From: Collinsella sp. An7
Lineage (GTDB): Bacteria; Actinomycetota; Coriobacteriia; Coriobacteriales; Coriobacteriaceae
Length of the DNA: 64,000 bases
Assembly: GCF_002159335.1 (NCBI RefSeq)
Contig: NZ_NFHP01000006.1
Span: 124,001 to 188,000 of the forward strand
Direction: 5' to 3'
This document shows positions 1 to 64,000 of this stretch, piece after piece (positions within the stretch are counted from its first letter, which is position 1; each line of letters starts with the position of its first letter). Under the pieces are notes generated by a model. That model had not been told where the DNA came from and searched no databases. It saw nothing but the letters and a program-made list of their open reading frames with translations. The translations under genes were made by a program, and so were the position numbers.

Positions 1-2
1 CC

Positions 3-482
3 GCCCTCTTCGCCCTCAGCGCCGCCATCATCGTCGGGGTCTCGCTCGCCTTCTACGGAGCGGAGGGCTTCGGGCTCTCGGTCCAGAGCATGGCGCTCTC
101 CTCGCCCTACCCGCTCACGGCGGGGCAGGCCGCGCTCGCGTGCGTGGGGCTCATGTACGCTGCGTGCCTGGGCTTTTCGTGCCTCACGCTCGCGCTCTCG
201 TCGCGCACCCCCTCGACGCTCGCGGTCTTCCTGACGGACGTGGTGCTCGTGCTGCTCACGGGGCTCGTCCCCTCGGCCGGCGTGGGCGCGCTCGAGCGCG
301 TGCTCGCCCTCTTCCCGATCAACTTCGCCAACTTCAGCGTGCTCTACACGGCGCTCGAGTCCTACCCGCTCGGCCCGGCCGTGTTCGACCTCGTCGGTAT
401 GGTGCTCCTCGTCTACGCGGCGCTCGTGCTCGTCTCGACCCCCGTGGCGGTGGTCTCCTTCAGGAGGCGCCAGGTGGCGTAG
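3..482 (+). CDS. ABC-2 type transporter permease, 5' end outside window
   Basis: The frame is open from base 3 and stops at 480-482, giving 159 visible residues with no start inside. Four long hydrophobic stretches (visible residues about 1-20, 38-66, 71-90 and 125-150) and a short basic tail (SFRRRQVA) match the C-terminal half of an ABC-2 permease of the kind that works with a separate ATPase in lantibiotic or drug export; the substrate cannot be read. An internal ATG at 90 is not needed, because the upstream frame codes for a typical membrane helix. It converges on the relaxase operon across a hairpin at 503-536. Membership of the mobile element is inferred from position. Confidence 0.6.
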   Translation, partial: ALFALSAAIIVGVSLAFYGAEGFGLSVQSMALSSPYPLTAGQAALACVGLMYAACLGFSCLTLALSSRTPSTLAVFLTDVVLVLLTGLVPSAGVGALERVLALFPINFANFSVLYTALESYPLGPAVFDLVGMVLLVYAALVLVSTPVAVVSFRRRQVA

Positions 483-502
483 CCGCCCCGCCCGACTCGG
501 CA

Positions 503-536
503 GGGCCGCCCAGAAGACAGTCCCCACGGGCGGCCC
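503..536. terminator. hairpin between convergent genes
   Basis: Perfect 9-bp arms, GGGCCGCCC at 503-511 and GGGCGGCCC at 528-536, lie between the converging permease and relaxase operons. There is no T-run, so a terminator role is inferred from position only. Confidence 0.4.
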
Positions 537-548
537 CGGCGGCGGGGC

Positions 549-614
549 TCACATCCAGCGGAACACCGCGCGGAACAGCCACCTGATTGCCCTCATGAGA
601 GCCTCATCGCTCAC
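549..614 (-). CDS. 21-residue peptide coupled to upstream gene
   Basis: A GTG start at 612-614 overlaps the TGA stop of the preceding 166-residue gene (GTGTGA), with a G-rich Shine-Dalgarno-like stretch just upstream. The product is 21 residues, an acidic N-terminus followed by an amphipathic, Trp/Arg/Phe-rich stretch (RAIRWLFRAVFRWM). This composition differs sharply from the Arg-rich nonsense that other frames give here. It could be a small membrane-active or regulatory peptide of the element. It is in the same frame as the long run-on of the relaxase frame, so it could also be read as that protein's last residues. I do not recognise a family. Confidence 0.35.
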   Translation of the reverse strand: MSDEALMRAIRWLFRAVFRWM

Positions 615-2336
615 ACCCCCTCCCCGGCCGCCGAGACCGCCTCGGCGGCCTCCTCGCGCGCCGCGAGCGTGAACCCGTAGAGCGCGCACGCCTCCTCCGC
701 GCCGAGGTCGGGCCTCGCGCGCGACACCGCGCCGTCGAGCCACAGCGCCCGCCGCAGGAGGCAGGCCCCGGGGTCGCCCTCGTAGAGGCGCTGCTCGGCG
801 GCGGACAGCCGCCGGTCGTCGACGAGCGAGCCGCCGAGGCGCCAGTACCTGAGCCTCCCGTCCCTGCTCACGGACTCTATCGAGCGGACCTCCTCCGGCG
901 AGGCGAGCATGAGCCGCCAGCCGCGCCTGCGATCGGCGACGCCCCCCTCGCCCGGGCCGTAGCTGTTCGCCTCGACCCAGAGCCCGCCGCTCTCCATGCG
1001 GTCGAACCTCAGGCGGTACTCCGTGGCGAGCGGCTGGCCGCGGCCCTCGCAGAGCCGCTCGAGGTCGAAGACGTCCTCGCGCCCGTCGGCGTAGCTCACT
1101 TCGACGACCATCGGCTCCCCCTCTCGCCCCTCTCTCCTCTCTCCGCGCGCCCTCGTCGCGCCCGCCGCCGGGCGCTGCGCCGGCCCGCCCGCCGCGCCCC
1201 GCGGGGCCCCGGCGGGGTGCGGTCTGCCGCGGGGGCCGCGGCGCAGCCTCCGGGATGGCCACCCCCTTGCGCTCGAAGAGCTCGCGGGCATCCCTCAGGG
1301 CCGCCGCGCCCGCGGCGTCCCCGCGGGCCTCCAGCGCCTCGGCCCGCCGCTCCAGGTCTGCCGCGCCGCGGACGCGGTATCGCTCCAGCGCGCCCACGGC
1401 CCGGGCGAGCTCGTCGAGCTCGGCGAGGTCCTCGACCTCCAGCGCGGAGCGCGCGACGCGCTCCACCTCCTCGCGGGGCAGCGCGGGCGGGGCCGACCCC
1501 GCCCAGCGGGCCTCGATGGCGGCGCGGCCGTACTCGAGCCCGAGCCCCTCTCCGCGCACCCTGCGCGAGGGCGTCCCGGCGAGCGAGTACACCCAGTCGC
1601 GCCTGCCGCCGCGCGGCGAGGCGTCCGAGAGCTCGACCCCCATGGCGGCGAGGGCCGAGCGGAACTCCCCCTCGCGGCGCGACACGGCGCGCGCCGCCTC
1701 CACCCTGCCGCGGATGTCGGCCACCCAGGAGCGCCCGCCCCTGGCGGCTATCTCGCGCTCGGCGCGCCTGACGTGGACGCGCTGCGCCGTGCGCGGCCTC
1801 CCGCGCCCCGACCCCGCGCGTTCGTTGGAGTAGCGGTGGGCGAAGCCCCGCTCCGCCTCCATGCGCTGCAGCGAGCGGTTGAGCTCGAGGGGGTCGGGCA
1901 CCTGGAGGCGCCTGCCCGTCGAGAGAACGGTGTTGTTCACGACGACGTGCGCGTGGGGTATGCGCCCGGCTTTGTCGTCGTGGTAGACGACGGCCACCTC
2001 GCAGTCGGGGAACCAGCGCCGGGCCCACGCCGTCGCGAGCTCCCTGAGCTCGGCGAGCGACACGCCGTTGCGGGGGTCGGGCGAGATCACGTAGTGCTTC
2101 CAGGTCCTCGCCGCGCGCCCGCGCCAGGGCAGGTCGTTGCCCGCCGCCGCGCGCGTGGCGTCCATGGCGGCGGCCCAGTCGTAGGGGCCGTGCTCGGGCA
2201 GGCCGCCGGGGCCCTCGCCCGCGACGGGCGGGGCGAGGTTCAGGAAGTCCCGGGCGAGCGCGCGCCCGCCCCGCTCGAGGTAGCGCATGACGCCGCGCGC
2301 CGAGGTGTGGCCGGTCATCGCCTTGAGGTTCGTCAC
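549..2336 (-). CDS. relaxase/mobilization nuclease (true C-terminus uncertain)
   Basis: DNA-nicking transesterase that would cut at oriT and pilot the transferred strand. Start is GTG at 2334-2336 with a GGGGG site, 9 bp after the mobC stop. The N-terminal domain (to about residue 165) has MTGHTSARGVMRYL, the motif WKHYVISPDP, and the metal-binding block PHAHVVVNN, typical of the Relaxase/Mobilisation nuclease family (PF03432). A helical Glu/Arg/Ala region follows to about residue 375. From about residue 400 the frame turns into Arg/Pro/Gly-rich sequence that antisenses nothing sensible and overlaps a better coding frame (611-1111), so the native protein probably ends near 1096-1140. A one-base shift would reach a TGA at 1096-1098 that overlaps the next start. 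Domain certain, end uncertain. Confidence 0.75.
   Translation of the reverse strand: MTNLKAMTGHTSARGVMRYLERGGRALARDFLNLAPPVAGEGPGGLPEHGPYDWAAAMDATRAAAGNDLPWRGRAARTWKHYVISPDPRNGVSLAELRELATAWARRWFPDCEVAVVYHDDKAGRIPHAHVVVNNTVLSTGRRLQVPDPLELNRSLQRMEAERGFAHRYSNERAGSGRGRPRTAQRVHVRRAEREIAARGGRSWVADIRGRVEAARAVSRREGEFRSALAAMGVELSDASPRGGRRDWVYSLAGTPSRRVRGEGLGLEYGRAAIEARWAGSAPPALPREEVERVARSALEVEDLAELDELARAVGALERYRVRGAADLERRAEALEARGDAAGAAALRDARELFERKGVAIPEAAPRPPRQTAPRRGPAGRGGRAGAAPGGGRDEGARREERGARGGADGRRSELRRRARGRLRPRAALRGPRPAARHGVPPEVRPHGERRALGRGEQLRPGRGGRRRSQARLAAHARLAGGGPLDRVREQGREAQVLAPRRLARRRPAAVRRRAAPLRGRPRGLPPAAGAVARRRGVAREARPRRGGGVRALRVHARGARGGRRGGLGGRGGGVSDEALMRAIRWLFRAVFRWM
611..1111 (-). CDS. 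element-encoded protein of unknown function, 166 aa
   Basis: ATG at 1109-1111 is preceded by a strong GGGGGAG site. The protein starts MVVEVSYADGREDVF and contains EYRLRFDRMESGGLWVEANS, so it is an acidic soluble protein with no signal peptide or membrane segment. The N-terminal part resembles small DUF2442-like or accessory proteins of Gram-positive conjugative elements, but I cannot assign a family. It lies directly downstream of the relaxase and overlaps its open frame completely. Codon use (GC at third positions, sensible amino-acid mix) shows that this frame, not the relaxase frame, is coding between 611 and 1111. It is probably co-transcribed with mobC and the relaxase. Confidence 0.65.
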   Translation of the reverse strand: MVVEVSYADGREDVFDLERLCEGRGQPLATEYRLRFDRMESGGLWVEANSYGPGEGGVADRRRGWRLMLASPEEVRSIESVSRDGRLRYWRLGGSLVDDRRLSAAEQRLYEGDPGACLLRRALWLDGAVSRARPDLGAEEACALYGFTLAAREEAAEAVSAAGEGV

Positions 2337-2345
2337 GGCAGCCCC

Positions 2346-2768
2346 CTAGAGGAAGAGCGCGGCGCGCCCGGTGAGCGACGCCATCTCGCGGCAGAGGCCC
2401 CCGGCCGCCCCGTTCACCGCGGAGAGCTCCGCGCGGGCGTCGCGCAGGGCCTCGGCCATGTCGCCGTAGTCGCGCGAGCCGTGCCGCAGGTGGAACGCGA
2501 CGGAGTTGAGCGCGTGTACGCCCTGGTTGTAGTGGTAGCCCCAGCGCCTGAGCTCCCGCGCGATGCGCAGGCACGTCGCGGTGTCCAGCACGATCGGCCC
2601 GCCCTCCGAGGCCGCGCGGGCGGCGAGCCCTGGGTCCGCCGCGGCGAGGCGCACCATGAGGCGGACGAGATCCGACAGGCTCAGCCCCATCGCCCCGGCG
2701 ACCTCCTGCGCGCGCTCCTTGTCCTCCCTCGCGAGCCTGACGTACAGGCGCTCGGGGTACCTCTCCAT
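2346..2768 (-). CDS. MobC-like relaxosome accessory protein
   Basis: 140 residues from ATG at 2766-2768, chosen because GGGAGGGAG lies just upstream; a longer frame to 2828 is only low-complexity Arg/Pro. It starts MERYPERLYVRLAREDKER, a ribbon-helix-helix-like N-terminus as in plasmid mobilization proteins that bind oriT, followed by LSLSDLVRLMVRL and the block ELRRWGYHYNQGVHALNSV, which matches the MobC family pattern (LxxxGxNxNQxxxxLN). It ends 9 bp before the relaxase start, so translation is probably coupled. Its expected role is to bind near oriT and assist relaxase nicking. The 2829-3104 region upstream holds the hairpins proposed as oriT. Confidence 0.75.
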   Translation of the reverse strand: MERYPERLYVRLAREDKERAQEVAGAMGLSLSDLVRLMVRLAAADPGLAARAASEGGPIVLDTATCLRIARELRRWGYHYNQGVHALNSVAFHLRHGSRDYGDMAEALRDARAELSAVNGAAGGLCREMASLTGRAALFL

Positions 2769-2859
2769 GGGCTCCCTCCCTCTCCGTCCCAGGGGCGCGG
2801 GGGCTCCCCCGCTGCGCGCCGCGAGCACGGCGGCGATCGCGAAGCCATCGCCGCCGCGC

Positions 2860-2956
2860 CCCGGCCCGATCCCGATCCGCGGTCATCGGAATCGGGCCGG
2901 GTGGCGCCCGCCGGGCGCCGCGGCGCGCTGCTCCGGGCGCCGTGCGCACGGAGCAG
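2860..2956. other. candidate oriT: two hairpins upstream of mobC
   Basis: Arms 2860-2876 and 2885-2901 are 17 nt each, complementary except for one mismatch, around the 8-nt loop CCGCGGTC. A second hairpin has perfect 8-bp arms CTGCTCCG (2928-2935) and CGGAGCAG (2949-2956), with a GTGCGCAC palindrome in its loop that recurs at 3013-3020. Placement just upstream of mobC-relaxase is typical for oriT. No nick site can be named from sequence alone. Confidence 0.4.
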
Positions 2957-3104
2957 GCTACTTGCTAGGCCAACGGCTCCGGGAGTCGCTTCCGGCCCCG
3001 CCGGCCTCCCGCGTGCGCACGCCACGAGTGTATCCGCCCGGCGGCGCGCGCGGCAGATGACGGGATGGCAGGGGGCCGGGGAGGTCGCCCGGCCCCCGCC
3101 TCGG

Positions 3105-3779
3105 TTACCGCCGCGCCCTGCGCACCGTCTGGGTCCGCAGGTAGTTGTTGATGTTGCCCGACCAGCCGGCGTCGTCCTCCCCGTACATGGCCACGTAGGG
3201 CACGAGGCCGACGTCGCACCCGTTGACCAGCCGGCCCTCGTACCCTACGCCGACCACGGGGTAGGCCTCGAAGCGCCCGTCGACCCGCCGCACGAACACC
3301 TCGTCCCCGGGGACGACCTCGGCGACGGGCACCTCCTCGGCGTCGAGGTAGGCCCCGAGCCTCTGGTCCTTGGGCTGCGAGGCGTCGATGGCGCGCAGCA
3401 TCTCGGCGCGGTCGTGGGCCCGCTGCTCCTCCTCGGGGCGGACATCCCGCATCCCGATGGGCTCCCAGCCGGGGCCGTACTCCGTCCGCAGGCGCTCGGC
3501 GATGCGCCACCCCTCGATGACGTAGACCCCGTTGTCGCCGGGGTCCATGCGCGCGTCGCCCAGGTAGCGCGAGATGCCCACGGAGAGCCCCTCGGCGCCC
3601 ATGAAGTTCGCCACCACCTGGCAGAGCCTCGCCCAGCCGTAGGAGTCGTTGTCCGGGGAGCGGAACCCCCGCAGCTCGCAGTACTCGAGGAACGCCCCGA
3701 CGGAGTCCCTGCCCCCGTTCCAGTGCAGGTAGACGCCCAGATCCCGCTTCCTCGTGGTGATGACCGCCCTGTTTCCCAT
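3105..3779 (-). CDS. unrecognised element protein, 224 aa (MGNRAVIT-type)
   Basis: Start ATG at 3777-3779 follows a GGAAGGA site; the frame upstream to 4643 is Arg-rich shadow. The product begins MGNRAVITTRKRDLGVYLHW and contains NGGRDSVGAFLEYCELRG, then an acidic middle (EEEQRAHDRAEMLRAID) and a C-terminal part with GDEVFVRRVDGRFEAYPVVG. It has no signal peptide and no membrane segment. I recall proteins with this opening on plasmids and integrated elements of Gram-positive bacteria but know of no function. It is transcribed in the direction of mobC and the relaxase, 325 bp upstream of mobC. The reading frame and start are well supported; function unknown. Confidence 0.7.
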   Translation of the reverse strand: MGNRAVITTRKRDLGVYLHWNGGRDSVGAFLEYCELRGFRSPDNDSYGWARLCQVVANFMGAEGLSVGISRYLGDARMDPGDNGVYVIEGWRIAERLRTEYGPGWEPIGMRDVRPEEEQRAHDRAEMLRAIDASQPKDQRLGAYLDAEEVPVAEVVPGDEVFVRRVDGRFEAYPVVGVGYEGRLVNGCDVGLVPYVAMYGEDDAGWSGNINNYLRTQTVRRARR

Positions 3780-3916
3780 CTTCGGTCCTTCCTCTCGGAT
3801 CCGCGCCCGCCGGATGCAAGCGCGCTTGCTTCCGGCTTGCCTGCCGCCCGCCCGGAGGCGGAGGCGGGTCAACGAGCTGCGGGAAGGCCCGGAGGGCCGG
3901 TCTCTGCACCGATGCC

Positions 3917-4022
3917 GCGCAGCGGGATCTGTGGAGGGATCCCGCGGCGACATTGACGCGCCAGAGGCGGAGGGCACAGCCCCCGCCGCGGGGGTGCGGG
4001 GGCGCGCCGCCCCCGCGGGGGG
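3917..4022. other. GC-rich hairpin cluster between element genes
   Basis: The 278-bp gap 3780-4057 contains GCGGGATC/GATCCCGC arms around 3917-3943 and a dense C-run/G-run palindromic stretch around 3981-4022. No ORF in this gap looks coding. It may hold a terminator for the 121-residue gene or a regulatory site. Confidence 0.3.
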
Positions 4023-4057
4023 ATCCGGCCCCGGGCGCTCCCAGGGGCCGGCCTGCC

Positions 4058-4423
4058 CTAGCCTCGCGTCCCGACGATCCGCTCGATACGGCGGCACGCC
4101 TGGGCGAGCGCGCGGGCCTGGACGTCGAGCCACTCCTCGCGCCGGTTCGGTTGGAGCTCCCCGCCGCGCGTGCGTCTGAGCTCCCACGGCGCGCAGAGGG
4201 CGCGGGCTATGTCCGCGTCGTAGGCGAGCGCGCAGCCGCCCCAGCTGTAGGCGGGCCAGTCCGCCGCCCCGTTCAGCAGGGCCTCCCGGACGCCCCCAGG
4301 CACGAGCTCGGCGCCCGGCCCCAGCTCCTCGAGCATCCCGACGGCGTAGGAGGTGACGCCCCTGTCCCATGCGCTGCGGCCCCTGCGCCCCTCCAGCTCC
4401 GCGATGACCTCGCTCGCCTTCAT
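4058..4423 (-). CDS. small unrecognised element protein, 121 aa
   Basis: ATG at 4421-4423 preceded by AAGGGAG is preferred over a longer frame start at 4474. The product begins MKASEVIAELEGRRGR and continues SAWDRGVTSYAVGMLEEL, then NGAADWPAYSWGGCALAYD and a C-terminal helix with ARALAQACRRIERI. It is soluble and alpha-helical in appearance, with two cysteines but no obvious metal motif. I do not recognise the family. It is the first gene of the leftward set (4423 to 549), so a promoter should lie in 4424-4730. Confidence 0.65.
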   Translation of the reverse strand: MKASEVIAELEGRRGRSAWDRGVTSYAVGMLEELGPGAELVPGGVREALLNGAADWPAYSWGGCALAYDADIARALCAPWELRRTRGGELQPNRREEWLDVQARALAQACRRIERIVGTRG

Positions 4424-4730
4424 GTCCCGCTCCCTTCCGGCCTCCCGGCCCGTAGAATCTCCGCCCGTGGGCAAAGCGGAAGACGCTTGCCCTGCGGCGC
4501 CTTGCGCTTTGCTCCCTGAAGCGCCGCGCCGAGGCGAGGGGGGTCAGGGGATGTTCGCGGCAACCCCCACCAATCGGAGCGGAGCGCAGATTTGTGCGGG
4601 GTTCCGTGAGCGCCCCTGACGCCGCGCAGCGGAGGCGCAACACGTGGGAATGGGACGGATGGGAAGTTAAGGAAAGTTAGAGGCGACTTGAAGAGATGCG
4701 TATCCGCAGCTCGAAGCCCCGCCCATCAAA
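4424..4730. other. gene-free stretch upstream of the leftward element genes
   Basis: I find no convincing coding frame, RNA gene or strong hairpin in these 307 bases. They must contain the promoter of the 121-residue gene, but no consensus box stands out. Confidence 0.4.
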
Positions 4731-4755
4731 AAAAGAGGGGCAATTCCCCTCTTTT
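4731..4755 (-). terminator. bidirectional-looking terminator hairpin
   Basis: Arms AAAAGAGGGG (4731-4740) and CCCCTCTTTT (4746-4755) are perfect 10-bp complements around CAATT. Read leftwards, the stem is followed by a T-rich run (complement of the A-run at 4728-4734). It probably once terminated the gene whose remnant lies at 4774-4902. Confidence 0.65.
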
Positions 4756-4773
4756 GGAAAGTTAGGCTGCCCC

Positions 4774-4902
4774 TTAGGCCCAGTATGGGACGTAGCGCAT
4801 GTGGCGCGGCGCCGTGTTGGGGTCGACGGGCTTGACTAAGCCTGCGGCAACGGTGTCTCGAATCAAGACGCCACCCGAAGGCCACCGCCGCATCTCGGGC
4901 AT
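4774..4902 (-). pseudogene. C-terminal remnant of an AlbA_2/ATP-binding type gene
   Basis: Reading leftwards from 4902, the frame ends with VDPNTAPRHMRYVPYWA and a TAA at 4774-4776. This tail (glycine-leucine-[IV]-KP.DP......YVP.WA) is the usual C-terminus of AlbA_2-domain 'divergent AAA_4' proteins, which are roughly 400-500 residues long; here only about 30 residues of it survive. The sequence upstream is not coding in this frame. A terminator hairpin sits 18 bp downstream. The match is from memory of the family tail, so moderate confidence. It suggests that the defence cargo replaced or disrupted an earlier gene. Confidence 0.4.
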
Positions 4903-4943
4903 GGGCTGCCACAAAGTTGGGACTTAGGACGGCGAAGCTGGTT

Positions 4944-4991
4944 TACTACGACGTTGCTACGACATTTGCTGCGACATGGGATGTCGTAGTA
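4944..4991. promoter_or_regulatory. repeats and palindrome upstream of the TIR/caspase operon
   Basis: CTACGAC-type heptamers repeat at about 4946, 4958 and (as CTGCGAC) 4969, and CTACGACAT (4958-4966) pairs with ATGTCGTAG (4981-4989). The outer TACTACGAC (4944-4952) is also complementary to GTCGTAGTA (4983-4991). The cluster lies about 160 bp before the TIR gene and could be an operator. Confidence 0.4.
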
Positions 4992-5147
4992 TTTTCCACT
5001 CTCCGCTTTTATCGGAGCCCGCTGGAGGTGGGATCCTTGCGACGTGCAGGTGGGCGCGGTAATGCGGTGGGTCGCTCCGGTGGAGAATCGCAACCGGTCG
5101 GGTTTATACTGATGAGGAGCTGCTTTTATATGCGAAAGGTGAGATTT

Positions 5148-5516
5148 ATGGAGAAGAAGACAGTATTCGTTGCGTTTGCAATCGAGGACGAGCGTCAACG
5201 CGATTTTCTGAAGGGTCAGTCGCTCAACACGAAGTCGCCCTTCGAGTACATCGATATGTCGGTCAAGGAGCCGTACGCAACCGCCTGGAAGGAGAAGGTC
5301 CGCACTCGCATTAAGCGCTCCGACGGCGTGATTGCGCTCGTAAGCAAGAACTCGTTGAGCTCAAGTGGGGAAAAGTGGGAAATCGGCTGCGCGCGCGAGG
5401 AGGGGAAGAAGGTGCTGGGAATCTGGGCGTATAGCGATGACCGAACTGATCTTCCCGGTGTACGCACGGTTTCATGGACCTGGAGCCATATCGAAGATTT
5501 CATCGACAGCCTGTAG
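5148..5516 (+). CDS. TIR-like (MTH538/ThsB type) domain protein, Thoeris-like
   Basis: 122 residues from ATG 5148-5150 (AAAGGTGAG upstream); an in-frame ATG at 5130 is a weaker alternative. The protein is one TIR-like domain: beta strand KKTVFVAFAIEDE, the SLNTKSPFEYIDMS segment, a strand DGVIALVSKNSL, and the helix GEKWEIGCAREEGKKVLGIW, where E78 is at the position of the catalytic glutamate of NAD-cleaving TIRs. ThsB proteins of this family sense phage and make cyclic ADP-ribose-type signals that activate a partner effector. The next gene, 10 bp downstream, is a caspase-like protease, the pairing of type IV Thoeris. Composition is much less GC-rich than the chromosome. Family assignment is strong; defence function is inference. 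Confidence 0.85.
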   Translation: MEKKTVFVAFAIEDERQRDFLKGQSLNTKSPFEYIDMSVKEPYATAWKEKVRTRIKRSDGVIALVSKNSLSSSGEKWEIGCAREEGKKVLGIWAYSDDRTDLPGVRTVSWTWSHIEDFIDSL

Positions 5517-5526
5517 GAGCTGGGCG

Positions 5527-6516
5527 ATGGACAGGATGGCCCTAGTAGTTGGAGTTAACTACTATTCTGACAAGCGCATACCAAATCTTTCGGGTTGTGT
5601 GAACGATGCCAAGGAGGTCGCGCGCCTCCTCAAGCACAACGGGGATTCCTCTCGGAGCAGAAACTTTGACTGCAAGGAGCTGTATGCAGCCGGCCCAGAC
5701 CATGCCGTGAATCGCGCCGCGATCAAAGATGAGGCGCGCAGGTTGTTTCAGTCAAAAGCCGAAATAGCGCTCTTCTACTTTTCTGGACACGGGTATATCG
5801 AGTCAACCGGCGGGTTTATCAATGGGTCTGATTCCACTCGGGGGGACGAGGGGCTCTCTCTGAGGGAACTCGTTGATCTGGCGAACGGCTCGAGCGCGCG
5901 CCACAGAATCGTTATCCTTGACAGCTGCTATTCAGGGGCGGCGGGATCGGTCGCGGGCATGGAGAACCATGCCGCAATCGCGGAGGGCGTCACCATACTC
6001 ACCGCCTCGCGAAGCGATCAGCCCTCGCTTGAGCGTAAGGGGCATGGCGTTTTTACAAGTCTCCTCATAAACGCCCTAGAGGGCGCTGCGGCGAACCTGA
6101 CGGGCAGCATCACGCCGGGCAGCGTCTATGCGCACATCGATCAATCGCTTGGCATGTGGGACCAAAGGCCCGTTTTCAAAACGAACACGGACAGCTTCGT
6201 GTCGCTGCGCGAAGTCGATCCCGCAATCTCGCTCGATGATTTGCGGGAGCTGAAAAAGCTCTTCCCAACAGAGGACTATGAATACAGGCTGGATCCGTCG
6301 TATGAACCAAGGGACGAGGGAAGAACAGACGCTATGCCTCCGGCAGAGCCCAGGAACAACCGGGTGTTCTCTCTGCTCCAGAAATACAACCGGCATGGTC
6401 TTCTGGTTCCAGTTGGCGCCGACCATATGTGGAACGCGGCGATGGAGAGCAAGTCCTGCCGGTTGACGCTCCTCGGCAAGCATTATCGAAGGCTTGCGGA
6501 CCAAGGCCTGCTTTGA
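5527..6516 (+). CDS. caspase-like (C14) protease effector, Thoeris type IV-like
   Basis: 329 residues from ATG 5527-5529, GGAG 7 bp upstream. The N-terminal p20-like domain opens MALVVGVNYYSDKRIPNLSG and carries the catalytic dyad: H88 in YFSGHGYIE and C134 in LDSCYSGA, each at the end of a hydrophobic strand as in caspases and metacaspases. A p10-like part with TILTASRSDQPSLE and GHGVFTSLLINALEG follows (to about residue 235). The last 60 residues (SLLQKYNRHGLLVPVGADHM, then SKSCRLTLLGKHYRRLADQG) form a separate C-terminal domain that I have seen in other bacterial caspase-family proteins. In type IV Thoeris the TIR product activates such a protease, which then kills the infected cell. Whether this copy works is untested. 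Confidence 0.88.
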   Translation: MDRMALVVGVNYYSDKRIPNLSGCVNDAKEVARLLKHNGDSSRSRNFDCKELYAAGPDHAVNRAAIKDEARRLFQSKAEIALFYFSGHGYIESTGGFINGSDSTRGDEGLSLRELVDLANGSSARHRIVILDSCYSGAAGSVAGMENHAAIAEGVTILTASRSDQPSLERKGHGVFTSLLINALEGAAANLTGSITPGSVYAHIDQSLGMWDQRPVFKTNTDSFVSLREVDPAISLDDLRELKKLFPTEDYEYRLDPSYEPRDEGRTDAMPPAEPRNNRVFSLLQKYNRHGLLVPVGADHMWNAAMESKSCRLTLLGKHYRRLADQGLL

Positions 6517-6587
6517 CACGTTGACTAACGAGGCTTTCAGCGATCATGCTCAAACTTTAGGGCTTGCGGCAAGAGGTCGGATAACAC

Positions 6588-7544
6588 TCAGGCCGTTTGA
6601 TGCTCATCGAGGAGCTTTAGCTTCTCGATGAGCATCTTCGTAAGCTCCTCGTCTTGAATGAGATCTATACCGAAGCACTTCTTTCCCGCGTCCTTGAGGG
6701 ATGCGCCGATGTGATACGCGGTCGAACTGTCGAGGATAAGGAAGCGGTCGTGGAACGTTCTGGTGCGACGGACGGTGAGCTGCGGGTACTGTGCGTTGAA
6801 CACGTCGACGTCGCCTTGAGTGAGCCGGTTGCCGGAGGTGTAGACGGTCACCGCGACGCCCTCGCGCTTCTTTGCGAGGATGTTCAGGGTGTGGACGTCT
6901 GCGTAGCCGTCCACGAGGGCGATTTCGCGCTCGGCGCGGCCCACGAGATCTGTCAGCAGACTGAAGGCGTCGAACATCTGCCCGGCGAAGAAGATCCGCT
7001 GGGGTTTCTCGACCTCGCCTTCGAGCAGGCGGAACACCTGGTTGAAGCGCTCGTCGGTTGATTGCTGAAACGCCGCCTGACTCAACTCGACGCCGCGCAA
7101 CCGCTCAAACAGGGTGGCGTTCTCGGCGAGGAGGTGGCGCATGGCGACGAACGCCCTCATGATACTGATACTGGTCTGCACCGCCACTTCGCTGCGTAGC
7201 ACGCCGGACAGCATGGCTATGCCCTGCTCGGTATAGGCATAGGGGAGGTAACGCCGCCCGCCGCGGCCCTCCATTGTCTTTGAGGTTCCAATTTGGCACC
7301 TCAAAGACTCGTCCTCCTCCTTGGTCAGTTGAAAACGGAAGTCCTCGGGGAATCTGTCAGCGTTGCGCGCGGCGGCGCGGTTGAGATTCTTCGTCTCTAC
7401 CTCGTATAACCGAGCGAGATCGGTATCGAGCATGATCTGCTGCCCACGGACGGTATGGATTAGGGGCTCTATGTTTGCGGAATCGACCAGGGCTATCGGC
7501 GCGCTCGTTTCGACCGATTCGTTCTCGGCATCAAAATCGCTCAT
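6588..7544 (-). CDS. ORF6N DNA-binding protein with PLD-like C-terminal domain
   Basis: 318 residues from ATG 7542-7544 (GAGGA upstream); a TTG at 7559 is a weaker alternative. Residues about 20-110 form an ORF6N domain (RGQQIMLDTDLARLYEVETK, then RNADRFPEDFRFQLTKEE, and YAYTEQGIAMLSGVLRSEVA), a KilA-N-related domain of phage and mobile-element antirepressors. After a helical linker, residues about 185-310 carry a phospholipase D-like fold with FHDRFLILD (H-x-R-x4-D, one HKD-like half) and GASLKDAGKK. It converges on the caspase gene, 71 bp apart, and is also lower in GC than the chromosome. Its role in the element (regulation or nucleic-acid cleavage) is unknown. Confidence 0.8.
   Translation of the reverse strand: MSDFDAENESVETSAPIALVDSANIEPLIHTVRGQQIMLDTDLARLYEVETKNLNRAAARNADRFPEDFRFQLTKEEDESLRCQIGTSKTMEGRGGRRYLPYAYTEQGIAMLSGVLRSEVAVQTSISIMRAFVAMRHLLAENATLFERLRGVELSQAAFQQSTDERFNQVFRLLEGEVEKPQRIFFAGQMFDAFSLLTDLVGRAEREIALVDGYADVHTLNILAKKREGVAVTVYTSGNRLTQGDVDVFNAQYPQLTVRRTRTFHDRFLILDSSTAYHIGASLKDAGKKCFGIDLIQDEELTKMLIEKLKLLDEHQTA
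6599..6636. terminator. long hairpin inside the 3' end of the ORF6N gene
   Basis: GATGCTCATCGAG (6599-6611) and CTCGATGAGCATC (6624-6636) are perfect 13-bp complements and the stem continues inward for four more pairs. It lies between the ends of two converging genes and encodes the last residues of the ORF6N protein. It may terminate the caspase transcript. Confidence 0.45.
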
Positions 7545-7680
7545 GGTTCCTCGATTCAAAGATGGGGACGCTCCTGCGTCGAAAGCATTTTATCATCCTG
7601 GGGCTTTGTCGCCTGCCGGTCCAGTGGCGATGACCTCTGACGTTAGGGAGGGAGTGTGCTTCGTCGTGGCGACGTCGGCC

Positions 7681-9054
7681 CTAAGCTTCCCTCGCCATGA
7701 CGGTGATCCGGCTCCCGTCGATGACGATGGGCGCGCCCGCCCCGCGCTGGATCTCCAGGAGATCGGCGGCCGAGGACACCGTGATCCGCCACTCTTCGAC
7801 CCAGGCGGCGCGGCCGTCGCGCACGACCTCGCGCTCGACGAGCTTCGCGCCGGGACAGGGGCAGAGGTCCGGGTTCGGCCCGACGACGGTGAGCCTCACC
7901 GGCTCCGCGGGCGCTACGGCCGCGGTGGCCCGCTCCCCGGCCGGCTGATTGGCGCGCGCCTCCTCGCCCGGGGCCTCCTGCCCGCCGCCTCCGGTTCGCA
8001 GCAGCCTCCCCATGAGGTCGGCGGCCTCGCGGTCGTTCCCTCCCATCATGTGCGCGTACACGTCCATCGTCATGCTCGACACCTCGTGGCCGAGCCTCCC
8101 CTGCACGCTCTTCGGGTCGATGCCGTTGCCGATCAGGAAGGTGGCCTGCGTGTGCCTCAGCTCGTGGAAGTCGTAGCCGACGTAGCGCCTCCGCTTGCGG
8201 CCGCCCTCCTCGGCCTCCTCCATTCTGCCGAGGCCGTGCTCGATGAAGTAGCCCCTCTGCCACGTCGAGAAGTTGTCGGGGTCGTGGAAGTCGAAGTCGC
8301 TGTCCGAGCGCACCGGGGTGTCCGGGGTCTGGGCGAGGCCCTGAACCTGCATCCGCCTCGCCCGGACGGCCTTCCAGGTGCGCAGGTACCGGGCCGTCCC
8401 GTCGTCGATCGCGACCCAGCGCGACCGGCGGTTCTTGGTCTCGCGCAGCGTCTTGTCCTTGGTGTACTGGTACTTGATGAACACCCGCATGTTGTCGAAG
8501 TCCACGTAGCGCCACGTGAGGCCGAGCGCCTCGCCGCGCCTCACGCCGGTCGCGAGCGCGAGCCAGATGGCGACGCGCCTGCCGTCGAGCTCGTCGTCGT
8601 GGAGCGCCTGGCAGAGCGAGATCGCCTCCTCGAGCGTGAGCGGGGTCCTCTCGGCCGAGCGCGGGCGCGAGACTTCGACGTCGCGGCAGGGGTTGTGCTC
8701 GGTCAGGTGCTCCTTCACGGCGAGGTCCATCACCTGGCTCATGACGGCGTTGAGCTTGTGGACGCCGCTCTGCGACATGCCGTGCTCCTCGCGCAGGTCC
8801 GCGTAGACCATGTTGAGCAGCGACAGGGACAGGTCGCTCACGAGCACGCCCGCGAACCACCGCTCCACCTTCTTGAGCTCGCACTCGTCGGTCTTGTGCG
8901 TGAGCGGCGAGAGGTTCTTGAGGAGCTTGCGCTGCTCGTGCCACCTCCATCCGAGCTCGGGCACCGTCACCTTGTCGGGGTTGGCGAACCCGCTCTCCAG
9001 CTCGCGGCGGTACTCCTCGAGCGCCCGCCTCGCGTCCGACTTGGTGCCGTGCAC
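7681..9054 (-). CDS. tyrosine-type integrase, N-terminus cut off by an amber codon
   Basis: Tyrosine recombinase: core-binding domain (about residues 20-125) and catalytic domain with R in ATGVRRGEALGL, HELRHTQATFL (H-x-x-R) and the nucleophile Y in TMDVYAHM. The C-terminus carries an unusual extra tail of about 110 residues. The best start is ATG 9175-9177 (AAGGGG upstream), giving an arm-binding N-terminus (GKVYRIRHHLGKDPATGKY), but codon 3 of that frame is TAG (9169-9171). The next usable start is GTG 9052-9054, which drops about 41 residues of the arm-DNA-binding domain. It sits next to the tRNA-Met att site, as an integrase should. Family is certain; activity doubtful. Confidence 0.85.
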   Translation of the reverse strand: MHGTKSDARRALEEYRRELESGFANPDKVTVPELGWRWHEQRKLLKNLSPLTHKTDECELKKVERWFAGVLVSDLSLSLLNMVYADLREEHGMSQSGVHKLNAVMSQVMDLAVKEHLTEHNPCRDVEVSRPRSAERTPLTLEEAISLCQALHDDELDGRRVAIWLALATGVRRGEALGLTWRYVDFDNMRVFIKYQYTKDKTLRETKNRRSRWVAIDDGTARYLRTWKAVRARRMQVQGLAQTPDTPVRSDSDFDFHDPDNFSTWQRGYFIEHGLGRMEEAEEGGRKRRRYVGYDFHELRHTQATFLIGNGIDPKSVQGRLGHEVSSMTMDVYAHMMGGNDREAADLMGRLLRTGGGGQEAPGEEARANQPAGERATAAVAPAEPVRLTVVGPNPDLCPCPGAKLVEREVVRDGRAAWVEEWRITVSSAADLLEIQRGAGAPIVIDGSRITVMAREA

Positions 9055-9177
9055 CGTCCTCTTCGGGGAGCGGATGTACTTCCCTGTGGCGGGGTCCTTA
9101 CCCAGATGGTGCCTGATCCGGTAGACCTTGCCCCGCTCGATCTCCTCGATCTCGCCGCAGCCCGTGACCTACGGCAT

Positions 9178-9466
9178 GGCCGCCCCTTTCTCTCGCGTGT
9201 CCCGCGCGGCCCGTGGTGTGGAAGAGGGGCCGTGCGGCCTGGTGTCGAGGGGGCTGCTCGGAGCCCCCTTCTGGCGCGAATTGTATCAGGGGGGAATTTG
9301 TTAGACGGGGCGAACGGAAATGGGGGAAATCGGGGGGAATCGGCGGGGCTACGCGGTTTCGCGCGGTTGTGCGAGGTTTATCGAGATTGACAAAAAGCCG
9401 CAGGTCAGAGCCACAAAAGAAACACAAGCGTTATAATCGGGATAACATGCTTTACCCTCCGGGAAA
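9178..9466. other. integrase-to-att interval
   Basis: These 289 bases have no coding frame. They contain a hairpin GGGGGCT/AGCCCCC near 9248-9267, G-rich runs at 9286-9345, and a TATAAT box at 9432-9437 pointing toward the att site. Integrase arm-binding sites would be expected here but cannot be identified by eye. Confidence 0.35.
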
Positions 9467-9514
9467 GGGCTCATAACCCAGAGGTCGTAGGTTCAAATCC
9501 TGCCCCCGCGACCA
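9467..9514 (+). other. att site: 3' half of an initiator tRNA-Met gene
   Basis: GGGCTCATAACCC (9467-9479) is an anticodon stem-loop with anticodon CAT and the three G:C pairs typical of initiator tRNA. It is followed by a T-arm (GTAGG, TTCAAAT, CCTGC), an acceptor 3' strand CCCCGCG and ACCA ending at 9514. The 5' half (acceptor 5' strand CGCGGGG, D-arm) is absent upstream. This is the product of integration into a tRNA 3' end; the complete tRNA should be at the other end of the element. Confidence 0.85.
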
Positions 9515-9522
9515 AGAACTTG

Positions 9523-9556
9523 AAGCTCGGAGGTCAAACGGCCTCCGAGCTTTTTT
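9523..9556 (+). terminator. rho-independent terminator of the original tRNA-Met
   Basis: Arms AAGCTCGGAGG (9523-9533) and CCTCCGAGCTT (9542-9552) run into a T6 run at 9551-9556, 9 bp after the CCA. This was presumably the terminator of the intact tRNA gene before insertion. Confidence 0.85.
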
Positions 9557-9848
9557 GTTATGCGCTCGTTGACTGGTTCACTGCGGGGTTCACCGCGCAC
9601 GTATTTGCCGTCGATTCTTGGGAAACAAGTCCGGTGATGAACCCGTCGGTGAGCGCATAGGTCAGCTGGAGGACGATTTCGCGGGTCAACTCACTGGGGA
9701 GGGGCGTCCGTCGCGCGCTCGCTACCAGCCCTTTGCCCTCTGCATACTCGTTCGGCAAAAGACACCGCTCCGCCTGCCCGCACGCCGCGCGCCAACGTGA
9801 GAGAATGGTCCCCGGCACACACCGCACCCAATCAAGAAAGGACTGCCC
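9557..9848. other. interval between att site and pepC
   Basis: No coding frame is convincing on either strand. A leftward frame ending at 9558 has a plausible-looking tail but no start codon, so it may be a gene remnant. The pepC promoter should lie close to 9800. Confidence 0.3.
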
Positions 9849-11207
9849 ATGCCTACGCCGCAACCTGTTACCGCAGACGACATCGCGCTCGCCCGCGATG
9901 AGTTCCTCGCCGACCGCGCCAACACCGTCGCCAAAAACGCCGTGACCTCCTCGGGCATCCGCGCCGCTGCGCGCGTGCCTGAGGGCGTGGCCGCCAACCC
10001 GCTCACGTTTGACATCGAGGTCAAGCAGGGCAAGCGCTGCGATCAGCAGCGCTCCGGCCGCTGCTGGATGTTTGCCAGCCTCAACACCATGCGCTACCGC
10101 ATCATCCAGCGCTACAACCTCGAGACCTTTGAGCTCAGCCAGGCTTACCCGCTCTTTTGGGACAAACTCGAGAAGAGCAACTGGTTCCTCGAGAACATTC
10201 TCGACACGCTCGACGAGCCGCTCGACGGTCGGCTCGTTGCCTACCTGCTGACCGACCCCATCGGCGACGGCGGGCAGTGGGACATGTTCAAGAGCCTCGT
10301 CAAAAAGTACGGTGTCTGTCCTAAGGAGGCCATGCCCGAGACCGCCTGCTCGCGCAACACCTCCGAGATGGACTCCTACCTCACGCGCTATCTGCGCGGC
10401 GCCGCCAAGCGTCTGCGCGAGAGCGCCGCGGCCGGCGTCTCGGCCGACGACCTCGCTGCGCTCAAGCGCACCATGGTCGGCGAGGTCTACCGGCTCCTCG
10501 TCACCTGCCTCGGCGAGCCGCCGGCGCGCTTTGACGTGCGCCTGCGCGATCGTGACCATAAGCTCGTGCTTTCGGACAGCTTTACGCCGCAGGAGTTCTT
10601 TGAGCACGTCGTGGACATGAACGTAGACGACTACGTCTCGCTCATCTCGGCCCCTACGGCCGACAAGCCCTTTGGCCACGTCTACACGGTGAGTCGTTTG
10701 GGCAACGTGGTGGAGGACGGCGGCGTGCGCTACCTCAACCTGCCGATTGAGCGGCTCAAACAGGTGGCCATCGCACAGCTCCGCGACAACCTGCCCGTAT
10801 GGTTTGGCTGCGACGTTGCCCAGAGCTACCTGCGCGACGAGGGCATCATGGACACCGCCGCGCTTAACGTGGACGCGCTCTTTGGCTTTGCGGTCGAGGA
10901 CTGCATGGATCGCGCCGAGCGGCTGGACTACGGCGAGTCGCTCATGACCCACGCCATGGTGCTCGAGGGCGTTAACCTCAACGCCGACGGGGAGCCGACG
11001 CTCTGGAAGGTCGAGAACAGCTGGGGCGCCGATCACGGTCGCGACGGGTTTGACACGCTCTCCGACGCCTGGTTTGACGAGTACGTGTACCAGGTCGTGG
11101 TGGACAAGAAGTACCTCACCGACGACGAGCGCGCCACCTACGAGACCGAGGAGCCGCGCGTGCTCGCGCCGTGGGACCCGATGGGCTCGCTTGCCTGCGT
11201 GAGGTAG
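9849..11207 (+). CDS. pepC: aminopeptidase C, bleomycin-hydrolase family
   Basis: Cytosolic cysteine aminopeptidase of peptidase family C1B that trims peptides from the N-terminus. 452 residues, the usual length. The papain-like triad is visible: C72 in QQRSGRCWMFASLN, His in SLMTHAMVLEGV, and Asn in LWKVENSWG. Other family blocks are present (LSQAYPLFWDKLEKSNWFLE and GDGGQWDMF). ATG 9849 follows AAAGGA with good spacing. It is the first chromosomal gene right of the mobile element and stands alone, converging on the JetD-like gene across a 21-bp terminator stem. Confidence 0.95.
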   Translation: MPTPQPVTADDIALARDEFLADRANTVAKNAVTSSGIRAAARVPEGVAANPLTFDIEVKQGKRCDQQRSGRCWMFASLNTMRYRIIQRYNLETFELSQAYPLFWDKLEKSNWFLENILDTLDEPLDGRLVAYLLTDPIGDGGQWDMFKSLVKKYGVCPKEAMPETACSRNTSEMDSYLTRYLRGAAKRLRESAAAGVSADDLAALKRTMVGEVYRLLVTCLGEPPARFDVRLRDRDHKLVLSDSFTPQEFFEHVVDMNVDDYVSLISAPTADKPFGHVYTVSRLGNVVEDGGVRYLNLPIERLKQVAIAQLRDNLPVWFGCDVAQSYLRDEGIMDTAALNVDALFGFAVEDCMDRAERLDYGESLMTHAMVLEGVNLNADGEPTLWKVENSWGADHGRDGFDTLSDAWFDEYVYQVVVDKKYLTDDERATYETEEPRVLAPWDPMGSLACVR

Positions 11208-11380
11208 CGGGTTGTGGCGGGGCGGCGCGGGTGCGAGGCCGGTTTAGGGGTCGTGCCCGTGCCGACCTGAGTGCGGGACGCACGCCCGCGCGACTCGGAC
11301 GCCGGCGGTGCGCCCGCACCCGGCCCGGTCCGCGCTGGGCGCGGCGCGGCGCCGGACCTCTCCAGATAATCCGCCCATAC

Positions 11381-11427
11381 AAACGGGGCGTGGCCGCCGG
11401 GATATACCCGGCGGCCACGCCCCGTTT
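11381..11427. terminator. bidirectional terminator, 21-bp perfect stem
   Basis: Perfect complementary arms 11381-11401 and 11407-11427 around the loop ATATA, ending in GTTTT on the plus strand and bounded by an A-run on the other side. It lies between the converging pepC and JetD-like genes and can serve both. Confidence 0.85.
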
Positions 11428-11450
11428 TGCGTGTGTACCGATCGCCCGTG

Positions 11451-12932
11451 CTACAGGTCGGCGGCGGTCACGATCTCCTGCGGGATGAGCCGCGCCCCGT
11501 CGAGCACCGCCCGCAGGTAGGTCGCCTCCTTCTTTTTGAGGAGGGGTTCGAGCAGCTCAAAGCCCATGATGGGGACGTTGACCTGGTCGGTGCGGCGGTT
11601 CTCGAGCGGATCGGGGAAGCGCCTCATCGCGCGTTTGAGCATGAGTCGGTACGCCGGGGCAAACGGCTCGAGTGTGATGGGCGTCGCCCCGAGGCCGTCG
11701 TCCGCGTCCGCCTCGTCGTCTGATTCCGCCCGTGCCGCCATGCGCCCCGCACGGGCGCGAAGCGCCAGGTCGAGCTTGGCCATGAGCTCGAGCCCTGCGC
11801 GATCGAGGTCGCCCCAATAGTAGACGCGCGCGTCCTCAGCGCCGAGCGTCTCCACCAGGTCGACGAGCTTCTGCGCGTCACCCACCAGGTGCCCGTCGCC
11901 AAACACCACGCCGTGCACACGCTCGCCGAGCAGGCGTTTTTGCCCGGAGAGAAAGATGGCGTCGCGCATATTGGTAAACGGGTCGAGGTTCTCGGAGATC
12001 ACGAGCTTGAGGTGCCGGCGCCGCTTGGGTACGCAGGCGAGCATCTCCGACTTGGCGGCGTGGCGGTAGCGCAGCAAGTCGCCCACGCCCATGAGCCGCA
12101 GGAGCTTGCGCCCCTCCGACTCGATGGCGATAAACTTCTCGTCGCCAAAAATCTGGTAGGAGAGCTCGCGCATGGTGAGCGAGCCGTCGCCGATGGTGGG
12201 CCGGCGATCGAGCGCGTCGGAGAGCGCCTTGAGCTCGCGCTCGTAGGCGAGGTACGCGTCGGGCGCACTCAGCAGGTAGCCGTTGATCCACAGGCGCGGG
12301 TCGAGGTCGATGATCAGCCGGCGTATGGCGTTGAGCTCAGGTGTTTGCTTGCGCACGGTGTCGATGCGGGCGAGCTGGCGTGGCCCCTGCTTGGCAAGCG
12401 AGGTGCCGGGTCGGTTGCCGCGCTCGCCCCGCCGGCTGCCGCGCCGCGACGTGCCGGCCGCCGAGGAGGCGGGAGAGGCGGTGTTGCTGTTGCCGTCTGC
12501 GCCTGATGCGGGCGCGGCTTCGCGCCTAGCGGACCGGGTGGCGGTGTCGCTGGTAGTGGCGTCTTTGGGGGCGCCGGCTGCGTCGCTCGCCGTGCCCGCT
12601 GCGCCGTTACCCCCGGGGTTGCCGCCCACGGGCACCGCCGCGCTGCCCGCGCCGGTGCTCGCCTCGGCCTGCAGCCGGTAGACGCCCTCGCCCGCCCGCA
12701 CGAGGAGGCCCGTCTGCGTGAGCGTCTTGAGCGTGCCCTCGCCGGCGCCGTACTTCTTGAGTACCTCGCGCACCGACGAGGCCGAGAGCGGATTTTCGCG
12801 CAGCTGCAGGCGCACGAGGCCGCTCGCGATGCCGCTCGCCATGGAGCGGTGCTCGGGCGCGAGCGCGGACGCCAGCGACTTGGCGAGCCTGATGGCGGTT
12901 TCTTTTTCTGCTTCGGTCAGCTTTTGCGGCAT
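11451..12932 (-). CDS. JetD-like DUF2220 protein with Toprim domain, orphan
   Basis: 493 residues from ATG 12930-12932 (AAGGAG upstream). Residues about 8-95 are helical with a winged-helix look; residues about 100-185 are Ala/Gly/Thr/Arg-rich linker. The second half matches the DUF2220 family, with a Toprim-like nuclease core: Glu in LKLVISENLDPFTN and the acidic pair in VYYWGDLDRAGLEL. JetD of Wadjet (type I) cuts plasmid DNA after SMC-like JetABC loads, but no jetA, jetB or jetC gene lies on either side: the neighbours are pepC and a histidine phosphatase. So either an orphan nuclease or a housekeeping DUF2220 protein. Family fairly certain; function open. Confidence 0.75.
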   Translation of the reverse strand: MPQKLTEAEKETAIRLAKSLASALAPEHRSMASGIASGLVRLQLRENPLSASSVREVLKKYGAGEGTLKTLTQTGLLVRAGEGVYRLQAEASTGAGSAAVPVGGNPGGNGAAGTASDAAGAPKDATTSDTATRSARREAAPASGADGNSNTASPASSAAGTSRRGSRRGERGNRPGTSLAKQGPRQLARIDTVRKQTPELNAIRRLIIDLDPRLWINGYLLSAPDAYLAYERELKALSDALDRRPTIGDGSLTMRELSYQIFGDEKFIAIESEGRKLLRLMGVGDLLRYRHAAKSEMLACVPKRRRHLKLVISENLDPFTNMRDAIFLSGQKRLLGERVHGVVFGDGHLVGDAQKLVDLVETLGAEDARVYYWGDLDRAGLELMAKLDLALRARAGRMAARAESDDEADADDGLGATPITLEPFAPAYRLMLKRAMRRFPDPLENRRTDQVNVPIMGFELLEPLLKKKEATYLRAVLDGARLIPQEIVTAADL

Positions 12933-13023
12933 GGGGGCTCCTTGTCTCGTCTTGGTTAAGGATACCTCGCCCCCAAACCCCAGCGCCACCTGCCTACCCG
13001 CCCGCGCGCAGCGCCGTGTGCCG

Positions 13024-13599
13024 TTACCGTCCGATCAGCTCGATAAACTCAAACTCCCCATCTTGGTACGCAAAGTGCAGAATGCCGCAGTTGGGCATGA
13101 TGCCGCCCAAAAGCTCGCGCGGGTCGCCCGTGTCGGAGAGAAAACTCATGCAGGCCCCGGCGTGCGACGTGGCGATGACCCGCTCGTGGCCGGGGCGCTC
13201 CATTACCTCGCGCAGAGTTGCCACCATGCGCTCGCGCACAGCCTCGCCCGTCTCGCCGCCGTAGCGCGAGAAGAGGGTATCGTACTCTTCAAACGGCGGG
13301 TTGAGGTCTTCGCTCTCGCCCTCAAACGTGCCAAAGAATCGCTCGCGCAGGCCTTTGAGCCGCTCGTAGGGGAGGGGGCTCCCGGCCGCCTCGAGGGTGA
13401 GCTCGAGGGTGTCGCACGCGCGCTCGGCTGTGCTCGAGTAGGCGTGGTCAAAGGTAATGCCGCGCTCGCGCAAAAGCTCGCCGGCGCGCCGGGCCTGCGC
13501 GATGCCCTCTTCGGTGAGGGGAGAGTCACACCAACCCTGAATCTTGCGGCGCAGGTTGAAGAGCGTCTGGCCGTGGCGCATGAGGTAGAGGTCTTTCAT
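13024..13599 (-). CDS. histidine phosphatase (phosphoglycerate mutase-like)
   Basis: 191 residues from ATG 13597-13599 with AAAGGA upstream. It starts MKDLYLMRHGQTLFN: RHG is the phosphohistidine motif of the branch 1 histidine phosphatase superfamily. SSTAERACDTLE and a late His in VIATSHAGACMSFL supply the rest of the active site. Members act on sugar phosphates or other small phosphoesters, and some are annotated GpmB-like or alpha-ribazole phosphatase; the substrate cannot be read from the sequence. It is transcribed in the same direction as corA (85-bp gap) and the JetD-like gene, possibly as one operon. Confidence 0.9.
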   Translation of the reverse strand: MKDLYLMRHGQTLFNLRRKIQGWCDSPLTEEGIAQARRAGELLRERGITFDHAYSSTAERACDTLELTLEAAGSPLPYERLKGLRERFFGTFEGESEDLNPPFEEYDTLFSRYGGETGEAVRERMVATLREVMERPGHERVIATSHAGACMSFLSDTGDPRELLGGIMPNCGILHFAYQDGEFEFIELIGR

Positions 13600-13684
13600 A
13601 GGGGTCCTTTCTGCGTGACGCACCGGCGGGCGGGGTCCCGCGCCGCGTGGGGCGGGCACCGCGCGGTGCGCGCGGTACGCGGGC

Positions 13685-14656
13685 TTATCGCCACAAGCCC
13701 TTCCGCTTAAAGATGTAGATTGCGGCCAGGCACGCCACCGCGGTCACAATCAGCGGAAAGACCCACGTGTTCATCATCGGGATGTTCTCAAACGGCAGCG
13801 ACACGTTCATGCCGTAAAAACCAAAGATCATGTTGGGGATCGCCATCACAATGGTCAGGACGGTCAGCACCTTCATCACGATGTTGAGGTTGTTAGAGAT
13901 CACGCTCGCGTAGGCGTCCATGGTGCCCGAGAGAATGTTGGAGTAGATGTCGCACATCTCCTGCGCCTGGTGCACCTCGATCATCACGTCTTCCATGAGG
14001 TCCTGATCGTCCTCGTAGAGCGCGATGAGTCGGCCGTGGCGGATCTTGTTAAGCGTGACCTCGGCAGACTTGAGCGAGGTTGAGAAGTAGACGAGCGACT
14101 TCTCGAGCGAGAGCATCTGCAGCAGCTCCTCGTTGCGCATGGAGCCGTAGAGGTGGCGCTCCGTTTTGGTGGAGAGCGCGTCGATGCGGCGCAGATGCAC
14201 CAGGTAGCTCTGCGAGATGCGCAGCAGCATCAGCAGCAAAAAGCGTGTGCGGAGCCGGGTGTTGAGCTGACGCACGCGGCCGCCCGCAAGATCGCGCACG
14301 ATGGGGCTCTCTTGCAGGGAGATGGTGATGATAACGTCTTGGGCCGGCACAAAGATCACCGAGATGGGGAGCGTTGTATACTGGAGCATCGAGGGGTCTT
14401 GCATGTCCTCAACGTCCTCGGCGCTCGGGTAGTCAACGATCACGAGCGTTTGGTTAACGTCCTCGTCAAAGTCGATGTGCGAGGTCTCCTCCTCGTCCAG
14501 GGCGGCGCGCACAAACTCCGGCAGCACCCCGATCTCGCGCTCGAGCCACGTGCACTCATCGGGCGTGGGGGCGACGAGGTTGATCCAGGACCCGGGTTTG
14601 GGGTTCTCGACCCGTTGGGTGACGCCGTTGACGTCGGTCATGTAGCACTCGATCAT
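13685..14656 (-). CDS. corA: CorA-type magnesium/divalent cation channel
   Basis: 323 residues; ATG 14654-14656 is preceded by GAGGAGG. The large N-terminal cytosolic domain is acidic, and the long helix (about residues 190-255) leads to two C-terminal membrane helices. The signature loop YGMN follows the first membrane helix (VMAIPNMIFGFYGMNV), and the protein ends in a second helix plus KRKGLWR. CorA pentamers let Mg2+ (or Co2+/Ni2+) into the cell. The frame upstream of the start to 15028 is low-complexity and not coding. I see no recognisable magnesium riboswitch in the leader. Confidence 0.93.
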   Translation of the reverse strand: MIECYMTDVNGVTQRVENPKPGSWINLVAPTPDECTWLEREIGVLPEFVRAALDEEETSHIDFDEDVNQTLVIVDYPSAEDVEDMQDPSMLQYTTLPISVIFVPAQDVIITISLQESPIVRDLAGGRVRQLNTRLRTRFLLLMLLRISQSYLVHLRRIDALSTKTERHLYGSMRNEELLQMLSLEKSLVYFSTSLKSAEVTLNKIRHGRLIALYEDDQDLMEDVMIEVHQAQEMCDIYSNILSGTMDAYASVISNNLNIVMKVLTVLTIVMAIPNMIFGFYGMNVSLPFENIPMMNTWVFPLIVTAVACLAAIYIFKRKGLWR

Positions 14657-15163
14657 AGTACCTCCTCGCGGATTGGGGTTGTGGCTAGTGGTTGGTGCGC
14701 GGGCCTCGGTGCGGGCGGGCTCAGGCGCGGGTGCCGAGGGCGCGCGGCGCTGGTGCGCGGCGGTGCCGAGGGAGCGCGGCGTGGCAGGTTGCCGACGCTG
14801 GGGCGGCGGCCGTGCGGCAGACCTCGAGCGGACTCCCGGCAGCGTACGATACCGCAAACGCGTCGGGGTGGGCCGCATTTTGTGTAATTCGCAAAGAGCC
14901 CTTACCGTCTCTTTACGCTTGGAAGCGTCACGGCGGGTGAGGGGGGGTACGCTTTCCCGTGCAGGGCTTTTCGAGCGACTTTTCGCATACACGCACATCG
15001 TGCAGGTTGCCAGGCGGCAAATTCGCATTGTTACAGCTGCGTGGCATCGTAGATTTCAAGGGTATAACTATATTTACTGTTGGAAAATCGGCGGGATACT
15101 GTCGAGACGCAGGCGGGGCTGGTGCACGAGCGGACGCGCTGCCCACAAGTATGGTGATGGGAC
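14657..15163. other. 507-bp gene-free divergent region
   Basis: Lies between divergent corA and the HTH gene. The corA side is GC-rich low-complexity sequence; the other side has an AT-rich patch with TATAAC at 15063-15068 about 100 bp before the HTH gene, and a short TTGCC/GGCAA inverted repeat near 15007-15019. I see no gene in it. Confidence 0.4.
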
Positions 15164-15565
15164 ATGGCACAGAGAAAACGCGCAGTCTACAGTGATGCAA
15201 TGAGGCGTCGGGCGGTTCAGATTCTGAGCGAGGGGGCCGGGCATCGTGCACTTGCTGGCCAGCTGGGAATCCCCGATGCAACGGCGCGGCAATGGGCCCG
15301 AGCTTTTGCGGCGGGCGGCGCCGAGGCGGTGCTCAACGGCGGGTCGCGGCACCGTGTGTACGATTTTGAGGCCAAGATGGCCGTGGTGCGCGACCGTCTG
15401 GAGCGCGGCAAGTCGGTGCGCGAGGTAATGGTGGCGCACGGCATTCCCAGCGAGTCGTCGGTCAAGATGTGGTGCCGCAAGTACCGTCAGGGCGGCGCGG
15501 AGGCGCTGGTCGATAAGCCGCGCGGTCGCAAGCCGCGCAGCGCGACGGAGACAGCGGAAGAGTAG
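15164..15565 (+). CDS. orphan IS150/IS3 OrfA-type HTH protein
   Basis: 133 residues with two consecutive helix-turn-helix units: RAVQILSEGAGHRALAGQLG then PDATARQWARAF, and MAVVRDRLERGKSVREVMVA then SVKMWCRKYRQGG. This double HTH is the N-terminal part of IS3/IS150 OrfA (InsJ-like) proteins. The leucine zipper and the OrfB integrase that belong to an active element are missing, and no terminal inverted repeats are visible, so it looks like a remnant or a protein kept as a DNA-binding regulator. The start has a weak ribosome site (GATGGGAC). It ends 304 bp before fprA. Confidence 0.7.
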   Translation: MAQRKRAVYSDAMRRRAVQILSEGAGHRALAGQLGIPDATARQWARAFAAGGAEAVLNGGSRHRVYDFEAKMAVVRDRLERGKSVREVMVAHGIPSESSVKMWCRKYRQGGAEALVDKPRGRKPRSATETAEE

Positions 15566-15815
15566 CGCCGGCGGTGGGCGAGAGTGCCGCTCCGGGGCGA
15601 CGCTCTCGCCTGTCGTTGGTACTCGCGGGTGCTCGGGCTTGGCACCAGCCACTCCGGCAGGTCCACCGGCGCACGCCGCGCGGTCCGGTCGCCGGCCCGG
15701 GCCACCCGCTCGCTGGGCGGTCTGCCCCACGCCTCAAAATGGCTCAAGTTATATAGCATTTCTGAATCCCGCCCTCGGAGTGCCCGGAGCCCCGCGGGCG
15801 GCCGCAGCCGCGTGC

Positions 15816-15821
15816 TATTAT
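15816..15821 (+). promoter_or_regulatory. -10-like box upstream of the flavoprotein gene
   Basis: TATTAT sits 49 bp upstream of the ATG in otherwise GC-rich DNA, within the 304-bp gap 15566-15869. A second AT-rich spot (TTATATAG) lies at about 15749-15756. No clear -35 hexamer is seen. Confidence 0.35.
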
Positions 15822-15869
15822 GGTCGCGACTGCAGCGTATGCCGCCTGTGGCGGCAGAAAGGACGCGTT

Positions 15870-17054
15870 ATGCTCAACGCAATCGAGATCTCCCCCAAGG
15901 TCTGGTGGGTCGGCGGTATCGACTGGAACGAGCGCTCGTTCCACGGCTACACCACCGAGCAGGGCATCACCTACAACGCCTACCTCATCATGGACGAGAC
16001 GGTCACCCTCATCGACACCGCCAAGGCCACCTTTACCGATGAGTTTATCCAGCGCATCAGCCAGGTGGTCGACCCCTCCAAGATTGAGCTCGTGGTTACC
16101 AACCACGTTGAGATGGACCACTCCGGCAGCCTGCCTGCCATCCACCGCCTTGCGCCCAACGCGCGCATCGTGGCGAGCGGCCCGGCCGGCGTAAACGAGA
16201 TTCGCGCCCACTACGGCATCGAGGTCGAGGGCGTTAAGACCGGCGACTCCATCTCTATCGGCGCGCGCACGCTCCACTTCGTGCAGACCCCCATGGTCCA
16301 CTGGCCGGACAACATGGTCACCTGGTGCCCGGAGGACGGCATCCTCTTCTCCAACGACGCCTTTGGCCAGCACTTTGCCACCACCAAGCGCTTTGACGAC
16401 GACAACGACCTCTGCGAGGTCATGAAGCAGGCCAAGAAGTACTACGCCAACATCGTGTGGCCCTACGGTGCGCAGGTGCAGAAGGCCATGGCCGCGCTCG
16501 GCGGGCTCGACATCAAGCTCATCGCGCCCTCGCACGGCGTGATCTGGCGCAGCCACATCCCCGAGATCCTGGAGAAGTACCAGGCCTGGAGCACCTACCA
16601 GACCGAGGAGAAGGCCGTGGTGGTCTATGACTCCATGTGGCACTCCACCGAGCTCATGGCGCGCGAGATCACCGATGCCTTTATCAAGGAGGGCGTGCCG
16701 GCCAAGCTCATCGACGTCAAGCACACCCACATCTCGGACATCATGCTCTACCTCTGCGACGCGCGCTACGTGGCGTGCGGCTCGCCGACGCTCAACTCCA
16801 ACATGATGCCCACCATGGCGAGCTTCCTCACCTACCTGCGCGGCCTCTCGCCCAACAACAGCCAGCGCATCGGCATTGCGTTCGGCAGCTACGGCTGGGC
16901 GCCGCTTGGCCCCAAGCAGGTCTTTGAGGAGATGGAGAAGGCCAAGTTTGAGATGCCCGTGCCGGTGATCGCCCAGCAGTGGATCCCGAGCGAGGAGAAC
17001 CTCACCAACCTGCAGGAGACGGTGACCAAGATCATCGAAGACGCGCGCAAGTAA
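15870..17054 (+). CDS. FprA-type diiron flavoprotein (A-type flavoprotein)
   Basis: 394 residues from ATG 15870 (AAAGGA upstream). The N-terminal metallo-beta-lactamase-like domain binds a diiron centre through H79, E81, D83 and H84 in NHVEMDHSG, with later His ligands in TPMVHWPDN and PSHGVIWRS. The C-terminal flavodoxin-like domain (from about residue 250, VVVYDSMWHSTELMA) binds FMN. Such proteins reduce O2 to water or NO to N2O in anaerobes, protecting against oxygen or nitrosative stress. The gene stands alone and has a clean terminator at 17102-17128. Which substrate is used cannot be decided from sequence. Confidence 0.92.
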   Translation: MLNAIEISPKVWWVGGIDWNERSFHGYTTEQGITYNAYLIMDETVTLIDTAKATFTDEFIQRISQVVDPSKIELVVTNHVEMDHSGSLPAIHRLAPNARIVASGPAGVNEIRAHYGIEVEGVKTGDSISIGARTLHFVQTPMVHWPDNMVTWCPEDGILFSNDAFGQHFATTKRFDDDNDLCEVMKQAKKYYANIVWPYGAQVQKAMAALGGLDIKLIAPSHGVIWRSHIPEILEKYQAWSTYQTEEKAVVVYDSMWHSTELMAREITDAFIKEGVPAKLIDVKHTHISDIMLYLCDARYVACGSPTLNSNMMPTMASFLTYLRGLSPNNSQRIGIAFGSYGWAPLGPKQVFEEMEKAKFEMPVPVIAQQWIPSEENLTNLQETVTKIIEDARK

Positions 17055-17101
17055 GCAGGCTTGCCGGGGCGCTGCGGGCGCCTGCACGTTACGTTCTTGA
17101 G

Positions 17102-17128
17102 CGGGGTGGCTACGGCCACCCCGTTTTT
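17102..17128 (+). terminator. rho-independent terminator of the flavoprotein gene
   Basis: Arms CGGGGTGGC (17102-17110) and GCCACCCCG (17115-17123) around a TACG tetraloop, followed by T5. Confidence 0.9.
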
Positions 17129-17191
17129 GTGACAATGGAGTTTAGGGATACGGGGCGGCCGCGCGGCCGCCCCAGCGTTGAGGAGGTCGGC

Positions 17192-18403
17192 ATGATCAAC
17201 GGGCAGATGTACGCCTACGGGGCGGAGAGCTCCAAGATTCGCGAGATCTTTTCTTACGCCTGCGCGCGCAAAGAAGAGATCGGCGCAGAGAACGTCTTTG
17301 ACTTTAGCCTGGGCAACCCGAGCATCCCCGCGCCGGAGGAGGTGCGCGCGAGCATCGAGCGCTCGCTTGCCGAGGTGCCCGCCGCCGAGCTCCACGGCTA
17401 CACGCCTGCGCCGGGGCTCCCGGCGGCGCGCGAGGCGGTGGCGGCCTCGCTCAACAGGCGTTTTGGCACGGCTTACACCGCGGCTGACGTCTTTATGACG
17501 GTGGGCGCGGCGGCGTCCGTCTCGTGCACGCTCCATGCGGTCGCTTGCCCGGGCGATGAGGTCATCGTCATCGCGCCGTACTTCCCGGAGTACCGCGTGT
17601 GGATCGAGGTCGCGGGCGCCACCTGCGTTGAGGTGCCGGCCGACCCCGAGACCTTCCAGGTAGACCCGGCTGCGGTGGAGGCGGCCATCACCTCGCGCAC
17701 CGCGGCGGTGATCGTGGATTCGCCCAACAACCCCACCGGCGCCGTCTACACGCGCGAGACGATCGAGCGCCTGGCCGCGGTGCTCGAGCGTGCCAACGCT
17801 GCGCGCGAGGCCGAGCTTGGCCACCCGCAGCCGATCATCCTCATCTCCGACGAGCCCTACCGCGAAATCACCTACGGCGCGGAGGTTCCCTGGGTGCCCA
17901 GCATCTACGAGCACACGGTGGTGTGCTACTCGTACAGCAAGTCGCTCTCGCTCCCCGGCGAGCGCGTGGGTTGGATCTTGGTGCCGCAGGTGAGCGAGGG
18001 CGCGCGTCGCGTGATGGCGGCGGTTGCGGGCGCGGCCCGGGCGCTCGGGTTTGTGTGTGCACCGGCGCTCTTTCAGCGGGTGGTGGCCGACTGCGTGGAC
18101 GTGCCCCCCGACGTGGCGGCCTATGCGCGCAACCGCGAGCTGCTCACGAGTGCGCTCAGTGCGTATGGCTACGAGTATGTGGAGCCCGACGGAGCCTTTT
18201 ACCTGTGGGTTCGTGCGCTTGAGCCCGACGCGGAGGCGTTTTGCGAGCGGGCGCGCGCCTACGAGCTGCTGCCGGTGCCGTCCAACAGCTTTGGCGTGGA
18301 GGGCTGGGTCCGAGTGGGGTATTGCGTGGCGCCGGAGGTCATCGAGCGGTCGCTCCCTGCGTGGCGCAAGTTGGCCGAGGACTACGGCGTCTGCGGGTGC
18401 TAG
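17192..18403 (+). CDS. PLP-dependent aminotransferase, class I/II
   Basis: 403 residues from ATG 17192, chosen because GAGGAGG lies just upstream (an ATG at 17135 lacks one). Fold type I aminotransferase: substrate-side FDFSLGNPSIPAP, the aspartate-family block VDSPNNPTGAVYT, cofactor Asp in LISDEPYREITY, and the PLP lysine in CYSYSKSLSLPGERVGW. It belongs to the aspartate/aromatic/alanine aminotransferase superfamily; the amino-acid substrate cannot be told. It follows the flavoprotein terminator and probably has its own promoter. The PHP-domain gene is 140 bp downstream. Confidence 0.9.
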   Translation: MINGQMYAYGAESSKIREIFSYACARKEEIGAENVFDFSLGNPSIPAPEEVRASIERSLAEVPAAELHGYTPAPGLPAAREAVAASLNRRFGTAYTAADVFMTVGAAASVSCTLHAVACPGDEVIVIAPYFPEYRVWIEVAGATCVEVPADPETFQVDPAAVEAAITSRTAAVIVDSPNNPTGAVYTRETIERLAAVLERANAAREAELGHPQPIILISDEPYREITYGAEVPWVPSIYEHTVVCYSYSKSLSLPGERVGWILVPQVSEGARRVMAAVAGAARALGFVCAPALFQRVVADCVDVPPDVAAYARNRELLTSALSAYGYEYVEPDGAFYLWVRALEPDAEAFCERARAYELLPVPSNSFGVEGWVRVGYCVAPEVIERSLPAWRKLAEDYGVCGC

Positions 18404-18543
18404 CGGCGCGGTGCCGGATGGCGGCGCGGAGAGGTTCCAAGCGCTGCGGCCCAAGGCGCGTTCTTCCTGCGTAGACGTCGCGTCCACCGCGCAAGAAGCC
18501 CTATGATGGTGCCGGTACACTACCAACCGCCAAGGAGGCCCGC

Positions 18544-19368
18544 ATGCCTTACCGCATCGCCACCGACATTCACACCCACACGCTGTTCTCGCGCCACGCC
18601 TACTCCACCATCGCTGAGAACGTCGCCGCCGCTCGCGCCGCCGGCCTTGAGCTGCTCGGCTCGGCCGATCACTTTAGCGAGATGCTTTTCCCCGAGCAGC
18701 ATATCCGTAACTTTCAGTTTTTCCTCAACCAGGGCATCTGGCCCCGCACCTGGGACGGTGTGACGCTCTTGCGTGGCGCCGAGGTGGACATTGTCTCTAC
18801 CTCGGGCGCGTTCTTTGGGCAAGACATCGCGTGCCCCCAGAGCATCGTCGGGCACCCCTACCGGCAAGAGAAGAGCCTGTTTGAGCACGTAACGGGCGAC
18901 CTCGACTACCTGGTGGCGAGCGTGCACAACGCCGCCTTTGCCCGCGGCGCCTCGGTGGCCGAGACCACGCAGATGTATCTGGCGGCGCTCGAGAACCCCA
19001 AAGTGTTGGTGCTGGGACACACGGGCCGCTCAGGCGTGGTGTTTGATGTGGACGAGGTGCTCACCGCGGCCAAGGAGCGCGGCAAGCTGATAGAGATCAA
19101 CAACCACAGCCTCGAGGGGCAGGGCCATCACGAGGCGTGCCGGCACATCGCCGAGCGCTGCGCCGAGCTTGGCGTGGGCATCACGGTCTCGAGTGATGCA
19201 CACATTGCTCCGGCCATCGGACGGTTCCCCTTCGCGGAGGGACTGCTCGAGGAGGTGCACTTTCCCGAGGAGCTCATCAAAAACCGCAGCCGCGACGTGC
19301 TGCTCGACACCATGGCCACCGCAGGGGTGTGCGATTTGCGTACGCTCAAGGGCGACGCCGTGGCGTAA
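18544..19368 (+). CDS. PHP-domain metal-dependent phosphoesterase
   Basis: 274 residues, ATG 18544 after AAGGAGG. The opening ATDIHTHTLFSRHAYST has the first PHP metal motif (H-x-H), ADHFSE the second, then EVDI, ASVHN, LGHTGRSG and SSDAHIAP supply the remaining ligands. The closest family is the YcdX-like phosphatase, related to histidinol-phosphatase; no histidine-biosynthesis gene is nearby, so the substrate is open. It is followed 57 bp later by the FmdE-type gene, perhaps as a two-gene unit. Confidence 0.85.
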   Translation: MPYRIATDIHTHTLFSRHAYSTIAENVAAARAAGLELLGSADHFSEMLFPEQHIRNFQFFLNQGIWPRTWDGVTLLRGAEVDIVSTSGAFFGQDIACPQSIVGHPYRQEKSLFEHVTGDLDYLVASVHNAAFARGASVAETTQMYLAALENPKVLVLGHTGRSGVVFDVDEVLTAAKERGKLIEINNHSLEGQGHHEACRHIAERCAELGVGITVSSDAHIAPAIGRFPFAEGLLEEVHFPEELIKNRSRDVLLDTMATAGVCDLRTLKGDAVA

Positions 19369-19425
19369 CCACCGCCCGCGCCGTCGCCCCGACAACCGCT
19401 CCGTCTCGCCACGAAAGGACCCCTC

Positions 19426-20022
19426 ATGCTCAAGCGCACCTTTGACGAAGACCTCGACCGTGCCGTTGCCTTTCACGGTCACCTCTGCGGCGGCCAGGTG
19501 ATTGGCACGCGCATGGCGCGCCTCGCCCTCGCGTACTTTCACATCGACGACCCCGACACCTACCGCGACCTCATCGCTTTTGTGGAGTGCGACCGCTGCC
19601 TGGCCGACGCGGTGATCTCGGTTGCCAACTGCCACCTGGGCAAACGCCGCCTCAAGTGGTACGACTACGGCATTATGTCGGCGAGTTTTTACGACCTGGC
19701 GAGCGGGCGGGCCATCCGCATCTCGCAGCGCCCCACGGCACCGCACTGCCCGCACGGGGCTGATGCGCGGGCGTTCTTTGCCGAGCTCTCGGACGACGAG
19801 CTCTTTGCCGTCCACGAGGTTGAGCTGCCCGATTTTGAGGAGTTTGACCTGCCGGGCAAGCCGCGTCAGACGCAGATCTGCGAGCGCTGCGGCGAGCGCA
19901 TCCACGACGGCCGCGGCATCGAGTGCGACGGGCACGTGTTCTGTCGCCGGTGCGCGGGCGAGCACGTCTACTACGTTGAGGGACGCGAGCTCACGGCCGA
20001 CGAGGTGGCCGCGGGCATCTAG
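19426..20022 (+). CDS. FmdE-family protein with C-terminal C4 zinc finger
   Basis: 198 residues, ATG 19426 after AAAGGA. The N-terminal FmdE domain shows the family block AFHGHLCGGQVIGTRMA and VECDRCLADAV, with His/Cys residues likely to bind metal. Residues about 150-180 form a zinc ribbon with two CxxC pairs (CERCGERI and FCRRCAGE). FmdE was named for formylmethanofuran dehydrogenase operons in methanogens, but most bacterial copies are orphans, as here, and may handle molybdenum/tungsten cofactor or act as regulators. No molybdoenzyme gene is in the window. Confidence 0.85.
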   Translation: MLKRTFDEDLDRAVAFHGHLCGGQVIGTRMARLALAYFHIDDPDTYRDLIAFVECDRCLADAVISVANCHLGKRRLKWYDYGIMSASFYDLASGRAIRISQRPTAPHCPHGADARAFFAELSDDELFAVHEVELPDFEEFDLPGKPRQTQICERCGERIHDGRGIECDGHVFCRRCAGEHVYYVEGRELTADEVAAGI

Positions 20023-20444
20023 CGGTGCCGGCGCGCAGGCGGGCGAGAGAGGCGCGCGTGGCCCCGTCAGGCCCTGCCCCGACGGTCCTGTCAGCCCGGC
20101 CGCGGCTTCGCCCCCCGGGGGCGACACCAGCAGCCCGACAGGCCCGGCCGATCCCGCCACCCTCCAACCGTTCGCCCACGCAGAACGACCGCTTACCTTA
20201 TAGGACAAAAATGTAAGGCGCATCACCATCAGCACTTCACAGGTGCTTGGTATCTTCGGTTGCCGGGGTCCGTCGCTGGGCCCCGGCGGCGATTCTGCAC
20301 CGTGCCTGCGGCGCAGTGCCCGCAGTGCCGCGGCCACTCCGCGGCTCGGCAGTCGAGCACCGCCCGCGCGCCCGCGCACGCCAGCCCGTGCCGACCCGCT
20401 CCAGCCCCGCCGCCCCACGTACCCGATCGCCAGGAGGTGAGCCC
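20023..20444. other. 422-bp gene-free interval before the lipase gene
   Basis: GC-rich, no coding frame. It contains GC palindromes around 20100-20125 and an AT-richer spot (ACCTTATAGGAC near 20191-20202) that could be a promoter. A longer in-frame start of the lipase gene at 20247 would fall here but gives low-complexity sequence. Confidence 0.35.
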
Positions 20445-21854
20445 GTGCGTCGTCTGCTCCCCGAGCCTCAACCCTCACGCGACACCCAGCTCGCCACCCA
20501 ACACGCTAAAGCGCACCCCGTTCGCCGCGGGGTCAAGCGCGTCCTCCTTGCGATGCTTATGATCTGCCTCGTGGCGTCGCTTCTGGGCGGGCTCACCCTC
20601 TACACGCGGCACTGCCAGCGCCAGCTCGGCGTCGGCGCGGTCGAGGAACCCACGCCGCCCGCAACCGTTGTCTGGGGCGACGACCTCGCGCGCACCGGCC
20701 GCTTTACGGCCGACGTTGCCTTTACCGACTTCGCTGCCCCCACGGGCGAGGCCACGGTGCCCGTAACCTGGGACGATGCGTGGTTCTTTGCCGACGCCTC
20801 CGCCTACAACCCCGAGCTCGCGTCCGCGGCGGCCGTAATCGCGGCGCTCGCGTACGCGGAGTCGGGCTACTACCAGGCGGCGACCGATTGCCTGCCCTAC
20901 ATAGAGATCGGTCTCGGCGCGCTCGGCTTTACCGATATCTCCACGGCCTCGTATCGCTACCGCAGCGAGGTGACCGACGAGGTGCTGAGCCTGGTGACCG
21001 ACGAGTCCGACGCCGCGGCATACGGCATTGCCGAGAAGCTCGTGACCTCGGCCGACGGCGAGGAACGCCAGCTCATCGCCGTAACGGTGCGCGGCAGCTA
21101 CGGCTCGGAGTGGCTGAGCAACCTGCAGGTGCTCGGCGGCGAGGACCATCCCGGCTATGTGGCCGCAGCCGACGAGATCTGCGGCGAGCTGGCCCCGCGC
21201 ATCGCGCGTGCCCACGCGGAGGGCCGTGCGGTGGAGCTGCTGCTCGTGGGGCACAGCCGCGGCGGCGCCATTGCCAATCTGGTGGCCTCGCGCGCCGATG
21301 ACTCATTTGGGGACGGGGTTACAATGAGTCAGGTCGGCGACGGCGATGCCGGCGCGAGTGCAACCGCGCAGCTCGGCCTGACCAGCGCGGACGGCGTACG
21401 TGCCTACACCTTTGCGAGCCCGGCGACCACCACGGCGCCCGAGGCGGCGGCCGCACGCTACGGCAACATCTTCAACATCGTCAACCCGGCGGACATCATG
21501 ACCTACCTGCCGCTCCAAAGCTGGGGTTACGCGCGCTACGGCGTGGACGTGGCGCTGCCGAGCGTGGCCGAGGCCGATTTCTCCGCGAGCCACGCCAAGA
21601 TGGAATCAACGTTTTTGCAGATCATGAATGCCGAGTCGCCCTACCGCCCCGAGGACGAGCAGCTGATCGGCAGCCTTCTGACGGACATCGGCACGCAGGT
21701 CGACTCCGCCGAGGCGCTCCTCACGCCCGCTGGCGTGGCCACGGTGGTCTCTACCTGCGCGCTCCGCGTTAACCCCATGGAGCTCCTCTACGCGCACTAC
21801 CCGAGCGTCTACATCGCGTGGCTCTACGCCGAGGCGAGCGCCGAGGTGGCGTAG
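20445..21854 (+). CDS. membrane-anchored class 3-type lipase/esterase
   Basis: 469 residues from GTG 20445, chosen for AGGAGGTGA directly upstream. A basic N-terminus leads into one membrane helix (about residues 30-52, VLLAMLMICLVASLLGGLTL), so the rest is outside the membrane. It has the alpha/beta-hydrolase nucleophile elbow LLLVGHSRGGAIANLVA, preceded by AVTVRGSYGSEWL (oxyanion-side block of class 3 lipases) and followed by TFASPATTTAPE and NIVNPADIMTYLPL (Asp region) and SASHAKME. This is the Mbeg1-like/lipase 3 family; natural substrate unknown. A 33-bp palindromic repeat (21299-21331) is embedded in frame just after the elbow. Confidence 0.8.
   Translation: MRRLLPEPQPSRDTQLATQHAKAHPVRRGVKRVLLAMLMICLVASLLGGLTLYTRHCQRQLGVGAVEEPTPPATVVWGDDLARTGRFTADVAFTDFAAPTGEATVPVTWDDAWFFADASAYNPELASAAAVIAALAYAESGYYQAATDCLPYIEIGLGALGFTDISTASYRYRSEVTDEVLSLVTDESDAAAYGIAEKLVTSADGEERQLIAVTVRGSYGSEWLSNLQVLGGEDHPGYVAAADEICGELAPRIARAHAEGRAVELLLVGHSRGGAIANLVASRADDSFGDGVTMSQVGDGDAGASATAQLGLTSADGVRAYTFASPATTTAPEAAAARYGNIFNIVNPADIMTYLPLQSWGYARYGVDVALPSVAEADFSASHAKMESTFLQIMNAESPYRPEDEQLIGSLLTDIGTQVDSAEALLTPAGVATVVSTCALRVNPMELLYAHYPSVYIAWLYAEASAEVA
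21299..21331. repeat. TTGGGGAC-core hairpin repeat inside the lipase gene
   Basis: Arms TGACTCAT (21299-21306) and ATGAGTCA (21324-21331) flank TTGGGGACGGGGTTACA. Similar units with the same core and different arms occur at 30253-30293, 50083-50113, 60663-60701 and, in part, near 61149-61177. The copy is 33 bp long, so it adds 11 codons without a frameshift. Confidence 0.6.
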
Positions 21855-21936
21855 CGGGCACTTCTCCGGGGTGGGGCGCTTCGTCGACGCGGGTGGCGCT
21901 CGCCTTGCGGCCGCACCGCCCCGGCAGTCCTTCGCG

Positions 21937-23508
21937 CTACCGCTCCAGCACGGCGACCATCTCTATGTGCTCCGTGTGCGGAAACATGTCCACCGGGGTT
22001 AGGCGCACCAGGCGGTAGCCGGCGCGGCCGAGGTCGGCCAGGTCGCGCGCGAGCGTTGCGGGGTTACAACTCACATACACGATGCGCCGCGGGCCCATGG
22101 CGTCACCCGCTGCCAAAAACTCGGGAGTGGAGCCGGCACGCGGCGGATCCATAACCAAAACGTCCACATGCGCCCCCGTGTTGGCGGCGCGCCGCAGGTA
22201 GGAGGTCGCGTCCTCCGCCACAAACTCGCACGAGCCCGCAAGGCCGTTGAGCTCGGCGTTGCGCCGCGCGTCGGCGATGCCCGCCGGATTGCGCTCCACG
22301 CCGAGCAGCCGCACGTCGCGCCCGGCCGCGCGCGCCGCGTGCACGGCGGTAATGCCAATGGTCCCGCTGCCGCAGTATGCGTCCATAAGCACGTCGCCGC
22401 TGCGCAGGCCCATCCCCTCGATCGCCAGCCGGTAGAGCACCTCGGTCTGCTGCGGGTTGGTTTGGTAGAACGCCGTGGGCGAGATCTCAAACGTGCATCC
22501 CAGCAGCTCGTCGCGCATGCAGGCGCTGCCCCAAAGGGGGCGCGTCTCGTGTCCGAGGATGGCGTTGCCGGGGCGACCGTTGATGTTTTGGGCGATGCAG
22601 GTGAGCTGCGGGTGCGCCGCGGCGAGCTGCCGGGCGAGCTCGTCCAGCTCGGGGACGTTGCGCCGGGCGGTCACGAGGGTGAGCATGCCCTCGGGCCGGC
22701 GCCAGCCGAGGCGAAGCACCGCGTAGCGCAGGATGCCCTGGCCGCGGTCCTCGTCGTAGGCGGGTATGCCGAGCTTGCCGGCCAGGCGGGCGACGTCGTT
22801 GAGGATCTGGCGCGCGCCGGGCGCCTCCACGGGGCAGGCGGGCACCTCGATGATGTCGTGCGTGCCGCGCGCGTAAAACCCGCCGCGCACCGTGCCCTCG
22901 GGGCCGGGCGCAAAGGGGGTCGCCGCCTTGTGCCTAAAGCCGCGCGGCGCAGCCAGCTTGCCGTCGGCGATGGTGACGGTGGCCGTGCGGAGCGGGTCGC
23001 TGGCGAGGGCGGGGGAGGCGGAGACGTCGCCTGCGGTGTCGGCCCCGTCCCCGTTTGCCCCGGGCGCGTCGAGCATGCGCATGCCGAGCACCGCATCCGG
23101 GGCGATGCCCCACCCAAACTCGGCTATGACCGGCCCAAAGAGCTCCTCGACCATCTGCTGTTTGCGGGCGAGCTGTTTGCGGTAGGGCATGCCGATCCAC
23201 GAGCAGCCGCCGCAGGCGTGCATGAGCGGGCACGGGCCGGCCGCCGCCTTGCGCGCCTTGTTGGAGAGCGGCGCGGCGGGTGCGGGTTGCGCAGGGGAGC
23301 CGGTTTGCGGGGTGTTGCGCCGCTTTCCCGAGGGCTGAACACGGGAGCGCTGCGAGCTGCCCGCCCGCGAGGGCTTGCCAAAGCGAGCAGCGTGGCCGCG
23401 GTGGTCGCCCTGCCTGCGCCCCGCGCCAGCCCCGCGGCGCCCGTTCTCGCCGCGGCGCCCACCTGCGTCTCCGCGTCCGCTGGTATTGGTCTTGCGATGG
23501 TTCGCCAT
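21937..23508 (-). CDS. 23S rRNA (uracil-C5)-methyltransferase, RlmD/RumA-like
   Basis: 523 residues from ATG 23506-23508. The first 90 residues are a basic low-complexity extension (Gly/Arg/Ser-rich) suited to RNA binding. CPLMHACGGC marks the [4Fe-4S] cluster of RlmD-type enzymes, and a TRAM-like region precedes the SAM-dependent methyltransferase domain: VLMDAYCGSGTIGI (SAM site), VLVMDPPRAGS and YVSCNPATLARDLADL with the catalytic Cys, and HTEHIEMVAVL at the end. It methylates a uridine of 23S rRNA (U1939 in E. coli); the exact site in this species is inference. It converges on the lipase gene across 82 bp. Confidence 0.9.
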   Translation of the reverse strand: MANHRKTNTSGRGDAGGRRGENGRRGAGAGRRQGDHRGHAARFGKPSRAGSSQRSRVQPSGKRRNTPQTGSPAQPAPAAPLSNKARKAAAGPCPLMHACGGCSWIGMPYRKQLARKQQMVEELFGPVIAEFGWGIAPDAVLGMRMLDAPGANGDGADTAGDVSASPALASDPLRTATVTIADGKLAAPRGFRHKAATPFAPGPEGTVRGGFYARGTHDIIEVPACPVEAPGARQILNDVARLAGKLGIPAYDEDRGQGILRYAVLRLGWRRPEGMLTLVTARRNVPELDELARQLAAAHPQLTCIAQNINGRPGNAILGHETRPLWGSACMRDELLGCTFEISPTAFYQTNPQQTEVLYRLAIEGMGLRSGDVLMDAYCGSGTIGITAVHAARAAGRDVRLLGVERNPAGIADARRNAELNGLAGSCEFVAEDATSYLRRAANTGAHVDVLVMDPPRAGSTPEFLAAGDAMGPRRIVYVSCNPATLARDLADLGRAGYRLVRLTPVDMFPHTEHIEMVAVLER

Positions 23509-23829
23509 GGTGCTCGCCCCGTTCTATCGCCTGCATGCCCCCGATTGTCTCATGCCCCGCCGGCATGGGAAAGCCCGCCGGCTGCGGGCCAAGCGCATGC
23601 ACGGGGTCCGCACAACGCGCGCGGACGCGCTGCAAGGCGTGGGCAGATGTCAACAAATGTGTTCTTTCTGTGAGCAAACAATTACGATAAGCCAAAGGTC
23701 GCGAGGGGGCATCCCCTCAATGCAGACAACACGCAGAACCCCACCGGCTTCACCGGCGACATCTTCACCGACGGCTCCTACCACACGCTGAACTTCTTCT
23801 ACCTCGAGCGCGGAAACTCCGCTTCTAAC
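23509..23829. other. interval holding the decayed 5' end of the FctA adhesin
   Basis: The adhesin frame is open back to 23674 (stop TGA at 23671-23673). From about 23716 it codes for adhesin-like residues (NPTGFTGDIFTDGSYHTL, then NFFYLERGNSASN) but has no start codon. Sequence upstream of about 23700 is unrelated intergenic DNA. Confidence 0.7.
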
Positions 23830-26800
23830 ATGTCGCTCAAGTACAATCTCGAGACCATCCCCGAGTCGGGCGTCAAGAAGATCTCGCAAAACAACGATCC
23901 TCTCGGCGACGTGCAGTTCGTCCTCACACCGACCAATGAGAGCTATCAGCCCCTTGCGGACGCCCAGACGATCAACGCGACGACCGACTGGGCGACGGGA
24001 GAGCTCGTCTTCTCCTACACGGATGAGGCCTCTGGTCAGGATCGCCCCTACACGCTGGAAGAGCTGGACAACATCAGCCGCTGGTGGATCCTGCAAGAGG
24101 ACGCGGACATCGTCCCGACGGGATACCGCAACGCCGGTACCGTCGAGATGCGCTTCTCACATGCGCAGAAGGGCGACCCCACCAAGGGGGCGGGCATGCT
24201 GCTCGCCAGCAACCAGTGGGTGACGGGCGCGTACTCCCAGGCGCGGGTGACCGTCACCGCGCCGGACACGCTTACCACCACCGATGGCGGAACCCATAAC
24301 GTTGACAATGGAACCGTCTTCGCCGTGGTGATGCAGAAGGGCGCTGACGGCAATTGGTACCCGGTCTCGGGCAATGCGTTCACGGGCTGGAGCGTTGCTA
24401 CGACCAACGACAACGCCGCGATCATCGCAGCCGCCAAGGCGAACCAGAACGCGTTCACCGTGGGCTCCGGCGGCGCGTATCAGGTCGAGATCGATAACCT
24501 GCTGGGCGACATCACGACGTACCAGTACGTCATCGATACGTACGGCCCGAACGATAACAACGACCCCGCCAAGTACTCGGTGAAGTACTACTGGACGAAC
24601 GCAGATTCGCTGGATGCGCTCACCGGCGCGAGCACGATCGACGAGCTCAATCCGAGCGGCACGGGAGCTGCGGGTACGAGCTTCGACCGCGTCTTCTCGG
24701 TGATGCTGAACATCCCCAACATCAAGAACGAGCTCTCGCTGGTCAAGACCGATGCCGACAATGACAATGCGCCAATTGAGGGCGCGACATTCGCGCTGTA
24801 TGAGTACAGTGACAACTTCAACGTTGATAACCCTGGCGACGCCCTTCAGACGCTCATGACGGACGGGAGCGGTGCCATCAACGTGACTTCGACGGACGAT
24901 GGGCTGCTGACCGCCGGTCACTATCTGCTTGTGGAGACTGGCGCTCCAGAGGGGTACGTCGTAGAGAAGACCCCGATCGAAATTGTCGTGGACGACGAGG
25001 GCGTGCACGTCAATGCCGGCACCGCCGACGACAACGTAACCGTGGAAACGGGCATCGGGCGCCTCGTATACAGCATGAAGGGCTTCGCTGCGGGCGATAA
25101 GGTCGACGCGACGCTGCACGATGTCCAGGCACAGCCCCAGACCACTGCGAGCTACCCCGCAAATGCCGTTTGGCAGAACATCGACGGCGCAGATTCCATC
25201 CACTATCACTACAACGACGAGGGCGATAACGAGCTCATCTATGTTGGCACGACGGACGGCGTCGACAGCTACACCGCTCAGGCAGGCTGGTCAAGCTTGG
25301 ACGTGACGCAGTGCTACGAGCACGATGTCATCACCAACATGGACAAGCAGGATCTGGGCGACACCAACCTCAGCGCGCTCTTCACCGGTAACGTGACCAT
25401 TCATGTGACGGGCAAGGTCATCCCCGAGGACACCACCCTCGACGGTGCCAAGAACCTCGTGGTGACCAAGAACCTCGTGGGCCGCGATTGGCAGGACGGC
25501 GACTCGTTCAACTTTACGCTGGCGGCCGACCCGGACGACACGACTACGCTGGACGCCGTTAAGGACGGCACCGTGGTGCTGCCCGAGAACGCCGACGACG
25601 GTACCGTTGTGGTGAGCAACAAGACCAACCCTAAGACCGCCGCCTTCGGTGACATCACCTTCAAGAGCGAGGGCACCTACAAGTTCATCATCACCGAGAA
25701 CGACAGCACGGTGGCTGGCGTGTCCAAGGATGCGTCTACGAAGCACGTGACCGTCTCGGTGACCGACGAGAACGGCACGCTCAGGGCGAGCGTGGTGACC
25801 GAGGAGTCCGACGAGCTCACCTTCACCAACACGGCCGACCTGACCGTTTCCGCCGCCGACGCGCTGCAGATCACCAAGAACCTGCGCGCGAGCGCCGACA
25901 CCGCCGGCCTGGTGAACGCCGAGAAGGGTGCCCACCAGTTCACTATCAAGGCCATCGACACCGAGGGCGACAACCAGCCCACCGCCGCCGACGCGGCCGC
26001 CAAGCTGGGCCTGACCGGCGACACGACCGAGCTCACGGCCGGGAGCGCCGCGCTCACGCAGGGCTCGGGCGACAACGCCTACGTGTGGTCGGGCAGCTCC
26101 AACCCGCTCACGAGCGACCTCACCTTTACGGCGGCCGATCGCGGCAAGACCTTCACCTATGAGGTCTCCGAGGTCGTGCCCACCGATGGCGCGGACGGCT
26201 ACGTGTACGACACCGCCACGCATACCGTCACCTACACCGTGAGCGATGACGCCACGGCCGCGCTCTCGGTCGAGATGTGCATCGATGGCGGCGACCCGGT
26301 TGCCGCAGGCGTTACGCCCACGGTCACCTTCGACAATTCCATCAAGGTCGCCACGATCGGCGGCGACGGCACGGACACCGCGCTCAAGGTTCAGAAGACC
26401 GTGAACGTGGCGACCGACAAGGACTTCTCGTTTGACCTCACGCTGGCGAGCGCCAAGGATGGCGAGAACAACGACATCACGGACGCCGTGTTCGAGACTG
26501 GCGACGATGACGCGCTGACCGCCTTCAACGGCATGACCGCCACGGTCGACGGCGCCTTCAACGCCGACAACGAGCTCACGCAGACCGCGAGCTTCGGCAA
26601 GATCACCTTCACTAAGCCGGGTACCTACACCTTCAACGTGAAGGAAGCGACGACCGGCACCGGTGACGGCTGGACCTACGACAGCAGCACGAAGACCATC
26701 ACGGTCAAGGTCGACAACGACATGAACGCGACGGTCGACCCCGTGGACGCCGCGGTTTCCTTCACGAACACCTACGGCGCCAGCGGCGACCTGCCGGTCG

Positions 26801-29412
26801 ACGGTTCGGGCACCATCAAGCTGACCAAGGCGCTCACCGGCCGCGACTGGATCGACGGCGACACGTTCACGTTCACGCTCACGGGCAAGAACGTGACCCC
26901 GGGCGCCGACGAGGCGGCGGGCTTCGAGCTCCCTGCGGCCACCGAGGCAACGGTTGGCTACGCTGACGCCGTTGCGGCCGCAGGCGAGGGCAACGCCACC
27001 GAGGGCGTCGCGGTGCCGTTCGGCTTCGACAACATCACCTTCACCCAGACGGGCACCTATGAGTTCACGGTGACCGAGGGCGCCATCGACGAGGAGCACG
27101 TGTCCAACACGAGCGGCACTTCGGTGACCTACCGCGTCGTGGTGGACGACACCACGCAGGACGGCAAGCTCGAGGTGGGCGAGCCCTCCGTGATCGGCCA
27201 GACCGGTTCCAGCGCGTTCGTGAACAACTACAACCCGGACGCCGCGCTCGCTGGCCTGACGGCGACTAAGACGCTCAATGGCAAGACCAAGGGTCTTGAG
27301 GCGGGATTGTTCACCTTCCAGGTCAAGGCGGTTTCTGCCCCCGCCGACGTGACGGCTCCCATGCCGAGCAACGCGCAGGACGAGGATGGCGACGGCACCT
27401 ACACCGTCACCAACGACGTGGACGGCGCCATCAACTTCGGCACCTTCCGCTTCACCAAGCCGGGTACTTATATCTACACCGTGAGTGAAGTTGCGGGCGA
27501 CCAGGCCGGTGTTAGGTATGACACCAATACGTTTACGGTCAAGTATGATGTGGCCGATCACCCCGAGACGGGTGAGCTGCTTGCCAACGCCACCTATTAC
27601 CGTGGCGGCAAGGCGGTGGCGGGGAATGCCATCGGCGCCGAGGACGTGGTGTTCGCTAACACGTACGACCCCGAGGACGTGACGGTCGACCCGACTCCTG
27701 ACGATGCGACGACGGGCTTCTCGGGCACCAAGACCGTGACGAACGAGCATGGCGACTATGGCACGCTTGAGGCCGGTGACTTCCAGTTCACGATGAAGAG
27801 CGTCGTTGCTCCCGCCGGCGTGACCGCGCCCGAGCCGAGCAACGGCTCCACGGTGGACGTGAAGGCTGACGGCAACTTCGACTTTGGCACGCTGACCTTC
27901 TCCGAGCCCGGCACGTACACCTATGAGGTGCGCGAGGTGACCGGCAACAAGGAGGGCGTCACCTACAGCAGCGAGGTCTACACGCTCTCCTACACGATTG
28001 AGGACCAGGACGGCAAGCTGACGGTGGCGGATTCGTCCATCACCAACGCCGACGGCAAGAAAGTTGACGGCACCGCTCTGAACTTTGAGAACATCTACAA
28101 CGACGGCCAGACCGAGTACACCATCGGCGGCACCAAGGTGCTGGAGACCAATGGCTACAAGGGCGCGTCGCTCACCCAGGGCGCCTACACCTTCGTGCTC
28201 GTGGACGAGAACGGCGACGAGGTCGGCCGCGTGACCAACGGTGCGGCCACGGGCAACACCGCGACGTTCCAGTTCGACCCGATCACCTACACCGAGGCCG
28301 GCATGCACACCTATAAGGTGTACGAGCTCGGTGCCGACGGCCAGCCGGGCACGGGCGGCACGGATGACGCACGCGTGACGCACTCCGACGCGGTCTACAC
28401 CGTGACGGTGACCGTGACGGAGTCCAACGACGGCCGCGGGCTCGCCGCCTCGGCCGACGTGCAGAACGCCGACATCACCTTCACCAACACCTACGAGCCC
28501 ACGCCCGTGGTGGTCGGCCCCAGCGGCTCCGCCAAGATTGAGGGCACCAAGGTGCTCAACGTGGCCGACGGCAGCAGCCGCACCATGAAGGCCGGCGAGT
28601 TCGAGTTCCTGCTGCTGAAGGATGACCAGGAGGTCAGCCGCACCACCAACGATGAGAACGGCAACTTCGTCTTCGACGACATCACCTTCGACAAGGCGGG
28701 CACGTATACCTACGCGGTGAGCGAGATCAACACCGGCCTGGGCGGCATCACCTACGACAGCACGGTCTACGCCGTGACGGTCAAGGTGACCGAGAACCCC
28801 GATACGCACGCGCTCGAGGCCACGGTGAGCTACACGGATCCGGCCGACATCTCCAAGCCGGCGGATGCCATGATGTTCACCAACACCTATAAGGCCACGG
28901 GCGCCACGATCGTGCTTGGCGCGAGCAAGGAGCTCAAGAACGGCACGCTCGCCGACGGGCAGTTCACCTTTGAGCTCACGGGCTCCGAGGGCGCGCCGAT
29001 GCCCAAAACCACCAAGGTCACCAACCTGGCTGACGGCTCGGTGAGCTTTGGCACCGTGACGATTGACCAGGTGGGCGAGTACGACTACACCATCACTGAG
29101 GTTAACGACGGCCAGGACGGCATCACCTACGACGAGGACGCCACGCGCACCATCCACGTGAGCGTGACCGACAGCGGTGAGGGCTACCTCACGGCATACG
29201 TGACCTTCGGCGCGGACGGGTCGCACTTTGTCAACGTGAACACCAAGGCCAACATCCCCGACACCGGGGAGGGCACCGGCGAGGGTACCGGTACCGGTAA
29301 CAACGACAACGGCGGTAACGGCGACAAGCTCGCCGCGACGGGGCTCGCCGCGCTCGTGGGCGTGGGCGCGGTGGCGGCCGGAACCGTCATCCAGCGCCGC
29401 AAGCGCCAGTAG
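23830..29412 (+). CDS. large sortase-anchored FctA-repeat adhesin, N-terminus missing
   Basis: 1860 codons from the first in-frame ATG. The frame also codes upstream for the end of a fibro-slime-like domain (GSYHTLNFFYLERGN), so the real N-terminus and signal peptide are gone. After a beta-rich region, residues about 302-400 are SpaA-like (ETGAPEGYVVEKTP). Nine FctA/Spy0128-type pilin domains follow, starting near residues 537, 676, 850, 993, 1142, 1296, 1429, 1567 and 1695. Each has a KTL/KxL first strand, an FGxITFxxxGTYxYxVxE block and a closing FTNTY-like strand with the Asn expected for Lys-Asn isopeptide bonds. A Gly/Thr/Asn-rich spacer, LAATG, a membrane helix and RRKRQ form a cell-wall sorting signal. 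Without a signal peptide it cannot be secreted as annotated. Confidence 0.85.
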   Translation: MSLKYNLETIPESGVKKISQNNDPLGDVQFVLTPTNESYQPLADAQTINATTDWATGELVFSYTDEASGQDRPYTLEELDNISRWWILQEDADIVPTGYRNAGTVEMRFSHAQKGDPTKGAGMLLASNQWVTGAYSQARVTVTAPDTLTTTDGGTHNVDNGTVFAVVMQKGADGNWYPVSGNAFTGWSVATTNDNAAIIAAAKANQNAFTVGSGGAYQVEIDNLLGDITTYQYVIDTYGPNDNNDPAKYSVKYYWTNADSLDALTGASTIDELNPSGTGAAGTSFDRVFSVMLNIPNIKNELSLVKTDADNDNAPIEGATFALYEYSDNFNVDNPGDALQTLMTDGSGAINVTSTDDGLLTAGHYLLVETGAPEGYVVEKTPIEIVVDDEGVHVNAGTADDNVTVETGIGRLVYSMKGFAAGDKVDATLHDVQAQPQTTASYPANAVWQNIDGADSIHYHYNDEGDNELIYVGTTDGVDSYTAQAGWSSLDVTQCYEHDVITNMDKQDLGDTNLSALFTGNVTIHVTGKVIPEDTTLDGAKNLVVTKNLVGRDWQDGDSFNFTLAADPDDTTTLDAVKDGTVVLPENADDGTVVVSNKTNPKTAAFGDITFKSEGTYKFIITENDSTVAGVSKDASTKHVTVSVTDENGTLRASVVTEESDELTFTNTADLTVSAADALQITKNLRASADTAGLVNAEKGAHQFTIKAIDTEGDNQPTAADAAAKLGLTGDTTELTAGSAALTQGSGDNAYVWSGSSNPLTSDLTFTAADRGKTFTYEVSEVVPTDGADGYVYDTATHTVTYTVSDDATAALSVEMCIDGGDPVAAGVTPTVTFDNSIKVATIGGDGTDTALKVQKTVNVATDKDFSFDLTLASAKDGENNDITDAVFETGDDDALTAFNGMTATVDGAFNADNELTQTASFGKITFTKPGTYTFNVKEATTGTGDGWTYDSSTKTITVKVDNDMNATVDPVDAAVSFTNTYGASGDLPVDGSGTIKLTKALTGRDWIDGDTFTFTLTGKNVTPGADEAAGFELPAATEATVGYADAVAAAGEGNATEGVAVPFGFDNITFTQTGTYEFTVTEGAIDEEHVSNTSGTSVTYRVVVDDTTQDGKLEVGEPSVIGQTGSSAFVNNYNPDAALAGLTATKTLNGKTKGLEAGLFTFQVKAVSAPADVTAPMPSNAQDEDGDGTYTVTNDVDGAINFGTFRFTKPGTYIYTVSEVAGDQAGVRYDTNTFTVKYDVADHPETGELLANATYYRGGKAVAGNAIGAEDVVFANTYDPEDVTVDPTPDDATTGFSGTKTVTNEHGDYGTLEAGDFQFTMKSVVAPAGVTAPEPSNGSTVDVKADGNFDFGTLTFSEPGTYTYEVREVTGNKEGVTYSSEVYTLSYTIEDQDGKLTVADSSITNADGKKVDGTALNFENIYNDGQTEYTIGGTKVLETNGYKGASLTQGAYTFVLVDENGDEVGRVTNGAATGNTATFQFDPITYTEAGMHTYKVYELGADGQPGTGGTDDARVTHSDAVYTVTVTVTESNDGRGLAASADVQNADITFTNTYEPTPVVVGPSGSAKIEGTKVLNVADGSSRTMKAGEFEFLLLKDDQEVSRTTNDENGNFVFDDITFDKAGTYTYAVSEINTGLGGITYDSTVYAVTVKVTENPDTHALEATVSYTDPADISKPADAMMFTNTYKATGATIVLGASKELKNGTLADGQFTFELTGSEGAPMPKTTKVTNLADGSVSFGTVTIDQVGEYDYTITEVNDGQDGITYDEDATRTIHVSVTDSGEGYLTAYVTFGADGSHFVNVNTKANIPDTGEGTGEGTGTGNNDNGGNGDKLAATGLAALVGVGAVAAGTVIQRRKRQ

Positions 29413-29426
29413 CGTTTGAACGCTGA

Positions 29427-29461
29427 GAGAGGGCCCCGGGTGCACCGCCCGGGGCCCTCTC
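29427..29461 (+). terminator. 14-bp hairpin after the adhesin gene
   Basis: Perfect arms 29427-29440 and 29448-29461 around TGCACCG, starting 15 bp after the stop codon. There is no T-run. Confidence 0.6.
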
Positions 29462-29485
29462 CGCATAGATGGGAGGATGAGCTAG

Positions 29486-30076
29486 GTGTCGTGCGCGTTT
29501 ACGCCGGAGGAGCAGGCCTATCTGGCTTCGCTGCCCGCCGTTCAGTCGGTGAGCGAGAGCACTATCACCTACGCGCCTGAGTTTAGAGCGACGTGCATGG
29601 ACCGCTACTACGCGGGCGAGTCCCCGACCGAGATCTTTCGGTCGGAGGGGCTCGATCCGGCGCTGATCGGGGGCAAGCGCATCGAGCGCTGTGTATCGCG
29701 TTGGCGCCACTCGATACCGCCGCGCGACACGCCCACGCCGCCGGCCAAGCGCGACCTGCTGGTGGAGAACCGCATGTTGCGGAGCCAGGTCGCCGCCCTT
29801 GAAGGGCTGGTCGAGCTCGCGCACGCCCGCGAGAACCGCGCGGTGCGCAAGGCGCGTCGGTTTGAGCTTATCGAGGAGCTGCGGGAGCGCGTGGATGACT
29901 TCTCGCTCGCGGCCGCCTGCGGTGTCCTTGGCGTGTCCGAGGGCGGCTACTACCACTGGCGGGCGCAGCGCGCGGCGTGGGCGGACGCGGCGCGGCAGGA
30001 CGGCCCCGGCGGCGCCCACGGCGACCCCGACGCCGGCCCCGACGGCGCCCCTGACGCCTCCGACCCCAGAAAATAG
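29486..30076 (+). CDS. truncated IS3-type transposase HTH protein
   Basis: 196 residues from GTG 29486 (GGAGG upstream). Residues about 20-75 form an HTH (RATCMDRYYAGESPTEIFRS, then IERCVSRWR). A zipper-like helix follows (LLVENRMLRSQVAALEGLVE), and residues about 125-165 (IEELRERVDDFSLAAACGVL, then VSEGGYYHWRAQ) resemble the start of IS3 OrfB. The integrase core is absent; the C-terminus is Asp/Gly/Pro low-complexity. It looks like an OrfA-OrfB fusion remnant. A 146-bp palindromic element begins 12 bp after the stop. It is separated from the adhesin by a hairpin. Confidence 0.65.
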   Translation: MSCAFTPEEQAYLASLPAVQSVSESTITYAPEFRATCMDRYYAGESPTEIFRSEGLDPALIGGKRIERCVSRWRHSIPPRDTPTPPAKRDLLVENRMLRSQVAALEGLVELAHARENRAVRKARRFELIEELRERVDDFSLAAACGVLGVSEGGYYHWRAQRAAWADAARQDGPGGAHGDPDAGPDGAPDASDPRK

Positions 30077-30088
30077 GGGGTCAGAATA

Positions 30089-30234
30089 AAAACTTCGCGC
30101 CAATGTAAGGATGGAATCGCGACTTCTCGAGTAGACAGCCGCTCTCAAAAATCAAAAGCGCAGGTACAGTGCTTGGGTCAAAAGCGGTCTACTCGGCGGA
30201 ACGCCATTTCATCCTTACATTGGCGCGAAGTTTT
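30089..30234. repeat. 146-bp palindromic element with 25-bp arms
   Basis: The first 25 bp (30089-30113) are the exact reverse complement of the last 25 (30210-30234). Inside, CGAGTAGAC (30128-30136) pairs with GTCTACTCG (30187-30195). Flanks extend the complementarity imperfectly (GGGGGT at 30076-30081 against ACCCCCC at 30242). A second element at 45677-45833 has the same layout and a similar core but different arms. Confidence 0.75.
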
Positions 30235-30252
30235 GCTATTAACCCCCCCTGG

Positions 30253-30293
30253 GGCAGTTGGGGACGTGTCCCATCTGACCCATTTTGGCTGCC
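30253..30293. repeat. TTGGGGAC-core hairpin repeat
   Basis: GGCAG (30253-30257) and CTGCC (30289-30293) flank TTGGGGACGTGTCCCA and TGACCCATTTT. The closest relative in the window is the copy at 60663-60701. Confidence 0.55.
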
Positions 30294-30305
30294 GTTCCGG
30301 CGGAG

Positions 30306-31253
30306 CTACGCGCGGGCAGAGTCCTCAATAAGCGCGCGTGCATAGGCGCGCAGGTCGTCCACCAAGTGTTGGGGCCCCACAATACGCAGGTCGCCCCCGG
30401 CGGCGAGCACCTGGTCAAAGAGCCAGGCGGGCGAGCTTACGTGCACGCGCACGCGCGTGGCGCCAGCCACGGTGGGCGAGGGGTATGTCTCGGCAATGCC
30501 CTGCCAAGTGGGCAGGTCGGCACCGGGCGCCACCTCAAGCTCGGCAACCTCCTCGTCCCAGCCGTCGCGCGGGCTTTCGGGCTCCACCTCAAAGTGCTCC
30601 CCGGTGGGGACAACGGCGCTGATACGCTCCATGCGGTAGCGGCGCAGCGCGTTTTTGGTCACGTTGCGGGCCAGCAGATAGGCGGTGTCGTCACCCGATT
30701 CAATGCCAAGCGACTCCACCACGCGCTCGCTCGGCTGCTCCTCGCCGTGCGCGCGGTAGGCAATGCGCACGCGCTCGTGCTGCTCAATGGCGCGCGCGAG
30801 CTGGGGGTAGGCATCTCCGTAAACGGTGGCGCTTGCTACCAGCGGCGCACCCGCGGCGGAGATGCCCGTCGGCAGCAGCGCGCGCGAAAGGCGGTCGCGC
30901 ACCTCGGGCGCGAGCGAGAGCGCGTTCATCACATGGGCAAGAACGGCTCCCTCACCCAAGCTCAGCCGGAGCGGCATGAGGTACGCCCCGTCGCCCCCGA
31001 GCACGATGTCTCCGTGGTCGCGGAAGATCACGGCGCGCGCACCGGTCTCGCGGTCGGCCAGGGTGGCAATGAGCTCTATGGCGGTGTCGAGGTCGGCGTT
31101 GGTGCAGTCAAGGTGGCGCGCGGACTCCTCGGCAGAAACAATGCCGTCCTCAACGGACGAGAGCAGCTCCAGCAGCCCGATGGCGCGCGAGACCCGCTCG
31201 TCAGAGCCGGTTAGAGCGACGTTTCGGCGGGTGCGGCGGCGGCTAGTTGCCAT
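30306..31253 (-). CDS. WYL-domain transcriptional regulator, second of a pair (PafC-like)
   Basis: 315 residues from ATG 31251-31253. An N-terminal winged helix (VSRAIGLLELLSSVEDGIVS) is followed by a WYL-type domain (RIAYRAHGEEQPSERVVESL with a degenerate W-Y-L region, and YLLARNVTKNALRRYRMERI) and a C-terminal WCX extension (VRVHVSSPAWLFDQVLAAGG). Its start overlaps the end of the upstream WYL gene by 11 bp, so the two are translationally coupled. Such tandem pairs are the PafB/PafC arrangement of actinobacteria, which respond to DNA damage by binding ssDNA. No proteasome genes are nearby, so the PafBC name is inference from arrangement. Confidence 0.8.
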   Translation of the reverse strand: MATSRRRTRRNVALTGSDERVSRAIGLLELLSSVEDGIVSAEESARHLDCTNADLDTAIELIATLADRETGARAVIFRDHGDIVLGGDGAYLMPLRLSLGEGAVLAHVMNALSLAPEVRDRLSRALLPTGISAAGAPLVASATVYGDAYPQLARAIEQHERVRIAYRAHGEEQPSERVVESLGIESGDDTAYLLARNVTKNALRRYRMERISAVVPTGEHFEVEPESPRDGWDEEVAELEVAPGADLPTWQGIAETYPSPTVAGATRVRVHVSSPAWLFDQVLAAGGDLRIVGPQHLVDDLRAYARALIEDSARA

Positions 31254-32430
31254 GGGCGCTCACCACCTGCGCTACCCGGGCGCGCCAGGCGCTCACGAGT
31301 TCTTGCGGGGCCACCGGGCGCATGCCGTCGCGCGCGTGGGCGAGGGCAAACGACGCCGCGGCGTCTACGTTGCGCACGCCGATGTGCCAGGTCCAGCCCG
31401 GTGCGGGCTCCGCCTGCTGCGTGAGCTCGCCACGACCGAGGGTGATCGCCGCAAGTTCGGCCGCCGTTCGCTCGGCGGGGAAGGAGAAGGCCGCCAACAC
31501 CTCCGGCGTGTCGGCATCGGCAAGGTCAAACGGCAAAAAGAGCCGGTTGCGCACATCAAAGCCTGCGGGAATGCGATAGCTGCCGCGGAGGGCGCCCACC
31601 CGCGCAATGCGGTCGATGCGGAAGGTCCTGACCTCGCCGGAGGCGTCGTCGAGCGCGGCGATGTAGCCCGCGCCCGCGCGCGAGAAGATGCCGTAGATGC
31701 AGACGGCGCGCCGCGACGCGGTACCGCCGGCGTTGACGTAGCGGATGGGGATGGCGCGTCGCAGCGAGAAGGCGGTCCAGAGGGCGTCCGTGATAGCGGC
31801 ACGCGCCGGGTCGGGGGCGGCGGACGAGGTGGTGCCGCGCGCGTTGGCCCGCGCGGAGCCGGCGGAGGTACGCGGCTGCTCGCTCTCGTCCGCCTCAAGC
31901 TCCTCGGGTAGCACGCCCTCTAGGGCGACGAGCGCCTCGACGGCCTTGCCGCGGATGGTGTGCAGCGGCGTGCCAAAGGGCGAGCCGGGGATGCGCAGGT
32001 AGGCGTCGATGGCGCCGATGAGCTGCCTCGCGTCGTCTGCGCGCACGATGCCGCCCGCGGCAAAGGTCTGCGCGCGGTCGATGGTCCAGGAGCTCTCCTC
32101 GGTCTCGGAGGCGCCGGGCGTGCGGACCTCGGCCACAAAGACGCCGCGCGCGGCGAGCTTCTCGCGGTCGCGGCGGAACTTACGCAGGTCGGAGGCACGG
32201 TTGGGGGAGCCGTAGCCCAGGTCGGAGTCGCGGATGATCTCGTCAGTGGTGAGCGGCCGAGGTACAGCGTTGAGCACAAAGAACAGGTTGAGGAGGCGCT
32301 GGGCGGTCTCGTCGATGGCGGGCTCGGCGGTTGCGTCGGGGCTCGCCGCCGTGGTGTCCACGCCTGCGTCCGTGCTCGCGGTCCACCCGCCTCCGGCGAG
32401 ATCTCGCCGCGCTGCGTCGTATCTGCCCAT
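31243..32430 (-). CDS. WYL-domain transcriptional regulator, first of a pair (PafB-like)
   Basis: 395 residues from ATG 32428-32430 (GAGGAGG upstream); the frame beyond, to 32748, is not coding. An N-terminal winged HTH (RLLNLFFVLNAVPRPLTTDE, then DLRKFRRDREKLAARGV) is followed by a WYL domain (AIPIRYVNAGGTASRRAVCI with YGIFSRAGAGYIAALDDASG and TFRIDRIARV) and a C-terminal extension. An Ala/Ser-rich linker of about 30 residues separates DNA-binding and sensor parts. It overlaps the next WYL gene by 11 bp. The divergent neighbour is the M28-like gene across 316 bp. Confidence 0.85.
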   Translation of the reverse strand: MGRYDAARRDLAGGGWTASTDAGVDTTAASPDATAEPAIDETAQRLLNLFFVLNAVPRPLTTDEIIRDSDLGYGSPNRASDLRKFRRDREKLAARGVFVAEVRTPGASETEESSWTIDRAQTFAAGGIVRADDARQLIGAIDAYLRIPGSPFGTPLHTIRGKAVEALVALEGVLPEELEADESEQPRTSAGSARANARGTTSSAAPDPARAAITDALWTAFSLRRAIPIRYVNAGGTASRRAVCIYGIFSRAGAGYIAALDDASGEVRTFRIDRIARVGALRGSYRIPAGFDVRNRLFLPFDLADADTPEVLAAFSFPAERTAAELAAITLGRGELTQQAEPAPGWTWHIGVRNVDAAASFALAHARDGMRPVAPQELVSAWRARVAQVVSAHGN

Positions 32431-32671
32431 GCCCCCTCCTCTCCTGCAACGTACGGTTGAGCGGGCGGCGCGCCGGCTCGCCGTGGTGTCCACGCGGGCC
32501 CGCTCGACCGGCCGATTCGCCCTCGTCTGGACCATTCTAGTCGATATACAAAAGCCGGGCTCTGCGCCGTTTGGCGCACGCGGCTCGGACCATAAAAGCG
32601 CCCCCTCCCCGTATCCTGCGCATCTCTTGACGCTTGCCGGGCGTAACTGCAGAAACGAATAACTCGCGGTA

Positions 32672-32677
32672 TACTTT
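32672..32677 (+). promoter_or_regulatory. -10-like box in the divergent WYL/M28 region
   Basis: GTATACT at 32671-32677, 70 bp before the M28-like start, within the 316-bp gap 32431-32746. No good -35 hexamer at 17 bp. The rest of the gap shows no gene or strong hairpin. Confidence 0.35.
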
Positions 32678-32746
32678 CGACTAACTACGAGCACGACCCC
32701 TGCCCAACCGGGCAGGTCGCCCACCATCCAGCGATGCGGAGTCCCC

Positions 32747-35700
32747 ATGGCAAACGTCCGCCCTTATATCAACCACTTGCTCCAGAACAGCGGCATCACC
32801 CCTGCGTGCAGCGAGGAGGAGCGCCTTGCGGCCGAAGACCTCGCGCAGATTTTCCGCCGTCACGGGTTTGAGCCCGAGATGCAGGAGTTCAGCGCCTCGG
32901 GGTCGCAGAAGGTCGTAACGGCGGTGCTCGGCATCGCCGTCTTTCTGGGCGCGCTGCTCATGGGCATCGGCGGGATCGTGGGCGTGGTGGGTCTTTTGCT
33001 CGCGCTCGCGGGCGGTGTGCTCTACACGCTCGAGCGCATGGGCAAGACCTCGCTCTCGAGCTTGGGCGGCGCCGGTCTTTCGCAAAACGTCATCGCCTAT
33101 CACAAGGCGTCTGGCCCGCTGGCCTCGCCGCGCAACCGCCCCGTGGTGGTTGTGGCGCATTACGACTCGCCGCGCGCCGACCTGCTCTCGCAGATGCCGT
33201 ACGCCTCGTATCGCCCGGCTATCGTAAAGCTTCTGCCGTATGCCATGCTTGCCCCGGCGGTGATTGCCATCGTGCGGCTGCTGCCGCTGCCGGGCGCCGC
33301 CAAGGTGATCCTATGGATCGTGGCCATCCTCGCCGCACTCGTGCCGCTGGCCAACGCGGTGGCGACCATCCTCAACCGGTTTGTGCTGCCCTACACCTCG
33401 GGCTCGGTATGCAACAAGTCGTCGGTGGCGGCGATGCTCGGTGTGATGAACGCCGTGGCGCCGTTCCGCGGCGAGCGCGAGTTCCCCGGCGACATGCCCT
33501 TTGAGCGCTACATGCACGGCCAGCGCCGTGCAGCCGAGGCCGCCGCCCGCGCCGCTGCCGAGCAGGCTGCCGCCGCGGCTGCGGCCAAGGCTGCCAAGCG
33601 CGGCGTGCCGGTGGAAGACGCCGAGGCTGCTGCGGGCACTGCCGAGCCGGAGGCCGCCGAGATGCTGGCTGCCGATGCCGCTGCCGAGACCGCCGAGGCC
33701 GTTGAGGCCGCTGCCGAGGTTGCCGGTGCTGAGGCCGCCGATGCAACGCTTGAGGCCGAGAGCGACGACCTGGGCGGCACGGCTGCCTACAGCGCCGATG
33801 CCCCTGCGGCCGCCGGTGCGGACGCGGCAAACGCCGGCTCCACGATGGCGATGTCTGCCGAGGAACTTGCCGCCGCTGCCGCCGCAGGCGTTGCCGCGGG
33901 CGCAGAGGTTGTTGCAACTGCCGCCGCCGAGGCTGCCGAGCCGGGCGACGAGTCCGCTGCCTACGATGAGACTGAGGCCGAGGTTGAGGAAGTTGCCGAG
34001 GCGGACGAGGGCATTGTTGAGGCTGACGCCGAGGAGGCCGGCGACGCTAGCGACTCCGGCGACTTCGGCGACGCGTTCTTTACCTCCGAGCTGACCGGCT
34101 CCGAGGCCGCTGCGGCCGAGGTTGAGCCTGCTGCCACCGAGGGGCCCGAGCCCGCGCATGTAAACGCCGAGGGCAACTACCGCTACGGTGCCGACGCGAT
34201 TCGCGCGCTGGGCATGCTGCCCGAGTCGTGCGTGCTTGAGTACGACGAGCCCGAGCCGCCCGCGCCCGCGGAGCCTGCTGCCCCGGCGGCGGAGCCGGTT
34301 GCGGCCGAGCTGGTTGTCGAGGCGGACGAAACCATGGAGCCCGAGGTCGCCGGCGACGATGCCGACTACGATGGCTACACCGAAGACGAGGCGTACGACG
34401 ATTACGCCGAGGACGACTACGACGGCGCCTATGCGGAGGACGACGCCTACGACGAGGGCGCGTACGACGAGGATGCCTACGAGGGCTACGACGAGAGCGG
34501 CTACGCCTATCAGCCGTCTGAGTACGGCAGCACCGGGCTCTCGCGCCTGACCGGGCGCGGCGGCATTGCCGAGAAGCTCTCGGGCTTTGGCGCCAGTGCG
34601 TCGCGCTTCTTTGGCAGCGTGCTCGACCGTGGTAAGAGCGCCATCCAGAACATCGAGGAGGCCGCGCATGGTGTGGCCGATCGTCTGAGCGGCTCTGACG
34701 AGGCGCTCGACGAGCTTGCCGAGGACGAGGCTGCGCTCGATGCGGCTGCCGGCGCCGAGGTTGCGGCTGCGTCTGCCGCGGCCCATGAGGATGCCGAGGC
34801 TGCTGACGCCGCCGATGACGCCGCTGCCGAGGTGGTTGACGAGCCGACCATGGCCTACGAGGCGCTCAGCGACGAGGACCTCGAGGGGACCGTGTCGGTT
34901 GAGATTGCTGCCTCCGAGGCTGACGGCACGGCCGTTGCCGCGGCTGAGGACATCGCCGTTGCAGGCGATGGCGAGACGGGGATCTTTGCCCCGCTCGAGG
35001 CCGATGACGCCGAGGCTGCGGCGGTTGCCGAGGCCGAGGAGCTCGCGGTTGAGCTGCCGGCTGACGTAACGCCTGCGGACGGTGAGCCTGCCGGCGAGGT
35101 GCTGGATGACGAGGCTGACGAGGTTGTGACCGATGGGGCACCGGCCGGCGAGCCTGCCCCCGCGCCTGCCGCCGAACCCGCGCCGACGCCCGCCGCACCG
35201 CTTGGGGCGACCGTTGCCTTTACCCCGCAGCAGGCGTCCACTGCTGCGGCGCCGAGTGGTGCCAACTCCGCCGCATCTGCCCCTGCACCCGCTCCGGCAC
35301 CGCGCCCGGTGGAGACGGTCGACTCGCTCATGGCGCAGATCAACCCGCCGCGCCAGAGCGCCGCGCCGCGTCCGGCGGCTGCCCCGCGTCGCACGCCCAT
35401 CGTGGTGCCCGACCCCGGCCAGCCTTCGCTCAACCAGCCCGTCTCGGTGAGCCGCACGTCGCTCTTCGATCTTCCCGATCCGTCGGCCCCGCAGGTCGAT
35501 CCATTTGCGCCGCAGAGCGCCACGGGTTCCCTGCCGTCCATGCCGGCCCAGAACGCCACTCCGCAGGTTGCCGCTCCGGCGCCCGCTCGTTCCCGCAACT
35601 TCACGGTGCTCGATCCCGCCGCTCCGGCAGCGCCGAGCGCGCCCGCGGCGGACCCGCAGCCTGCTCAGGCGTCCGAGAGCGCCTTTGAGGTCATCTCGGC

Positions 35701-36400
35701 ACAGACGCCGGTTGCCCATCCGCAGGAGGAGAAGCGCCGCGGTCTGGGTGGTCTCTTCCACCGCAAGAAGAAGGAAGAGCCCTCCATGGGCGAGTACCTG
35801 GGCCTTGGTGACGACTTTGACGCCAAGAGCTCCGGGCGCGACATCGGCTCGTGGGACAACTTTGAGGACGATGATGACTGGAAGGGCGGTGCCACCGGCG
35901 TGCCCGGTGTGAGCGAGGACGAGCTCCGCGACGCCGTGACTTCCCTTGGCGACGACGAGCTGCTTGGCCACGACATCTGGTTTGTAGCGACGGGTGCCTC
36001 GGAGTACGGCAACGCGGGCATCAAGGCGTTCTTGGCCACGCACCGCGACAAGCTGCGCGGCGTCTTTCTCATCAACCTCGAGTGCGTGGGCGCCGGCCAG
36101 CTCGCCATGCTCTCCACCGAGGGCGAGCGTCGCGTGCTCAAGGGCGACAAGCGCATCATGAACCTTGTCCGCAAGGTCTCGGGCGCCTTCCACCATGAGT
36201 TTGGCGCGATCGACATGCCCTACCTCTCCACCGATGCCTACGCAGCGATGAACATGAGCCTGCGCTCGCTCACCATTGCCGGTGTAGACGGGCCGTGCCT
36301 CGCGTGCTCGCACAGCGAGGAGGATCTGCCGCTCAGCGTGGATGTCAACAACATCAACGAGGTCGCCGACGTGGTGACCGAGGTCATCCGCCGCTCGTAG
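32747..36400 (+). CDS. M28-like membrane protein split by a long acidic insertion
   Basis: 1217 residues, ATG 32747 (GGAG upstream). Residues 1-255 and 1058-1217 together look like one M28-family aminopeptidase fold: N-terminal helices, VVVVAHYDSPRADLL (H138-x-D), then FVATGASEYGNAGIKAFL, FLINLECVG and ACSHSEEDLP near the end. The usual metal-bridging Asp is not seen (VCNKSSVAAML stands in the place of D/N-x-S-G), so activity is doubtful. Two hydrophobic regions (about 55-100 and 160-215) make it an integral membrane protein. Residues about 255-1050 are Ala/Glu/Asp/Pro-rich low-complexity sequence, with a Tyr/Asp/Glu patch (about 540-585). No homologous function is recognised for this architecture. 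Confidence 0.75.
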   Translation: MANVRPYINHLLQNSGITPACSEEERLAAEDLAQIFRRHGFEPEMQEFSASGSQKVVTAVLGIAVFLGALLMGIGGIVGVVGLLLALAGGVLYTLERMGKTSLSSLGGAGLSQNVIAYHKASGPLASPRNRPVVVVAHYDSPRADLLSQMPYASYRPAIVKLLPYAMLAPAVIAIVRLLPLPGAAKVILWIVAILAALVPLANAVATILNRFVLPYTSGSVCNKSSVAAMLGVMNAVAPFRGEREFPGDMPFERYMHGQRRAAEAAARAAAEQAAAAAAAKAAKRGVPVEDAEAAAGTAEPEAAEMLAADAAAETAEAVEAAAEVAGAEAADATLEAESDDLGGTAAYSADAPAAAGADAANAGSTMAMSAEELAAAAAAGVAAGAEVVATAAAEAAEPGDESAAYDETEAEVEEVAEADEGIVEADAEEAGDASDSGDFGDAFFTSELTGSEAAAAEVEPAATEGPEPAHVNAEGNYRYGADAIRALGMLPESCVLEYDEPEPPAPAEPAAPAAEPVAAELVVEADETMEPEVAGDDADYDGYTEDEAYDDYAEDDYDGAYAEDDAYDEGAYDEDAYEGYDESGYAYQPSEYGSTGLSRLTGRGGIAEKLSGFGASASRFFGSVLDRGKSAIQNIEEAAHGVADRLSGSDEALDELAEDEAALDAAAGAEVAAASAAAHEDAEAADAADDAAAEVVDEPTMAYEALSDEDLEGTVSVEIAASEADGTAVAAAEDIAVAGDGETGIFAPLEADDAEAAAVAEAEELAVELPADVTPADGEPAGEVLDDEADEVVTDGAPAGEPAPAPAAEPAPTPAAPLGATVAFTPQQASTAAAPSGANSAASAPAPAPAPRPVETVDSLMAQINPPRQSAAPRPAAAPRRTPIVVPDPGQPSLNQPVSVSRTSLFDLPDPSAPQVDPFAPQSATGSLPSMPAQNATPQVAAPAPARSRNFTVLDPAAPAAPSAPAADPQPAQASESAFEVISAQTPVAHPQEEKRRGLGGLFHRKKKEEPSMGEYLGLGDDFDAKSSGRDIGSWDNFEDDDDWKGGATGVPGVSEDELRDAVTSLGDDELLGHDIWFVATGASEYGNAGIKAFLATHRDKLRGVFLINLECVGAGQLAMLSTEGERRVLKGDKRIMNLVRKVSGAFHHEFGAIDMPYLSTDAYAAMNMSLRSLTIAGVDGPCLACSHSEEDLPLSVDVNNINEVADVVTEVIRRS

Positions 36401-36424
36401 CGCGCGGCTGCAAGACTGAACCTT

Positions 36425-36461
36425 GGGGACCCGCCACCTGCATAGCGTGTGGCGGGTCCCC
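36425..36461 (+). terminator. 13-bp hairpin after the M28-like gene
   Basis: GGGGACCCGCCAC (36425-36437) pairs perfectly with GTGGCGGGTCCCC (36449-36461), 25 bp after the stop; no T-run. Confidence 0.6.
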
Positions 36462-36597
36462 GCATATCGAGGCTAGGTGGCGGGGTGCACAGGCTCGCGG
36501 GAAGGCGCGTCGCTTGCTCGCAAAAGATTCGACGCGCGGCGCACGCGAGCGCGAGGTGCTGGTAGCATGGGTGCATACGCGCGCAAAAGGAGGCACG

Positions 36598-36912
36598 GTG
36601 TTTAGATACATCAGGGAGCATTGGCTGGTCTACCTCATCGGGCTCGTGGTGGCCGTGGCCATTGGTCTGGGTGCCGCCTACGTGGTGGGCGTTGTGGGCT
36701 CCACGCCGAGCTCGGTGCGCGAGGAGCGCATCGAGAGCGAGGAGGAGCGCGAGGACCAGATGAACAGCATCGACGAGGACCTTAATGCGCTCAGCAGCGA
36801 CGGCTCGGATGCTACGACGGACGATGCCGCTACCACCGATGCCGGCACCGACGGAGCGGCTGATGGCTCGGCCGATGCCGCGAGCGACGCGGATACGTCT
36901 ACGAGCGAATAG
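36598..36912 (+). CDS. small single-pass membrane protein with acidic tail, 104 aa
   Basis: GTG 36598 follows AAAGGAGG. A short cytosolic start (VFRYIREHW) leads into one membrane helix (LVYLIGLVVAVAIGLGAAYV), then a highly charged segment (REERIESEEEREDQMNSIDE) and an Asp/Thr/Ser/Ala-rich tail of about 45 residues. I do not recognise a family; the acidic tail resembles the composition of the insertion in the neighbouring M28-like protein. The start is well supported by the ribosome site and the signal-anchor. Confidence 0.7.
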   Translation: MFRYIREHWLVYLIGLVVAVAIGLGAAYVVGVVGSTPSSVREERIESEEEREDQMNSIDEDLNALSSDGSDATTDDAATTDAGTDGAADGSADAASDADTSTSE

Positions 36913-37093
36913 CACGATTGGCGCGAACACGTCTACGAGGGGATGGCGCCGCTTGGCCTGGCATTTTTGCAAGGCGTGTAGGGTCGGTGCGCGCTTGCCC
37001 CGGTGGAAGGGCGCCGTCCGGCCATTAGGATGCGCCTGGCTCTTTCCCGCGCGGTGCTCTGTACGCCCTTGCGACTCTATGGCCCTCACGGCC

Positions 37094-37245
37094 CTGTTTA
37101 CGCGGATCCGCCTGACCCGATCCCATCTATGACCCCATACTTCCGCAATCCTGTTTACGTGGGTCTACATGGCCCGATCCCACCTATGAACCCCCCCCCT
37201 TTCCAGCAGCTCTGTTTACTAGGGCCCGCCTGACCCACCCCCTCT
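37094..37245. repeat. three imperfect direct repeats of about 58 bp
   Basis: Units start with CTGTTTAC at 37094, 37151 and 37212 and continue with GGG/GGA..C...GCC(T/C)GACCC or TGGCCCGATCCCA.CTATGA and a C-run. The interval 36913-37246 otherwise has no gene. Confidence 0.55.
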
Positions 37246-37246
37246 C

Positions 37247-38128
37247 CTACGAAAGCGTAAAGACAACGAGCGTGCGCTCGCGTGTGCCGGGCAAAGGGCT
37301 CGTGCAGGTGATGAGCGTGAGAACGCGCTTGGCACGTTGAGTCTGCTCCTCCCACGAGGGTGCGCGAGCTTGTGCCCGAGCTGCGAGCGTCCGGGCAAAC
37401 GCTGCTACATCGGCGCCCGCGTTTAGCGAGAAGCGCTGAATATCGGCAAAGGATTGGTCGACCCTGAGGGCGCAGAGCGGTTGGAAGACAAGCTCCTCGG
37501 TAGTTGTGCTCGCGATGGGCGTCAGCGTGTCGGCGCGCCGCGGAGGCGCCGGGTGAGAAGCGCCCGCCGCTCGGGCGGCACCCGAGCTTGCGAAGCCACT
37601 CCACCGGACAACGCTCGAGGCTGCGGCGCCGAGTTGCCGAGCGTCGCCAGAGGACGTTGCGCTCTGCCAGTGGGCGGCACCGAGCTGCGCGAACACTTCG
37701 GGTCGATACGCCTCGCGGAGTGGCTCGAACATTCGGCTCGGAAAGCCGGTGGCATGCCCATAGACGAGCAGGTGCGCGCCCGTTTGCAAGCAACGTGGGT
37801 CGAGGTAAGGACATCCCGCTGCCGAGGGCTCGCCCCATGCGTTGTGGGTGAGGTAGAAGTCGGCCGGCTCAGTCGTTGCGGGCTGCATGACAGGGTAGGA
37901 GATATCGGTTCTCTCAACGGTGAGCCAGGCGATCGCCCCAGGGAACACGGCTTGCCAGCTATCGTCGGCTGACTCCCCATCGCCTGCCGCGCGATAGGCG
38001 TGTTCCTCCAGGGCGCCGTGGGCAGCGAGCGAGCCCGCGGCGGCAAGGCATCCGATGCAGACAAGCGCAATGAGCGTGCGGACAATCGCGTGGAGCCGAG
38101 ATCTGCCAGACCGCCGGTCCTCACGCAT
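37247..38128 (-). CDS. class B-like sortase
   Basis: 293 residues from ATG 38126-38128 with GGGGAGGGG upstream. An N-terminal signal-anchor (AIVRTLIALVCIGCLAAAG) places the enzyme outside the membrane. Family blocks are IAWLTVERTDISYPVMQ, DFYLTHNAWGEPSAAGCPYL, the catalytic His in LLVYGHATGF, the catalytic Cys in LTLITCTSP and the Arg in TRERTLVVF, as in SrtB-type sortases. A Ser/Ala/Pro-rich insertion (about residues 165-215) is unusual. It sits downstream of the LAQTG surface protein and presumably anchors it or polymerises it; it may also serve the LAATG adhesin. Confidence 0.88.
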   Translation of the reverse strand: MREDRRSGRSRLHAIVRTLIALVCIGCLAAAGSLAAHGALEEHAYRAAGDGESADDSWQAVFPGAIAWLTVERTDISYPVMQPATTEPADFYLTHNAWGEPSAAGCPYLDPRCLQTGAHLLVYGHATGFPSRMFEPLREAYRPEVFAQLGAAHWQSATSSGDARQLGAAASSVVRWSGFASSGAARAAGASHPAPPRRADTLTPIASTTTEELVFQPLCALRVDQSFADIQRFSLNAGADVAAFARTLAARAQARAPSWEEQTQRAKRVLTLITCTSPLPGTRERTLVVFTLS

Positions 38129-38300
38129 ATCAATCACCCCTCCCCTGTGTCGACGAGCTCCGACATCGCTGTCCATACGTCCGTCCCACGCGACGACCTG
38201 CGGCAACACCCTGTTCCAATGCCGTACCCTCTGCGCGTGTTCGTGCGCCACGCGAAACATAGCCCTCATGGCGCGGCAACTCACCATGCTCCACTCTGCT

Positions 38301-38339
38301 CGGGAGCTGCGGCGGCAATTTGTACCGCCGCAGCTCCCG
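38301..38339. terminator. 15-bp perfect hairpin between surface protein and sortase genes
   Basis: CGGGAGCTGCGGCGG (38301-38315) pairs with CCGCCGCAGCTCCCG (38325-38339) around a 9-nt loop. It lies in the 237-bp gap of this leftward pair and has no T-run, so it could be an attenuator or mRNA stabiliser rather than a full stop. Confidence 0.6.
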
Positions 38340-38365
38340 TGCGTGCTCCGGTCTTACCTACGGCT

Positions 38366-41300
38366 CTACCTGTGCAACCTCCGTCCCGACCGTGTTCCGC
38401 TCGGCATTTGCTCGCGACGCCCTTGCGGTAACGCGGCTCGGCGGGTCATCCTCGTCCGCTTGTGCGGCACGGGTCCAACCGGGAATGCCCCGCTCCGGCG
38501 TGCTGCCAGCCAAAGCCCGGCGGCAATGAGACCGGTCAACGCTAGGGCAATCGCAAACGGAGCGGTACCCGTCTGCGCGAGGATTCCGACGGGCGTGCCC
38601 GAGCCCCGCACGTGCACGGTCTGCCCCTCGTCATCGAGGTCTGCGTGCTCGGCTATCAACAACCCGCGCTCCTGTTCGCCGGTTTCGTCCTCCGCTCCTT
38701 CGGGCGCCTTTTGGGCACGGTACGAGAGCTGCTCAAACGCCACCACGTCGCCGCCGTCAAGGTCTGAGGTGTCGAGTGTGAAGGCAACCTCCGCCTCGCC
38801 GTTTGGCTCGCTGGGCGTAAAGGTCACACTCGTTGTCAGCGCGCTGCCGTCCGCCCCTTGCAGGGTCTCGCCGGTTTCGCGGTCATGGAGCGTTCCGGTC
38901 AGCGTGTGCGCGATGCCGGGCTCGAGCCCCTCGTACGAGACGGTATCGATGAGCGTGACGGTGCCCGCTTCTACCTCGTGGTCGCCGTCGGCCCGATCGG
39001 TCAGCGTGGTGCCGATGTGCGGCGTGCGCTCAACGGGCACTTGCTCCACGCGGTCGTGGTCTTGATCCTCCAGACGCTCATGCTCCTCAACGTTGCCGCC
39101 GTTACGGAAGAGACTGACGGCCGCGTTGTTCTCTAGGGTCGTGTCCGCCCGGTACGCGTCGGTTGCCCGCATGTGGACGACGAGTGGCGCCGCGTCATCA
39201 GCCGCCGCGATGCTCTCGATGTCATCGTGCGCATCTTTGAGTAGCTCGCGGTCCCATCCGTTAGAACGCGAGGAGAACCCCTGCTCCACGCGGCCATACT
39301 CAAGGCGCACGGCGGTTACGAACTCACCCTCGGCAAGGTCGAGGTCGGCCACGGCAAGCTCGGTCGGCTCGGTGGCGCTCACGTTCGCCGCCCAGAGGCG
39401 CCAACCGGTGTAGTCGAGGGCGCGCCCGTCGTCGCCCAAGCGTTTCGCGGTGGTCTCGTGCGCAAGCCACGGGTTCTCGTGGCCATCACCGAGGGTGCCA
39501 TTGGCGCCGCTGGGATCCACATAGTCCGCGGGCGTCTGGTTGGTCCGATACCACACGTTGAGCAGCCCGTCATAGTCTTCGCTGGCAACGGGCGTGGTGA
39601 TACCCGTAAGCTCAGCCAGGCCTGCACTCGCGCCATCGAGCTCGTCGGTGACGGTAAACTCGTCCACCCACGTGCTCGAGGTCGAGCGGAAGTCGACGGT
39701 GTAGGCAAAGCTCCCGTCGTCGCTCGGCGTTGCCGGCGCGTTGTTGCTCCCGTCCTCGCTCGCCACGGCATCGGCCTCGGTGTAGGCCCGCACGGGGTCG
39801 GCAATCTGCTGCCTCTTGTCGACCTCGCCCGTAACCTGAATGGGCTCGTCGTACATCACCACACACTGGGCCTCGCCGGTGGCCTCGACCGTGAACTCAA
39901 CCGCCGTGGCCTCGTCATAGCCGTGCGGCGTCATCTGCTCCACCAGAGTGTACGAGCCGGGCGCCAGCGCCTCGATGCGATGATCCTCCTCGCCCGACAC
40001 CCATTCCTCCACCACGTTGCCCTCATGGTCGAGAATGGCAAGGTGCGCGCCGGGGATCTCCGCCTCGTCGGTAACGTCGCGCTTGGAGAGGTCGACCTTT
40101 GTGTAGTCGTTTGCAACATCAATCCCAAAGCTCGGCATGCCCTCGGTGAGCCCGTTGCGGTCAACGGTGAAATAGCGCACGCTTCGCTCGGTCAGAAAAC
40201 CGTCGGGTGCGTTCGTCTCGCAGAGGCGGTAGCTCCCCTCGGCAAGGTGGCGGATCGTCAGCGTACCGTCGGCGCCGGTGGTGAGCTGCTGGGGCTCGGC
40301 ATCGTCGGCAAGGAGCGCCGGGAGCTCGGTGAGCGAGCCCGTTGCCTCGGGGTCGTCCGCGGGTTCGTACGCCAGGATGCGGGTCTCGCCGGCGGCAAGC
40401 TCAACGGTGTCCACGGCGCTGCTGTCCACCTCAACGCGGTAGGTGCCTGCAGAAAGGTCGGTGGCAGCATGGGCGCCGCGGTCCGCGTCGTAGGGAAGGG
40501 GTAGGGCCTCGGAGACCGTGCCCTTACGGGCGAGTTCGGCCGAAACGCCGGTAAAGAATCCGCTGTGTACCGTGAGCTGATAGGAGCCGTCGGCTGCAAG
40601 CTCGATATCCTGCTCGCCGGCGAATGAGGCCTCTGCACCTGCCTCGTCCGCAACGGAGAGCGTGTAGCTCCCGGGTTCGAGCGCCGCAACCTCGGTACCT
40701 AGCACATAGGCCGAGCCGTCGTCTGCGGTGAGGGTGGCGGTCCACCCTTCGGGCAGCGCGGGCACAACCTCGGCATACGCCGCCGGGGCCCTAAGCTCGA
40801 CCGTGGTGCCTTCGGGGGCATCAACGGCGAGTGCCGCCATGCCCTCGTCGGGGACAACAGTAACCTCGTCGGTGGAGCTCCACAGCTCAAAGGTTGCGCC
40901 GGGGAGCGTGTCGTCGTGCCCAAGTACCGTCTTGGTGAGGACGGTCTCGGTCGGTGCGTCAGATACCTCAACGCGCGTGGAAACGACCGGGGTCGTGTGG
41001 TCGCGGTACTCCAGGGTAAAGGGGTGCGGCGTTGCGTCGAGCACATGGCCCGCGGGCGCCGCCGTTTCCACAAAGGCGTATGTGGCTGAGCCCCCGCCCA
41101 GGTAGAGGGGCTTGGTGGTGGCGCTGCCGGTATCGTCGGTGGTCACGTGGTCCACGATCTCCCCGGCTACGGCGCGCACCGTTCCATCGGGCGAGACGAT
41201 ATCCTCCTGCGCCACCACGTCGTACTCCGCGCCGGCGAGCAGCCCCGAGCATCCGGGGTCGTAGGTGCCGGACCCGGCGCTGTCTGCAGCGCCCGTGTTG

Positions 41301-44080
41301 TCCGTGCCGCCCGCCTCGGCCCCATCGGAATCAGCCGGCTGCCCCGTCGCGTCGCCGTCCGACGCCTCATTGCCCGTGGCGTCACCAGCGGCAGCGTTCT
41401 CGGCATCGTCGCCGCGTCCGCTCTCCTCGGCGCCATCCGCCAGAGCACAGCGCTTTACCAAGGTCGCCTGCCCCATGGCCTGCTCGTCGGCGAGCGCGAC
41501 CACCGTTACGGGTGCGAGGTCGTCGTCATCGGGCACCTCAACCGCAACATCCTCACCGTTGAGCAGGTAGGGTGCCGCGCCCGTTGCCACCTCATGCACA
41601 TAGTAGGTGCCGGGCCTGAGCGCCTCGGGCAGGGTCACCATGCCCGTCTCGTCGGTGGTAAAGGCGCTCAGCTCCTGATGGTTGGGGTACCACGCTTCTT
41701 GCGAGATGGGTTGCCCGTCCGCGTCGAGCAGCTGGAAGGTAAAGCCCGCCGCCGGCACGGTGCGTCCCGTCTCGGCGTCCACCTTTACAATCTGGATGCG
41801 CGTCGCCACAAAGTCGTTATCCACGATGTACGAGAGCGTTGCGCCGTCGAGCATCTGCTCGGGCGTGATCTGCCAGTCCGGCGCCGGCTGATACCCCTCG
41901 GGCGTGGTCTCGGGCACCTCGTGCACGGTGTAGCCGGCGGCGTCGTAGGGGAGGGCGCCCGAGATCCCCTCTGCCCGCTTGCCCGCGCCAAACCATTGCC
42001 CCTCGGTCGAGGCTCGGCCCGTCGTATCGGTTTCTATGGTGCCGACCACCTCGTGCGTGGTGTTGCTGACAATCTGAAACCGCACGCCCTCGGCGGCCTG
42101 CTGCAGTCCTGAGCCGTCCTCGCCGGTGTCTCGGTACTTTACAAGCTCGAGGTCAAAGGCGCAGGGCAACTCGACAAAGTCGCTGGCCGGTGCAAGCTCT
42201 ACCACGCCGGCATCGGTGAGCTCGCCTGCGTGCACGGTGTAGCTGCGCACGGTGTCGTCGAGCCGGTAGCCCTCAGGCGCGGCGATCTCCACCATGCGGC
42301 TGGTGCCGAGCGGCAGGCCCTCAAAGCAGGCGGTTCCGTCTGCTGCGGTTGTGGCCGTGTGGTCTACCCCGTTGGCGTCGGTCAGGCGGTAGACGGCCCC
42401 CTTGAGCGTGGCGCCGGGCTGCGGCTCGCCTCCGGTGGCGGCGTCGGTCTTCTCAATGCGGATCGTTACGGTGCCCGGCTCGTCGGGGAGCTCGACCGTG
42501 CTCGCGTTGGCCCCGGTCGTAAACGCAATGCGCTCCGGGTTCTCTACAAAGCCCTGCGGCGCGTGCGTCTCCACGGCATAGTAGGCGGTCGAGGCGTCGA
42601 GCTTGCAGCTCGCCTGCCCCGCGTCGTTGGTGGTGAGTGTGGCTGCCAGGGTGTCATCGCTTGCCCGATAGATCTCGTAGGTGGCGCCGGCGTAGGCGTA
42701 CTCGGCGTTTCCGTCGCTCACCGACGCCTCGGCCGAGACCTTAGAGAACGTCACCGTTACCTTGGGCGCATCGGGCAGGTTGACGGTGGTGCCGCTCCCC
42801 GTGTTAAAGCTGATGCGCTCGGGGTTGAGGGTAAAGCCCTCGGGCGCGACCGTCTCCACGGCGTAGTAGGCGGTGCTCGCGTCGAGCGTGGCGGTGGCGC
42901 GGCCGTCTGCATCGGTGGTCACGGTTGCTGCCAGCGCGTCGTCGCTTGCGCGGTGGATCTCGTACACCGCGCCGGCAAGGCTGTAGCCCTCAAGGGAGAT
43001 GTCGACCTCGGGGAGCGAGCTCACCTTCTGAAACGTCACGTCGGCCGTGTGCTGCACCTTGTAGACCTGGTAATACTGCGCCGTGCCCTTGGGAGTGATG
43101 CGGCTGATCATGTTGCCGTGGTCCGCCGCGCCGGCCACCACGCCGTCGCCGTAGAGGCCCGAGTGCCACGCAAGGTCCTCATGCGGGTTGCTGCCCCAGA
43201 AGAACATGAGGTGCGTGTCGTTGGGGTAGTCAAAGTTGACCGGTTGGATGTAGATGATGTCGCCGCGCTCGAGCACGCCCGAGGCGAGCATGGCCTCCTT
43301 GGTGTCAAACTGGTAGTTTGCAAAGCCGTTGTCGATGGCAAACCACTTCCAGAGCGAGGCATTGGACTCATTGCCCCGGTGGTAGCCGCTCGAGGCCACG
43401 TGACTGCCCACCGCGGAGGTGTCGCCTCCCGCCTCGCGGATTACCGCCGTGACAAACCCGGCGCAGTTCATGTAGGCGCCCACGCCGGGCTTGGGGTTGC
43501 CGTTGGGCCACCAGGCGTCTGAGTTGGTGATGTCGCCGTACACGCCCGGTGCGGAGTTGCCGTAGGGCGTGCCGAGGTAGTACCCGTCGTTGCGGTGGCT
43601 TTCTAGGACCGATTCGATGCTCCGTGTGCAGCCGAGCGCCTGGTCGATAGTCTGCCCAGCGCGCGGTGCGGCGTGGGCGGTCTGGACGGCTAACAGGGTG
43701 AGCGTTGAGACTGCTGCCAGAGCGACGAGCGCGAGCGCACGCCCGGCTGTGTGGAGGCGCCGGGGTAGGCGATGGGGATGTTGCTGCTGGGGCTGGGCGT
43801 GGGCGCAGCCGGGGAGGCGAGGCCGCCGCCGTGGGAGGCGGAGGCGCAGGCGCCGCGGGGCGTGCCAGGAGCGCAATCGCCGGAAAGCATGTTGGAGACG
43901 CGTTTGACGCGCCCCACAGGTGCGTTGGGGGCGTGCCCGATGCGCCCCGCAAGGGGGCATGCCTGCGGAGACGTTTGAGGCTGCGTCTTGGCTACCCGCT
44001 CGCTTCCCGTCTTGCGGGGAAACGGCTGGTCGGGGGCGCGGACGCTGCGCGCGCGGTACGTGGGACGGTTCATGGCTCAT
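38366..44080 (-). CDS. giant SpaA-repeat surface protein with NlpC/P60-like head and LAQTG anchor
   Basis: 1904 residues from ATG 44078-44080 (AAGGAG upstream). About 110 residues of Arg/His/Pro-rich sequence precede the signal peptide (hydrophobic 114-136, cut after AHA). Residues about 150-340 look like an NlpC/P60-type hydrolase: Cys in GAYMNCAGFVTAVI, then RGDIIYIQP and His in DTHLMFFWG. SpaA/Cna-B domains follow to about residue 1500, each with an E-x-x-A-P-x-G-Y/F block (ETVAPEGFTLN, ETHAPQGFVEN, EIAAPEGYRLD, ETNAPDGFLTE), able to form isopeptide bonds. The C-terminus has LAQTG near residue 1834, a membrane helix, and a long basic tail of about 45 residues. The sortase gene follows directly. 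Confidence 0.85.
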   Translation of the reverse strand: MSHEPSHVPRAQRPRPRPAVSPQDGKRAGSQDAASNVSAGMPPCGAHRARPQRTCGARQTRLQHAFRRLRSWHAPRRLRLRLPRRRPRLPGCAHAQPQQQHPHRLPRRLHTAGRALALVALAAVSTLTLLAVQTAHAAPRAGQTIDQALGCTRSIESVLESHRNDGYYLGTPYGNSAPGVYGDITNSDAWWPNGNPKPGVGAYMNCAGFVTAVIREAGGDTSAVGSHVASSGYHRGNESNASLWKWFAIDNGFANYQFDTKEAMLASGVLERGDIIYIQPVNFDYPNDTHLMFFWGSNPHEDLAWHSGLYGDGVVAGAADHGNMISRITPKGTAQYYQVYKVQHTADVTFQKVSSLPEVDISLEGYSLAGAVYEIHRASDDALAATVTTDADGRATATLDASTAYYAVETVAPEGFTLNPERISFNTGSGTTVNLPDAPKVTVTFSKVSAEASVSDGNAEYAYAGATYEIYRASDDTLAATLTTNDAGQASCKLDASTAYYAVETHAPQGFVENPERIAFTTGANASTVELPDEPGTVTIRIEKTDAATGGEPQPGATLKGAVYRLTDANGVDHTATTAADGTACFEGLPLGTSRMVEIAAPEGYRLDDTVRSYTVHAGELTDAGVVELAPASDFVELPCAFDLELVKYRDTGEDGSGLQQAAEGVRFQIVSNTTHEVVGTIETDTTGRASTEGQWFGAGKRAEGISGALPYDAAGYTVHEVPETTPEGYQPAPDWQITPEQMLDGATLSYIVDNDFVATRIQIVKVDAETGRTVPAAGFTFQLLDADGQPISQEAWYPNHQELSAFTTDETGMVTLPEALRPGTYYVHEVATGAAPYLLNGEDVAVEVPDDDDLAPVTVVALADEQAMGQATLVKRCALADGAEESGRGDDAENAAAGDATGNEASDGDATGQPADSDGAEAGGTDNTGAADSAGSGTYDPGCSGLLAGAEYDVVAQEDIVSPDGTVRAVAGEIVDHVTTDDTGSATTKPLYLGGGSATYAFVETAAPAGHVLDATPHPFTLEYRDHTTPVVSTRVEVSDAPTETVLTKTVLGHDDTLPGATFELWSSTDEVTVVPDEGMAALAVDAPEGTTVELRAPAAYAEVVPALPEGWTATLTADDGSAYVLGTEVAALEPGSYTLSVADEAGAEASFAGEQDIELAADGSYQLTVHSGFFTGVSAELARKGTVSEALPLPYDADRGAHAATDLSAGTYRVEVDSSAVDTVELAAGETRILAYEPADDPEATGSLTELPALLADDAEPQQLTTGADGTLTIRHLAEGSYRLCETNAPDGFLTERSVRYFTVDRNGLTEGMPSFGIDVANDYTKVDLSKRDVTDEAEIPGAHLAILDHEGNVVEEWVSGEEDHRIEALAPGSYTLVEQMTPHGYDEATAVEFTVEATGEAQCVVMYDEPIQVTGEVDKRQQIADPVRAYTEADAVASEDGSNNAPATPSDDGSFAYTVDFRSTSSTWVDEFTVTDELDGASAGLAELTGITTPVASEDYDGLLNVWYRTNQTPADYVDPSGANGTLGDGHENPWLAHETTAKRLGDDGRALDYTGWRLWAANVSATEPTELAVADLDLAEGEFVTAVRLEYGRVEQGFSSRSNGWDRELLKDAHDDIESIAAADDAAPLVVHMRATDAYRADTTLENNAAVSLFRNGGNVEEHERLEDQDHDRVEQVPVERTPHIGTTLTDRADGDHEVEAGTVTLIDTVSYEGLEPGIAHTLTGTLHDRETGETLQGADGSALTTSVTFTPSEPNGEAEVAFTLDTSDLDGGDVVAFEQLSYRAQKAPEGAEDETGEQERGLLIAEHADLDDEGQTVHVRGSGTPVGILAQTGTAPFAIALALTGLIAAGLWLAARRSGAFPVGPVPHKRTRMTRRAALPQGRREQMPSGTRSGRRLHR

Positions 44081-44372
44081 GGGCACTCCTTCCCTCCAGA
44101 GAACGGGAGGCAAGGGTATCGGCGCCCATCTGACCGTTTTCCTGCTGTTTCTTGCACGAACCTGACCAATATCTAACCAGGATTCTGCGTTTTCTAACCG
44201 CGCAGGTCAGATGGGGTGTTTTGACCTGTTTGGCGGGTGAGCTGCGGCGGGGAGGCGTGCTGCCGTCCGATGTGTCTCCACGCGGATTCCAGATTTGGAG
44301 GCATCTCAAAAGGAAAGAAAAATTGGGTGTTGACTCAGCCGCGGAGGCCGGAGTAATATACCCAAGTGCGTT
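44081..44372. other. interval between surface-protein start and tRNA-Ile
   Basis: 292 bases with no convincing gene. It should hold the divergent promoters of the surface protein (leftward) and the tRNA pair (rightward); GTAATATA at 44352-44359 is a plausible tRNA -10 region. Confidence 0.4.
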
Positions 44373-44449
44373 GGACCTGTAGCTCAGTTGGTTAGAGCGT
44401 CCGGCTGATAACCGGGAGGTCACAAGTTCGAATCTTGTCAGGTCCACCA
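44373..44449 (+). tRNA. tRNA-Ile (anticodon GAT)
   Basis: 77 nt with encoded CCA. Acceptor GGACCTG pairs with CAGGTCC, the D-arm is GCTC..GAGC, the anticodon loop is CTGATAA with a CCGG-type stem, and the T-arm contains TTCGAAT. Confidence 0.97.
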
Positions 44450-44458
44450 TCCTTTCGC

Positions 44459-44503
44459 AATAAACACCCCAGCGAGAGCCGAGTCGCCGCTGGGGTGTTT
44501 ATT
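44459..44503 (+). terminator. 16-bp hairpin between tRNA-Ile and tRNA-Ala
   Basis: Perfect complementary arms 44459-44474 and 44488-44503 around AGAGCCGAGTCGC; the 3' arm ends GTGTTTATT. It lies 10 bp after the tRNA-Ile CCA and may be a terminator or processing signal. Confidence 0.7.
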
Positions 44504-44509
44504 ACTACC

Positions 44510-44585
<76 letters not shown>

Positions 44586-44593
44586 GGGAAATC

Positions 44594-44622
44594 AAGGGCC
44601 TCACACGTGTGGGCCCTTTTTT
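44594..44622 (+). terminator. terminator after tRNA-Ala
   Basis: AAGGGCC (44594-44600) pairs with GGCCCTT (44612-44618) with CACAC/GTGTG inside, followed by a T6 run. Confidence 0.8.
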
Positions 44623-44775
44623 GCATTGGGGCAGATGCACGGGGGTCGAACCCCGTTCGGGGCGCGAAGCGGAGCCAACGGCGTGAGCCGTTGGCCGCGT
44701 AGCGTGCAAGGGCGCGCGAGCGCCCGCAGCGGTCGCGGTCGCGAAGCGACTGCGGACTCCCCCTAACCTCCACCA
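44623..44775. repeat. tRNA-Ala-linked scar: T-arm-bearing repeat plus 18-bp tRNA 3'-end copy
   Basis: TCCCCCTAACCTCCACCA at 44758-44775 exactly copies the tRNA-Ala 3' end (44568-44585), 190 bp apart. Between them lies GC-rich sequence with GGTTCGAACCCC-like and other short palindromes. On the opposite strand it resembles 50170-50290 beside the tRNA-Ser genes: shared CGCGACCGCTGCGGGCGCT, then CCCTTGC and a GGGTTCGA core. Confidence 0.6.
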
Positions 44776-44787
44776 CGACCTTAAGAG

Positions 44788-44809
44788 CCTCGCCACGGCG
44801 AGGTTTTTT
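44788..44809 (+). terminator. second terminator downstream of the tRNA-Ala end copy
   Basis: CCTCGC/GCGAGG stem followed by T6 at 44804-44809. It probably is the original tRNA-Ala terminator, separated from the gene by the inserted repeat. Confidence 0.8.
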
Positions 44810-45030
44810 CATGTCTCGGGGTCATCTGCGGCAGCAATCGACGTGCACGGGACGGGGCGGCAGCGCGGCAGCTCGTCCGTCTATAAAGCCTCCGCGACGG
44901 CAAAGCCCCGACGGGCAGCACCCAACCCTGTGCGACAATAGTCGGCAGTGCGACCGGCCGGCAAGCGTCAACCAGGCCGGCAAGGCCAAATGGCAACGCA
45001 GCATCACGTTCCAGACGAGGGGAGGCGGCC

Positions 45031-45627
45031 ATGACGCGCGACGAGGCGCTCAGCGTGCTCGGGCTCAAGTCCGACGCCACGCGCGACGAGGTCCAAGTGG
45101 CTTATCGCGAGCTCGCGCAGATGCTCCATCCCGATAAGTTCGCCGGCAACAAGCGCCTCCGCGAGCGCGCCGAGCAGCAGATGCGCTCCATCAACGAGGC
45201 CCGCGACGTGCTCCTTAAGGGCTCGGGAAGCCGCTCCCGCGCAAGCTCCGCGCACGGCTCGTCCGCCGCCCGTCCCTCGTCGGCGCCGCGCACCCCCGAC
45301 CAGATCGCCTTTGAGGCCGAGGCACGCGCCCATGCGGCCGAGACGGCACGGCTCACCGTTGTCTCGCAAGCCCGCACGCTGCGCGAACGGCGCGGTGGCA
45401 TGTTTTCGCTCACGGTTGTCGCCGGGCTCGTGGCGCTCGTTACTGTGCGCATGGCCGGGGCGCTCGGCACCCTCATCTTCTCCGTCTCGTCGATGCTGCT
45501 CGTGTGGGGCATCGTGGACGTTGCCATGTATTCCAACCAGGTCCGGGTGCTCGATCGCCGAGCCCGCGACCTGCTGCGTCAGCGCGACGCAGCCCGCGAC
45601 ATCGCCCGTCGCGCCCGCGAGCTGTAG
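45031..45627 (+). CDS. membrane-anchored J-domain protein
   Basis: 198 residues, ATG 45031 after GGGGAGG. Residues 1-63 are a J domain (ALSVLGLKSDATRDEVQVAY, with the HPD triad in MLHPDKFAGN). A Ser/Arg/Ala-rich linker follows, then two membrane helices (about residues 130-148 and 149-168) and a basic C-terminal helix (VRVLDRRARDLLRQRDAARD). It should recruit and stimulate a DnaK/Hsp70 at the membrane. It lacks the zinc-finger and client domains of DnaJ. No chaperone gene lies nearby; the client is unknown. Confidence 0.85.
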   Translation: MTRDEALSVLGLKSDATRDEVQVAYRELAQMLHPDKFAGNKRLRERAEQQMRSINEARDVLLKGSGSRSRASSAHGSSAARPSSAPRTPDQIAFEAEARAHAAETARLTVVSQARTLRERRGGMFSLTVVAGLVALVTVRMAGALGTLIFSVSSMLLVWGIVDVAMYSNQVRVLDRRARDLLRQRDAARDIARRAREL

Positions 45628-45676
45628 CAACGCGGCCCAGGGAAACTCTGATTGCCGGCTTTCGCGCCCCGCACGG

Positions 45677-45833
45677 AAACTCGACCCCTGAAGTGAGCGC
45701 ATCTTTTGGGACCCCTCGGGCAGACCGTTCAAATCGGCGATGAATTACCAGTAAAAGGCCAGTTGAGCGCTTTAGCCTAGTGGAGCGCTACTGAGACATT
45801 CCAAAAGATGCACTCACATCCGGCGTCGAGTTT
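45677..45833. repeat. 157-bp palindromic element, second of its kind
   Basis: Arms 45677-45710 and 45801-45833 are imperfect reverse complements (about 29 of 33 positions), including GCATCTTTTGG against CCAAAAGATGC. The centre (CTCGGGCAGAC, then AGTAAAAGGCCAG, GCGCTTTAG and GAGCGCTACTGAG) lines up with the centre of the 30089-30234 element. It lies in the 451-bp gap after the J-domain gene. Confidence 0.7.
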
Positions 45834-46078
45834 ATTCAGGGCCCGCGCGGAGGCGAGGTGTCGGCCTTCCCCGGGTGCCGCGGGCATCCCCGGCACAAAG
45901 CCCCTACCCCTTTGCACCGATCGCGCAGCAGCCCGTGCTCGCCCGGCGCGCCTGCGGCGCCGCCCCGGCGTACTCCATCGTCCCCAGCAATGCCGCGTCC
46001 CGGCGGCGTGCTAGAATGACCGTGCTTGACGGTGGGACCGCGTGCCCGGCAGCGCCACTCCTTGCGAAAGGAGGTGAG

Positions 46079-46213
46079 TTGTCAGTGGACGTAGCGACCA
46101 AGGTCATTGAGTTTCTTACCGCAGTGGTGGGGCTCGTGGCGGCGGTGTCGGCCATTCCCAAGGTGCGTAGGTTGCAATGTAAAAAGCGGAAGGGCCGTAA
46201 GCGCAAGCGCTAA
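46079..46213 (+). CDS. 44-residue membrane peptide, type I toxin-like
   Basis: TTG 46079 (or GTG 46085) lies just after a near-perfect AAAGGAGGTGAG site. The peptide is a short start (SVDVATK), one membrane helix (VIEFLTAVVGLVAAVSAIP) and a very basic tail (KVRRLQCKKRKGRKRKR). A hairpin (46192-46204 with 46207-46219, one mismatch) spans the stop codon and can act as terminator. Small size, strong ribosome site, one helix, charged tail and a tight terminator are what type I toxin peptides look like. An antisense RNA could not be identified. Alternatives: a holin-like or regulatory membrane peptide. Confidence 0.55.
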   Translation: MSVDVATKVIEFLTAVVGLVAAVSAIPKVRRLQCKKRKGRKRKR

Positions 46214-46219
46214 CGGCCC
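46192..46219 (+). terminator. hairpin over the stop codon of the 44-residue peptide
   Basis: GGGCCGTAAGCGC and GCGCTAACGGCCC pair with one mismatch around AA; the TAA stop lies within the 3' arm. Confidence 0.55.
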
Positions 46220-46345
46220 GATGCTCTAAACGGCGCTGCCTAGGTTTCCAGGCGTAGGCCTCCGCCAAGCACCAGTATACCCCAACGGTCATGCGCCATG
46301 TGCGTTGTCGCTCGCTAATCCCTACCGCCCAGAAAGGAGCTCGCC

Positions 46346-46813
46346 ATGAGCCGCCAGCAGCAGAATCCCGGTGCCGTGTCGCCCGAGCTCGACGAGATGG
46401 TCTGCGACCTCATCGGCTATATGCTCGACGAGCTCGCCGAGGGGCGCGATCCGGGTACGGCGGCCTGTGCAGAAGACGCGGGCACGGGGCGCATCGAGGC
46501 GGTCTTTACCGACGACGGCGAGGAGGCCTGTCTTGAGGCTGCGCAGGTGTTTGTTACCCAGAACGCGCGCGGCAACTCCGCCGAGCAGCTCGGGCCCATC
46601 GAGCGCTATGCCATCGCCTGTACGGGCGCGGTGGAGCTTGACGGAGCCTATCAGGACGCGGTGCTCGTGAGCTTCTACGAGCGCGGGCTCTCTACGGCCG
46701 ACGGCGCCCCAACGGGGTACTCTGCCTACGTGGCCTACCAAAACGCCGGCGCCGGCGATGAATTTATATGGAGCGAGCCCGCGCCCGCGGGAGAAGAGTC
46801 ACCGCTCATCTAG
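46346..46813 (+). CDS. unrecognised acidic cytosolic protein, 155 aa
   Basis: ATG 46346 follows AAAGGAG. The product is acidic (ELDEMVCDLIGYMLDELAEG, FTDDGEEACLEAAQVFV) with a C-terminal beta-rich half (ERYAIACTGAVELDGAYQDA and VLVSFYERGLSTAD). It has no signal peptide and no membrane segment. I recognise no domain. It stands between the toxin-like peptide and typA with its own ribosome site and a 233-bp gap downstream. Confidence 0.75.
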   Translation: MSRQQQNPGAVSPELDEMVCDLIGYMLDELAEGRDPGTAACAEDAGTGRIEAVFTDDGEEACLEAAQVFVTQNARGNSAEQLGPIERYAIACTGAVELDGAYQDAVLVSFYERGLSTADGAPTGYSAYVAYQNAGAGDEFIWSEPAPAGEESPLI

Positions 46814-46933
46814 AAATCGTTTACAATTTCATTCGCTTGCGCTAGGGGCTTTACGAGGAAGGCCTCCTTTCCATCTTTGCCCATCCGAAGGCTTCTCGGC
46901 GCGAGCTGAACGATATGAACCCGCAATATTGCA

Positions 46934-47012
46934 GGGCGGGGTCGTCCCCCCTCGCTTTGCCCGATTTCTGAGGAACGAAGCTGAGGGCAAAGCGAGGGGG
47001 ACGACCCCGCCC
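46934..47012 (+). promoter_or_regulatory. 28-bp hairpin in the typA leader
   Basis: The 29-nt arm 46934-46962 and the 28-nt arm 46985-47012 are complementary with a single bulged C, around a 22-nt loop. The stem ends 34 bp before the typA start and has no T-run. It should form in the mRNA and also as a DNA cruciform. Confidence 0.7.
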
Positions 47013-47046
47013 GGTGGGATAAACGGATCAAGAAACGGGAGACTAC

Positions 47047-48888
47047 ATGCGCGTCGAGAACCTGAGGAACATCGCTATCATCGCCCACGTCGACCATGGC
47101 AAGACCACGCTGGTGGACAAGCTGCTGCGCGCCACCGACGCCTTCCGCGCCAACCAGCAGGTCGAGGAGCGCGTACTCGATTCTAACGATCAGGAGCGCG
47201 AGCGCGGCATCACCATCCTCGCCAAGAACTGCTCGATCGAGTACAAGGGCGTCAAGATCAACATCATCGATACCCCCGGCCACGCCGATTTTGGCGGCGA
47301 GGTCGAGCGCGTGCTCAAGATGGCCGACGGCGCTCTCCTGCTTGTCGACGCCTTTGAGGGCCCCATGCCGCAGACGCGCTTCGTGCTCTCGCACGCCATC
47401 GCCTGCGGCCTCCAGATCATGATCGTCATCAACAAGATTGACCGCCCCGGCGCCGAGCCCGAGCGCGCCTACAACGACTGCCTCGACCTCATGGCCGACC
47501 TCGGCGCCACCGACGAGCAGCTCGAGTTTGCCATGGAGCATGTGGTCTACGCGAGTGCCGTTAACGGCTACGCGCGTCTCGACCCGCTGGCCGATGGCGA
47601 CGACATGTACCCGCTGCTCGATATGATCGTGCGCGAGATGCCCGCTCCCGAGGTCGACGAGAACGCGCCGCTTGCCATGCAGTGCGTCACCATCGACCAC
47701 TCGAGCTACGTGGGTCGCATCGGCATCGGCCGCGTGTACTCCGGCACCATCCACGACGGCGACCAGATTCTCGTGGTCAAGAACGACGGCTCGAGCTCCA
47801 CGGCCACGGTCAAGCAGCTCTACACCTTCGACTACCTCGGCCGCACCGAGTGCGACGAGGTCGGCGCCGGCGATATCGCCGCGGTGGTGGGCATCGACCA
47901 CACCGACATCGGCGACGTCTACACCGACCCCGAGAACCCCGTGCATCTCGACCCGATCGAGATCGATCCGCCGACGCTCTCCGTTGTGTTTGAGGCGTCG
48001 ACCTCGCCGCTTGTTGGCCGCGACGGCGACATCGTGGGCGCGCGTCAGCTCAAGGAGCGCCTTGCCCAGGAGGCCGAGAATAACGTGACCATGAAGATCG
48101 AGGAGCTCGAGGACAAGAGCGGCGTGGAGGTCTCGGGCCGCGGCATCCTGCACCTCTCCGTTCTGATGGAGACCATGCGCCGCGAGGGCTACGAGTTCCA
48201 GGTCGGTCGCCCGCGTGTGCTCTTCCACACCGACGAGCACGGCAACAAGCTCGAGCCCATCGAGCAGGCCGTGGTGGAGTGCCCCGACGAGTACGCGGGC
48301 AAGGTCATCGAGGTCTTTGGCAACGCCGGCGGCACCATGACCAGCATGAACGCGGGCAGCACGGTCACGCACATCGAGTTCCGCATCCCCACGCGCGGCA
48401 TCATGGGCCTCAAGAATCGCATCCTCAACGTCAGCCACGGCGAGGGCGTGTTCTACCACACCTTCCTGGAGTACGGACCCTACGCGGGCGAGCTCGGCGG
48501 GCGCAACAACGGCGCCATGATTTCGATGACCACCGAGAAGGCCGTTGCCTACGCGCTCGGCACGCTGCAGGAGCGCGGCCAGCTCTTTGTGGAGCCGGGC
48601 ACCGAGTGCTACGAGGGCATGCTCGTGGGCGAGCGCAACAAGCCGGGCGACATGGTGGTTAACATCGCGCGCACCAAGAACCTCGGCAACCAGCGCAGCT
48701 CCACGGCCGACATTGCCGTGCAGCTCACGCCGCCGCGCACTTTCACGCTCGAGGAGGCGCTCGAGTACATTACCGATGACGAGCTGGTGGAGGTTACGCC
48801 CAAGAACATCCGCCTGCGCAAGCGCATCCTCAACGCGACGGACCGCAAGAAGGCTGCCGTGCGCGCTGGGCAGGTAAAGAACAAGTAA
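47047..48888 (+). CDS. typA: TypA/BipA ribosome-associated translational GTPase
   Basis: 613 residues, the usual length; ATG 47047 after GGGAG. G1 [12 protein letters not shown]2 region [12 protein letters not shown]3 [15 protein letters not shown]4 NKIDRP, then domain 2, EF-G-like domains 3 and 5 ([20 protein letters not shown]) and the TypA-specific C-terminal domain ([36 protein letters not shown]). It helps 50S assembly and survival under cold or other stress. It has a long hairpin in its leader and a strong terminator after it, so it is probably monocistronic. Confidence 0.97.
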
Positions 48889-48910
48889 TTGCCTTTGAGT
48901 GTGCGAGCTG

Positions 48911-48952
48911 GGGCCTGTCGGCGGGGGAAGATGCCCGTCGGCAGGCCCTTTT
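48911..48952 (+). terminator. rho-independent terminator of typA
   Basis: 48911-48925 pairs with 48934-48948 (15 pairs, two G-U) and is followed by TTTT. Confidence 0.8.
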
Positions 48953-49063
48953 GCGTATGGCGCACGTGGCGGAACGACATGTGGGCGGCGGCTATGACGG
49001 CGGGTGGAGGGTCCTCCGCGATCCGCAAGATGTCCCGGGATCGGCTTTGCGTGCCAGAATGAA

Positions 49064-49993
49064 TTAGATGTCGAGTTTGCGCTGGTTGCGCTTGCGGCGA
49101 GCTCGCTTGAGGCGGTCGAGCGCGGCCGTGCGGCGCTCCTGTTCGCGACGGCGGTCGATATCGGCAAGGGTGCGCCGGCGGCGCTCGGCCAGCTCGGCGG
49201 TGGAACGGTCCGGTCGGTTGAGCCGCGGTTTGGTGGCGGGTGCCTCGCGGGAGGCGTCATCGGCCAGCTCGGCGGCGCGGCGAGCGCGGTGGCGGCGGGG
49301 GACCACCCGCGTGAGGTCGACCTCGGTGGGGCTCATGATGTTAAAGCGCAGCGAGAGCCAGCGCAGGCCCATCGTCACCACCACGCACGCGATCACGGCG
49401 ATAACGTGCGAGATACCGGCGCTCGCGAGGGCAACGTAGGCGCTCGCACCCGCGATGGCGGCAACGGCGTAAAAGTTGCTGCGTCTAAAGATGTGCGGGA
49501 CCTGCCCCAAAAAGACGTCGCGCAGCATGCCGCCACCAACGCCGGTAAAGAATCCCATGGTGACGCAGATGATGGGGCTGAATCCGTAGACGAGCGCCTT
49601 GTCTGCGCCGGTGGCGGCGTAGAGGCCCACGGCGAAGATGTCAAACACAGCAATGAGCCGGTCTTGCTTGGCGATGACCGTGGGGATGGCAAACACCACC
49701 GCCGCGGTGATGATTGCGGCGGGCAGCGCGGCGGGTTGGTTGAGGATGTAGACGTTGCCGACCTGGAGCGTAGCGTCGCGCAGCAGGCCGCCGCCGAGGC
49801 TGCAGAGCGCGGCGAGGCAGACGGCGCCCACGAGGTCGAGGTTCTTCTCGCGGGCGGTGAGCGCGCCCGAGACCGACGAGACCACGATGGCGATGAGCTC
49901 GAGCCAAACGGGCACCGCGACCTGCGCGGCAACGGCGTGCGCGGTAACGGGCACGGAGGCGACGGCGGGTATGGCGGCGAGCTCGGCGGGCAC
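49064..49993 (-). CDS. TRIC-type cation channel family protein (YicG-like)
   Basis: 309 residues from GTG 49991-49993, chosen for AGGAG upstream. Seven membrane helices carry two copies of the TRIC/UPF0126 motif: SLGGGLLRDATLQ in the first half and GVGGGMLRDVFLG in the second, a clear inverted-topology duplication. The last 70 residues are a very basic cytosolic tail (RRRRTLADIDRRREQERRTA). Bacterial members form monovalent-cation (or glycine) channels. It converges on typA. Confidence 0.88.
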   Translation of the reverse strand: MPAELAAIPAVASVPVTAHAVAAQVAVPVWLELIAIVVSSVSGALTAREKNLDLVGAVCLAALCSLGGGLLRDATLQVGNVYILNQPAALPAAIITAAVVFAIPTVIAKQDRLIAVFDIFAVGLYAATGADKALVYGFSPIICVTMGFFTGVGGGMLRDVFLGQVPHIFRRSNFYAVAAIAGASAYVALASAGISHVIAVIACVVVTMGLRWLSLRFNIMSPTEVDLTRVVPRRHRARRAAELADDASREAPATKPRLNRPDRSTAELAERRRRTLADIDRRREQERRTAALDRLKRARRKRNQRKLDI

Positions 49994-50082
49994 GGCGACG
50001 CTCCTATCGGTTGGGGTTGCACGCGGCCCGTTGCGGGCCGTTGCTATCTTAGCGTGTTTGCCCGCGCCGCGCCCCGCCGCCG

Positions 50083-50113
50083 TGTGACATTGGGGACAGG
50101 TTTGTTCGTCACG
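50083..50113. repeat. TTGGGGAC-core hairpin repeat
   Basis: GTGAC (50084-50088) and GTCAC (50108-50112) flank ATTGGGGACAGGTTTGTTC. Confidence 0.45.
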
Positions 50114-50169
50114 GCCGGGCGGTCCCCTCGCATGGTTGCCGTGGGTGTGGCGATGCACGGGATTCCGCG

Positions 50170-50290
50170 TGAAGCTGCGCCGCCCGCGACCGCTGCGGGC
50201 GCTTCGCGCCCTTGCGTGCTGCGCTGGAAAACGCATACGCGTTTCCGCAGCTTCGCACCTTTGCAGGGTTCGAATCCCTCCTGCACGGGG
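50170..50290. repeat. T-arm-bearing repeat next to the tRNA-Ser genes
   Basis: Sequence related to the opposite strand of 44626-44757: CGCGACCGCTGCGGGCGCT and CCCTTGC are shared, and it ends with GCAGGGTTCGAATCCCTC, a tRNA T-arm-like hairpin, 48 bp before the tRNA-Ser(CGA) gene end. No complete tRNA can be folded from it. Confidence 0.5.
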
Positions 50291-50337
50291 CAGGAAAAAG
50301 CGTTCACCTGGGTATTTCAGATTGTAGAAAAGAAAAA

Positions 50338-50428
50338 TGGCGGAGGAGGAGGGATTCGAACCCTCGTGACCTTATACAGGCCAAACGGTTTTCGAGACCG
50401 CCGCATTCAACCACTCTGCCACCCCTCC
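50338..50428 (-). tRNA. tRNA-Ser (anticodon CGA)
   Basis: 91 nt including CCA, class II with a long variable arm. Acceptor GGAGGGG pairs with CTCCTCC, the anticodon loop is CTCGAAA, and the T-arm is GAGGGTTCGAATCCCTC. Confidence 0.96.
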
Positions 50429-50471
50429 GCATGGGGTGAACGGGCGCCGAAGCGCCCGCGAGAAAAGCAAC

Positions 50472-50562
50472 TGGCGGAGAGTCAGGGATTTGAACCCTGG
50501 AGACGGTTTTGCCGCCTACACGATTTCCAATCGTGCTCCTTCGGCCACTCGGACAACTCTCC
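50472..50562 (-). tRNA. tRNA-Ser (anticodon GGA)
   Basis: 91 nt including CCA, class II with a long variable arm. Acceptor GGAGAGT pairs with ACTCTCC, the anticodon loop is TTGGAAA, and the T-arm is CAGGGTTCAAATCCCTG. Confidence 0.96.
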
Positions 50563-50691
50563 GTTCAAGCACAGGCAATTGTACCGTATATCGCCGGCGT
50601 TGCAAACGCGATTTTCTATGGAGACGCGCGCACCGGGGCGGAGGGCGTCGGGCCCGAGGTGCGATTTGGCGGCTCCGCTTTGATTGCAGGC

Positions 50692-51621
50692 CTATGCGGT
50701 CGATGCACCCTGTGCTGGCGTCACCTCATCACCAGCAGGAATTTGATTGCGCCAGAAGAGCCAGCAACCTGCGAGAATCACCAAGAAGGTCACGGTAAAG
50801 CCGCCAGTGACGTCGCTCAAGAAATGCGCTCCCATGATGATGCGCGAGCATGCGACCGTGGCGGGCACGAGGGCGCTCAGCCAAAAGATGCGGCTGCGCC
50901 AACGTGCGAGGCTGGGCCGCACGGCGGGTAGGGCGACGATCGCCATGGCGCAGGCGGCGCTCGCGGTGTGCCCGCTGGGGAAGGAGCGAAACTCCTCCGC
51001 GGGGATGCCCGTTGCCACAAGGGCTTCGCGCTGACCCGAGGCGATGCTCCACCAGGGCTGGAAGGTTGCCTCGGGTGTGGCGGCGAGCATGCGCATGCGC
51101 GGCCGGCCCCAGAGCTCCTTGAGCCCGGCGACCAGCAGGTTCTCGGCGACAACGATAAAGATCAGGTAGCAGGCGAGTCGCCGGAGCGCGCGTGCCGGCA
51201 CTTCGCGGACGAGTCGAGCCATGGCGGCACTCACAGCCCCCGCGAGCAGAAGGGCGATGAGGCCGCGGGCGGCAAGGCCAAGATCGACATAGCGGACGGG
51301 CGCGATGATGAGGTAGGCCAGCGACGCGACGTGCGCGACGATGCCCAACGCCGCAAAAAGGCGGGAGGTTGCCGTGCGCCCGTGCTCTCGCCCGCTCCCT
51401 TGCCCGCAGGAGAGGAGGCAGAGCGTTCCTGCGGCGGAGAGCGTGAGCGCGCCGGGAGATTGGCCATAGGCGGCGAGTACCCGGCCAAAGGGGCTGGCCG
51501 GGTGGTAGAGCGCCTGCGAAAGCGGCAGGTCGCACCAGGCACCCGCGGCAAGGCAGAGCGCAAGCGCGACCAACAGAAGGATGGCGTCTCGCGGGGCGAT
51601 GAGGCGTGCTTTGGAGGGCAT
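50692..51621 (-). CDS. PAP2-family membrane phosphatase
   Basis: 309 residues from ATG 51619-51621 (AAGGA upstream). The three phosphatase motifs are KELWGRPRM, FPSGHTAS and SRIIMGAHFLSD, with the active-site Arg, His and His/Asp. Six or more membrane helices. Family members remove phosphate from undecaprenyl pyrophosphate, phosphatidic acid or similar lipids at the outer face of the membrane; the substrate here is not known. The gap to the tRNA-Ser genes has no gene. Confidence 0.9.
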   Translation of the reverse strand: MPSKARLIAPRDAILLLVALALCLAAGAWCDLPLSQALYHPASPFGRVLAAYGQSPGALTLSAAGTLCLLSCGQGSGREHGRTATSRLFAALGIVAHVASLAYLIIAPVRYVDLGLAARGLIALLLAGAVSAAMARLVREVPARALRRLACYLIFIVVAENLLVAGLKELWGRPRMRMLAATPEATFQPWWSIASGQREALVATGIPAEEFRSFPSGHTASAACAMAIVALPAVRPSLARWRSRIFWLSALVPATVACSRIIMGAHFLSDVTGGFTVTFLVILAGCWLFWRNQIPAGDEVTPAQGASTA

Positions 51622-52144
51622 GATGGTCCTTCCGGCCGGGCGCGTGCGGAGCGGGGCGTCGGGTGCCACGGCGGCTGGGTGCCGGGTTGCCCCGCAGCCC
51701 CATGCTACCCCTCCGCTGCGTGATTCGCCCTAATAGAACGAATCGGTCGATTCGGGCTCCAAAAATGTCGCAAAGATTCTGCTAAAGGGAATTGCCGCAA
51801 CAAAGGGAGGGCCCGGGCGCGACGGCTGGAGGCTTGGGCGCGGTGCGAGTCGGGCGTGGCGCCGGAGGTACGGCGCGCTCAACGGTGCTAGAAGCCAGCT
51901 GCAGCGCGAGCCAGGCGTGCCGGGAGGGCCGAGGCTTCCGCCTGCCCCGCGCCTCCGGCCGCACGCCGCCCGCGGCGCCCGCACTACGCCCGCAGTTACT
52001 TAATGAACACTTATCCTCCGCAAAAGCGGCGCTTAAGACTGCCGCTCGTCCGCGCCCTGCACCGCAACCGCCGGTTACACTGGAGAAAACCAACGCCTCG
52101 GCCGCAGCCGGGCGCATGCACGACCGCAAGAGAAAGGATGCCCC
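51622..52144. other. 523-bp gene-free divergent region with a short palindrome
   Basis: CGAATCG (51739-51745) and CGATTCG (51748-51754) form a perfect inverted repeat with a 2-bp spacer about 120 bp before the PAP2 start, a possible operator. The remainder is GC-rich with no convincing gene. Confidence 0.4.
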
Positions 52145-53323
52145 ATGCTTTCGCGAGAACTTGGCTTTGGCGCATCATGGAAGATGCTCGCGCAGGAGCA
52201 CGGCTGGTACAAGCCGCTGTGCATCTTGGCGCTAATCGGTTGGATCCCTATCTTGGGGCAGATCGCCGTGCTCGGCTACGCGCTCGAGTGGGCGCGCTTT
52301 ACCGCATGGGGCATCGATACCGCCCCCAGACGGCACAACATCGATATCGGTAAGATCCTCGCCACGGGCGGCCGCGCCTTCTTGGTGCTGGTGCTCATGG
52401 GGCTCATCGTCCGCGCGGTGCTCGCCATCTTTGGCTTTGGCGGCTGGGCGTTCTTTGGGAGCTTCCTCGTAATGGGGATGGGAATCTCGGTTAGCTCGCT
52501 GCTCGAGGGCGTTACGGCCCTCTCGGTCTGGGGCATTCTGGGCACAGCCGTGTCGCTTGTACTGGGGACCTTCCTCACCGCGGCGATGATGCGCACTACG
52601 CTCTACGACAGCTTTGGCGCCGGCTGGCGAGTCGACCGGCTGTTCCAGATGATCGGGCGCGACCCGCTCGGTTTTCTTAAGGCATGGTTCGTGTCGTTTA
52701 TCGGCGGCGCGGTGTGCGTGGCGTATACCGTGCTGATGGCTATGGTGGGGAGCGTCATTGCGCTCGGCGGCATCGCGGCCGTGGTGTCCACGGGCTACGC
52801 CTACCACTACGGCCACGCGGAGTACGCTCTGCAGCAGCTCCTGGCATGGGGCGCCGGCCCGTTTATGCTACTCGTGCTTCTGGTGATCGCCGCGATCTTT
52901 GTGTACGGCGTGATCTCGGTGGCGATGCAGCTCGTGGCCGTAAACGCAATGGGCCAATGGTTCTGCCGCTTTGAGGTGAGCCGCTGGGGCGTCTCGGCCG
53001 CCCCGCTGCCCGATGGCGTGCCCGTTCGTCCGGATGGTGGCAACACGTGGAGCCCTAACGGCGGCGCACCGACGCGTCCGGCTAGCGGCGCCGGCTCTGG
53101 TGCGGGTGCGACCGATGCTGGTTCTTACTGGGATAACGACGATTCCGTGCCGCCTGTGGCCCCTGTCGCGGCGGCGGCAGCTGACGAGCCGATCGTGGCG
53201 GAGGATGTCACCGCCATCGAGGTTGAAGAGAGCCCCATCATGGCGGCGGACGAGGAAGCCGACCAGGCTGACGACAATCAGGAGGACGGCCCGATTCCAC
53301 TCGGACCCATTTCGACCGAGTAG
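52145..53323 (+). CDS. DUF4013-like polytopic membrane protein
   Basis: 392 residues, ATG 52145 after AAAGGA. The N-terminus (GFGASWKMLAQEHGWYKPLC) and the block WIPILGQIAVLGYALEWAR are typical of DUF4013 proteins. Five to six membrane helices to about residue 275 include a Gly/Ala-rich pair and IAAIFVYGVISVAMQLVAV. The last 110 residues are Pro/Gly/Ala then acidic low-complexity sequence, likely cytosolic. Function unknown for the family. A hairpin at 53400-53428 follows. Confidence 0.75.
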   Translation: MLSRELGFGASWKMLAQEHGWYKPLCILALIGWIPILGQIAVLGYALEWARFTAWGIDTAPRRHNIDIGKILATGGRAFLVLVLMGLIVRAVLAIFGFGGWAFFGSFLVMGMGISVSSLLEGVTALSVWGILGTAVSLVLGTFLTAAMMRTTLYDSFGAGWRVDRLFQMIGRDPLGFLKAWFVSFIGGAVCVAYTVLMAMVGSVIALGGIAAVVSTGYAYHYGHAEYALQQLLAWGAGPFMLLVLLVIAAIFVYGVISVAMQLVAVNAMGQWFCRFEVSRWGVSAAPLPDGVPVRPDGGNTWSPNGGAPTRPASGAGSGAGATDAGSYWDNDDSVPPVAPVAAAAADEPIVAEDVTAIEVEESPIMAADEEADQADDNQEDGPIPLGPISTE

Positions 53324-53399
53324 GCTCCTGGTCCCGCTCGCGCCACTCAGCGCAAGAGGCGCCGGCGACAGCGCTCGGCAGCATAAAGTTTTGCAGACC

Positions 53400-53428
53400 G
53401 CAGCCCGCTCCCACCAAGAGCGGGCTGC
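53400..53428 (+). terminator. hairpin after the DUF4013-like gene
   Basis: Perfect 11-bp arms GCAGCCCGCTC and GAGCGGGCTGC around CCACCAA; no clear T-run. It lies in the 319-bp gap before purB. Confidence 0.65.
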
Positions 53429-53542
53429 ACGCGTTTGCAGCCGGCCTGCACTCTCGCCCGACCCGCCCCGCCACACAGCCCTCACCCCTGGAGAACCTGC
53501 GCCGACCGTGCCCCGGCGCCCGGCGCGCCCCCGTTCATGCCG

Positions 53543-53548
53543 TACAAT
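53543..53548 (+). promoter_or_regulatory. -10-like box upstream of purB
   Basis: TACAAT, the only such box in a GC-rich stretch, lies 95 bp before the purB start. No good -35. Confidence 0.4.
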
Positions 53549-53642
53549 AGGGCCGTCAGACGAGGGCCGCCCGCGCGGCCCGCACCAGGCAGGCCGCCCC
53601 GCCCCGCGCCGCGCGGCCCGCACGCCACGCAAAGGAGCCCGC

Positions 53643-54989
53643 ATGATCGATCGCTACACCCGTCCGGAGATGGGCCACATCTTCTCGCTGGAGAACAAGT
53701 ACGCCATCTGGCAGGAGATCGAGGTGCTCGCCTGCGAGGCTCAGGCCGAGCTCGGGCAGATCGGCATCACCAAGGAGGAGGCCGCGTGGATCCGCGACCA
53801 CGCCACCTTTAACAAGGAGGAGGTCGACGCCATCGAGGCGGTCACCAACCACGATGTCATCGCCTTCCTTACCAACATGGGCGAGTACATCGATCGCGAC
53901 GTGCCGGAGGGCGAGCCCAAGCCCAGCCGCTGGGTGCACTTTGGTATGACGAGCTCCGACCTCGGCGACACCGCCCTCTGCTACCAGCTCGTTCAGGCCA
54001 CCGACATCATCATCGAGGACGTCAAGAAGCTCGGCGAGATCTGCAAGCGTCGCGCCTTTGAGGAACGCAACACCCTCTGCGCCGGCCGCACGCACGGTAT
54101 CCACGCTGAGCCCATGACTTTTGGCATGAAGTTCGGCAGCTGGGCCTGGGAGCTCAAGCGCGACCTCGACCGCCTGCGCGATGCCCGCGCCAACGTGGCC
54201 TTTGGCGCCATCTCGGGCGCGGTGGGCACCTACAGCTCCATTGACCCGTTTGTGGAGGAGTACGTCTGCGAGCACCTGGGCTTGGTGCACGATCCGCTCT
54301 CCACGCAGGTCATCAGCCGCGACCACCACGCCTACCTTGCCGGCGTGCTGGCCACCACGGCGGCCACCTGCGAGCGCATCGCCACCGAGATCCGCAACCT
54401 CCAGAAGACCGACACCCTCGAGGCCGAGGAGCCGTTCAAGAAGGGCCAGAAGGGCTCCAGCGCCATGCCGCACAAGCGCAACCCCATCACCATGGAGAAG
54501 GTCTGCGGCCTCTCCCGCGTGGTCAAGGCCAACGCGCAGGTCGCCTTTGATAACGTGGCCCTCTGGCACGAGCGCGACATCTCGCACAGCTCGGCAGAGC
54601 GCGTGGCGCAGGCTGACAGCTTCATCGCGCTCGATCACATGTTCCAGTGCCTCATCCGCGTGGTGGACGGGCTCATCCTCTACCCCGAGCAGATGAAGGC
54701 CAACCTCAACAAGACCCGCGGCCTCATCTTCTCGTCCAAGGTGTTGCTTGCGCTGGTAGAGACGGGCATCACGCGCGAGGAGGCCTACGCCATCGTGCAG
54801 GAGAACGCCATGGCCACATGGCGCGAGGTGCAGCAGTGCCAGCCGGGCACCACGTTCCGCGAGAAGCTCGAGGCCGACCCGCGTTGCACCGTGCCGGCCG
54901 AGGAGCTCGACAAGATCTTCGATCCGTGGGATTTCCTCACGCGCATCGATCGCGTCTTCGACCGCCTCGAGGAGCTCGACTTTGACTAA
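53643..54989 (+). CDS. purB: adenylosuccinate lyase
   Basis: 448 residues from ATG 53643 (AAAGGAG upstream). Fumarase/aspartase superfamily: opening MIDRYTRPEMGHIFS, VHFGMTSSDLGDTAL, the catalytic His region GRTHGIHAEPMTFG, and the signature SSAMPHKRNPI with the catalytic Ser loop. It splits adenylosuccinate to AMP and SAICAR to AICAR, both in purine synthesis. It stands alone between two hairpins; no other pur gene is in the window. Confidence 0.97.
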   Translation: MIDRYTRPEMGHIFSLENKYAIWQEIEVLACEAQAELGQIGITKEEAAWIRDHATFNKEEVDAIEAVTNHDVIAFLTNMGEYIDRDVPEGEPKPSRWVHFGMTSSDLGDTALCYQLVQATDIIIEDVKKLGEICKRRAFEERNTLCAGRTHGIHAEPMTFGMKFGSWAWELKRDLDRLRDARANVAFGAISGAVGTYSSIDPFVEEYVCEHLGLVHDPLSTQVISRDHHAYLAGVLATTAATCERIATEIRNLQKTDTLEAEEPFKKGQKGSSAMPHKRNPITMEKVCGLSRVVKANAQVAFDNVALWHERDISHSSAERVAQADSFIALDHMFQCLIRVVDGLILYPEQMKANLNKTRGLIFSSKVLLALVETGITREEAYAIVQENAMATWREVQQCQPGTTFREKLEADPRCTVPAEELDKIFDPWDFLTRIDRVFDRLEELDFD

Positions 54990-55025
54990 GCGCAGCTCTA
55001 TCTGCGCCCGTTAGTGGCAATGTAG

Positions 55026-55063
55026 CGGCCCGGTGCCCTCTGCAAGGGGTGCCGGGCCGTTTG
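55026..55063 (+). terminator. terminator of purB
   Basis: 55026-55039 pairs with 55046-55059 (with two or three G-U pairs) and is followed by a short T-run. Confidence 0.65.
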
Positions 55064-55223
55064 CCGTCTGCCCGACAGCCGTCTCGCTCCCCGAGGCGCC
55101 CGCCCACCCTGTAACCCCAACCGCTCACCAGACTGACGGTATGGACCGCGTCTTGGGTGGGTTTACTAGTGGTATCGGTATTTGTCCGCTGGCGCCCGTG
55201 GGCGCCCGTCGCAAGGAGGAACT

Positions 55224-55526
55224 ATGGGCCGCAAAGCAGAGGAGCCGCTCGAGATCGACTTCGAAGGGTTCCAGACGTACCTGCGCTCCAAGACGCGCGT
55301 CTTTATGGATGTCGACGGCGACGAGTACTACGTCACCCACACCGACGGGTACTGGCGCGTGCAGGATTGCTCCAAGCTCAACGACAAGGGCCGCTTTACG
55401 GATTGCTCCGAGCTGGTCTCTACGATGCCCGAGGTTATTGAGCTTCCGTTCCGCGACGGTAAGAGCATCCACGACCTGTTTGACGAGGCGACGTTCTACG
55501 AGTCCGATCAAGAGGGCTGGGAGTAG
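55224..55526 (+). CDS. small unrecognised acidic protein, 100 aa
   Basis: ATG 55224 is preceded by AAGGAGG. Opening MGRKAEEPLEIDFEGFQTYL, beta-rich centre (VFMDVDGDEYYVTHTDGYWR, VQDCSKLNDKGRFTDC) and an acidic end (LFDEATFYESDQEGWE). No membrane segment. I recognise no family; it looks like a small conserved cytosolic protein. It sits between purB and the MarR-type gene with its own ribosome site. Confidence 0.75.
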   Translation: MGRKAEEPLEIDFEGFQTYLRSKTRVFMDVDGDEYYVTHTDGYWRVQDCSKLNDKGRFTDCSELVSTMPEVIELPFRDGKSIHDLFDEATFYESDQEGWE

Positions 55527-55747
55527 TAGCGCGGGTACGTCTGGTTGATTGATGCCCCCTTTGGCGGCCGCCGGCGCCCTGTGCGCTGGCGGCCGTTTTG
55601 CGCCGTGGCGCGCGCATGCGGAAGGCGTGGAATGATGCTCGGCGGTCGTTGACGGTTATCCGAAATCGGACTACCATGGCGACAGTTCGCAGATAGGCTT
55701 CCAGCCGGCTCGTATGGGTCGGCCGCTCGTGAGAGAGGGGAGTGCCC

Positions 55748-56323
55748 GTGGACAACGCTGCCGAGCTTGAGCGGACGGCCTCGGCCTGCCCCGCAACGTC
55801 GGGCGGTGCGGCGGCGCGCCAGCTCGACTACCTTTACAACGAGGTGGACAAGCTCTACCACGTCTACGCGCGCGGCTGCGGGGTCTCGGACTGCGCCTAC
55901 TGGATGCTCTACGACCTCGAGGTCGCGGGCGGGGAGCTGCCGCTCTCGGAGCTCACGGCGTCGTGGTCGTACAGCAAGCAGACCATCAACTCGGCGCTCA
56001 AGACGCTGCGCGACCGCGGTCTGGTGGAGCTCTCTTTTATGGAGGGCAGCCGCAAGAGCAAGCGCGCCACCCTTACCGAGGATGGTCGGGTGTTCTCGAG
56101 CCGACACATCGTCCCGGCGATCCGCGCCGAAGACCGGGCGTTCTCGTACCTGAGCGCGGCCGAGCAGGAGGAGCTCGTGCGGCTTGTGCGCCGTTACGTT
56201 GACGCGCTCGATGCGCAGCTCGCTGCGGTTGAGACGGGCGACGATGCGTTCGAGCGGCCCACCGCGGGGGATGTCGCTCCCGAGGACCCGGTTCTCGACC
56301 AAGGCGAGGCTGCCCCCATCTAG
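55748..56323 (+). CDS. MarR-family transcriptional regulator
   Basis: 191 residues from GTG 55748 (GAGGGGA upstream); GTG at 55742 is an alternative. The winged helix-turn-helix has LPLSELTASWSYSKQTINSA, then LKTLRDRGLVELSFMEGSRK and a wing (SKRATLTEDGRVFSSRH). The protein lies directly upstream of a two-gene heterodimeric ABC exporter in the same direction, so it most likely controls that operon in response to a transported compound. The C-terminus is an acidic tail of unknown role. Confidence 0.85.
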   Translation: MDNAAELERTASACPATSGGAAARQLDYLYNEVDKLYHVYARGCGVSDCAYWMLYDLEVAGGELPLSELTASWSYSKQTINSALKTLRDRGLVELSFMEGSRKSKRATLTEDGRVFSSRHIVPAIRAEDRAFSYLSAAEQEELVRLVRRYVDALDAQLAAVETGDDAFERPTAGDVAPEDPVLDQGEAAPI

Positions 56324-56522
56324 CTCGGTGTTTGCAGGCCGGCGCGCCGAGGCGTGCGGTGCCCGGGCTTGTTCGCGGCGGTGTTGCCGACAGCCCACGC
56401 GCTAGCGCCAAGGTCGCCGCGTTCGCCCCACCGCAACCCGGTGCCAATGCCGCCTTGCCCCTCGCCGCCCCATCCCATCCACCATCTATCCGCACCACAC
56501 CGCAACGCTAGGAGTTTGCTCC

Positions 56523-58466
56523 ATGAAGATGCTCTTGCGCTTCCTCAAACCCTACAAGCTGCAGACGTTCGGCGTGCTCGTGGCGCTCGGCGTCAACCTT
56601 GCCGGCGTGCTGCTCGTGCCCACGATCCTCGCCAACATGATCAACATCGGCGTCTCGAGCCGCGACTTTGACTACATCCTCTCGCAGGGCGGGTTTATGC
56701 TCGTGGCCGCCGTGGTCTCGGGCGCGGGCGCCTTTGCGTGCAACTACTTCTGCGCCGACCTCGCCACCAAGGTGGGGCGCGATATCCGCAACGCCGTCTA
56801 CGACGCATCGCTCGCGTTCTCAGGCAGCGACTTTGAGAAGTTCGGCACGGGCTCCATGATTACCCGCACCTTAAACGACGTGAACGTGATCCAGATGGCC
56901 ATCTCGATCACCATCCAGATGATGCTGCCGGTGCCCTTCTCCATGGCGATCGGCATCGCGCTCGCCTGCTCCATCGACATGCAGATCGGCATCATGCTCA
57001 CGGCCTTTACCGCCGTGGTGACCGTGATCGCCGTCATCGTAGTGCTGCGCGCCGCCAAGATTTTCCAGCGGCTCCAGCGTTTTATCGACCGCATGAACGT
57101 CCGCCTGCGCGAGAGCATCACGGGCGTGCGCGTGATCCGCGCCTTTGGCAAGGAGGCTTCCGAGCGCAAGAGCCTCGACGAGGCGTTTAGCGACTACGCC
57201 ACCAATGCCATCAAGGTCAACTGGATCTTTGCGACCTTCGATTGCTCGGCGTTCTTTATCATGAACATCGCCGAGGTGGCCATTATCTGGCTCGGCGGCA
57301 ACCGCGTGGGCGCGTGGGCGATGGAGATCGCCTCCATCTCGGCCTGCGTGGAGTACGCGATGATGATCCTCTTCTCGATCATGATGGCGCAGATCGGCGC
57401 GCTCATGCTGCCGCGCGCCCTCGTGTGCCTCGAGCGCTGCCGCGAGGTGATCGACCTCAAGCCGAGCATCGCCGACGGCGAGCTCACGGAGCTCCCCGAG
57501 GGGGCGGGCGTTTCCGGCGAGGTCGTGGCGCACTTTGGCAACGCGTCCTTCCGCTTTGCCGACGCCGACGAGGACACGCTCCACCACATCAACTTTGTCT
57601 GCCGCCGCGGCACCACCACGGCGATCATCGGACCCACCGGCTCGGGCAAGTCCACGATTGCCAAGCTCGCACTGCGTCTCCACGACGTAACGGACGGCTC
57701 GGTGCGTCTCTGCGGCACCGACGTGCGCGAGCTCACCCAGGAGGCCCTGCGCGAGCACATCTCGTACGTGCCGCAGAAGGCCTGGCTCTTTAGCGGGACC
57801 ATCGCCGACAACCTACGCTACGGCGCGCCCGACGCCACCGACGCCGAGCTCTGGCACGCCATCGACGTGGCGCAGTCGGGCTTTGTGCGCGAGCTCCCCG
57901 AGGGGCTGGCGCACCGGGTGGCTCAGGGCGGCACCAACTTCTCGGGCGGGCAGCGCCAGCGGCTTTCCATCGCCCGCGCGCTCGTCAAGAAGGCCGACCT
58001 CTACATCTTTGACGACTCGTTCAGCGCACTCGACTTTAAGACCGACGCGGCCCTGCGCCACGCGCTCGCCAAGGAGGTCAAAGACGCGGCGGTGCTCATC
58101 ATCGCGCAGCGTATCAACACCATCCTCTCGGCCGACCAGATCGTGGTGCTCAAAGACGGCTGCATCCAGGGCCTGGGCACGCACGAGGAGCTCATGCGCA
58201 CCTGCGAGGCGTATCGCGAGATCGCCCGCTCGCAGCTGCGCGCCGAGGAGCTCGAGGCGCTGATGGGGGACGCTGTGGCCGCGGCCGAGGTTGTGGCTGA
58301 CGATGCCGCGGCCGATGCCGACGAGACTGTAACCGCGGTCGACGCAGCGGCCGATGAGGCCAGCGCCCCGGCCGAGGCCGCCGACATTCCGTCCGCACCT
58401 GCCGATACCGCACCAGAGGGGGACGCCACCTCAACCCAAGACAGCTCGCAGAAGGGAGGCGAGTAG
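56523..58466 (+). CDS. ABC exporter half-transporter, degenerate-site subunit
   Basis: 647 residues, ATG 56523 after AGGAG. Six membrane helices (residues about 15-310) and one ATPase domain: Walker A GPTGSGKST (about 369), signature FSGGQRQRLS (about 473), Walker B LYIFDDSFSALD (about 492) and switch region IIAQRINTI (about 525). Walker B has Asp where the catalytic Glu belongs and the switch His is Gln, so this subunit forms the degenerate ATP site of a heterodimeric exporter (as in TM287/288). An Ala/Asp/Glu-rich tail of about 70 residues ends it. The partner gene starts 2 bp after the stop. Substrate unknown, probably a drug or peptide. Confidence 0.9.
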   Translation: MKMLLRFLKPYKLQTFGVLVALGVNLAGVLLVPTILANMINIGVSSRDFDYILSQGGFMLVAAVVSGAGAFACNYFCADLATKVGRDIRNAVYDASLAFSGSDFEKFGTGSMITRTLNDVNVIQMAISITIQMMLPVPFSMAIGIALACSIDMQIGIMLTAFTAVVTVIAVIVVLRAAKIFQRLQRFIDRMNVRLRESITGVRVIRAFGKEASERKSLDEAFSDYATNAIKVNWIFATFDCSAFFIMNIAEVAIIWLGGNRVGAWAMEIASISACVEYAMMILFSIMMAQIGALMLPRALVCLERCREVIDLKPSIADGELTELPEGAGVSGEVVAHFGNASFRFADADEDTLHHINFVCRRGTTTAIIGPTGSGKSTIAKLALRLHDVTDGSVRLCGTDVRELTQEALREHISYVPQKAWLFSGTIADNLRYGAPDATDAELWHAIDVAQSGFVRELPEGLAHRVAQGGTNFSGGQRQRLSIARALVKKADLYIFDDSFSALDFKTDAALRHALAKEVKDAAVLIIAQRINTILSADQIVVLKDGCIQGLGTHEELMRTCEAYREIARSQLRAEELEALMGDAVAAAEVVADDAAADADETVTAVDAAADEASAPAEAADIPSAPADTAPEGDATSTQDSSQKGGE

Positions 58467-58468
58467 CC

Positions 58469-60418
58469 ATGGCAAACGAGAGGATTTTTTCCGAGGACAC
58501 CGCCATTGAGGAAGTCGAGGGGCTGGCCGAGGGCACGACCGGAAGCATAGCGGCTGCCGGCGATGCTGCGCCCGCGCGCTACGCCGACCCGCACGAGCCC
58601 GAGCCTTCGGGCGCTCCGGAGCCCGAGGCCGAGGAGGAGCTCGAGGTCCCCAAGGACCCGGTCGCCGTAACTCGCCGCCTCTGGGAGGTCTCGCGCGGGG
58701 AGCACTGGCGTTTTGCCGTGGTGGTGGTGTGCGTCATCTGCTACACCATCGCGCAGATTTCTGCCCCGGCCTACAGCGCGCACCTCATCGACCTGCTCTG
58801 GGCAAACATCCAGGCGGCGCACGCCAAGGGGCAGATTTTTACCATCGGGTGGGACACGGGCGGTCGCGAGCTCCTCACCTTTGTGGGCATTTGGACCGTG
58901 GCCTGGGCGTTCTACACCGTGCAGAGCTTCACGATGGCGAGCTTTGCCGAGCGTCTCAACCTCAAGCTCCGCCATCGCATCGCCGAGAAGCTCAACGTCC
59001 TGCCGCTCAAGTTCTACGACGCTCACAAGCCGGGCGACGTGATGAGTCGCGCCACCAACGACCTCGATAAGGTCTCGGAGGTGCTGCAGCGCGGTCTGCT
59101 CTCGATGCTCATGGCGGTGGGCTCGGTCACGGGCGCCGCCATCATGATGGTGCGCCTCAACCTCACGCTCGCGCTCGTGTTCTTCTGCTTTGCGGCGATT
59201 GCCGTTACGGGCACGCGCCTGGTGGCTAAGCGCACGCTCATCTTGGCGGCCGAGCAGCAGCGCGCCGTGGGCGTCTTAAACGGGCACGTCGAGGAGGCCT
59301 ACTCCGGGCGCATCGTCATCAAGGCGTTCAACCAGGAGCAGGCGAGCTCGGCGCGCATCCACGAGGCGACCCAGCAGCTTGCCGATACCATGCGCCGCAC
59401 CGACTTCATCACCAACGTGGTGGCGCCCATGGTGCGCTGCCTCGTGCGCCTCTCGCAGGTGGTGCTCGCGCTCATGGGCACGGGCATCCTCATGCGCGGT
59501 GAGCTCACCATCGGTACGCTGCAGGCGTTCTTCCAGTACGTCAACACCGCCTCTGAGCCGCTCACGCAGTTCTCGCTCACCGTCAACCAGCTGCAGAGCG
59601 CGCTGGCGGCCGTGGAGCGCGTCTTTGGCGTGCTCGACGAGCCCGAGATCGAGTCCGACCCCGAGCATCCCGCCCGCGTGGCCGAGCCGGTGCGCGGACG
59701 CGTGGCCTTTGAGCACGTGCGCTTTGGCTACGACGCCGACCGTCCGCTCATGCACGACGTCAACTTTGTGGCCGAGCCGGGGCAGAAGGTCGCCATCGTG
59801 GGCGCCACGGGCGCTGGCAAGACGACGCTCATCAACCTGCTCATGCGCTTCTACGAGATCGACGGCGGACGCATCACGCTCGACGGGGTGGACACGCATG
59901 CCATGGCGCGCGCCGACCTGCGCAGCCGCTTTGGCATGGTGCTGCAGGACGCGTGGCTGCGCGAGGGCACCATCGCCGAGAACATCGCCTACGGCTGCCC
60001 CGACGCCACGCGCGACGAGATCATCCAGGCGGCCAAGACCGCGCAGGTGGACTTCTTTGTGCGGACGATGCCCCAGGGCTACGACACCAAGCTCGAGAAC
60101 GATGCCGAGAACATCAGCCAGGGCCAGCGCCAGCTCCTCACCATCGCGCGCGTGCTTTTGGCGAACCCCTCGATCTTGATCTTGGACGAGGCGACCTCGA
60201 GCGTTGACACCCGCACCGAGCGCGCCATCGTGCAGGCGATGGAGGCGCTCACGCAGGGTCGTACGAGCTTTGTGATCGCGCACCGGCTGAGCACCATCGT
60301 GGATGCCGACCTCATCCTCGTGATGGACCACGGCAACATCATCGAGCAGGGCAACCACGAGGAGTTGCTCGCCGTCGGCGGCGCGTATGCGGAGCTATAC
60401 AACTCCCAGTTCGCGTAG
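58469..60418 (+). CDS. ABC exporter half-transporter, catalytic subunit
   Basis: 649 residues, ATG 58469 after GGAGG, 2 bp past the partner's stop. About 75 acidic N-terminal residues precede six membrane helices (about 85-370) and an ATPase domain with Walker A GATGAGKTT (about 444), Walker B ILILDEATSSVD with the catalytic Glu, and VIAHRLSTI with the switch His. The signature is ISQGQRQLL, weaker than LSGGQ, as expected for the subunit whose C-loop faces the degenerate site. Together with the previous gene it makes one heterodimer, likely a multidrug or peptide exporter. Confidence 0.92.
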   Translation: MANERIFSEDTAIEEVEGLAEGTTGSIAAAGDAAPARYADPHEPEPSGAPEPEAEEELEVPKDPVAVTRRLWEVSRGEHWRFAVVVVCVICYTIAQISAPAYSAHLIDLLWANIQAAHAKGQIFTIGWDTGGRELLTFVGIWTVAWAFYTVQSFTMASFAERLNLKLRHRIAEKLNVLPLKFYDAHKPGDVMSRATNDLDKVSEVLQRGLLSMLMAVGSVTGAAIMMVRLNLTLALVFFCFAAIAVTGTRLVAKRTLILAAEQQRAVGVLNGHVEEAYSGRIVIKAFNQEQASSARIHEATQQLADTMRRTDFITNVVAPMVRCLVRLSQVVLALMGTGILMRGELTIGTLQAFFQYVNTASEPLTQFSLTVNQLQSALAAVERVFGVLDEPEIESDPEHPARVAEPVRGRVAFEHVRFGYDADRPLMHDVNFVAEPGQKVAIVGATGAGKTTLINLLMRFYEIDGGRITLDGVDTHAMARADLRSRFGMVLQDAWLREGTIAENIAYGCPDATRDEIIQAAKTAQVDFFVRTMPQGYDTKLENDAENISQGQRQLLTIARVLLANPSILILDEATSSVDTRTERAIVQAMEALTQGRTSFVIAHRLSTIVDADLILVMDHGNIIEQGNHEELLAVGGAYAELYNSQFA

Positions 60419-60427
60419 GCGTTACTG

Positions 60428-60655
60428 ACCAGGGCGGCCTCCCGTAGCACCCGACCTCGCCGTTCAGCTTCGGCGGCATGGCGCGAAGGCCTATGCCGCC
60501 TCGCTTCGCGGCGATCTCGGGCACTACAGGAGGCCGTCTCCGCGGTCGAGGGCACGCCACCTTGCCGCTCAAGCCTTCGGGCATGGCGCAAAGGCCTATG
60601 CCCTCGGCTTTCGCGGCAATCTGGCGCACTACGACGGGCCGGCTCCGTTGTCGCG
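60428..60655. repeat. two tandem structured repeats, about 105 bp each
   Basis: GGCATGGCGC(G/A)AAGGCCTATGCC occurs at 60475 and 60580, 105 bp apart, within longer similar units. In each copy the flanks pair: GGCGGCAT/ATGCCGCC in unit one and GGGCAT/ATGCCC in unit two. No coding frame. Confidence 0.6.
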
Positions 60656-60662
60656 GACGGGC

Positions 60663-60701
60663 AAATGGGTCATTTGGGGACGTGTTCCATTTGACCCATT
60701 T
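60663..60701. repeat. TTGGGGAC-core hairpin repeat with 10-bp arms
   Basis: AAATGGGTCA (60663-60672) and TGACCCATTT (60692-60701) are perfect complements around TTTGGGGACGTGTTCCATT. Confidence 0.65.
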
Positions 60702-60750
60702 ATGCTCTGTGTGCCCTCCGTGCTAAGATTGCCCGTAGCCCTATGGGGCT

Positions 60751-60790
60751 CCTGACGAGGGCAGCCGTACCAGGATCGATAAGACGGCGC
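60751..60790 (+). promoter_or_regulatory. guanidine-III riboswitch (mini, ykkC-III class)
   Basis: The 40 bases read CCTGACGAGGG.. through CCGTACC and GATAAGACGGCGC. They match the class consensus almost base for base: CCxGACGAG, GCCGTACC, the pairing segment, then AAGACGGC for the pseudoknot. It begins 60 bp upstream of the Gdx/SugE start, and the ribosome site AAGGGAGG follows 8 bp later, so guanidinium binding should turn on translation of the exporter. The class is known to control guanidinium exporters, as here. Confidence 0.9.
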
Positions 60791-60810
60791 ATCGACGGAA
60801 GGGAGGCCCC

Positions 60811-61131
60811 ATGAACTGGGCCATCTTGATCGTGTCGGGCGCGATGGAGGCCGTGTGGGCCGTGGCGCTCGAGCGAGCCGAAGGATTCACCAAGCTCATC
60901 CCCAGCATCATCTTTATCGTGGCTCTCGCGGCGAGCATGTTCGGGCTCAGCCATGCGGTGCGGAGCATCCCGCTCGGTACGGCGTATGCCGTTTGGGTGG
61001 GCATCGGCGCCACGCTTACGGTTGTCTACAGCATGGTGACGGGTATCGAGCCGTTCAGCTGGTTCAAGGTCGCGCTGCTCGCCGGGCTTGTAGGCTGCGT
61101 GATCGGCCTCAAGCTCGTCCACGGCGCCTAA
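60811..61131 (+). CDS. Gdx/SugE-type guanidinium exporter, SMR family
   Basis: 106 residues, ATG 60811 after GGGAGG. Four membrane helices with the SMR signature MNWAILIVSGAMEAVWAVAL (Glu essential for transport), and IPLGTAYAVWVGIGA, the G-x-A-Y-A-V-W motif. The Gdx subgroup exports guanidinium with proton antiport. The adjacent guanidine-III riboswitch supports this assignment over a general quaternary-ammonium pump. A single-gene homodimeric type; no second SMR gene is next to it. Confidence 0.93.
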   Translation: MNWAILIVSGAMEAVWAVALERAEGFTKLIPSIIFIVALAASMFGLSHAVRSIPLGTAYAVWVGIGATLTVVYSMVTGIEPFSWFKVALLAGLVGCVIGLKLVHGA

Positions 61132-61385
61132 GCGCGGCAACCCATTGGTTTTGGGACGGGGTTGGGTTGAGTCATTTTGGAACAAAGCCCTGACAAATTC
61201 CTTGTCCCTTTGCCCCGGGAGGCGGCCGACGCGGCTGCTTTGCTAAAGATGGGACCCGCTGGACGGGCGACAAGATCGAAAAAATCGAAAAAATACGGCG
61301 TCCGCCCAGCGGGTTACCGCTATGGTACCAGCTTACCCTATGCTCGCCTCCGACGCTCCGTGCTATCCTTATAAAAAGGAGCAAA
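61132..61385. other. interval with hairpin and TTGGGAC element
   Basis: Near 61149-61177 lies a partial TTGGGAC repeat (GAGTCATTTT). At 61255-61313 two 15-nt arms (61255-61269 and 61299-61313) pair in 14 of 15 positions around an A-rich loop with AAAAAATCG repeated. It may terminate the Gdx transcript or start the next leader. A TTATAAAA-like stretch at 61369-61376 precedes the next gene. Confidence 0.5.
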
Positions 61386-63329
61386 TTGAGGAGCGTGAGA
61401 CGCGTGTTGCCAACGCGCTTTGCAGGGTTTGACCCAACGCGACCGTTTCCCGTGTTTGTGACGGGGCCGTTCCACGTGTCCGTGGTGCGCGAGCTCAACG
61501 CGTGCGCCTCGGCCGATGAGGTCATGGCGCTCTTTGCCCGCACCAAGGGCGTGTATCGCAACGAGACGGGTGAGGTGGTAGAGCGCTGCCGCTACCTGGA
61601 GCTGCGCGCCCGCCTGAGCAAGGTAAACGGCGGCGAGACGGGCGTCGGCGCCTACTCGTACAAGACCTGCAACAAGTACCTCGGCTCGCTCCGCAAACTC
61701 AACCCCATTATCGACGCGCTCTGGCGCGATGCGGGCCGCTCGCCGGCAAAGCGCGAGCTGCCGGCAGCGTTTGTGGAGGCGGTGGCGGCTCAGGCGGTAG
61801 CGGTTGACGTGTCTGAGGGCGGCCTCTCCGACCTGGGGCTGAGGCTCTATCTCTCTTCGCTCGCGCTGCGCCGGGGCGAGCCGGGGCGGGTGCATCTGGC
61901 GGATATCGACGCCGCCTCGGATGCGGGGCTCTTTCCGCGGCGGGGTATCGACAACTTTGCCGCCCGCGTGCGCGAGCGCTGGACCGGCGGGCCGGATAAG
62001 CCGGGTATCGTGGCCGAGGCGCCCACCAGTGCCGCTGCCGAGGCAGGCGGAGACGGCCGCACCGTCTCGTTTGCGATAACCGAAGCGTCGGCATTACCGG
62101 CGCTTGCGCGTGCCGACGCCCTGCTCTTTCCCTCTGAGGACGTGCCCACAGCCGGGCCGTTTACCGCGGGGGTGGCTGCCGAGCGCCGCGCCGCAGTTCG
62201 GGCCCTGCCGCGCCGGCTCGTGCTGCCGGCGAGCGCGCGCGACGCGGTGCGCGACGCACAGGCCTTCCGCCTTGCGCGCGACCATGACCTCTTTGGGCGC
62301 GAAGTGGTGTTTCGGCAGCTCATCCACGGTACGTGGGAGCGCGTGACCATGGCGGTGCACCGCGTGGTAGAAAATGAGTACCGCGGCATGTTCTTTGTTG
62401 GCGCGCGGCTCGACGCGCCGCCCGGCGGGCGCCGGCCTTCTGCTCCGCGCCTGTGGTGCGCGCCGGTGCGCGACGGCGCCCTGTGTTGGGAGGGCGTAGC
62501 AGGGCCGCTCGCGAGCCGTGCGGACATTGGGCGAATCTGCGAGCTTTTTAAGGTGATTGACGCACGCCTGCCCGCCGCATGCGCTGCGGTGACCGACGTG
62601 CCGCTGGAGGTGAACGTGCTCTTTAAGGCCGACGCCGGGCTCCGCGACTATCTTGAGCGGCTCGTTTCGGCACGCCGCAAGCAGGCGCAGACCGTGACGC
62701 GCGACTTGGCGGCAAGCGGCGGCGCTGGGGGAGATGCTGCCTGGGGCTCTTGGGAGGGCCAGCCAACCTCCGTGGCCGGTGAGGGCTCGCTCGCGTCGGC
62801 GCTTGCGAAGTACGTGTCCTCTGCGCCTGCGGCGCGCTTGGACCGGGTGCGCGGCGGAGGCGGCGAGGTGCTCTGGCGCTACCGTGACGTGGTGGTGGGG
62901 CGAAATGACGTTCTTGCTGAGTTCCGCTCGCTCGCCGACTCCGTGGTGGATGTAGAGGCGCGCTATCTGGTGGGGCCAAGCGACCCCGAGCAGACGCTTG
63001 CGGGGGCGGGCTACGACTACCTCTGGGCGTGGGATGGCCGGCGGCTCATGGGGCTCGGCGGGTCGGCAGTGTCGATCGCGGAGGCGTACGCGGCTCGGGC
63101 TGCAGCGTGCGACGAGCTGCCGTCCGTTCGGGTTGAGCGGCTGGTGCGGGCTGCGGGCAGCCCGGGGGAAGAGCTCGAGGTGAAGCTCGTGCGCACGACA
63201 GGCGCGCCCGATGAAGGGGTGGGGCGCGTGGCAGGCGAGGTGCGTGTCGTGGTGCCGCTTGCAGCGCCTGTGCGTGCGTATCGCGTGGCTCGGCAGCGCG
63301 AGGGGCGGGAAGGTGCGTATGAGCGATAG
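61386..63329 (+). CDS. unrecognised protein, 647 aa
   Basis: Start TTG 61386 lies 5 bp after AAGGAG; GTG 61395 or 61404 are alternatives. No membrane segment or signal. N-terminal third is mixed (PFPVFVTGPFHVSVVRELNA, TKGVYRNETGEVVERCRYLE, and basic helices SYKTCNKYLGSLRKLNPIID), resembling a DNA- or protein-binding region; the middle is Ala/Arg-rich; later parts have GTWERVTMAVHRVVENEYRG and VEARYLVGPSDPEQTLAG. I recognise no domain. It overlaps the next gene by 11 bp, so they probably act together. Codon use and length argue for a real protein. Confidence 0.7.
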   Translation: MRSVRRVLPTRFAGFDPTRPFPVFVTGPFHVSVVRELNACASADEVMALFARTKGVYRNETGEVVERCRYLELRARLSKVNGGETGVGAYSYKTCNKYLGSLRKLNPIIDALWRDAGRSPAKRELPAAFVEAVAAQAVAVDVSEGGLSDLGLRLYLSSLALRRGEPGRVHLADIDAASDAGLFPRRGIDNFAARVRERWTGGPDKPGIVAEAPTSAAAEAGGDGRTVSFAITEASALPALARADALLFPSEDVPTAGPFTAGVAAERRAAVRALPRRLVLPASARDAVRDAQAFRLARDHDLFGREVVFRQLIHGTWERVTMAVHRVVENEYRGMFFVGARLDAPPGGRRPSAPRLWCAPVRDGALCWEGVAGPLASRADIGRICELFKVIDARLPAACAAVTDVPLEVNVLFKADAGLRDYLERLVSARRKQAQTVTRDLAASGGAGGDAAWGSWEGQPTSVAGEGSLASALAKYVSSAPAARLDRVRGGGGEVLWRYRDVVVGRNDVLAEFRSLADSVVDVEARYLVGPSDPEQTLAGAGYDYLWAWDGRRLMGLGGSAVSIAEAYAARAAACDELPSVRVERLVRAAGSPGEELEVKLVRTTGAPDEGVGRVAGEVRVVVPLAAPVRAYRVARQREGREGAYER

Positions 63330-64000
63330 GGAGCAGGGCATGTCGCAGGCGGAGCCGCGCGGTTGTGCGGCTGAGAAGCTCGATTCGCGTGGGACGGCGG
63401 AGGCGACCACGCCGCGTGGAGCGGCGGAGAGGTTGGCCACGCCGCGGACGATGGCGAATTTGTCTGCGGATCGAGAGGCAACAGGGGCGCCCGCGTCACA
63501 CCCGGTGAGGCAGGCGCCGATGCCGGCATCCGCGAGTGGAGGCCGCTCCCGCTGGGGTGAGGATTGGCTCGTGGCGCTGACCGCGCTCGTAGGGGGCGAG
63601 CGCTCCGCGGCTGGTCCCTTTGCGGGCTGCCTGCTCTCCGCGGCGATAGGGGTGTTGAACATTCCCGGGCCGATGGGCGAAGGCGGAATGGAGGCGGAGG
63701 GGCCGCTCGCGGAGCTTGCCGCGCGGGCCCGTCTGTTGTTTATGGTCGTGGACCTGTTGGCCCGGCGCGCCGTTGGCCGCTCGACGCCGGCTGCCGTCAA
63801 TGCGCCCGACACGCCGGCCGCCTGTGGGTCGTATGCTCCCGGGACAGTCGTGCTCACGCCGGTGTTCACCGCGGAAGTTGAAAACGTTCCGGGCGAGGCG
63901 CTCGACGGACCACGCTCAACCTATGAAGCGGCGGACGAACCGCTGGTGCTGTGCCTTGCGGAGCCTTCGACCGAGCCGGCACGCCCGGCCCGTTGGCGCC
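63319..64000 (+). CDS. unrecognised protein, 3' end outside window
   Basis: ATG 63319 (GGAAGG upstream) overlaps the end of the previous gene by 11 bp, and the frame stays open to the last base, giving 227 visible residues. The first 70 are Ala/Thr/Arg-rich linker-like; from about residue 75 it looks folded (GRSRWGEDWLVALTALVGGE, AGPFAGCLLSAAIGVLNIPG, then ARARLLFMVVDLLARRAVGR). No recognised domain; a membrane or DNA-binding part is not obvious. The stop is beyond the window. Confidence 0.7.
   Translation, partial: MSDREQGMSQAEPRGCAAEKLDSRGTAEATTPRGAAERLATPRTMANLSADREATGAPASHPVRQAPMPASASGGRSRWGEDWLVALTALVGGERSAAGPFAGCLLSAAIGVLNIPGPMGEGGMEAEGPLAELAARARLLFMVVDLLARRAVGRSTPAAVNAPDTPAACGSYAPGTVVLTPVFTAEVENVPGEALDGPRSTYEAADEPLVLCLAEPSTEPARPARWR

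Follow-up and report, generated by a model that had tools for sequence, protein, structure and literature searches.

A TAG stop at codon 3 of a tyrosine integrase gene and the probable immobilisation of a tRNA-Met island in Collinsella sp. An7

A stop as the third codon of an otherwise long integrase frame has led us to wonder whether the gene is dead, whether it is translated from another start or whether the stop is read through. In the window, by which we mean the whole 64-kb stretch of DNA analysed (G000:C15:124001-188000), the minus strand reads ATG CCG TAG from 9177 to 9169, after which the codons GTC ACG GGC TGC (VTGCGEIEE...) begin a frame that reads VTGCGEIEEIERGKVYRIRHHLG... and remains open for 495 codons, up to the stop codon at 7681-7683. 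The start region and the frame comprise the following features.

9178..9195, minus strand: ribosome-site region (agAAAGGGGcg) 5' of ATG 9177, duplex -7.3 kcal/mol
9172..9177, minus strand: ATG CCG, ancestral integrase start; ATG kept in L004, L005 and L031, ATC in L003 and L006
9169..9171, minus strand: TAG stop, codon 3 of the integrase frame, by direct reading; close copies have AAG
9052..9054, minus strand: GTG at codon 42, earliest ATG/GTG/TTG in frame beyond the stop, from frame reading and duplex scores
7681..9168, minus strand: tyrosine integrase open frame, 495 codons plus stop (Pfam PF00589, E 2.5e-20)

Homology to intact genes of relatives extends through the frame beyond the TAG and through the DNA flanking the TAG on either side, so the interrupted frame is more than a chance reading. 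Ribosome sites were scored as duplex energies (kcal/mol) against an anti-SD tail, with 653 GTGs sampled in the window as background. On this scale ATG 9177 has the best site of all start-like codons from codon 1 through the GTG at codon 42, and a duplex as good occurs at 6.7% of the sampled GTGs, while the score of GTG 9054 (-5.2) is equalled by 28.8% of them. GTG 9054 lies 41 codons beyond ATG 9177, which makes it residue 39 when the first codon after the TAG is counted as 1; between the TAG and this GTG the start-like codons are limited to ATC and CTG, and an SD-like AGAGG stands 5' of the GTG, yet spaced very near. The preliminary description is therefore borne out where it placed a TAG at codon 3, a good ribosome site at ATG 9175-9177 and a sole standard restart at GTG 9054 with the loss of about 41 residues. 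Frameshifted entry from ORF 9427-9098, which overlaps upstream, was ruled out, since that upstream reading is not the same in relatives.

To read the codon in relatives, the integrase was searched across genome contigs from 84,980 species (four matching loci), in 65 family genomes (24 with a match at E 1e-20) and in 395 order genomes (29 with a match at E 1e-80). The 5' ends were read at 20 loci from the order search (two of them coincide with L004 and L005) and additionally at L003, L006 and L031; of the matches that the order search listed, eight, L031 among them, had no locus read there. TAG at codon 3 occurs in 0 of these 23 relatives, and all 20 order-genome loci start upstream of the VTGCGEIEE motif with no intervening stop (19 with ATG, one with TTG); relatives whose accepted start lies beyond the TAG, a possibility raised at the outset, were sought among them and none was found. 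Apparent internal stops in G028, G030, G045 and G062 proved to be the natural C-terminal end and not the start. The integrases of Olsenella profusa An794 (L004) and Thermophilibacter provencensis (L005) are 80-81% identical to that of the window, carry a tRNA-Met 3' end of the same kind upstream and share the spacing of the candidate arm sites described below, but unlike it they have an intact ATG-CCG-AAG start and a complete frame. L031 also starts with ATG CCG AAG and is frameshifted further on, whereas L003 and L006 read ATC CCA AAG, with an altered start codon and with the att end upstream replaced by other DNA. With AAG (Lys) in the place of the TAG in the close copies L003, L004, L005, L006 and L031, the ancestral codon 3 was most likely AAG, as judged by comparing these sequences, and since AAG also stands in those close copies whose start is intact, a single base change is the simplest origin of the TAG. 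The remark that TAG is one base away from Tyr is literally true, but Tyr does not hold as the original codon, as the close relatives have Lys. Viral contigs contained no relative and no exact match to the 5' end, and the relatives in phages and plasmids were all below 60% identity.

The integrase stands at the right end of an island whose features within the window are these.

9467..9521, plus strand: right attachment-site repeat (55 bp), an exact copy of the 3' portion of the left tRNA-Met with its flank
549..2336, minus strand: relaxase, MobA/VirD2-like (Pfam PF03432, E 2.5e-9, 37.9 bits, above cut-off)
2346..2828, minus strand: MobC-like partner gene upstream of the relaxase, from its place beside the relaxase, kept in homologues; weak RelB-like match

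The 55-bp repeat is found exactly at 9467-9521 and at G000:C15:106498-106552, the latter outside the window, where it comprises the 3' portion of an intact tRNA-Met with its flank; a tRNA gene was searched for at the right copy and not found. About 27.0 kb lie between the repeats, and the integrase ATG is about 290 bp inside the right one. With att repeats at a tRNA gene, an integrase and a cargo that comprises a relaxase, an ORF6N gene, a TIR-like/caspase pair, abiE genes and others, the island is probably an integrative mobilisable element. MobC-like is our own label for 2346..2828, given by position. The relaxase frame extends beyond the ends of its homologues, over the whole of the next gene (611-1291, minus strand) in another frame, which is no proof of damage, and a second relaxase homologue is located at G000:C1:229791-231515. 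The cargo also includes a TIR-like protein (5133-5516, plus strand; PADLOC ThsB, E 3.1e-7) and, directly 3' of its gene, a caspase-domain protein (about 5524-6516, plus strand; Pfam PF00656, E 5.6e-15), a pair that we take to be linked to caspase-type Thoeris and that possibly forms a TIR-caspase (Thoeris-like) defence pair. Downstream of the integrase gene, the ORF6N-domain gene (6588-7559, minus strand) matches the PADLOC candidate defence family PDC-S05 (E 7.8e-122), and the same ORF6N protein start is also found 3' of the integrase in G005 and G016. Just outside the island, the protein at 11451-12989 (minus strand) has a JetD-like C-terminal half (PADLOC JetD3, E 7.8e-34), and further on a repetitive protein of 1860 aa (23830-29412, plus strand), with an anchor-like C-terminal tail seen by eye in the translation, is probably a surface protein.

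It seems to us very probable that the integrase of this island, of about 27 kb, suffered a recent, private nonsense mutation, by which the arm-binding integrase would be inactivated and the island probably fixed; the gene carries a disruptive change that its intact homologues do not have, as a pseudogene does. In the course of events that we propose, a single base change would have turned AAG into TAG at codon 3, ribosomes starting at ATG 9177 would release the dipeptide Met-Pro, and any product begun at GTG 9054 would comprise the core-binding and catalytic domains minus the beta-sheet that binds arm sites. With that sheet missing, the island could no longer integrate or excise in a regulated way and would stay fixed unless another recombinase helped. 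Among the outcomes first considered for this locus, immobilisation of the element appears the likeliest, given an arm domain cut off by the TAG and a restart at GTG 9054 only.

The arm-binding domain and the catalytic tyrosine are located as follows.

8983..9168, minus strand: arm-binding domain (AlphaFold2 mean pLDDT 83.6; PF14657 Arm-DNA-bind_4, 17.6 bits, cut-off 22.3)
8056..8058, minus strand: TAC, catalytic tyrosine Y371, from an alignment including Tn1549 Y380 (in the portion of PMC5871717 used here)

The AlphaFold2 model of the first 65 residues after the TAG, residue 1 being the first codon after it, has strands at 5-11, 15-24, 31-33 and 37-40 and a helix at 43-62, that is, three strands and one helix if 31-40 is taken as a single broken strand. 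This is the layout given for the arm domain of the IntTn916 subgroup in the section of PMC8138268 cited here, which also terms the domain essential for mobility. The Pfam Arm-DNA-bind_4 score of the window (17.6 bits) is below the cut-off, and that of the relative L026 (38.7) is well above it. Foldseek with the 65-residue model gave no match at E 0.001 or better, a second structure comparison gave Z <5 only, all with unrelated proteins, and a PDB profile search using the N-terminal alignment returned nothing relevant. The identity of the predicted domain rests on its modelled topology, on Pfam matches (above the cut-off in L026 only) and on the literature. No standard start yields this domain, since the TAG intervenes and the next ATG/GTG/TTG is residue 39; with strands at 5-40, the model supports the earlier claim that the TAG cuts off an arm-binding N-terminus, and a product from GTG 9054 would keep the predicted helix and lose the beta-sheet. 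The catalytic residues R210, K245, H335, R338, H361 and Y371 are all intact in the window, the first five being kept in 18/18 aligned proteins and Y371 in 17/18. Two other residues depart from the alignment, Q269R at a position where all 17 other proteins have Gln, and C287R at a site conserved in relatives. The full-length AlphaFold model of the integrase is poor (mean pLDDT 41), and the beta-insertion of the catalytic domain is not readable from it.

Like the IntTn916-type recombinases (Tn916 and Tn1549 Int), the window integrase has the domain order arm-binding, core-binding, catalytic and a predicted three-stranded sheet with one helix at the N-terminus, and its catalytic region is alignable with that of Tn1549 Int. 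It differs from them in an arm domain that is not translated from its own start and in a long C-terminal extension (about residues 390-495), and it has one tyrosine where Tn1549 Int has a YY pair; according to the cited portion of PMC5871717, Y380 of Tn1549 Int is the tyrosine required for strand exchange.

Three candidate arm sites matching RATTYCCCC were found by motif search.

9333..9341, minus strand: candidate arm site 1
9323..9331, minus strand: candidate arm site 2
9290..9298, minus strand: candidate arm site 3

The window has no other copy of the motif; the three share the minus strand and cluster at 9290-9341, in the stretch that separates the right repeat from the integrase gene. The pattern was picked after the sequence had been viewed, and with 1.11 copies expected per window and at least three copies in 11 of 100 shuffles, the count by itself is weak. 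L005 has its copies at the same intervals of 10 and 33 bases, and of 23 loci that offered 250 or more bases of upstream sequence (L118 had just 80), nine have at least two copies within 400 bases upstream of the integrase gene, 22 copies in total, these loci being partly dependent (L106-L109 are near-identical, and L004 and L005 are close). Downstream of the gene the motif was found in none of 24 loci. Upstream, it was not found in L003 and L006, both of which have no att end, nor in ten more relatives (L112-L117, L119-L121 and L031). From this pattern of sequence we infer that the RATTYCCCC direct repeats upstream of the gene are putative arm sites.

One may ask whether the TAG is real. A base-call or assembly error, in which case the true codon would be a sense codon and the integrase intact, is the main rival to a nonsense mutation; a single substitution would suffice, and no damage is seen in the catalytic residues, the end repeats or the candidate arm sites, as would be expected if the element worked until recently or still works. 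Nevertheless, we regard such an error as unlikely, for the assembly, in 18 contigs, reaches 99.73% completeness, substitution errors are rare in assemblies, and a second in-frame stop together with decayed relatives favours real decay. That second stop is a TGA that interrupts abiEii, also carried by the window's island (L069 3743-3745); the part upstream of the TGA covers positions 3-47 of 309 of the AbiEii profile, and the part downstream aligns with that profile in two segments. The abiE pair is located near the left end of the island (L069 3181-4387, G000:C15 about 107181-108387), where the top match of abiEi begins only at profile position 63 of 202. Among the close copies, the L006 integrase (L006 6001-6784) is broken beyond about residue 216, that of G005 is frameshifted, that of G016 is a C-terminal fragment, and that of L003 (6001-7485) is in frame but has Y371F, at the position that aligns with Tn1549 Int Y380. 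Only L004 and L005 are complete by the usual rules out of seven near copies (the window, L003-L006, G005 and G016); L003 and L006 are close integrase copies in another genus. Both the abiEii TGA and the decayed close copies agree with an inactivated integrase.

The substitutions point the same way. Between the window and L003 there are 24.8 nonsynonymous and 17.2 synonymous changes (pN/pS 0.45) versus 4 and 14 between the intact L004 and L005 (pN/pS 0.09), a difference (Fisher p 0.011) that argues for relaxed constraint on the former pair. Their first 180 codons differ by two nonsynonymous and seven synonymous changes, and the whole gene departs from neutrality (p 0.017), from which it seems reasonable to argue that decay has barely begun and that the TAG is probably young.

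We consider it very unlikely that a downstream start, whether GTG 9054 or a weak ATC or CTG, yields an integrase that has no arm domain and is still active. In the cited portion of PMC5871717, Tn1549 Int without its arm domain (Int82N) retained strand cleavage and exchange in vitro, so that a truncated window product, with its intact catalytic residues, need not be dead, and the AGAGG before GTG 9054 could serve it, though very near. Against such a start, the 20 order-genome relatives all begin upstream of the motif, the score of GTG 9054 is commonplace among the sampled GTGs, the candidate arm sites are still conserved, and the arm domain is the part termed essential for mobility in the cited section of PMC8138268.

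Readthrough of the TAG, by a suppressor tRNA or by leaky termination after proline, would give a low level of full-length integrase. The N-terminal codons still look constrained, as counted above, and a proline codon immediately 5' of a stop can slow termination. We nonetheless find readthrough extremely unlikely. A search of G000 with RF00005 gave 48 tRNAs, and ARAGORN anticodons at all 48 places included no CUA (0/48), although a highly divergent suppressor could escape; the PylS model had no match over its cut-off, its sole match (28.6 bits versus a cut-off of 178) being probably an ordinary synthetase such as PheS. TAG is moreover the commonest stop among 29 long ORFs of the window, terminating 15 of them (a greedy choice of non-overlapping frames of 200 aa or more, not all of them genes), and the TAG at codon 3 is absent from every relative read. 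With no cognate tRNA found and no PylS above the cut-off, and with a stop that is unconserved in the 23 relatives, recoding was rejected, and the suppression suggested in the preliminary description finds no support. That the element keeps the TAG as a leaky gate, rare readthrough giving a little full-length integrase for controlled mobility and restart giving an arm-less recombinase, is barely credible, and if true, one gene would yield two integrase forms with different direction control.

The TAG thus looks like ordinary gene decay and no new decoding trick. A nonsense mutation that would fix a tRNA-borne island recalls the high-pathogenicity island of E. coli, which, in the portion of PMC8209727 cited here, was likewise fixed through loss of part of its mobility functions; in that case the right repeat was deleted, whereas the present island retains both repeats and is hit at the start of its integrase gene. 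The locus would illustrate a route to island fixation in which one early stop removes the arm domain while the catalytic residues, the att repeats and the candidate arm sites remain. As such it may offer a natural case in which to ask if the arm domain alone is required for excision and, for the subfamily of this integrase, the recurring RATTYCCCC repeats provide a testable arm-site motif.

Follow-up and report, generated by a model that had tools for sequence, protein, structure and literature searches.

The window analysed here, a 64-kb stretch of the Collinsella sp. An7 genome (G000), holds two long palindromes, and these raise the question of whether each is a selected structure such as an RNA motif or a copy of a small mobile element, the two possibilities named in an earlier note on this DNA. 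Among the inverted repeats of the window, elements 1 and 2 are the longest two, with arms of 64 nt and 33 nt, respectively. Both palindromes are exact and far above chance, and folding gave z-scores of -10.5 and -5.5, with 0 of 200 shuffles as good. Both also lie where the earlier note had placed them. For element 1 the position was right but the extent too short: by its ends, TAGGGGGTCA...TTAACCCCCC, the whole element occupies approximately 30074-30248, limits that were read from the sequence and are backed by end-to-end alignment of the 15 genome copies of this element, which we refer to as family A. In that alignment outer GGGGGTCA ends flank both sides in most copies.

All features are given on the forward (+) strand. 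The left arm of element 1, AAAAACTTCGCGCCAATGTAAGGATGGAATCG, is the genome-specific arm type A (30088-30119; the left arms of the 15 copies share 92% pairwise identity), and its inverted partner, the right arm, lies at 30206-30234, as placed by inverted-repeat search, copy alignment and arm comparison. Core site 1, GAGTAGAC (30129-30136), is conserved among 72 A-type cores from many genomes. Comparison of these cores also delimited site 2, AAAAGCGCAGGTACAG (consensus AAAaccGCAGGTAgA, 30154-30169), and site 3, GGTCTACTCGG, an inverted copy of site 1 (30186-30196). A fixed A/T tract at 30180-30183 corresponds to core columns 63-66, which are 82-99% A/T with an A share of 22-48%, so that A and T swap between copies. 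Element 2, of family B, has its left arm at 45677-45709 and the inverted partner at 45801-45833, both located by inverted-repeat search, genome copies and arm comparison. Its core comprises site 1, CTCGGGCAGACC (consensus CGAGTAGACC, 45716-45727), taken from the family B copies, a middle motif, AAAAGGCCAGTTGAGCGCTTTAG (45753-45775), part of a core that profile search also detected in about 20 further genomes of this bacterial family, and an inner palindrome, AGCGCTTTAG..GGAGCGCT, followed by ACT (45766-45792).

This inner palindrome resembles an operator of the form CACTTTA-N6-TAAAGTG, the match spanning 45766-45789. Each genome of the genus has 1-4 such sites outside B elements (for example C11:313254 and C14:220087 in G000), and those at the loci examined lie upstream of genes for the binding proteins of amino-acid and oligopeptide ABC transporters; six of the nine best sites in G000 fall within B elements.

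The immediate surroundings bear out the earlier statement that no neighbouring gene accounts for either element. The ORF to the left of element 1 (29486-30076) encodes an IS3-type HTH fragment, with matches to a transposon HTH domain and to the N-terminal portion of an IS3 transposase, and its TAG stop codon is supplied by the first bases of the element. Other features of the window include TTGGGGACGnGTnCC-like repeats at 30258-30281 (about 10 bp outside element 1), 21307, 50090 and 60674, and a Guanidine-III riboswitch at 60732-60793, which at 41 bits exceeds the Rfam cut-off.

The earlier note had made its reading depend on further copies, and whole-genome BLAST against the G000 assembly (2.37 Mb, 99.7% complete) recovered 15 full copies of family A and 26 copies of family B. 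Their flanks are unrelated, and all of them are intergenic, none lying inside a gene as predicted by our own codon-usage analysis. The distance between arm landmarks is constant, at 131-132 nt in all A and 149-151 nt in all B copies measured. Thirteen of the 26 B copies are placed between convergent genes, against 7 of the 38 intergenic regions in the window. Among A-type cores 13 of 16 are on the strand of their co-directional neighbours, and no strand preference relative to neighbouring genes was seen for B-cores. G000 has two further arm types, GCGTTGTAGGGCACTTT in a single element whose core is B-like and GTCAACTCGAGCYGGAAAACTGTGTAAGAA in three elements whose core is A-like.

Several individual loci of G000 deserve description. 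On contig C6 two A elements (10569-10699 and 12268-12398) lie 1.7 kb apart around a 374-aa ORF that gave no Pfam or NCBIfam match. On contig C11, at about 371,434-371,504, an A-like core with a GTCAACTCG-type left arm lacks its right arm and represents a truncated relic, some 250 bp from a B copy. The A copies at C12:333438-333595 and C13:253644-253803 have in common about 180 bp of one flank as well as a boundary of 16-20 bp on the other side, and the orientation of the core is reversed relative to these flanks; the interior of this pair seems to flip between its arms.

The distribution in relatives was examined with two profiles, one built from the B interior by sequence alone and the other from the A interior. 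The B-core was recognised in the approximately 20 same-family genomes mentioned above and, weakly, in some genomes outside the family. The A-core profile matched 91 of 150 relatives, among them 66 of the 67 from this family, the highest count being 31 scored matches in one genome; it also matched genomes from some other families, G116 for instance with 14. The family is taken to be Coriobacteriaceae, as every named match is a Collinsella. Both core types are present in G065. The stronger matches of the profiles lie between inverted arms of 15-30 nt whose pairing is perfect or nearly so, giving elements that are usually 120-160 nt in length, and copy number among the relatives ranges from 0 (in G011) to 30 or more. 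Doublets are common, with elements about 150-290 bp apart and arm types that sometimes differ within the pair (G017, G021). Searches of phage, plasmid and viral collections returned no matches to the elements. The two palindromes thus belong to a large superfamily of non-coding intergenic repeats of about 130-180 bp in Collinsella and its relatives. This superfamily is apparently undescribed, no report of such repeats in Coriobacteriia or Collinsella having been found in the open literature searched.

What distinguishes these repeats is the different behaviour of arms and core. The claim that arms of unrelated sequence still pair within each element was strongly borne out across genomes. For 29 hand-picked representatives of arm types, the inner 15 nt pair at 98.6% with their own partner, a figure that is partly due to construction since arms were located through their inverted match, and at 30.8% with the partner of another type. 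Mean identity between the 29 types is 31%, and arm identity within a genome is about 83-92%. Core identity within a genome (0.54 for family B of G000, 0.57 in G065, 0.47 in G082 and 0.46 in G083) is close to that between genomes (0.46), and most copies therefore look old. The cores of G074, with a within-genome identity of 0.84, are a younger set of copies.

Elements 1 and 2 do have the same plan, as had been proposed: outer arms, (C)GAGTAG..., a middle CAG motif and ...CTACT, at fixed spacing. The further proposal of a shared core holds only in part at the level of sequence: the B-interior profile finds no A element and the A-interior profile no B element; direct homology between the two cores was rejected on these searches. 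In G022, one 24-nt arm occurs, with a single difference, on both an A-core and a B-core element. Since the profiles alone do not connect them, the common layout and this shared arm are our grounds for treating A and B together, and they look like one system, the link being indirect.

Several lines of evidence support the small mobile element of the earlier note, beginning with the dispersal of 15 and 26 copies to unrelated positions. None of the eight congeners compared has an element at the site of element 2, and their intergenic region there measures 74-175 bp against about 725 bp here. In G015, copies that are 94% identical have a flank identity of about 27%, with flanks unrelated on at least one side. 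A 1.8-kb stretch bearing an A copy is 97% identical between G000 and G005, congeners otherwise being about 70-80% identical, and this is presumably due to transfer; in G005 the stretch adjoins what we take to be an IS1249-like transposase gene. The dinucleotide TA adjoins the ends of many G015 and A copies, and B copies lack a consistent duplication; overall, no consistent target-site duplication was recognised in the copies aligned. In a BLAST search of the whole An7 genome for a longer or autonomous element with A or B arms, these arms were found only as short pairs, apart from one half-copy of B.

Two other origins were considered and rejected. For insertion into pre-existing palindromes, the complementarity of the outer flanks was no better than for swapped copies, a marginal value in A excepted. 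Replacement of arms in place, at orthologous sites between genera, was represented by two shared neighbours (pflA-like and rubrerythrin-like), which is about the number estimated for chance.

Taken together, we propose, with a probability of roughly two in three, that the elements are copies of a non-autonomous, non-coding, MITE-like mobile DNA element of about 130-180 bp, located in the intergenic DNA of Coriobacteriaceae. They share with MITEs their small size, lack of coding capacity, terminal inverted repeats, multiple copies and dispersed intergenic positions, together with an empty site in relatives in the case of element 2. An autonomous transposon with the same terminal repeats was not found in this genome for the A and B arms, nor was a clear and consistent target duplication, and we therefore use the term MITE-like rather than MITE. 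A second difference is that comparison between genomes shows a conserved middle with exchanged ends, whereas MITEs usually show the reverse. In the proposed mechanism the outer arms, which are inverted repeats, would be bound by a genome-specific mobilising protein and for that reason be alike within a genome and different between genomes. The inner core would provide sites resembling protein-binding sites and A/T tracts at fixed spacing (three GTAGA-type sites in the A-core; GAGTAG, CCAGTTGAGC and the inner palindrome in the B-core), to be recognised by a partner or domain that changes slowly. Mobilised in trans, copies would then insert into intergenic DNA, in many cases between convergent genes. 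In particular, we infer that proteins bind the arms and the core, and that the element owes its movement to a trans-acting recombinase or transposase.

A more far-reaching form of this proposal is that the repeats constitute an undescribed class of mobile or nucleoprotein element with two-layer recognition, in which the core would be bound by a partner conserved across the family and the arms by a fast-diversifying, genome-specific factor that would hold arms alike within a genome and exchange them wholesale from one genome to another. It is suggested by the finding of many unrelated arm types around one core class and of a single arm type shared by two core classes, and we offer it tentatively. 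As far as could be shown, the novelty lies in the combination of a conserved core with genome-specific, interchangeable arms, which is undescribed in the literature searched.

The principal alternative is that the elements act as structured RNA, the arm stem forming in transcripts of flanking genes and serving for 3'-end formation or as a substrate of the RNase III type. The extreme foldability of both elements, the enrichment of B copies between convergent genes and the orientation of A-type cores along their co-directional neighbours would all fit such a role. Selection for pairing predicts that an arm fits the partner within its own copy better than partners taken from other copies. For family B the two values are 0.900 and 0.895, and arm mismatches are distributed as 20 G.T, 20 A.C and 21 transversions; in G082, G083 and G074 the own-partner excess is likewise not significant. 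The count of covarying pairs in the arms, which the earlier note had called for, thus revealed no within-copy compensation in these four sets. An own-partner excess is present in G015 (p<0.001) and G065 (p=0.03), attributable to two-arm subtypes such as GGGGAC/GAAGAC/CGGTTC, and a small one in family A (0.921 vs 0.891). Paired changes are confined to whole two-arm subtypes, clearly in G015, weakly in G065 and little in family A. Summed over seven sets, G.T mismatches exceed A.C mismatches (68 vs 44), which would favour RNA, but a single column in A accounts for a large part of this excess.

The interior gave a similar picture. B-core palindromes pair at 77.1%, against 78.6% in column-shuffled controls, and show no covariation, while interior folding compared with shuffled sequences is about equal for A (mean z -0.4) and slightly better for B (-1.5). 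Rfam scans at gathering cut-offs gave no family match for the elements. Intrinsic terminators have a short GC-rich hairpin, a small loop and a T tract, to which an interior of about 90 nt between the arms is unsuited, and the B-cores have no strand preference. The idea of a selected RNA-like structure was therefore left unsupported by Rfam, interior folding, arm compensation and core covariation alike, and we regard this alternative as improbable. Arms that in family B and in G082, G083 and G074 are conserved as sequence, together with a B-core that does not covary, argue instead for putative DNA sites read by a protein rather than for a selected RNA fold. The A/T tract, which in the 72 A-type cores is conserved as A/T with A and T interchangeable (B shows a similar tendency), fits DNA read by a protein or by its shape, and unpaired RNA could show the same. 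A 10-bp helical phasing of the A/T tracts was not significant.

Protein-read DNA sites would also be expected if the elements were dispersed binding sites of the host, selected copy by copy for chromosome organisation or for insulation between convergent genes, with arms that track a fast-evolving host DNA-binding protein. The site of one A copy with intact arms in G000 holds a decayed relic in G006, and the insertion, being common to both genomes, is older than their split; near-perfect arms in such old copies could mean that copies are individually selected and do not simply spread. Constant length, fixed A/T tracts and the presence of elements in nearly all genomes of the family but in none of the phage, plasmid and viral collections searched are in keeping with this explanation. 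It accords poorly with a copy number that spans 0 to 30 or more, with the empty site of element 2 in all congeners and with the near-identical recent copies in G015, and we consider it unlikely.

The last alternative, that the elements are REPIN-like repeats moved by a RAYT (REP-associated tyrosine transposase) with the core GTAG as its tag, draws on within-genome conserved ends with a variable middle, on the conserved GTAG/CTAC of the core and on the frequent presence of RAYT-like genes in these genomes (a single one, at C12:176446-177270, in G000), but it is largely refuted and very improbable, as none of 20 RAYT-like genes has an element within about 2 kb, most of these genes are accompanied by inverted repeats of a different kind, often of the TTGGGGACG type, with no relation to the arms, and G065, G074, G082, G017 and G021 have many elements and no Y1 match. 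GTAG is located in the core and not in the arms, and by eye no hairpin was seen within any arm listed. An association with RAYT-type TTGGGGAC repeats, which occur alongside 5 of 10 G015 copies, was dropped as they accompany only 1 of 33 tested G000 copies. Most of the RAYT-like genes examined here have flanking repeats of the TTGGGGACGnGTnCC type.

Returning to the MITE-like reading, comparison with other known repeat systems shows partial resemblances. REPINs and REP sequences with RAYTs (PMC3116915, PMC3733652) likewise have ends that are conserved within a genome around a variable middle and that differ between species, are intergenic and enriched between co-directional and convergent genes, and form doublets; they differ in that the arms described here are not themselves hairpins, length is fixed, the core is conserved and the local RAYT genes have other repeats. 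ERIC/RU, YPAL and similar intergenic palindromes of 100-170 bp (PMC2759123, PMC2267715) are of the same size class and are set apart, by their descriptions, by the conserved core and the many unrelated arm types found here across a bacterial family. TIR families with TIRYT transposases (PMC3733652) are also dispersed families with terminal inverted repeats, possibly moved by tyrosine transposases, whereas the inverted repeats around Y1 genes here do not match the arms.

These repeats are present in almost every genome tested of a major gut bacterial family, yet they have no Rfam family, and they reverse the pattern usual for miniature transposons, in which ends are conserved and the middle is free. 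The 29 arm types around common cores form a natural series that could be used to track down the protein recognising the arms, and to study how a mobile element can alter its recognition ends while keeping its core. In the relatives of Collinsella, the elements may influence 3' ends and rearrangements.
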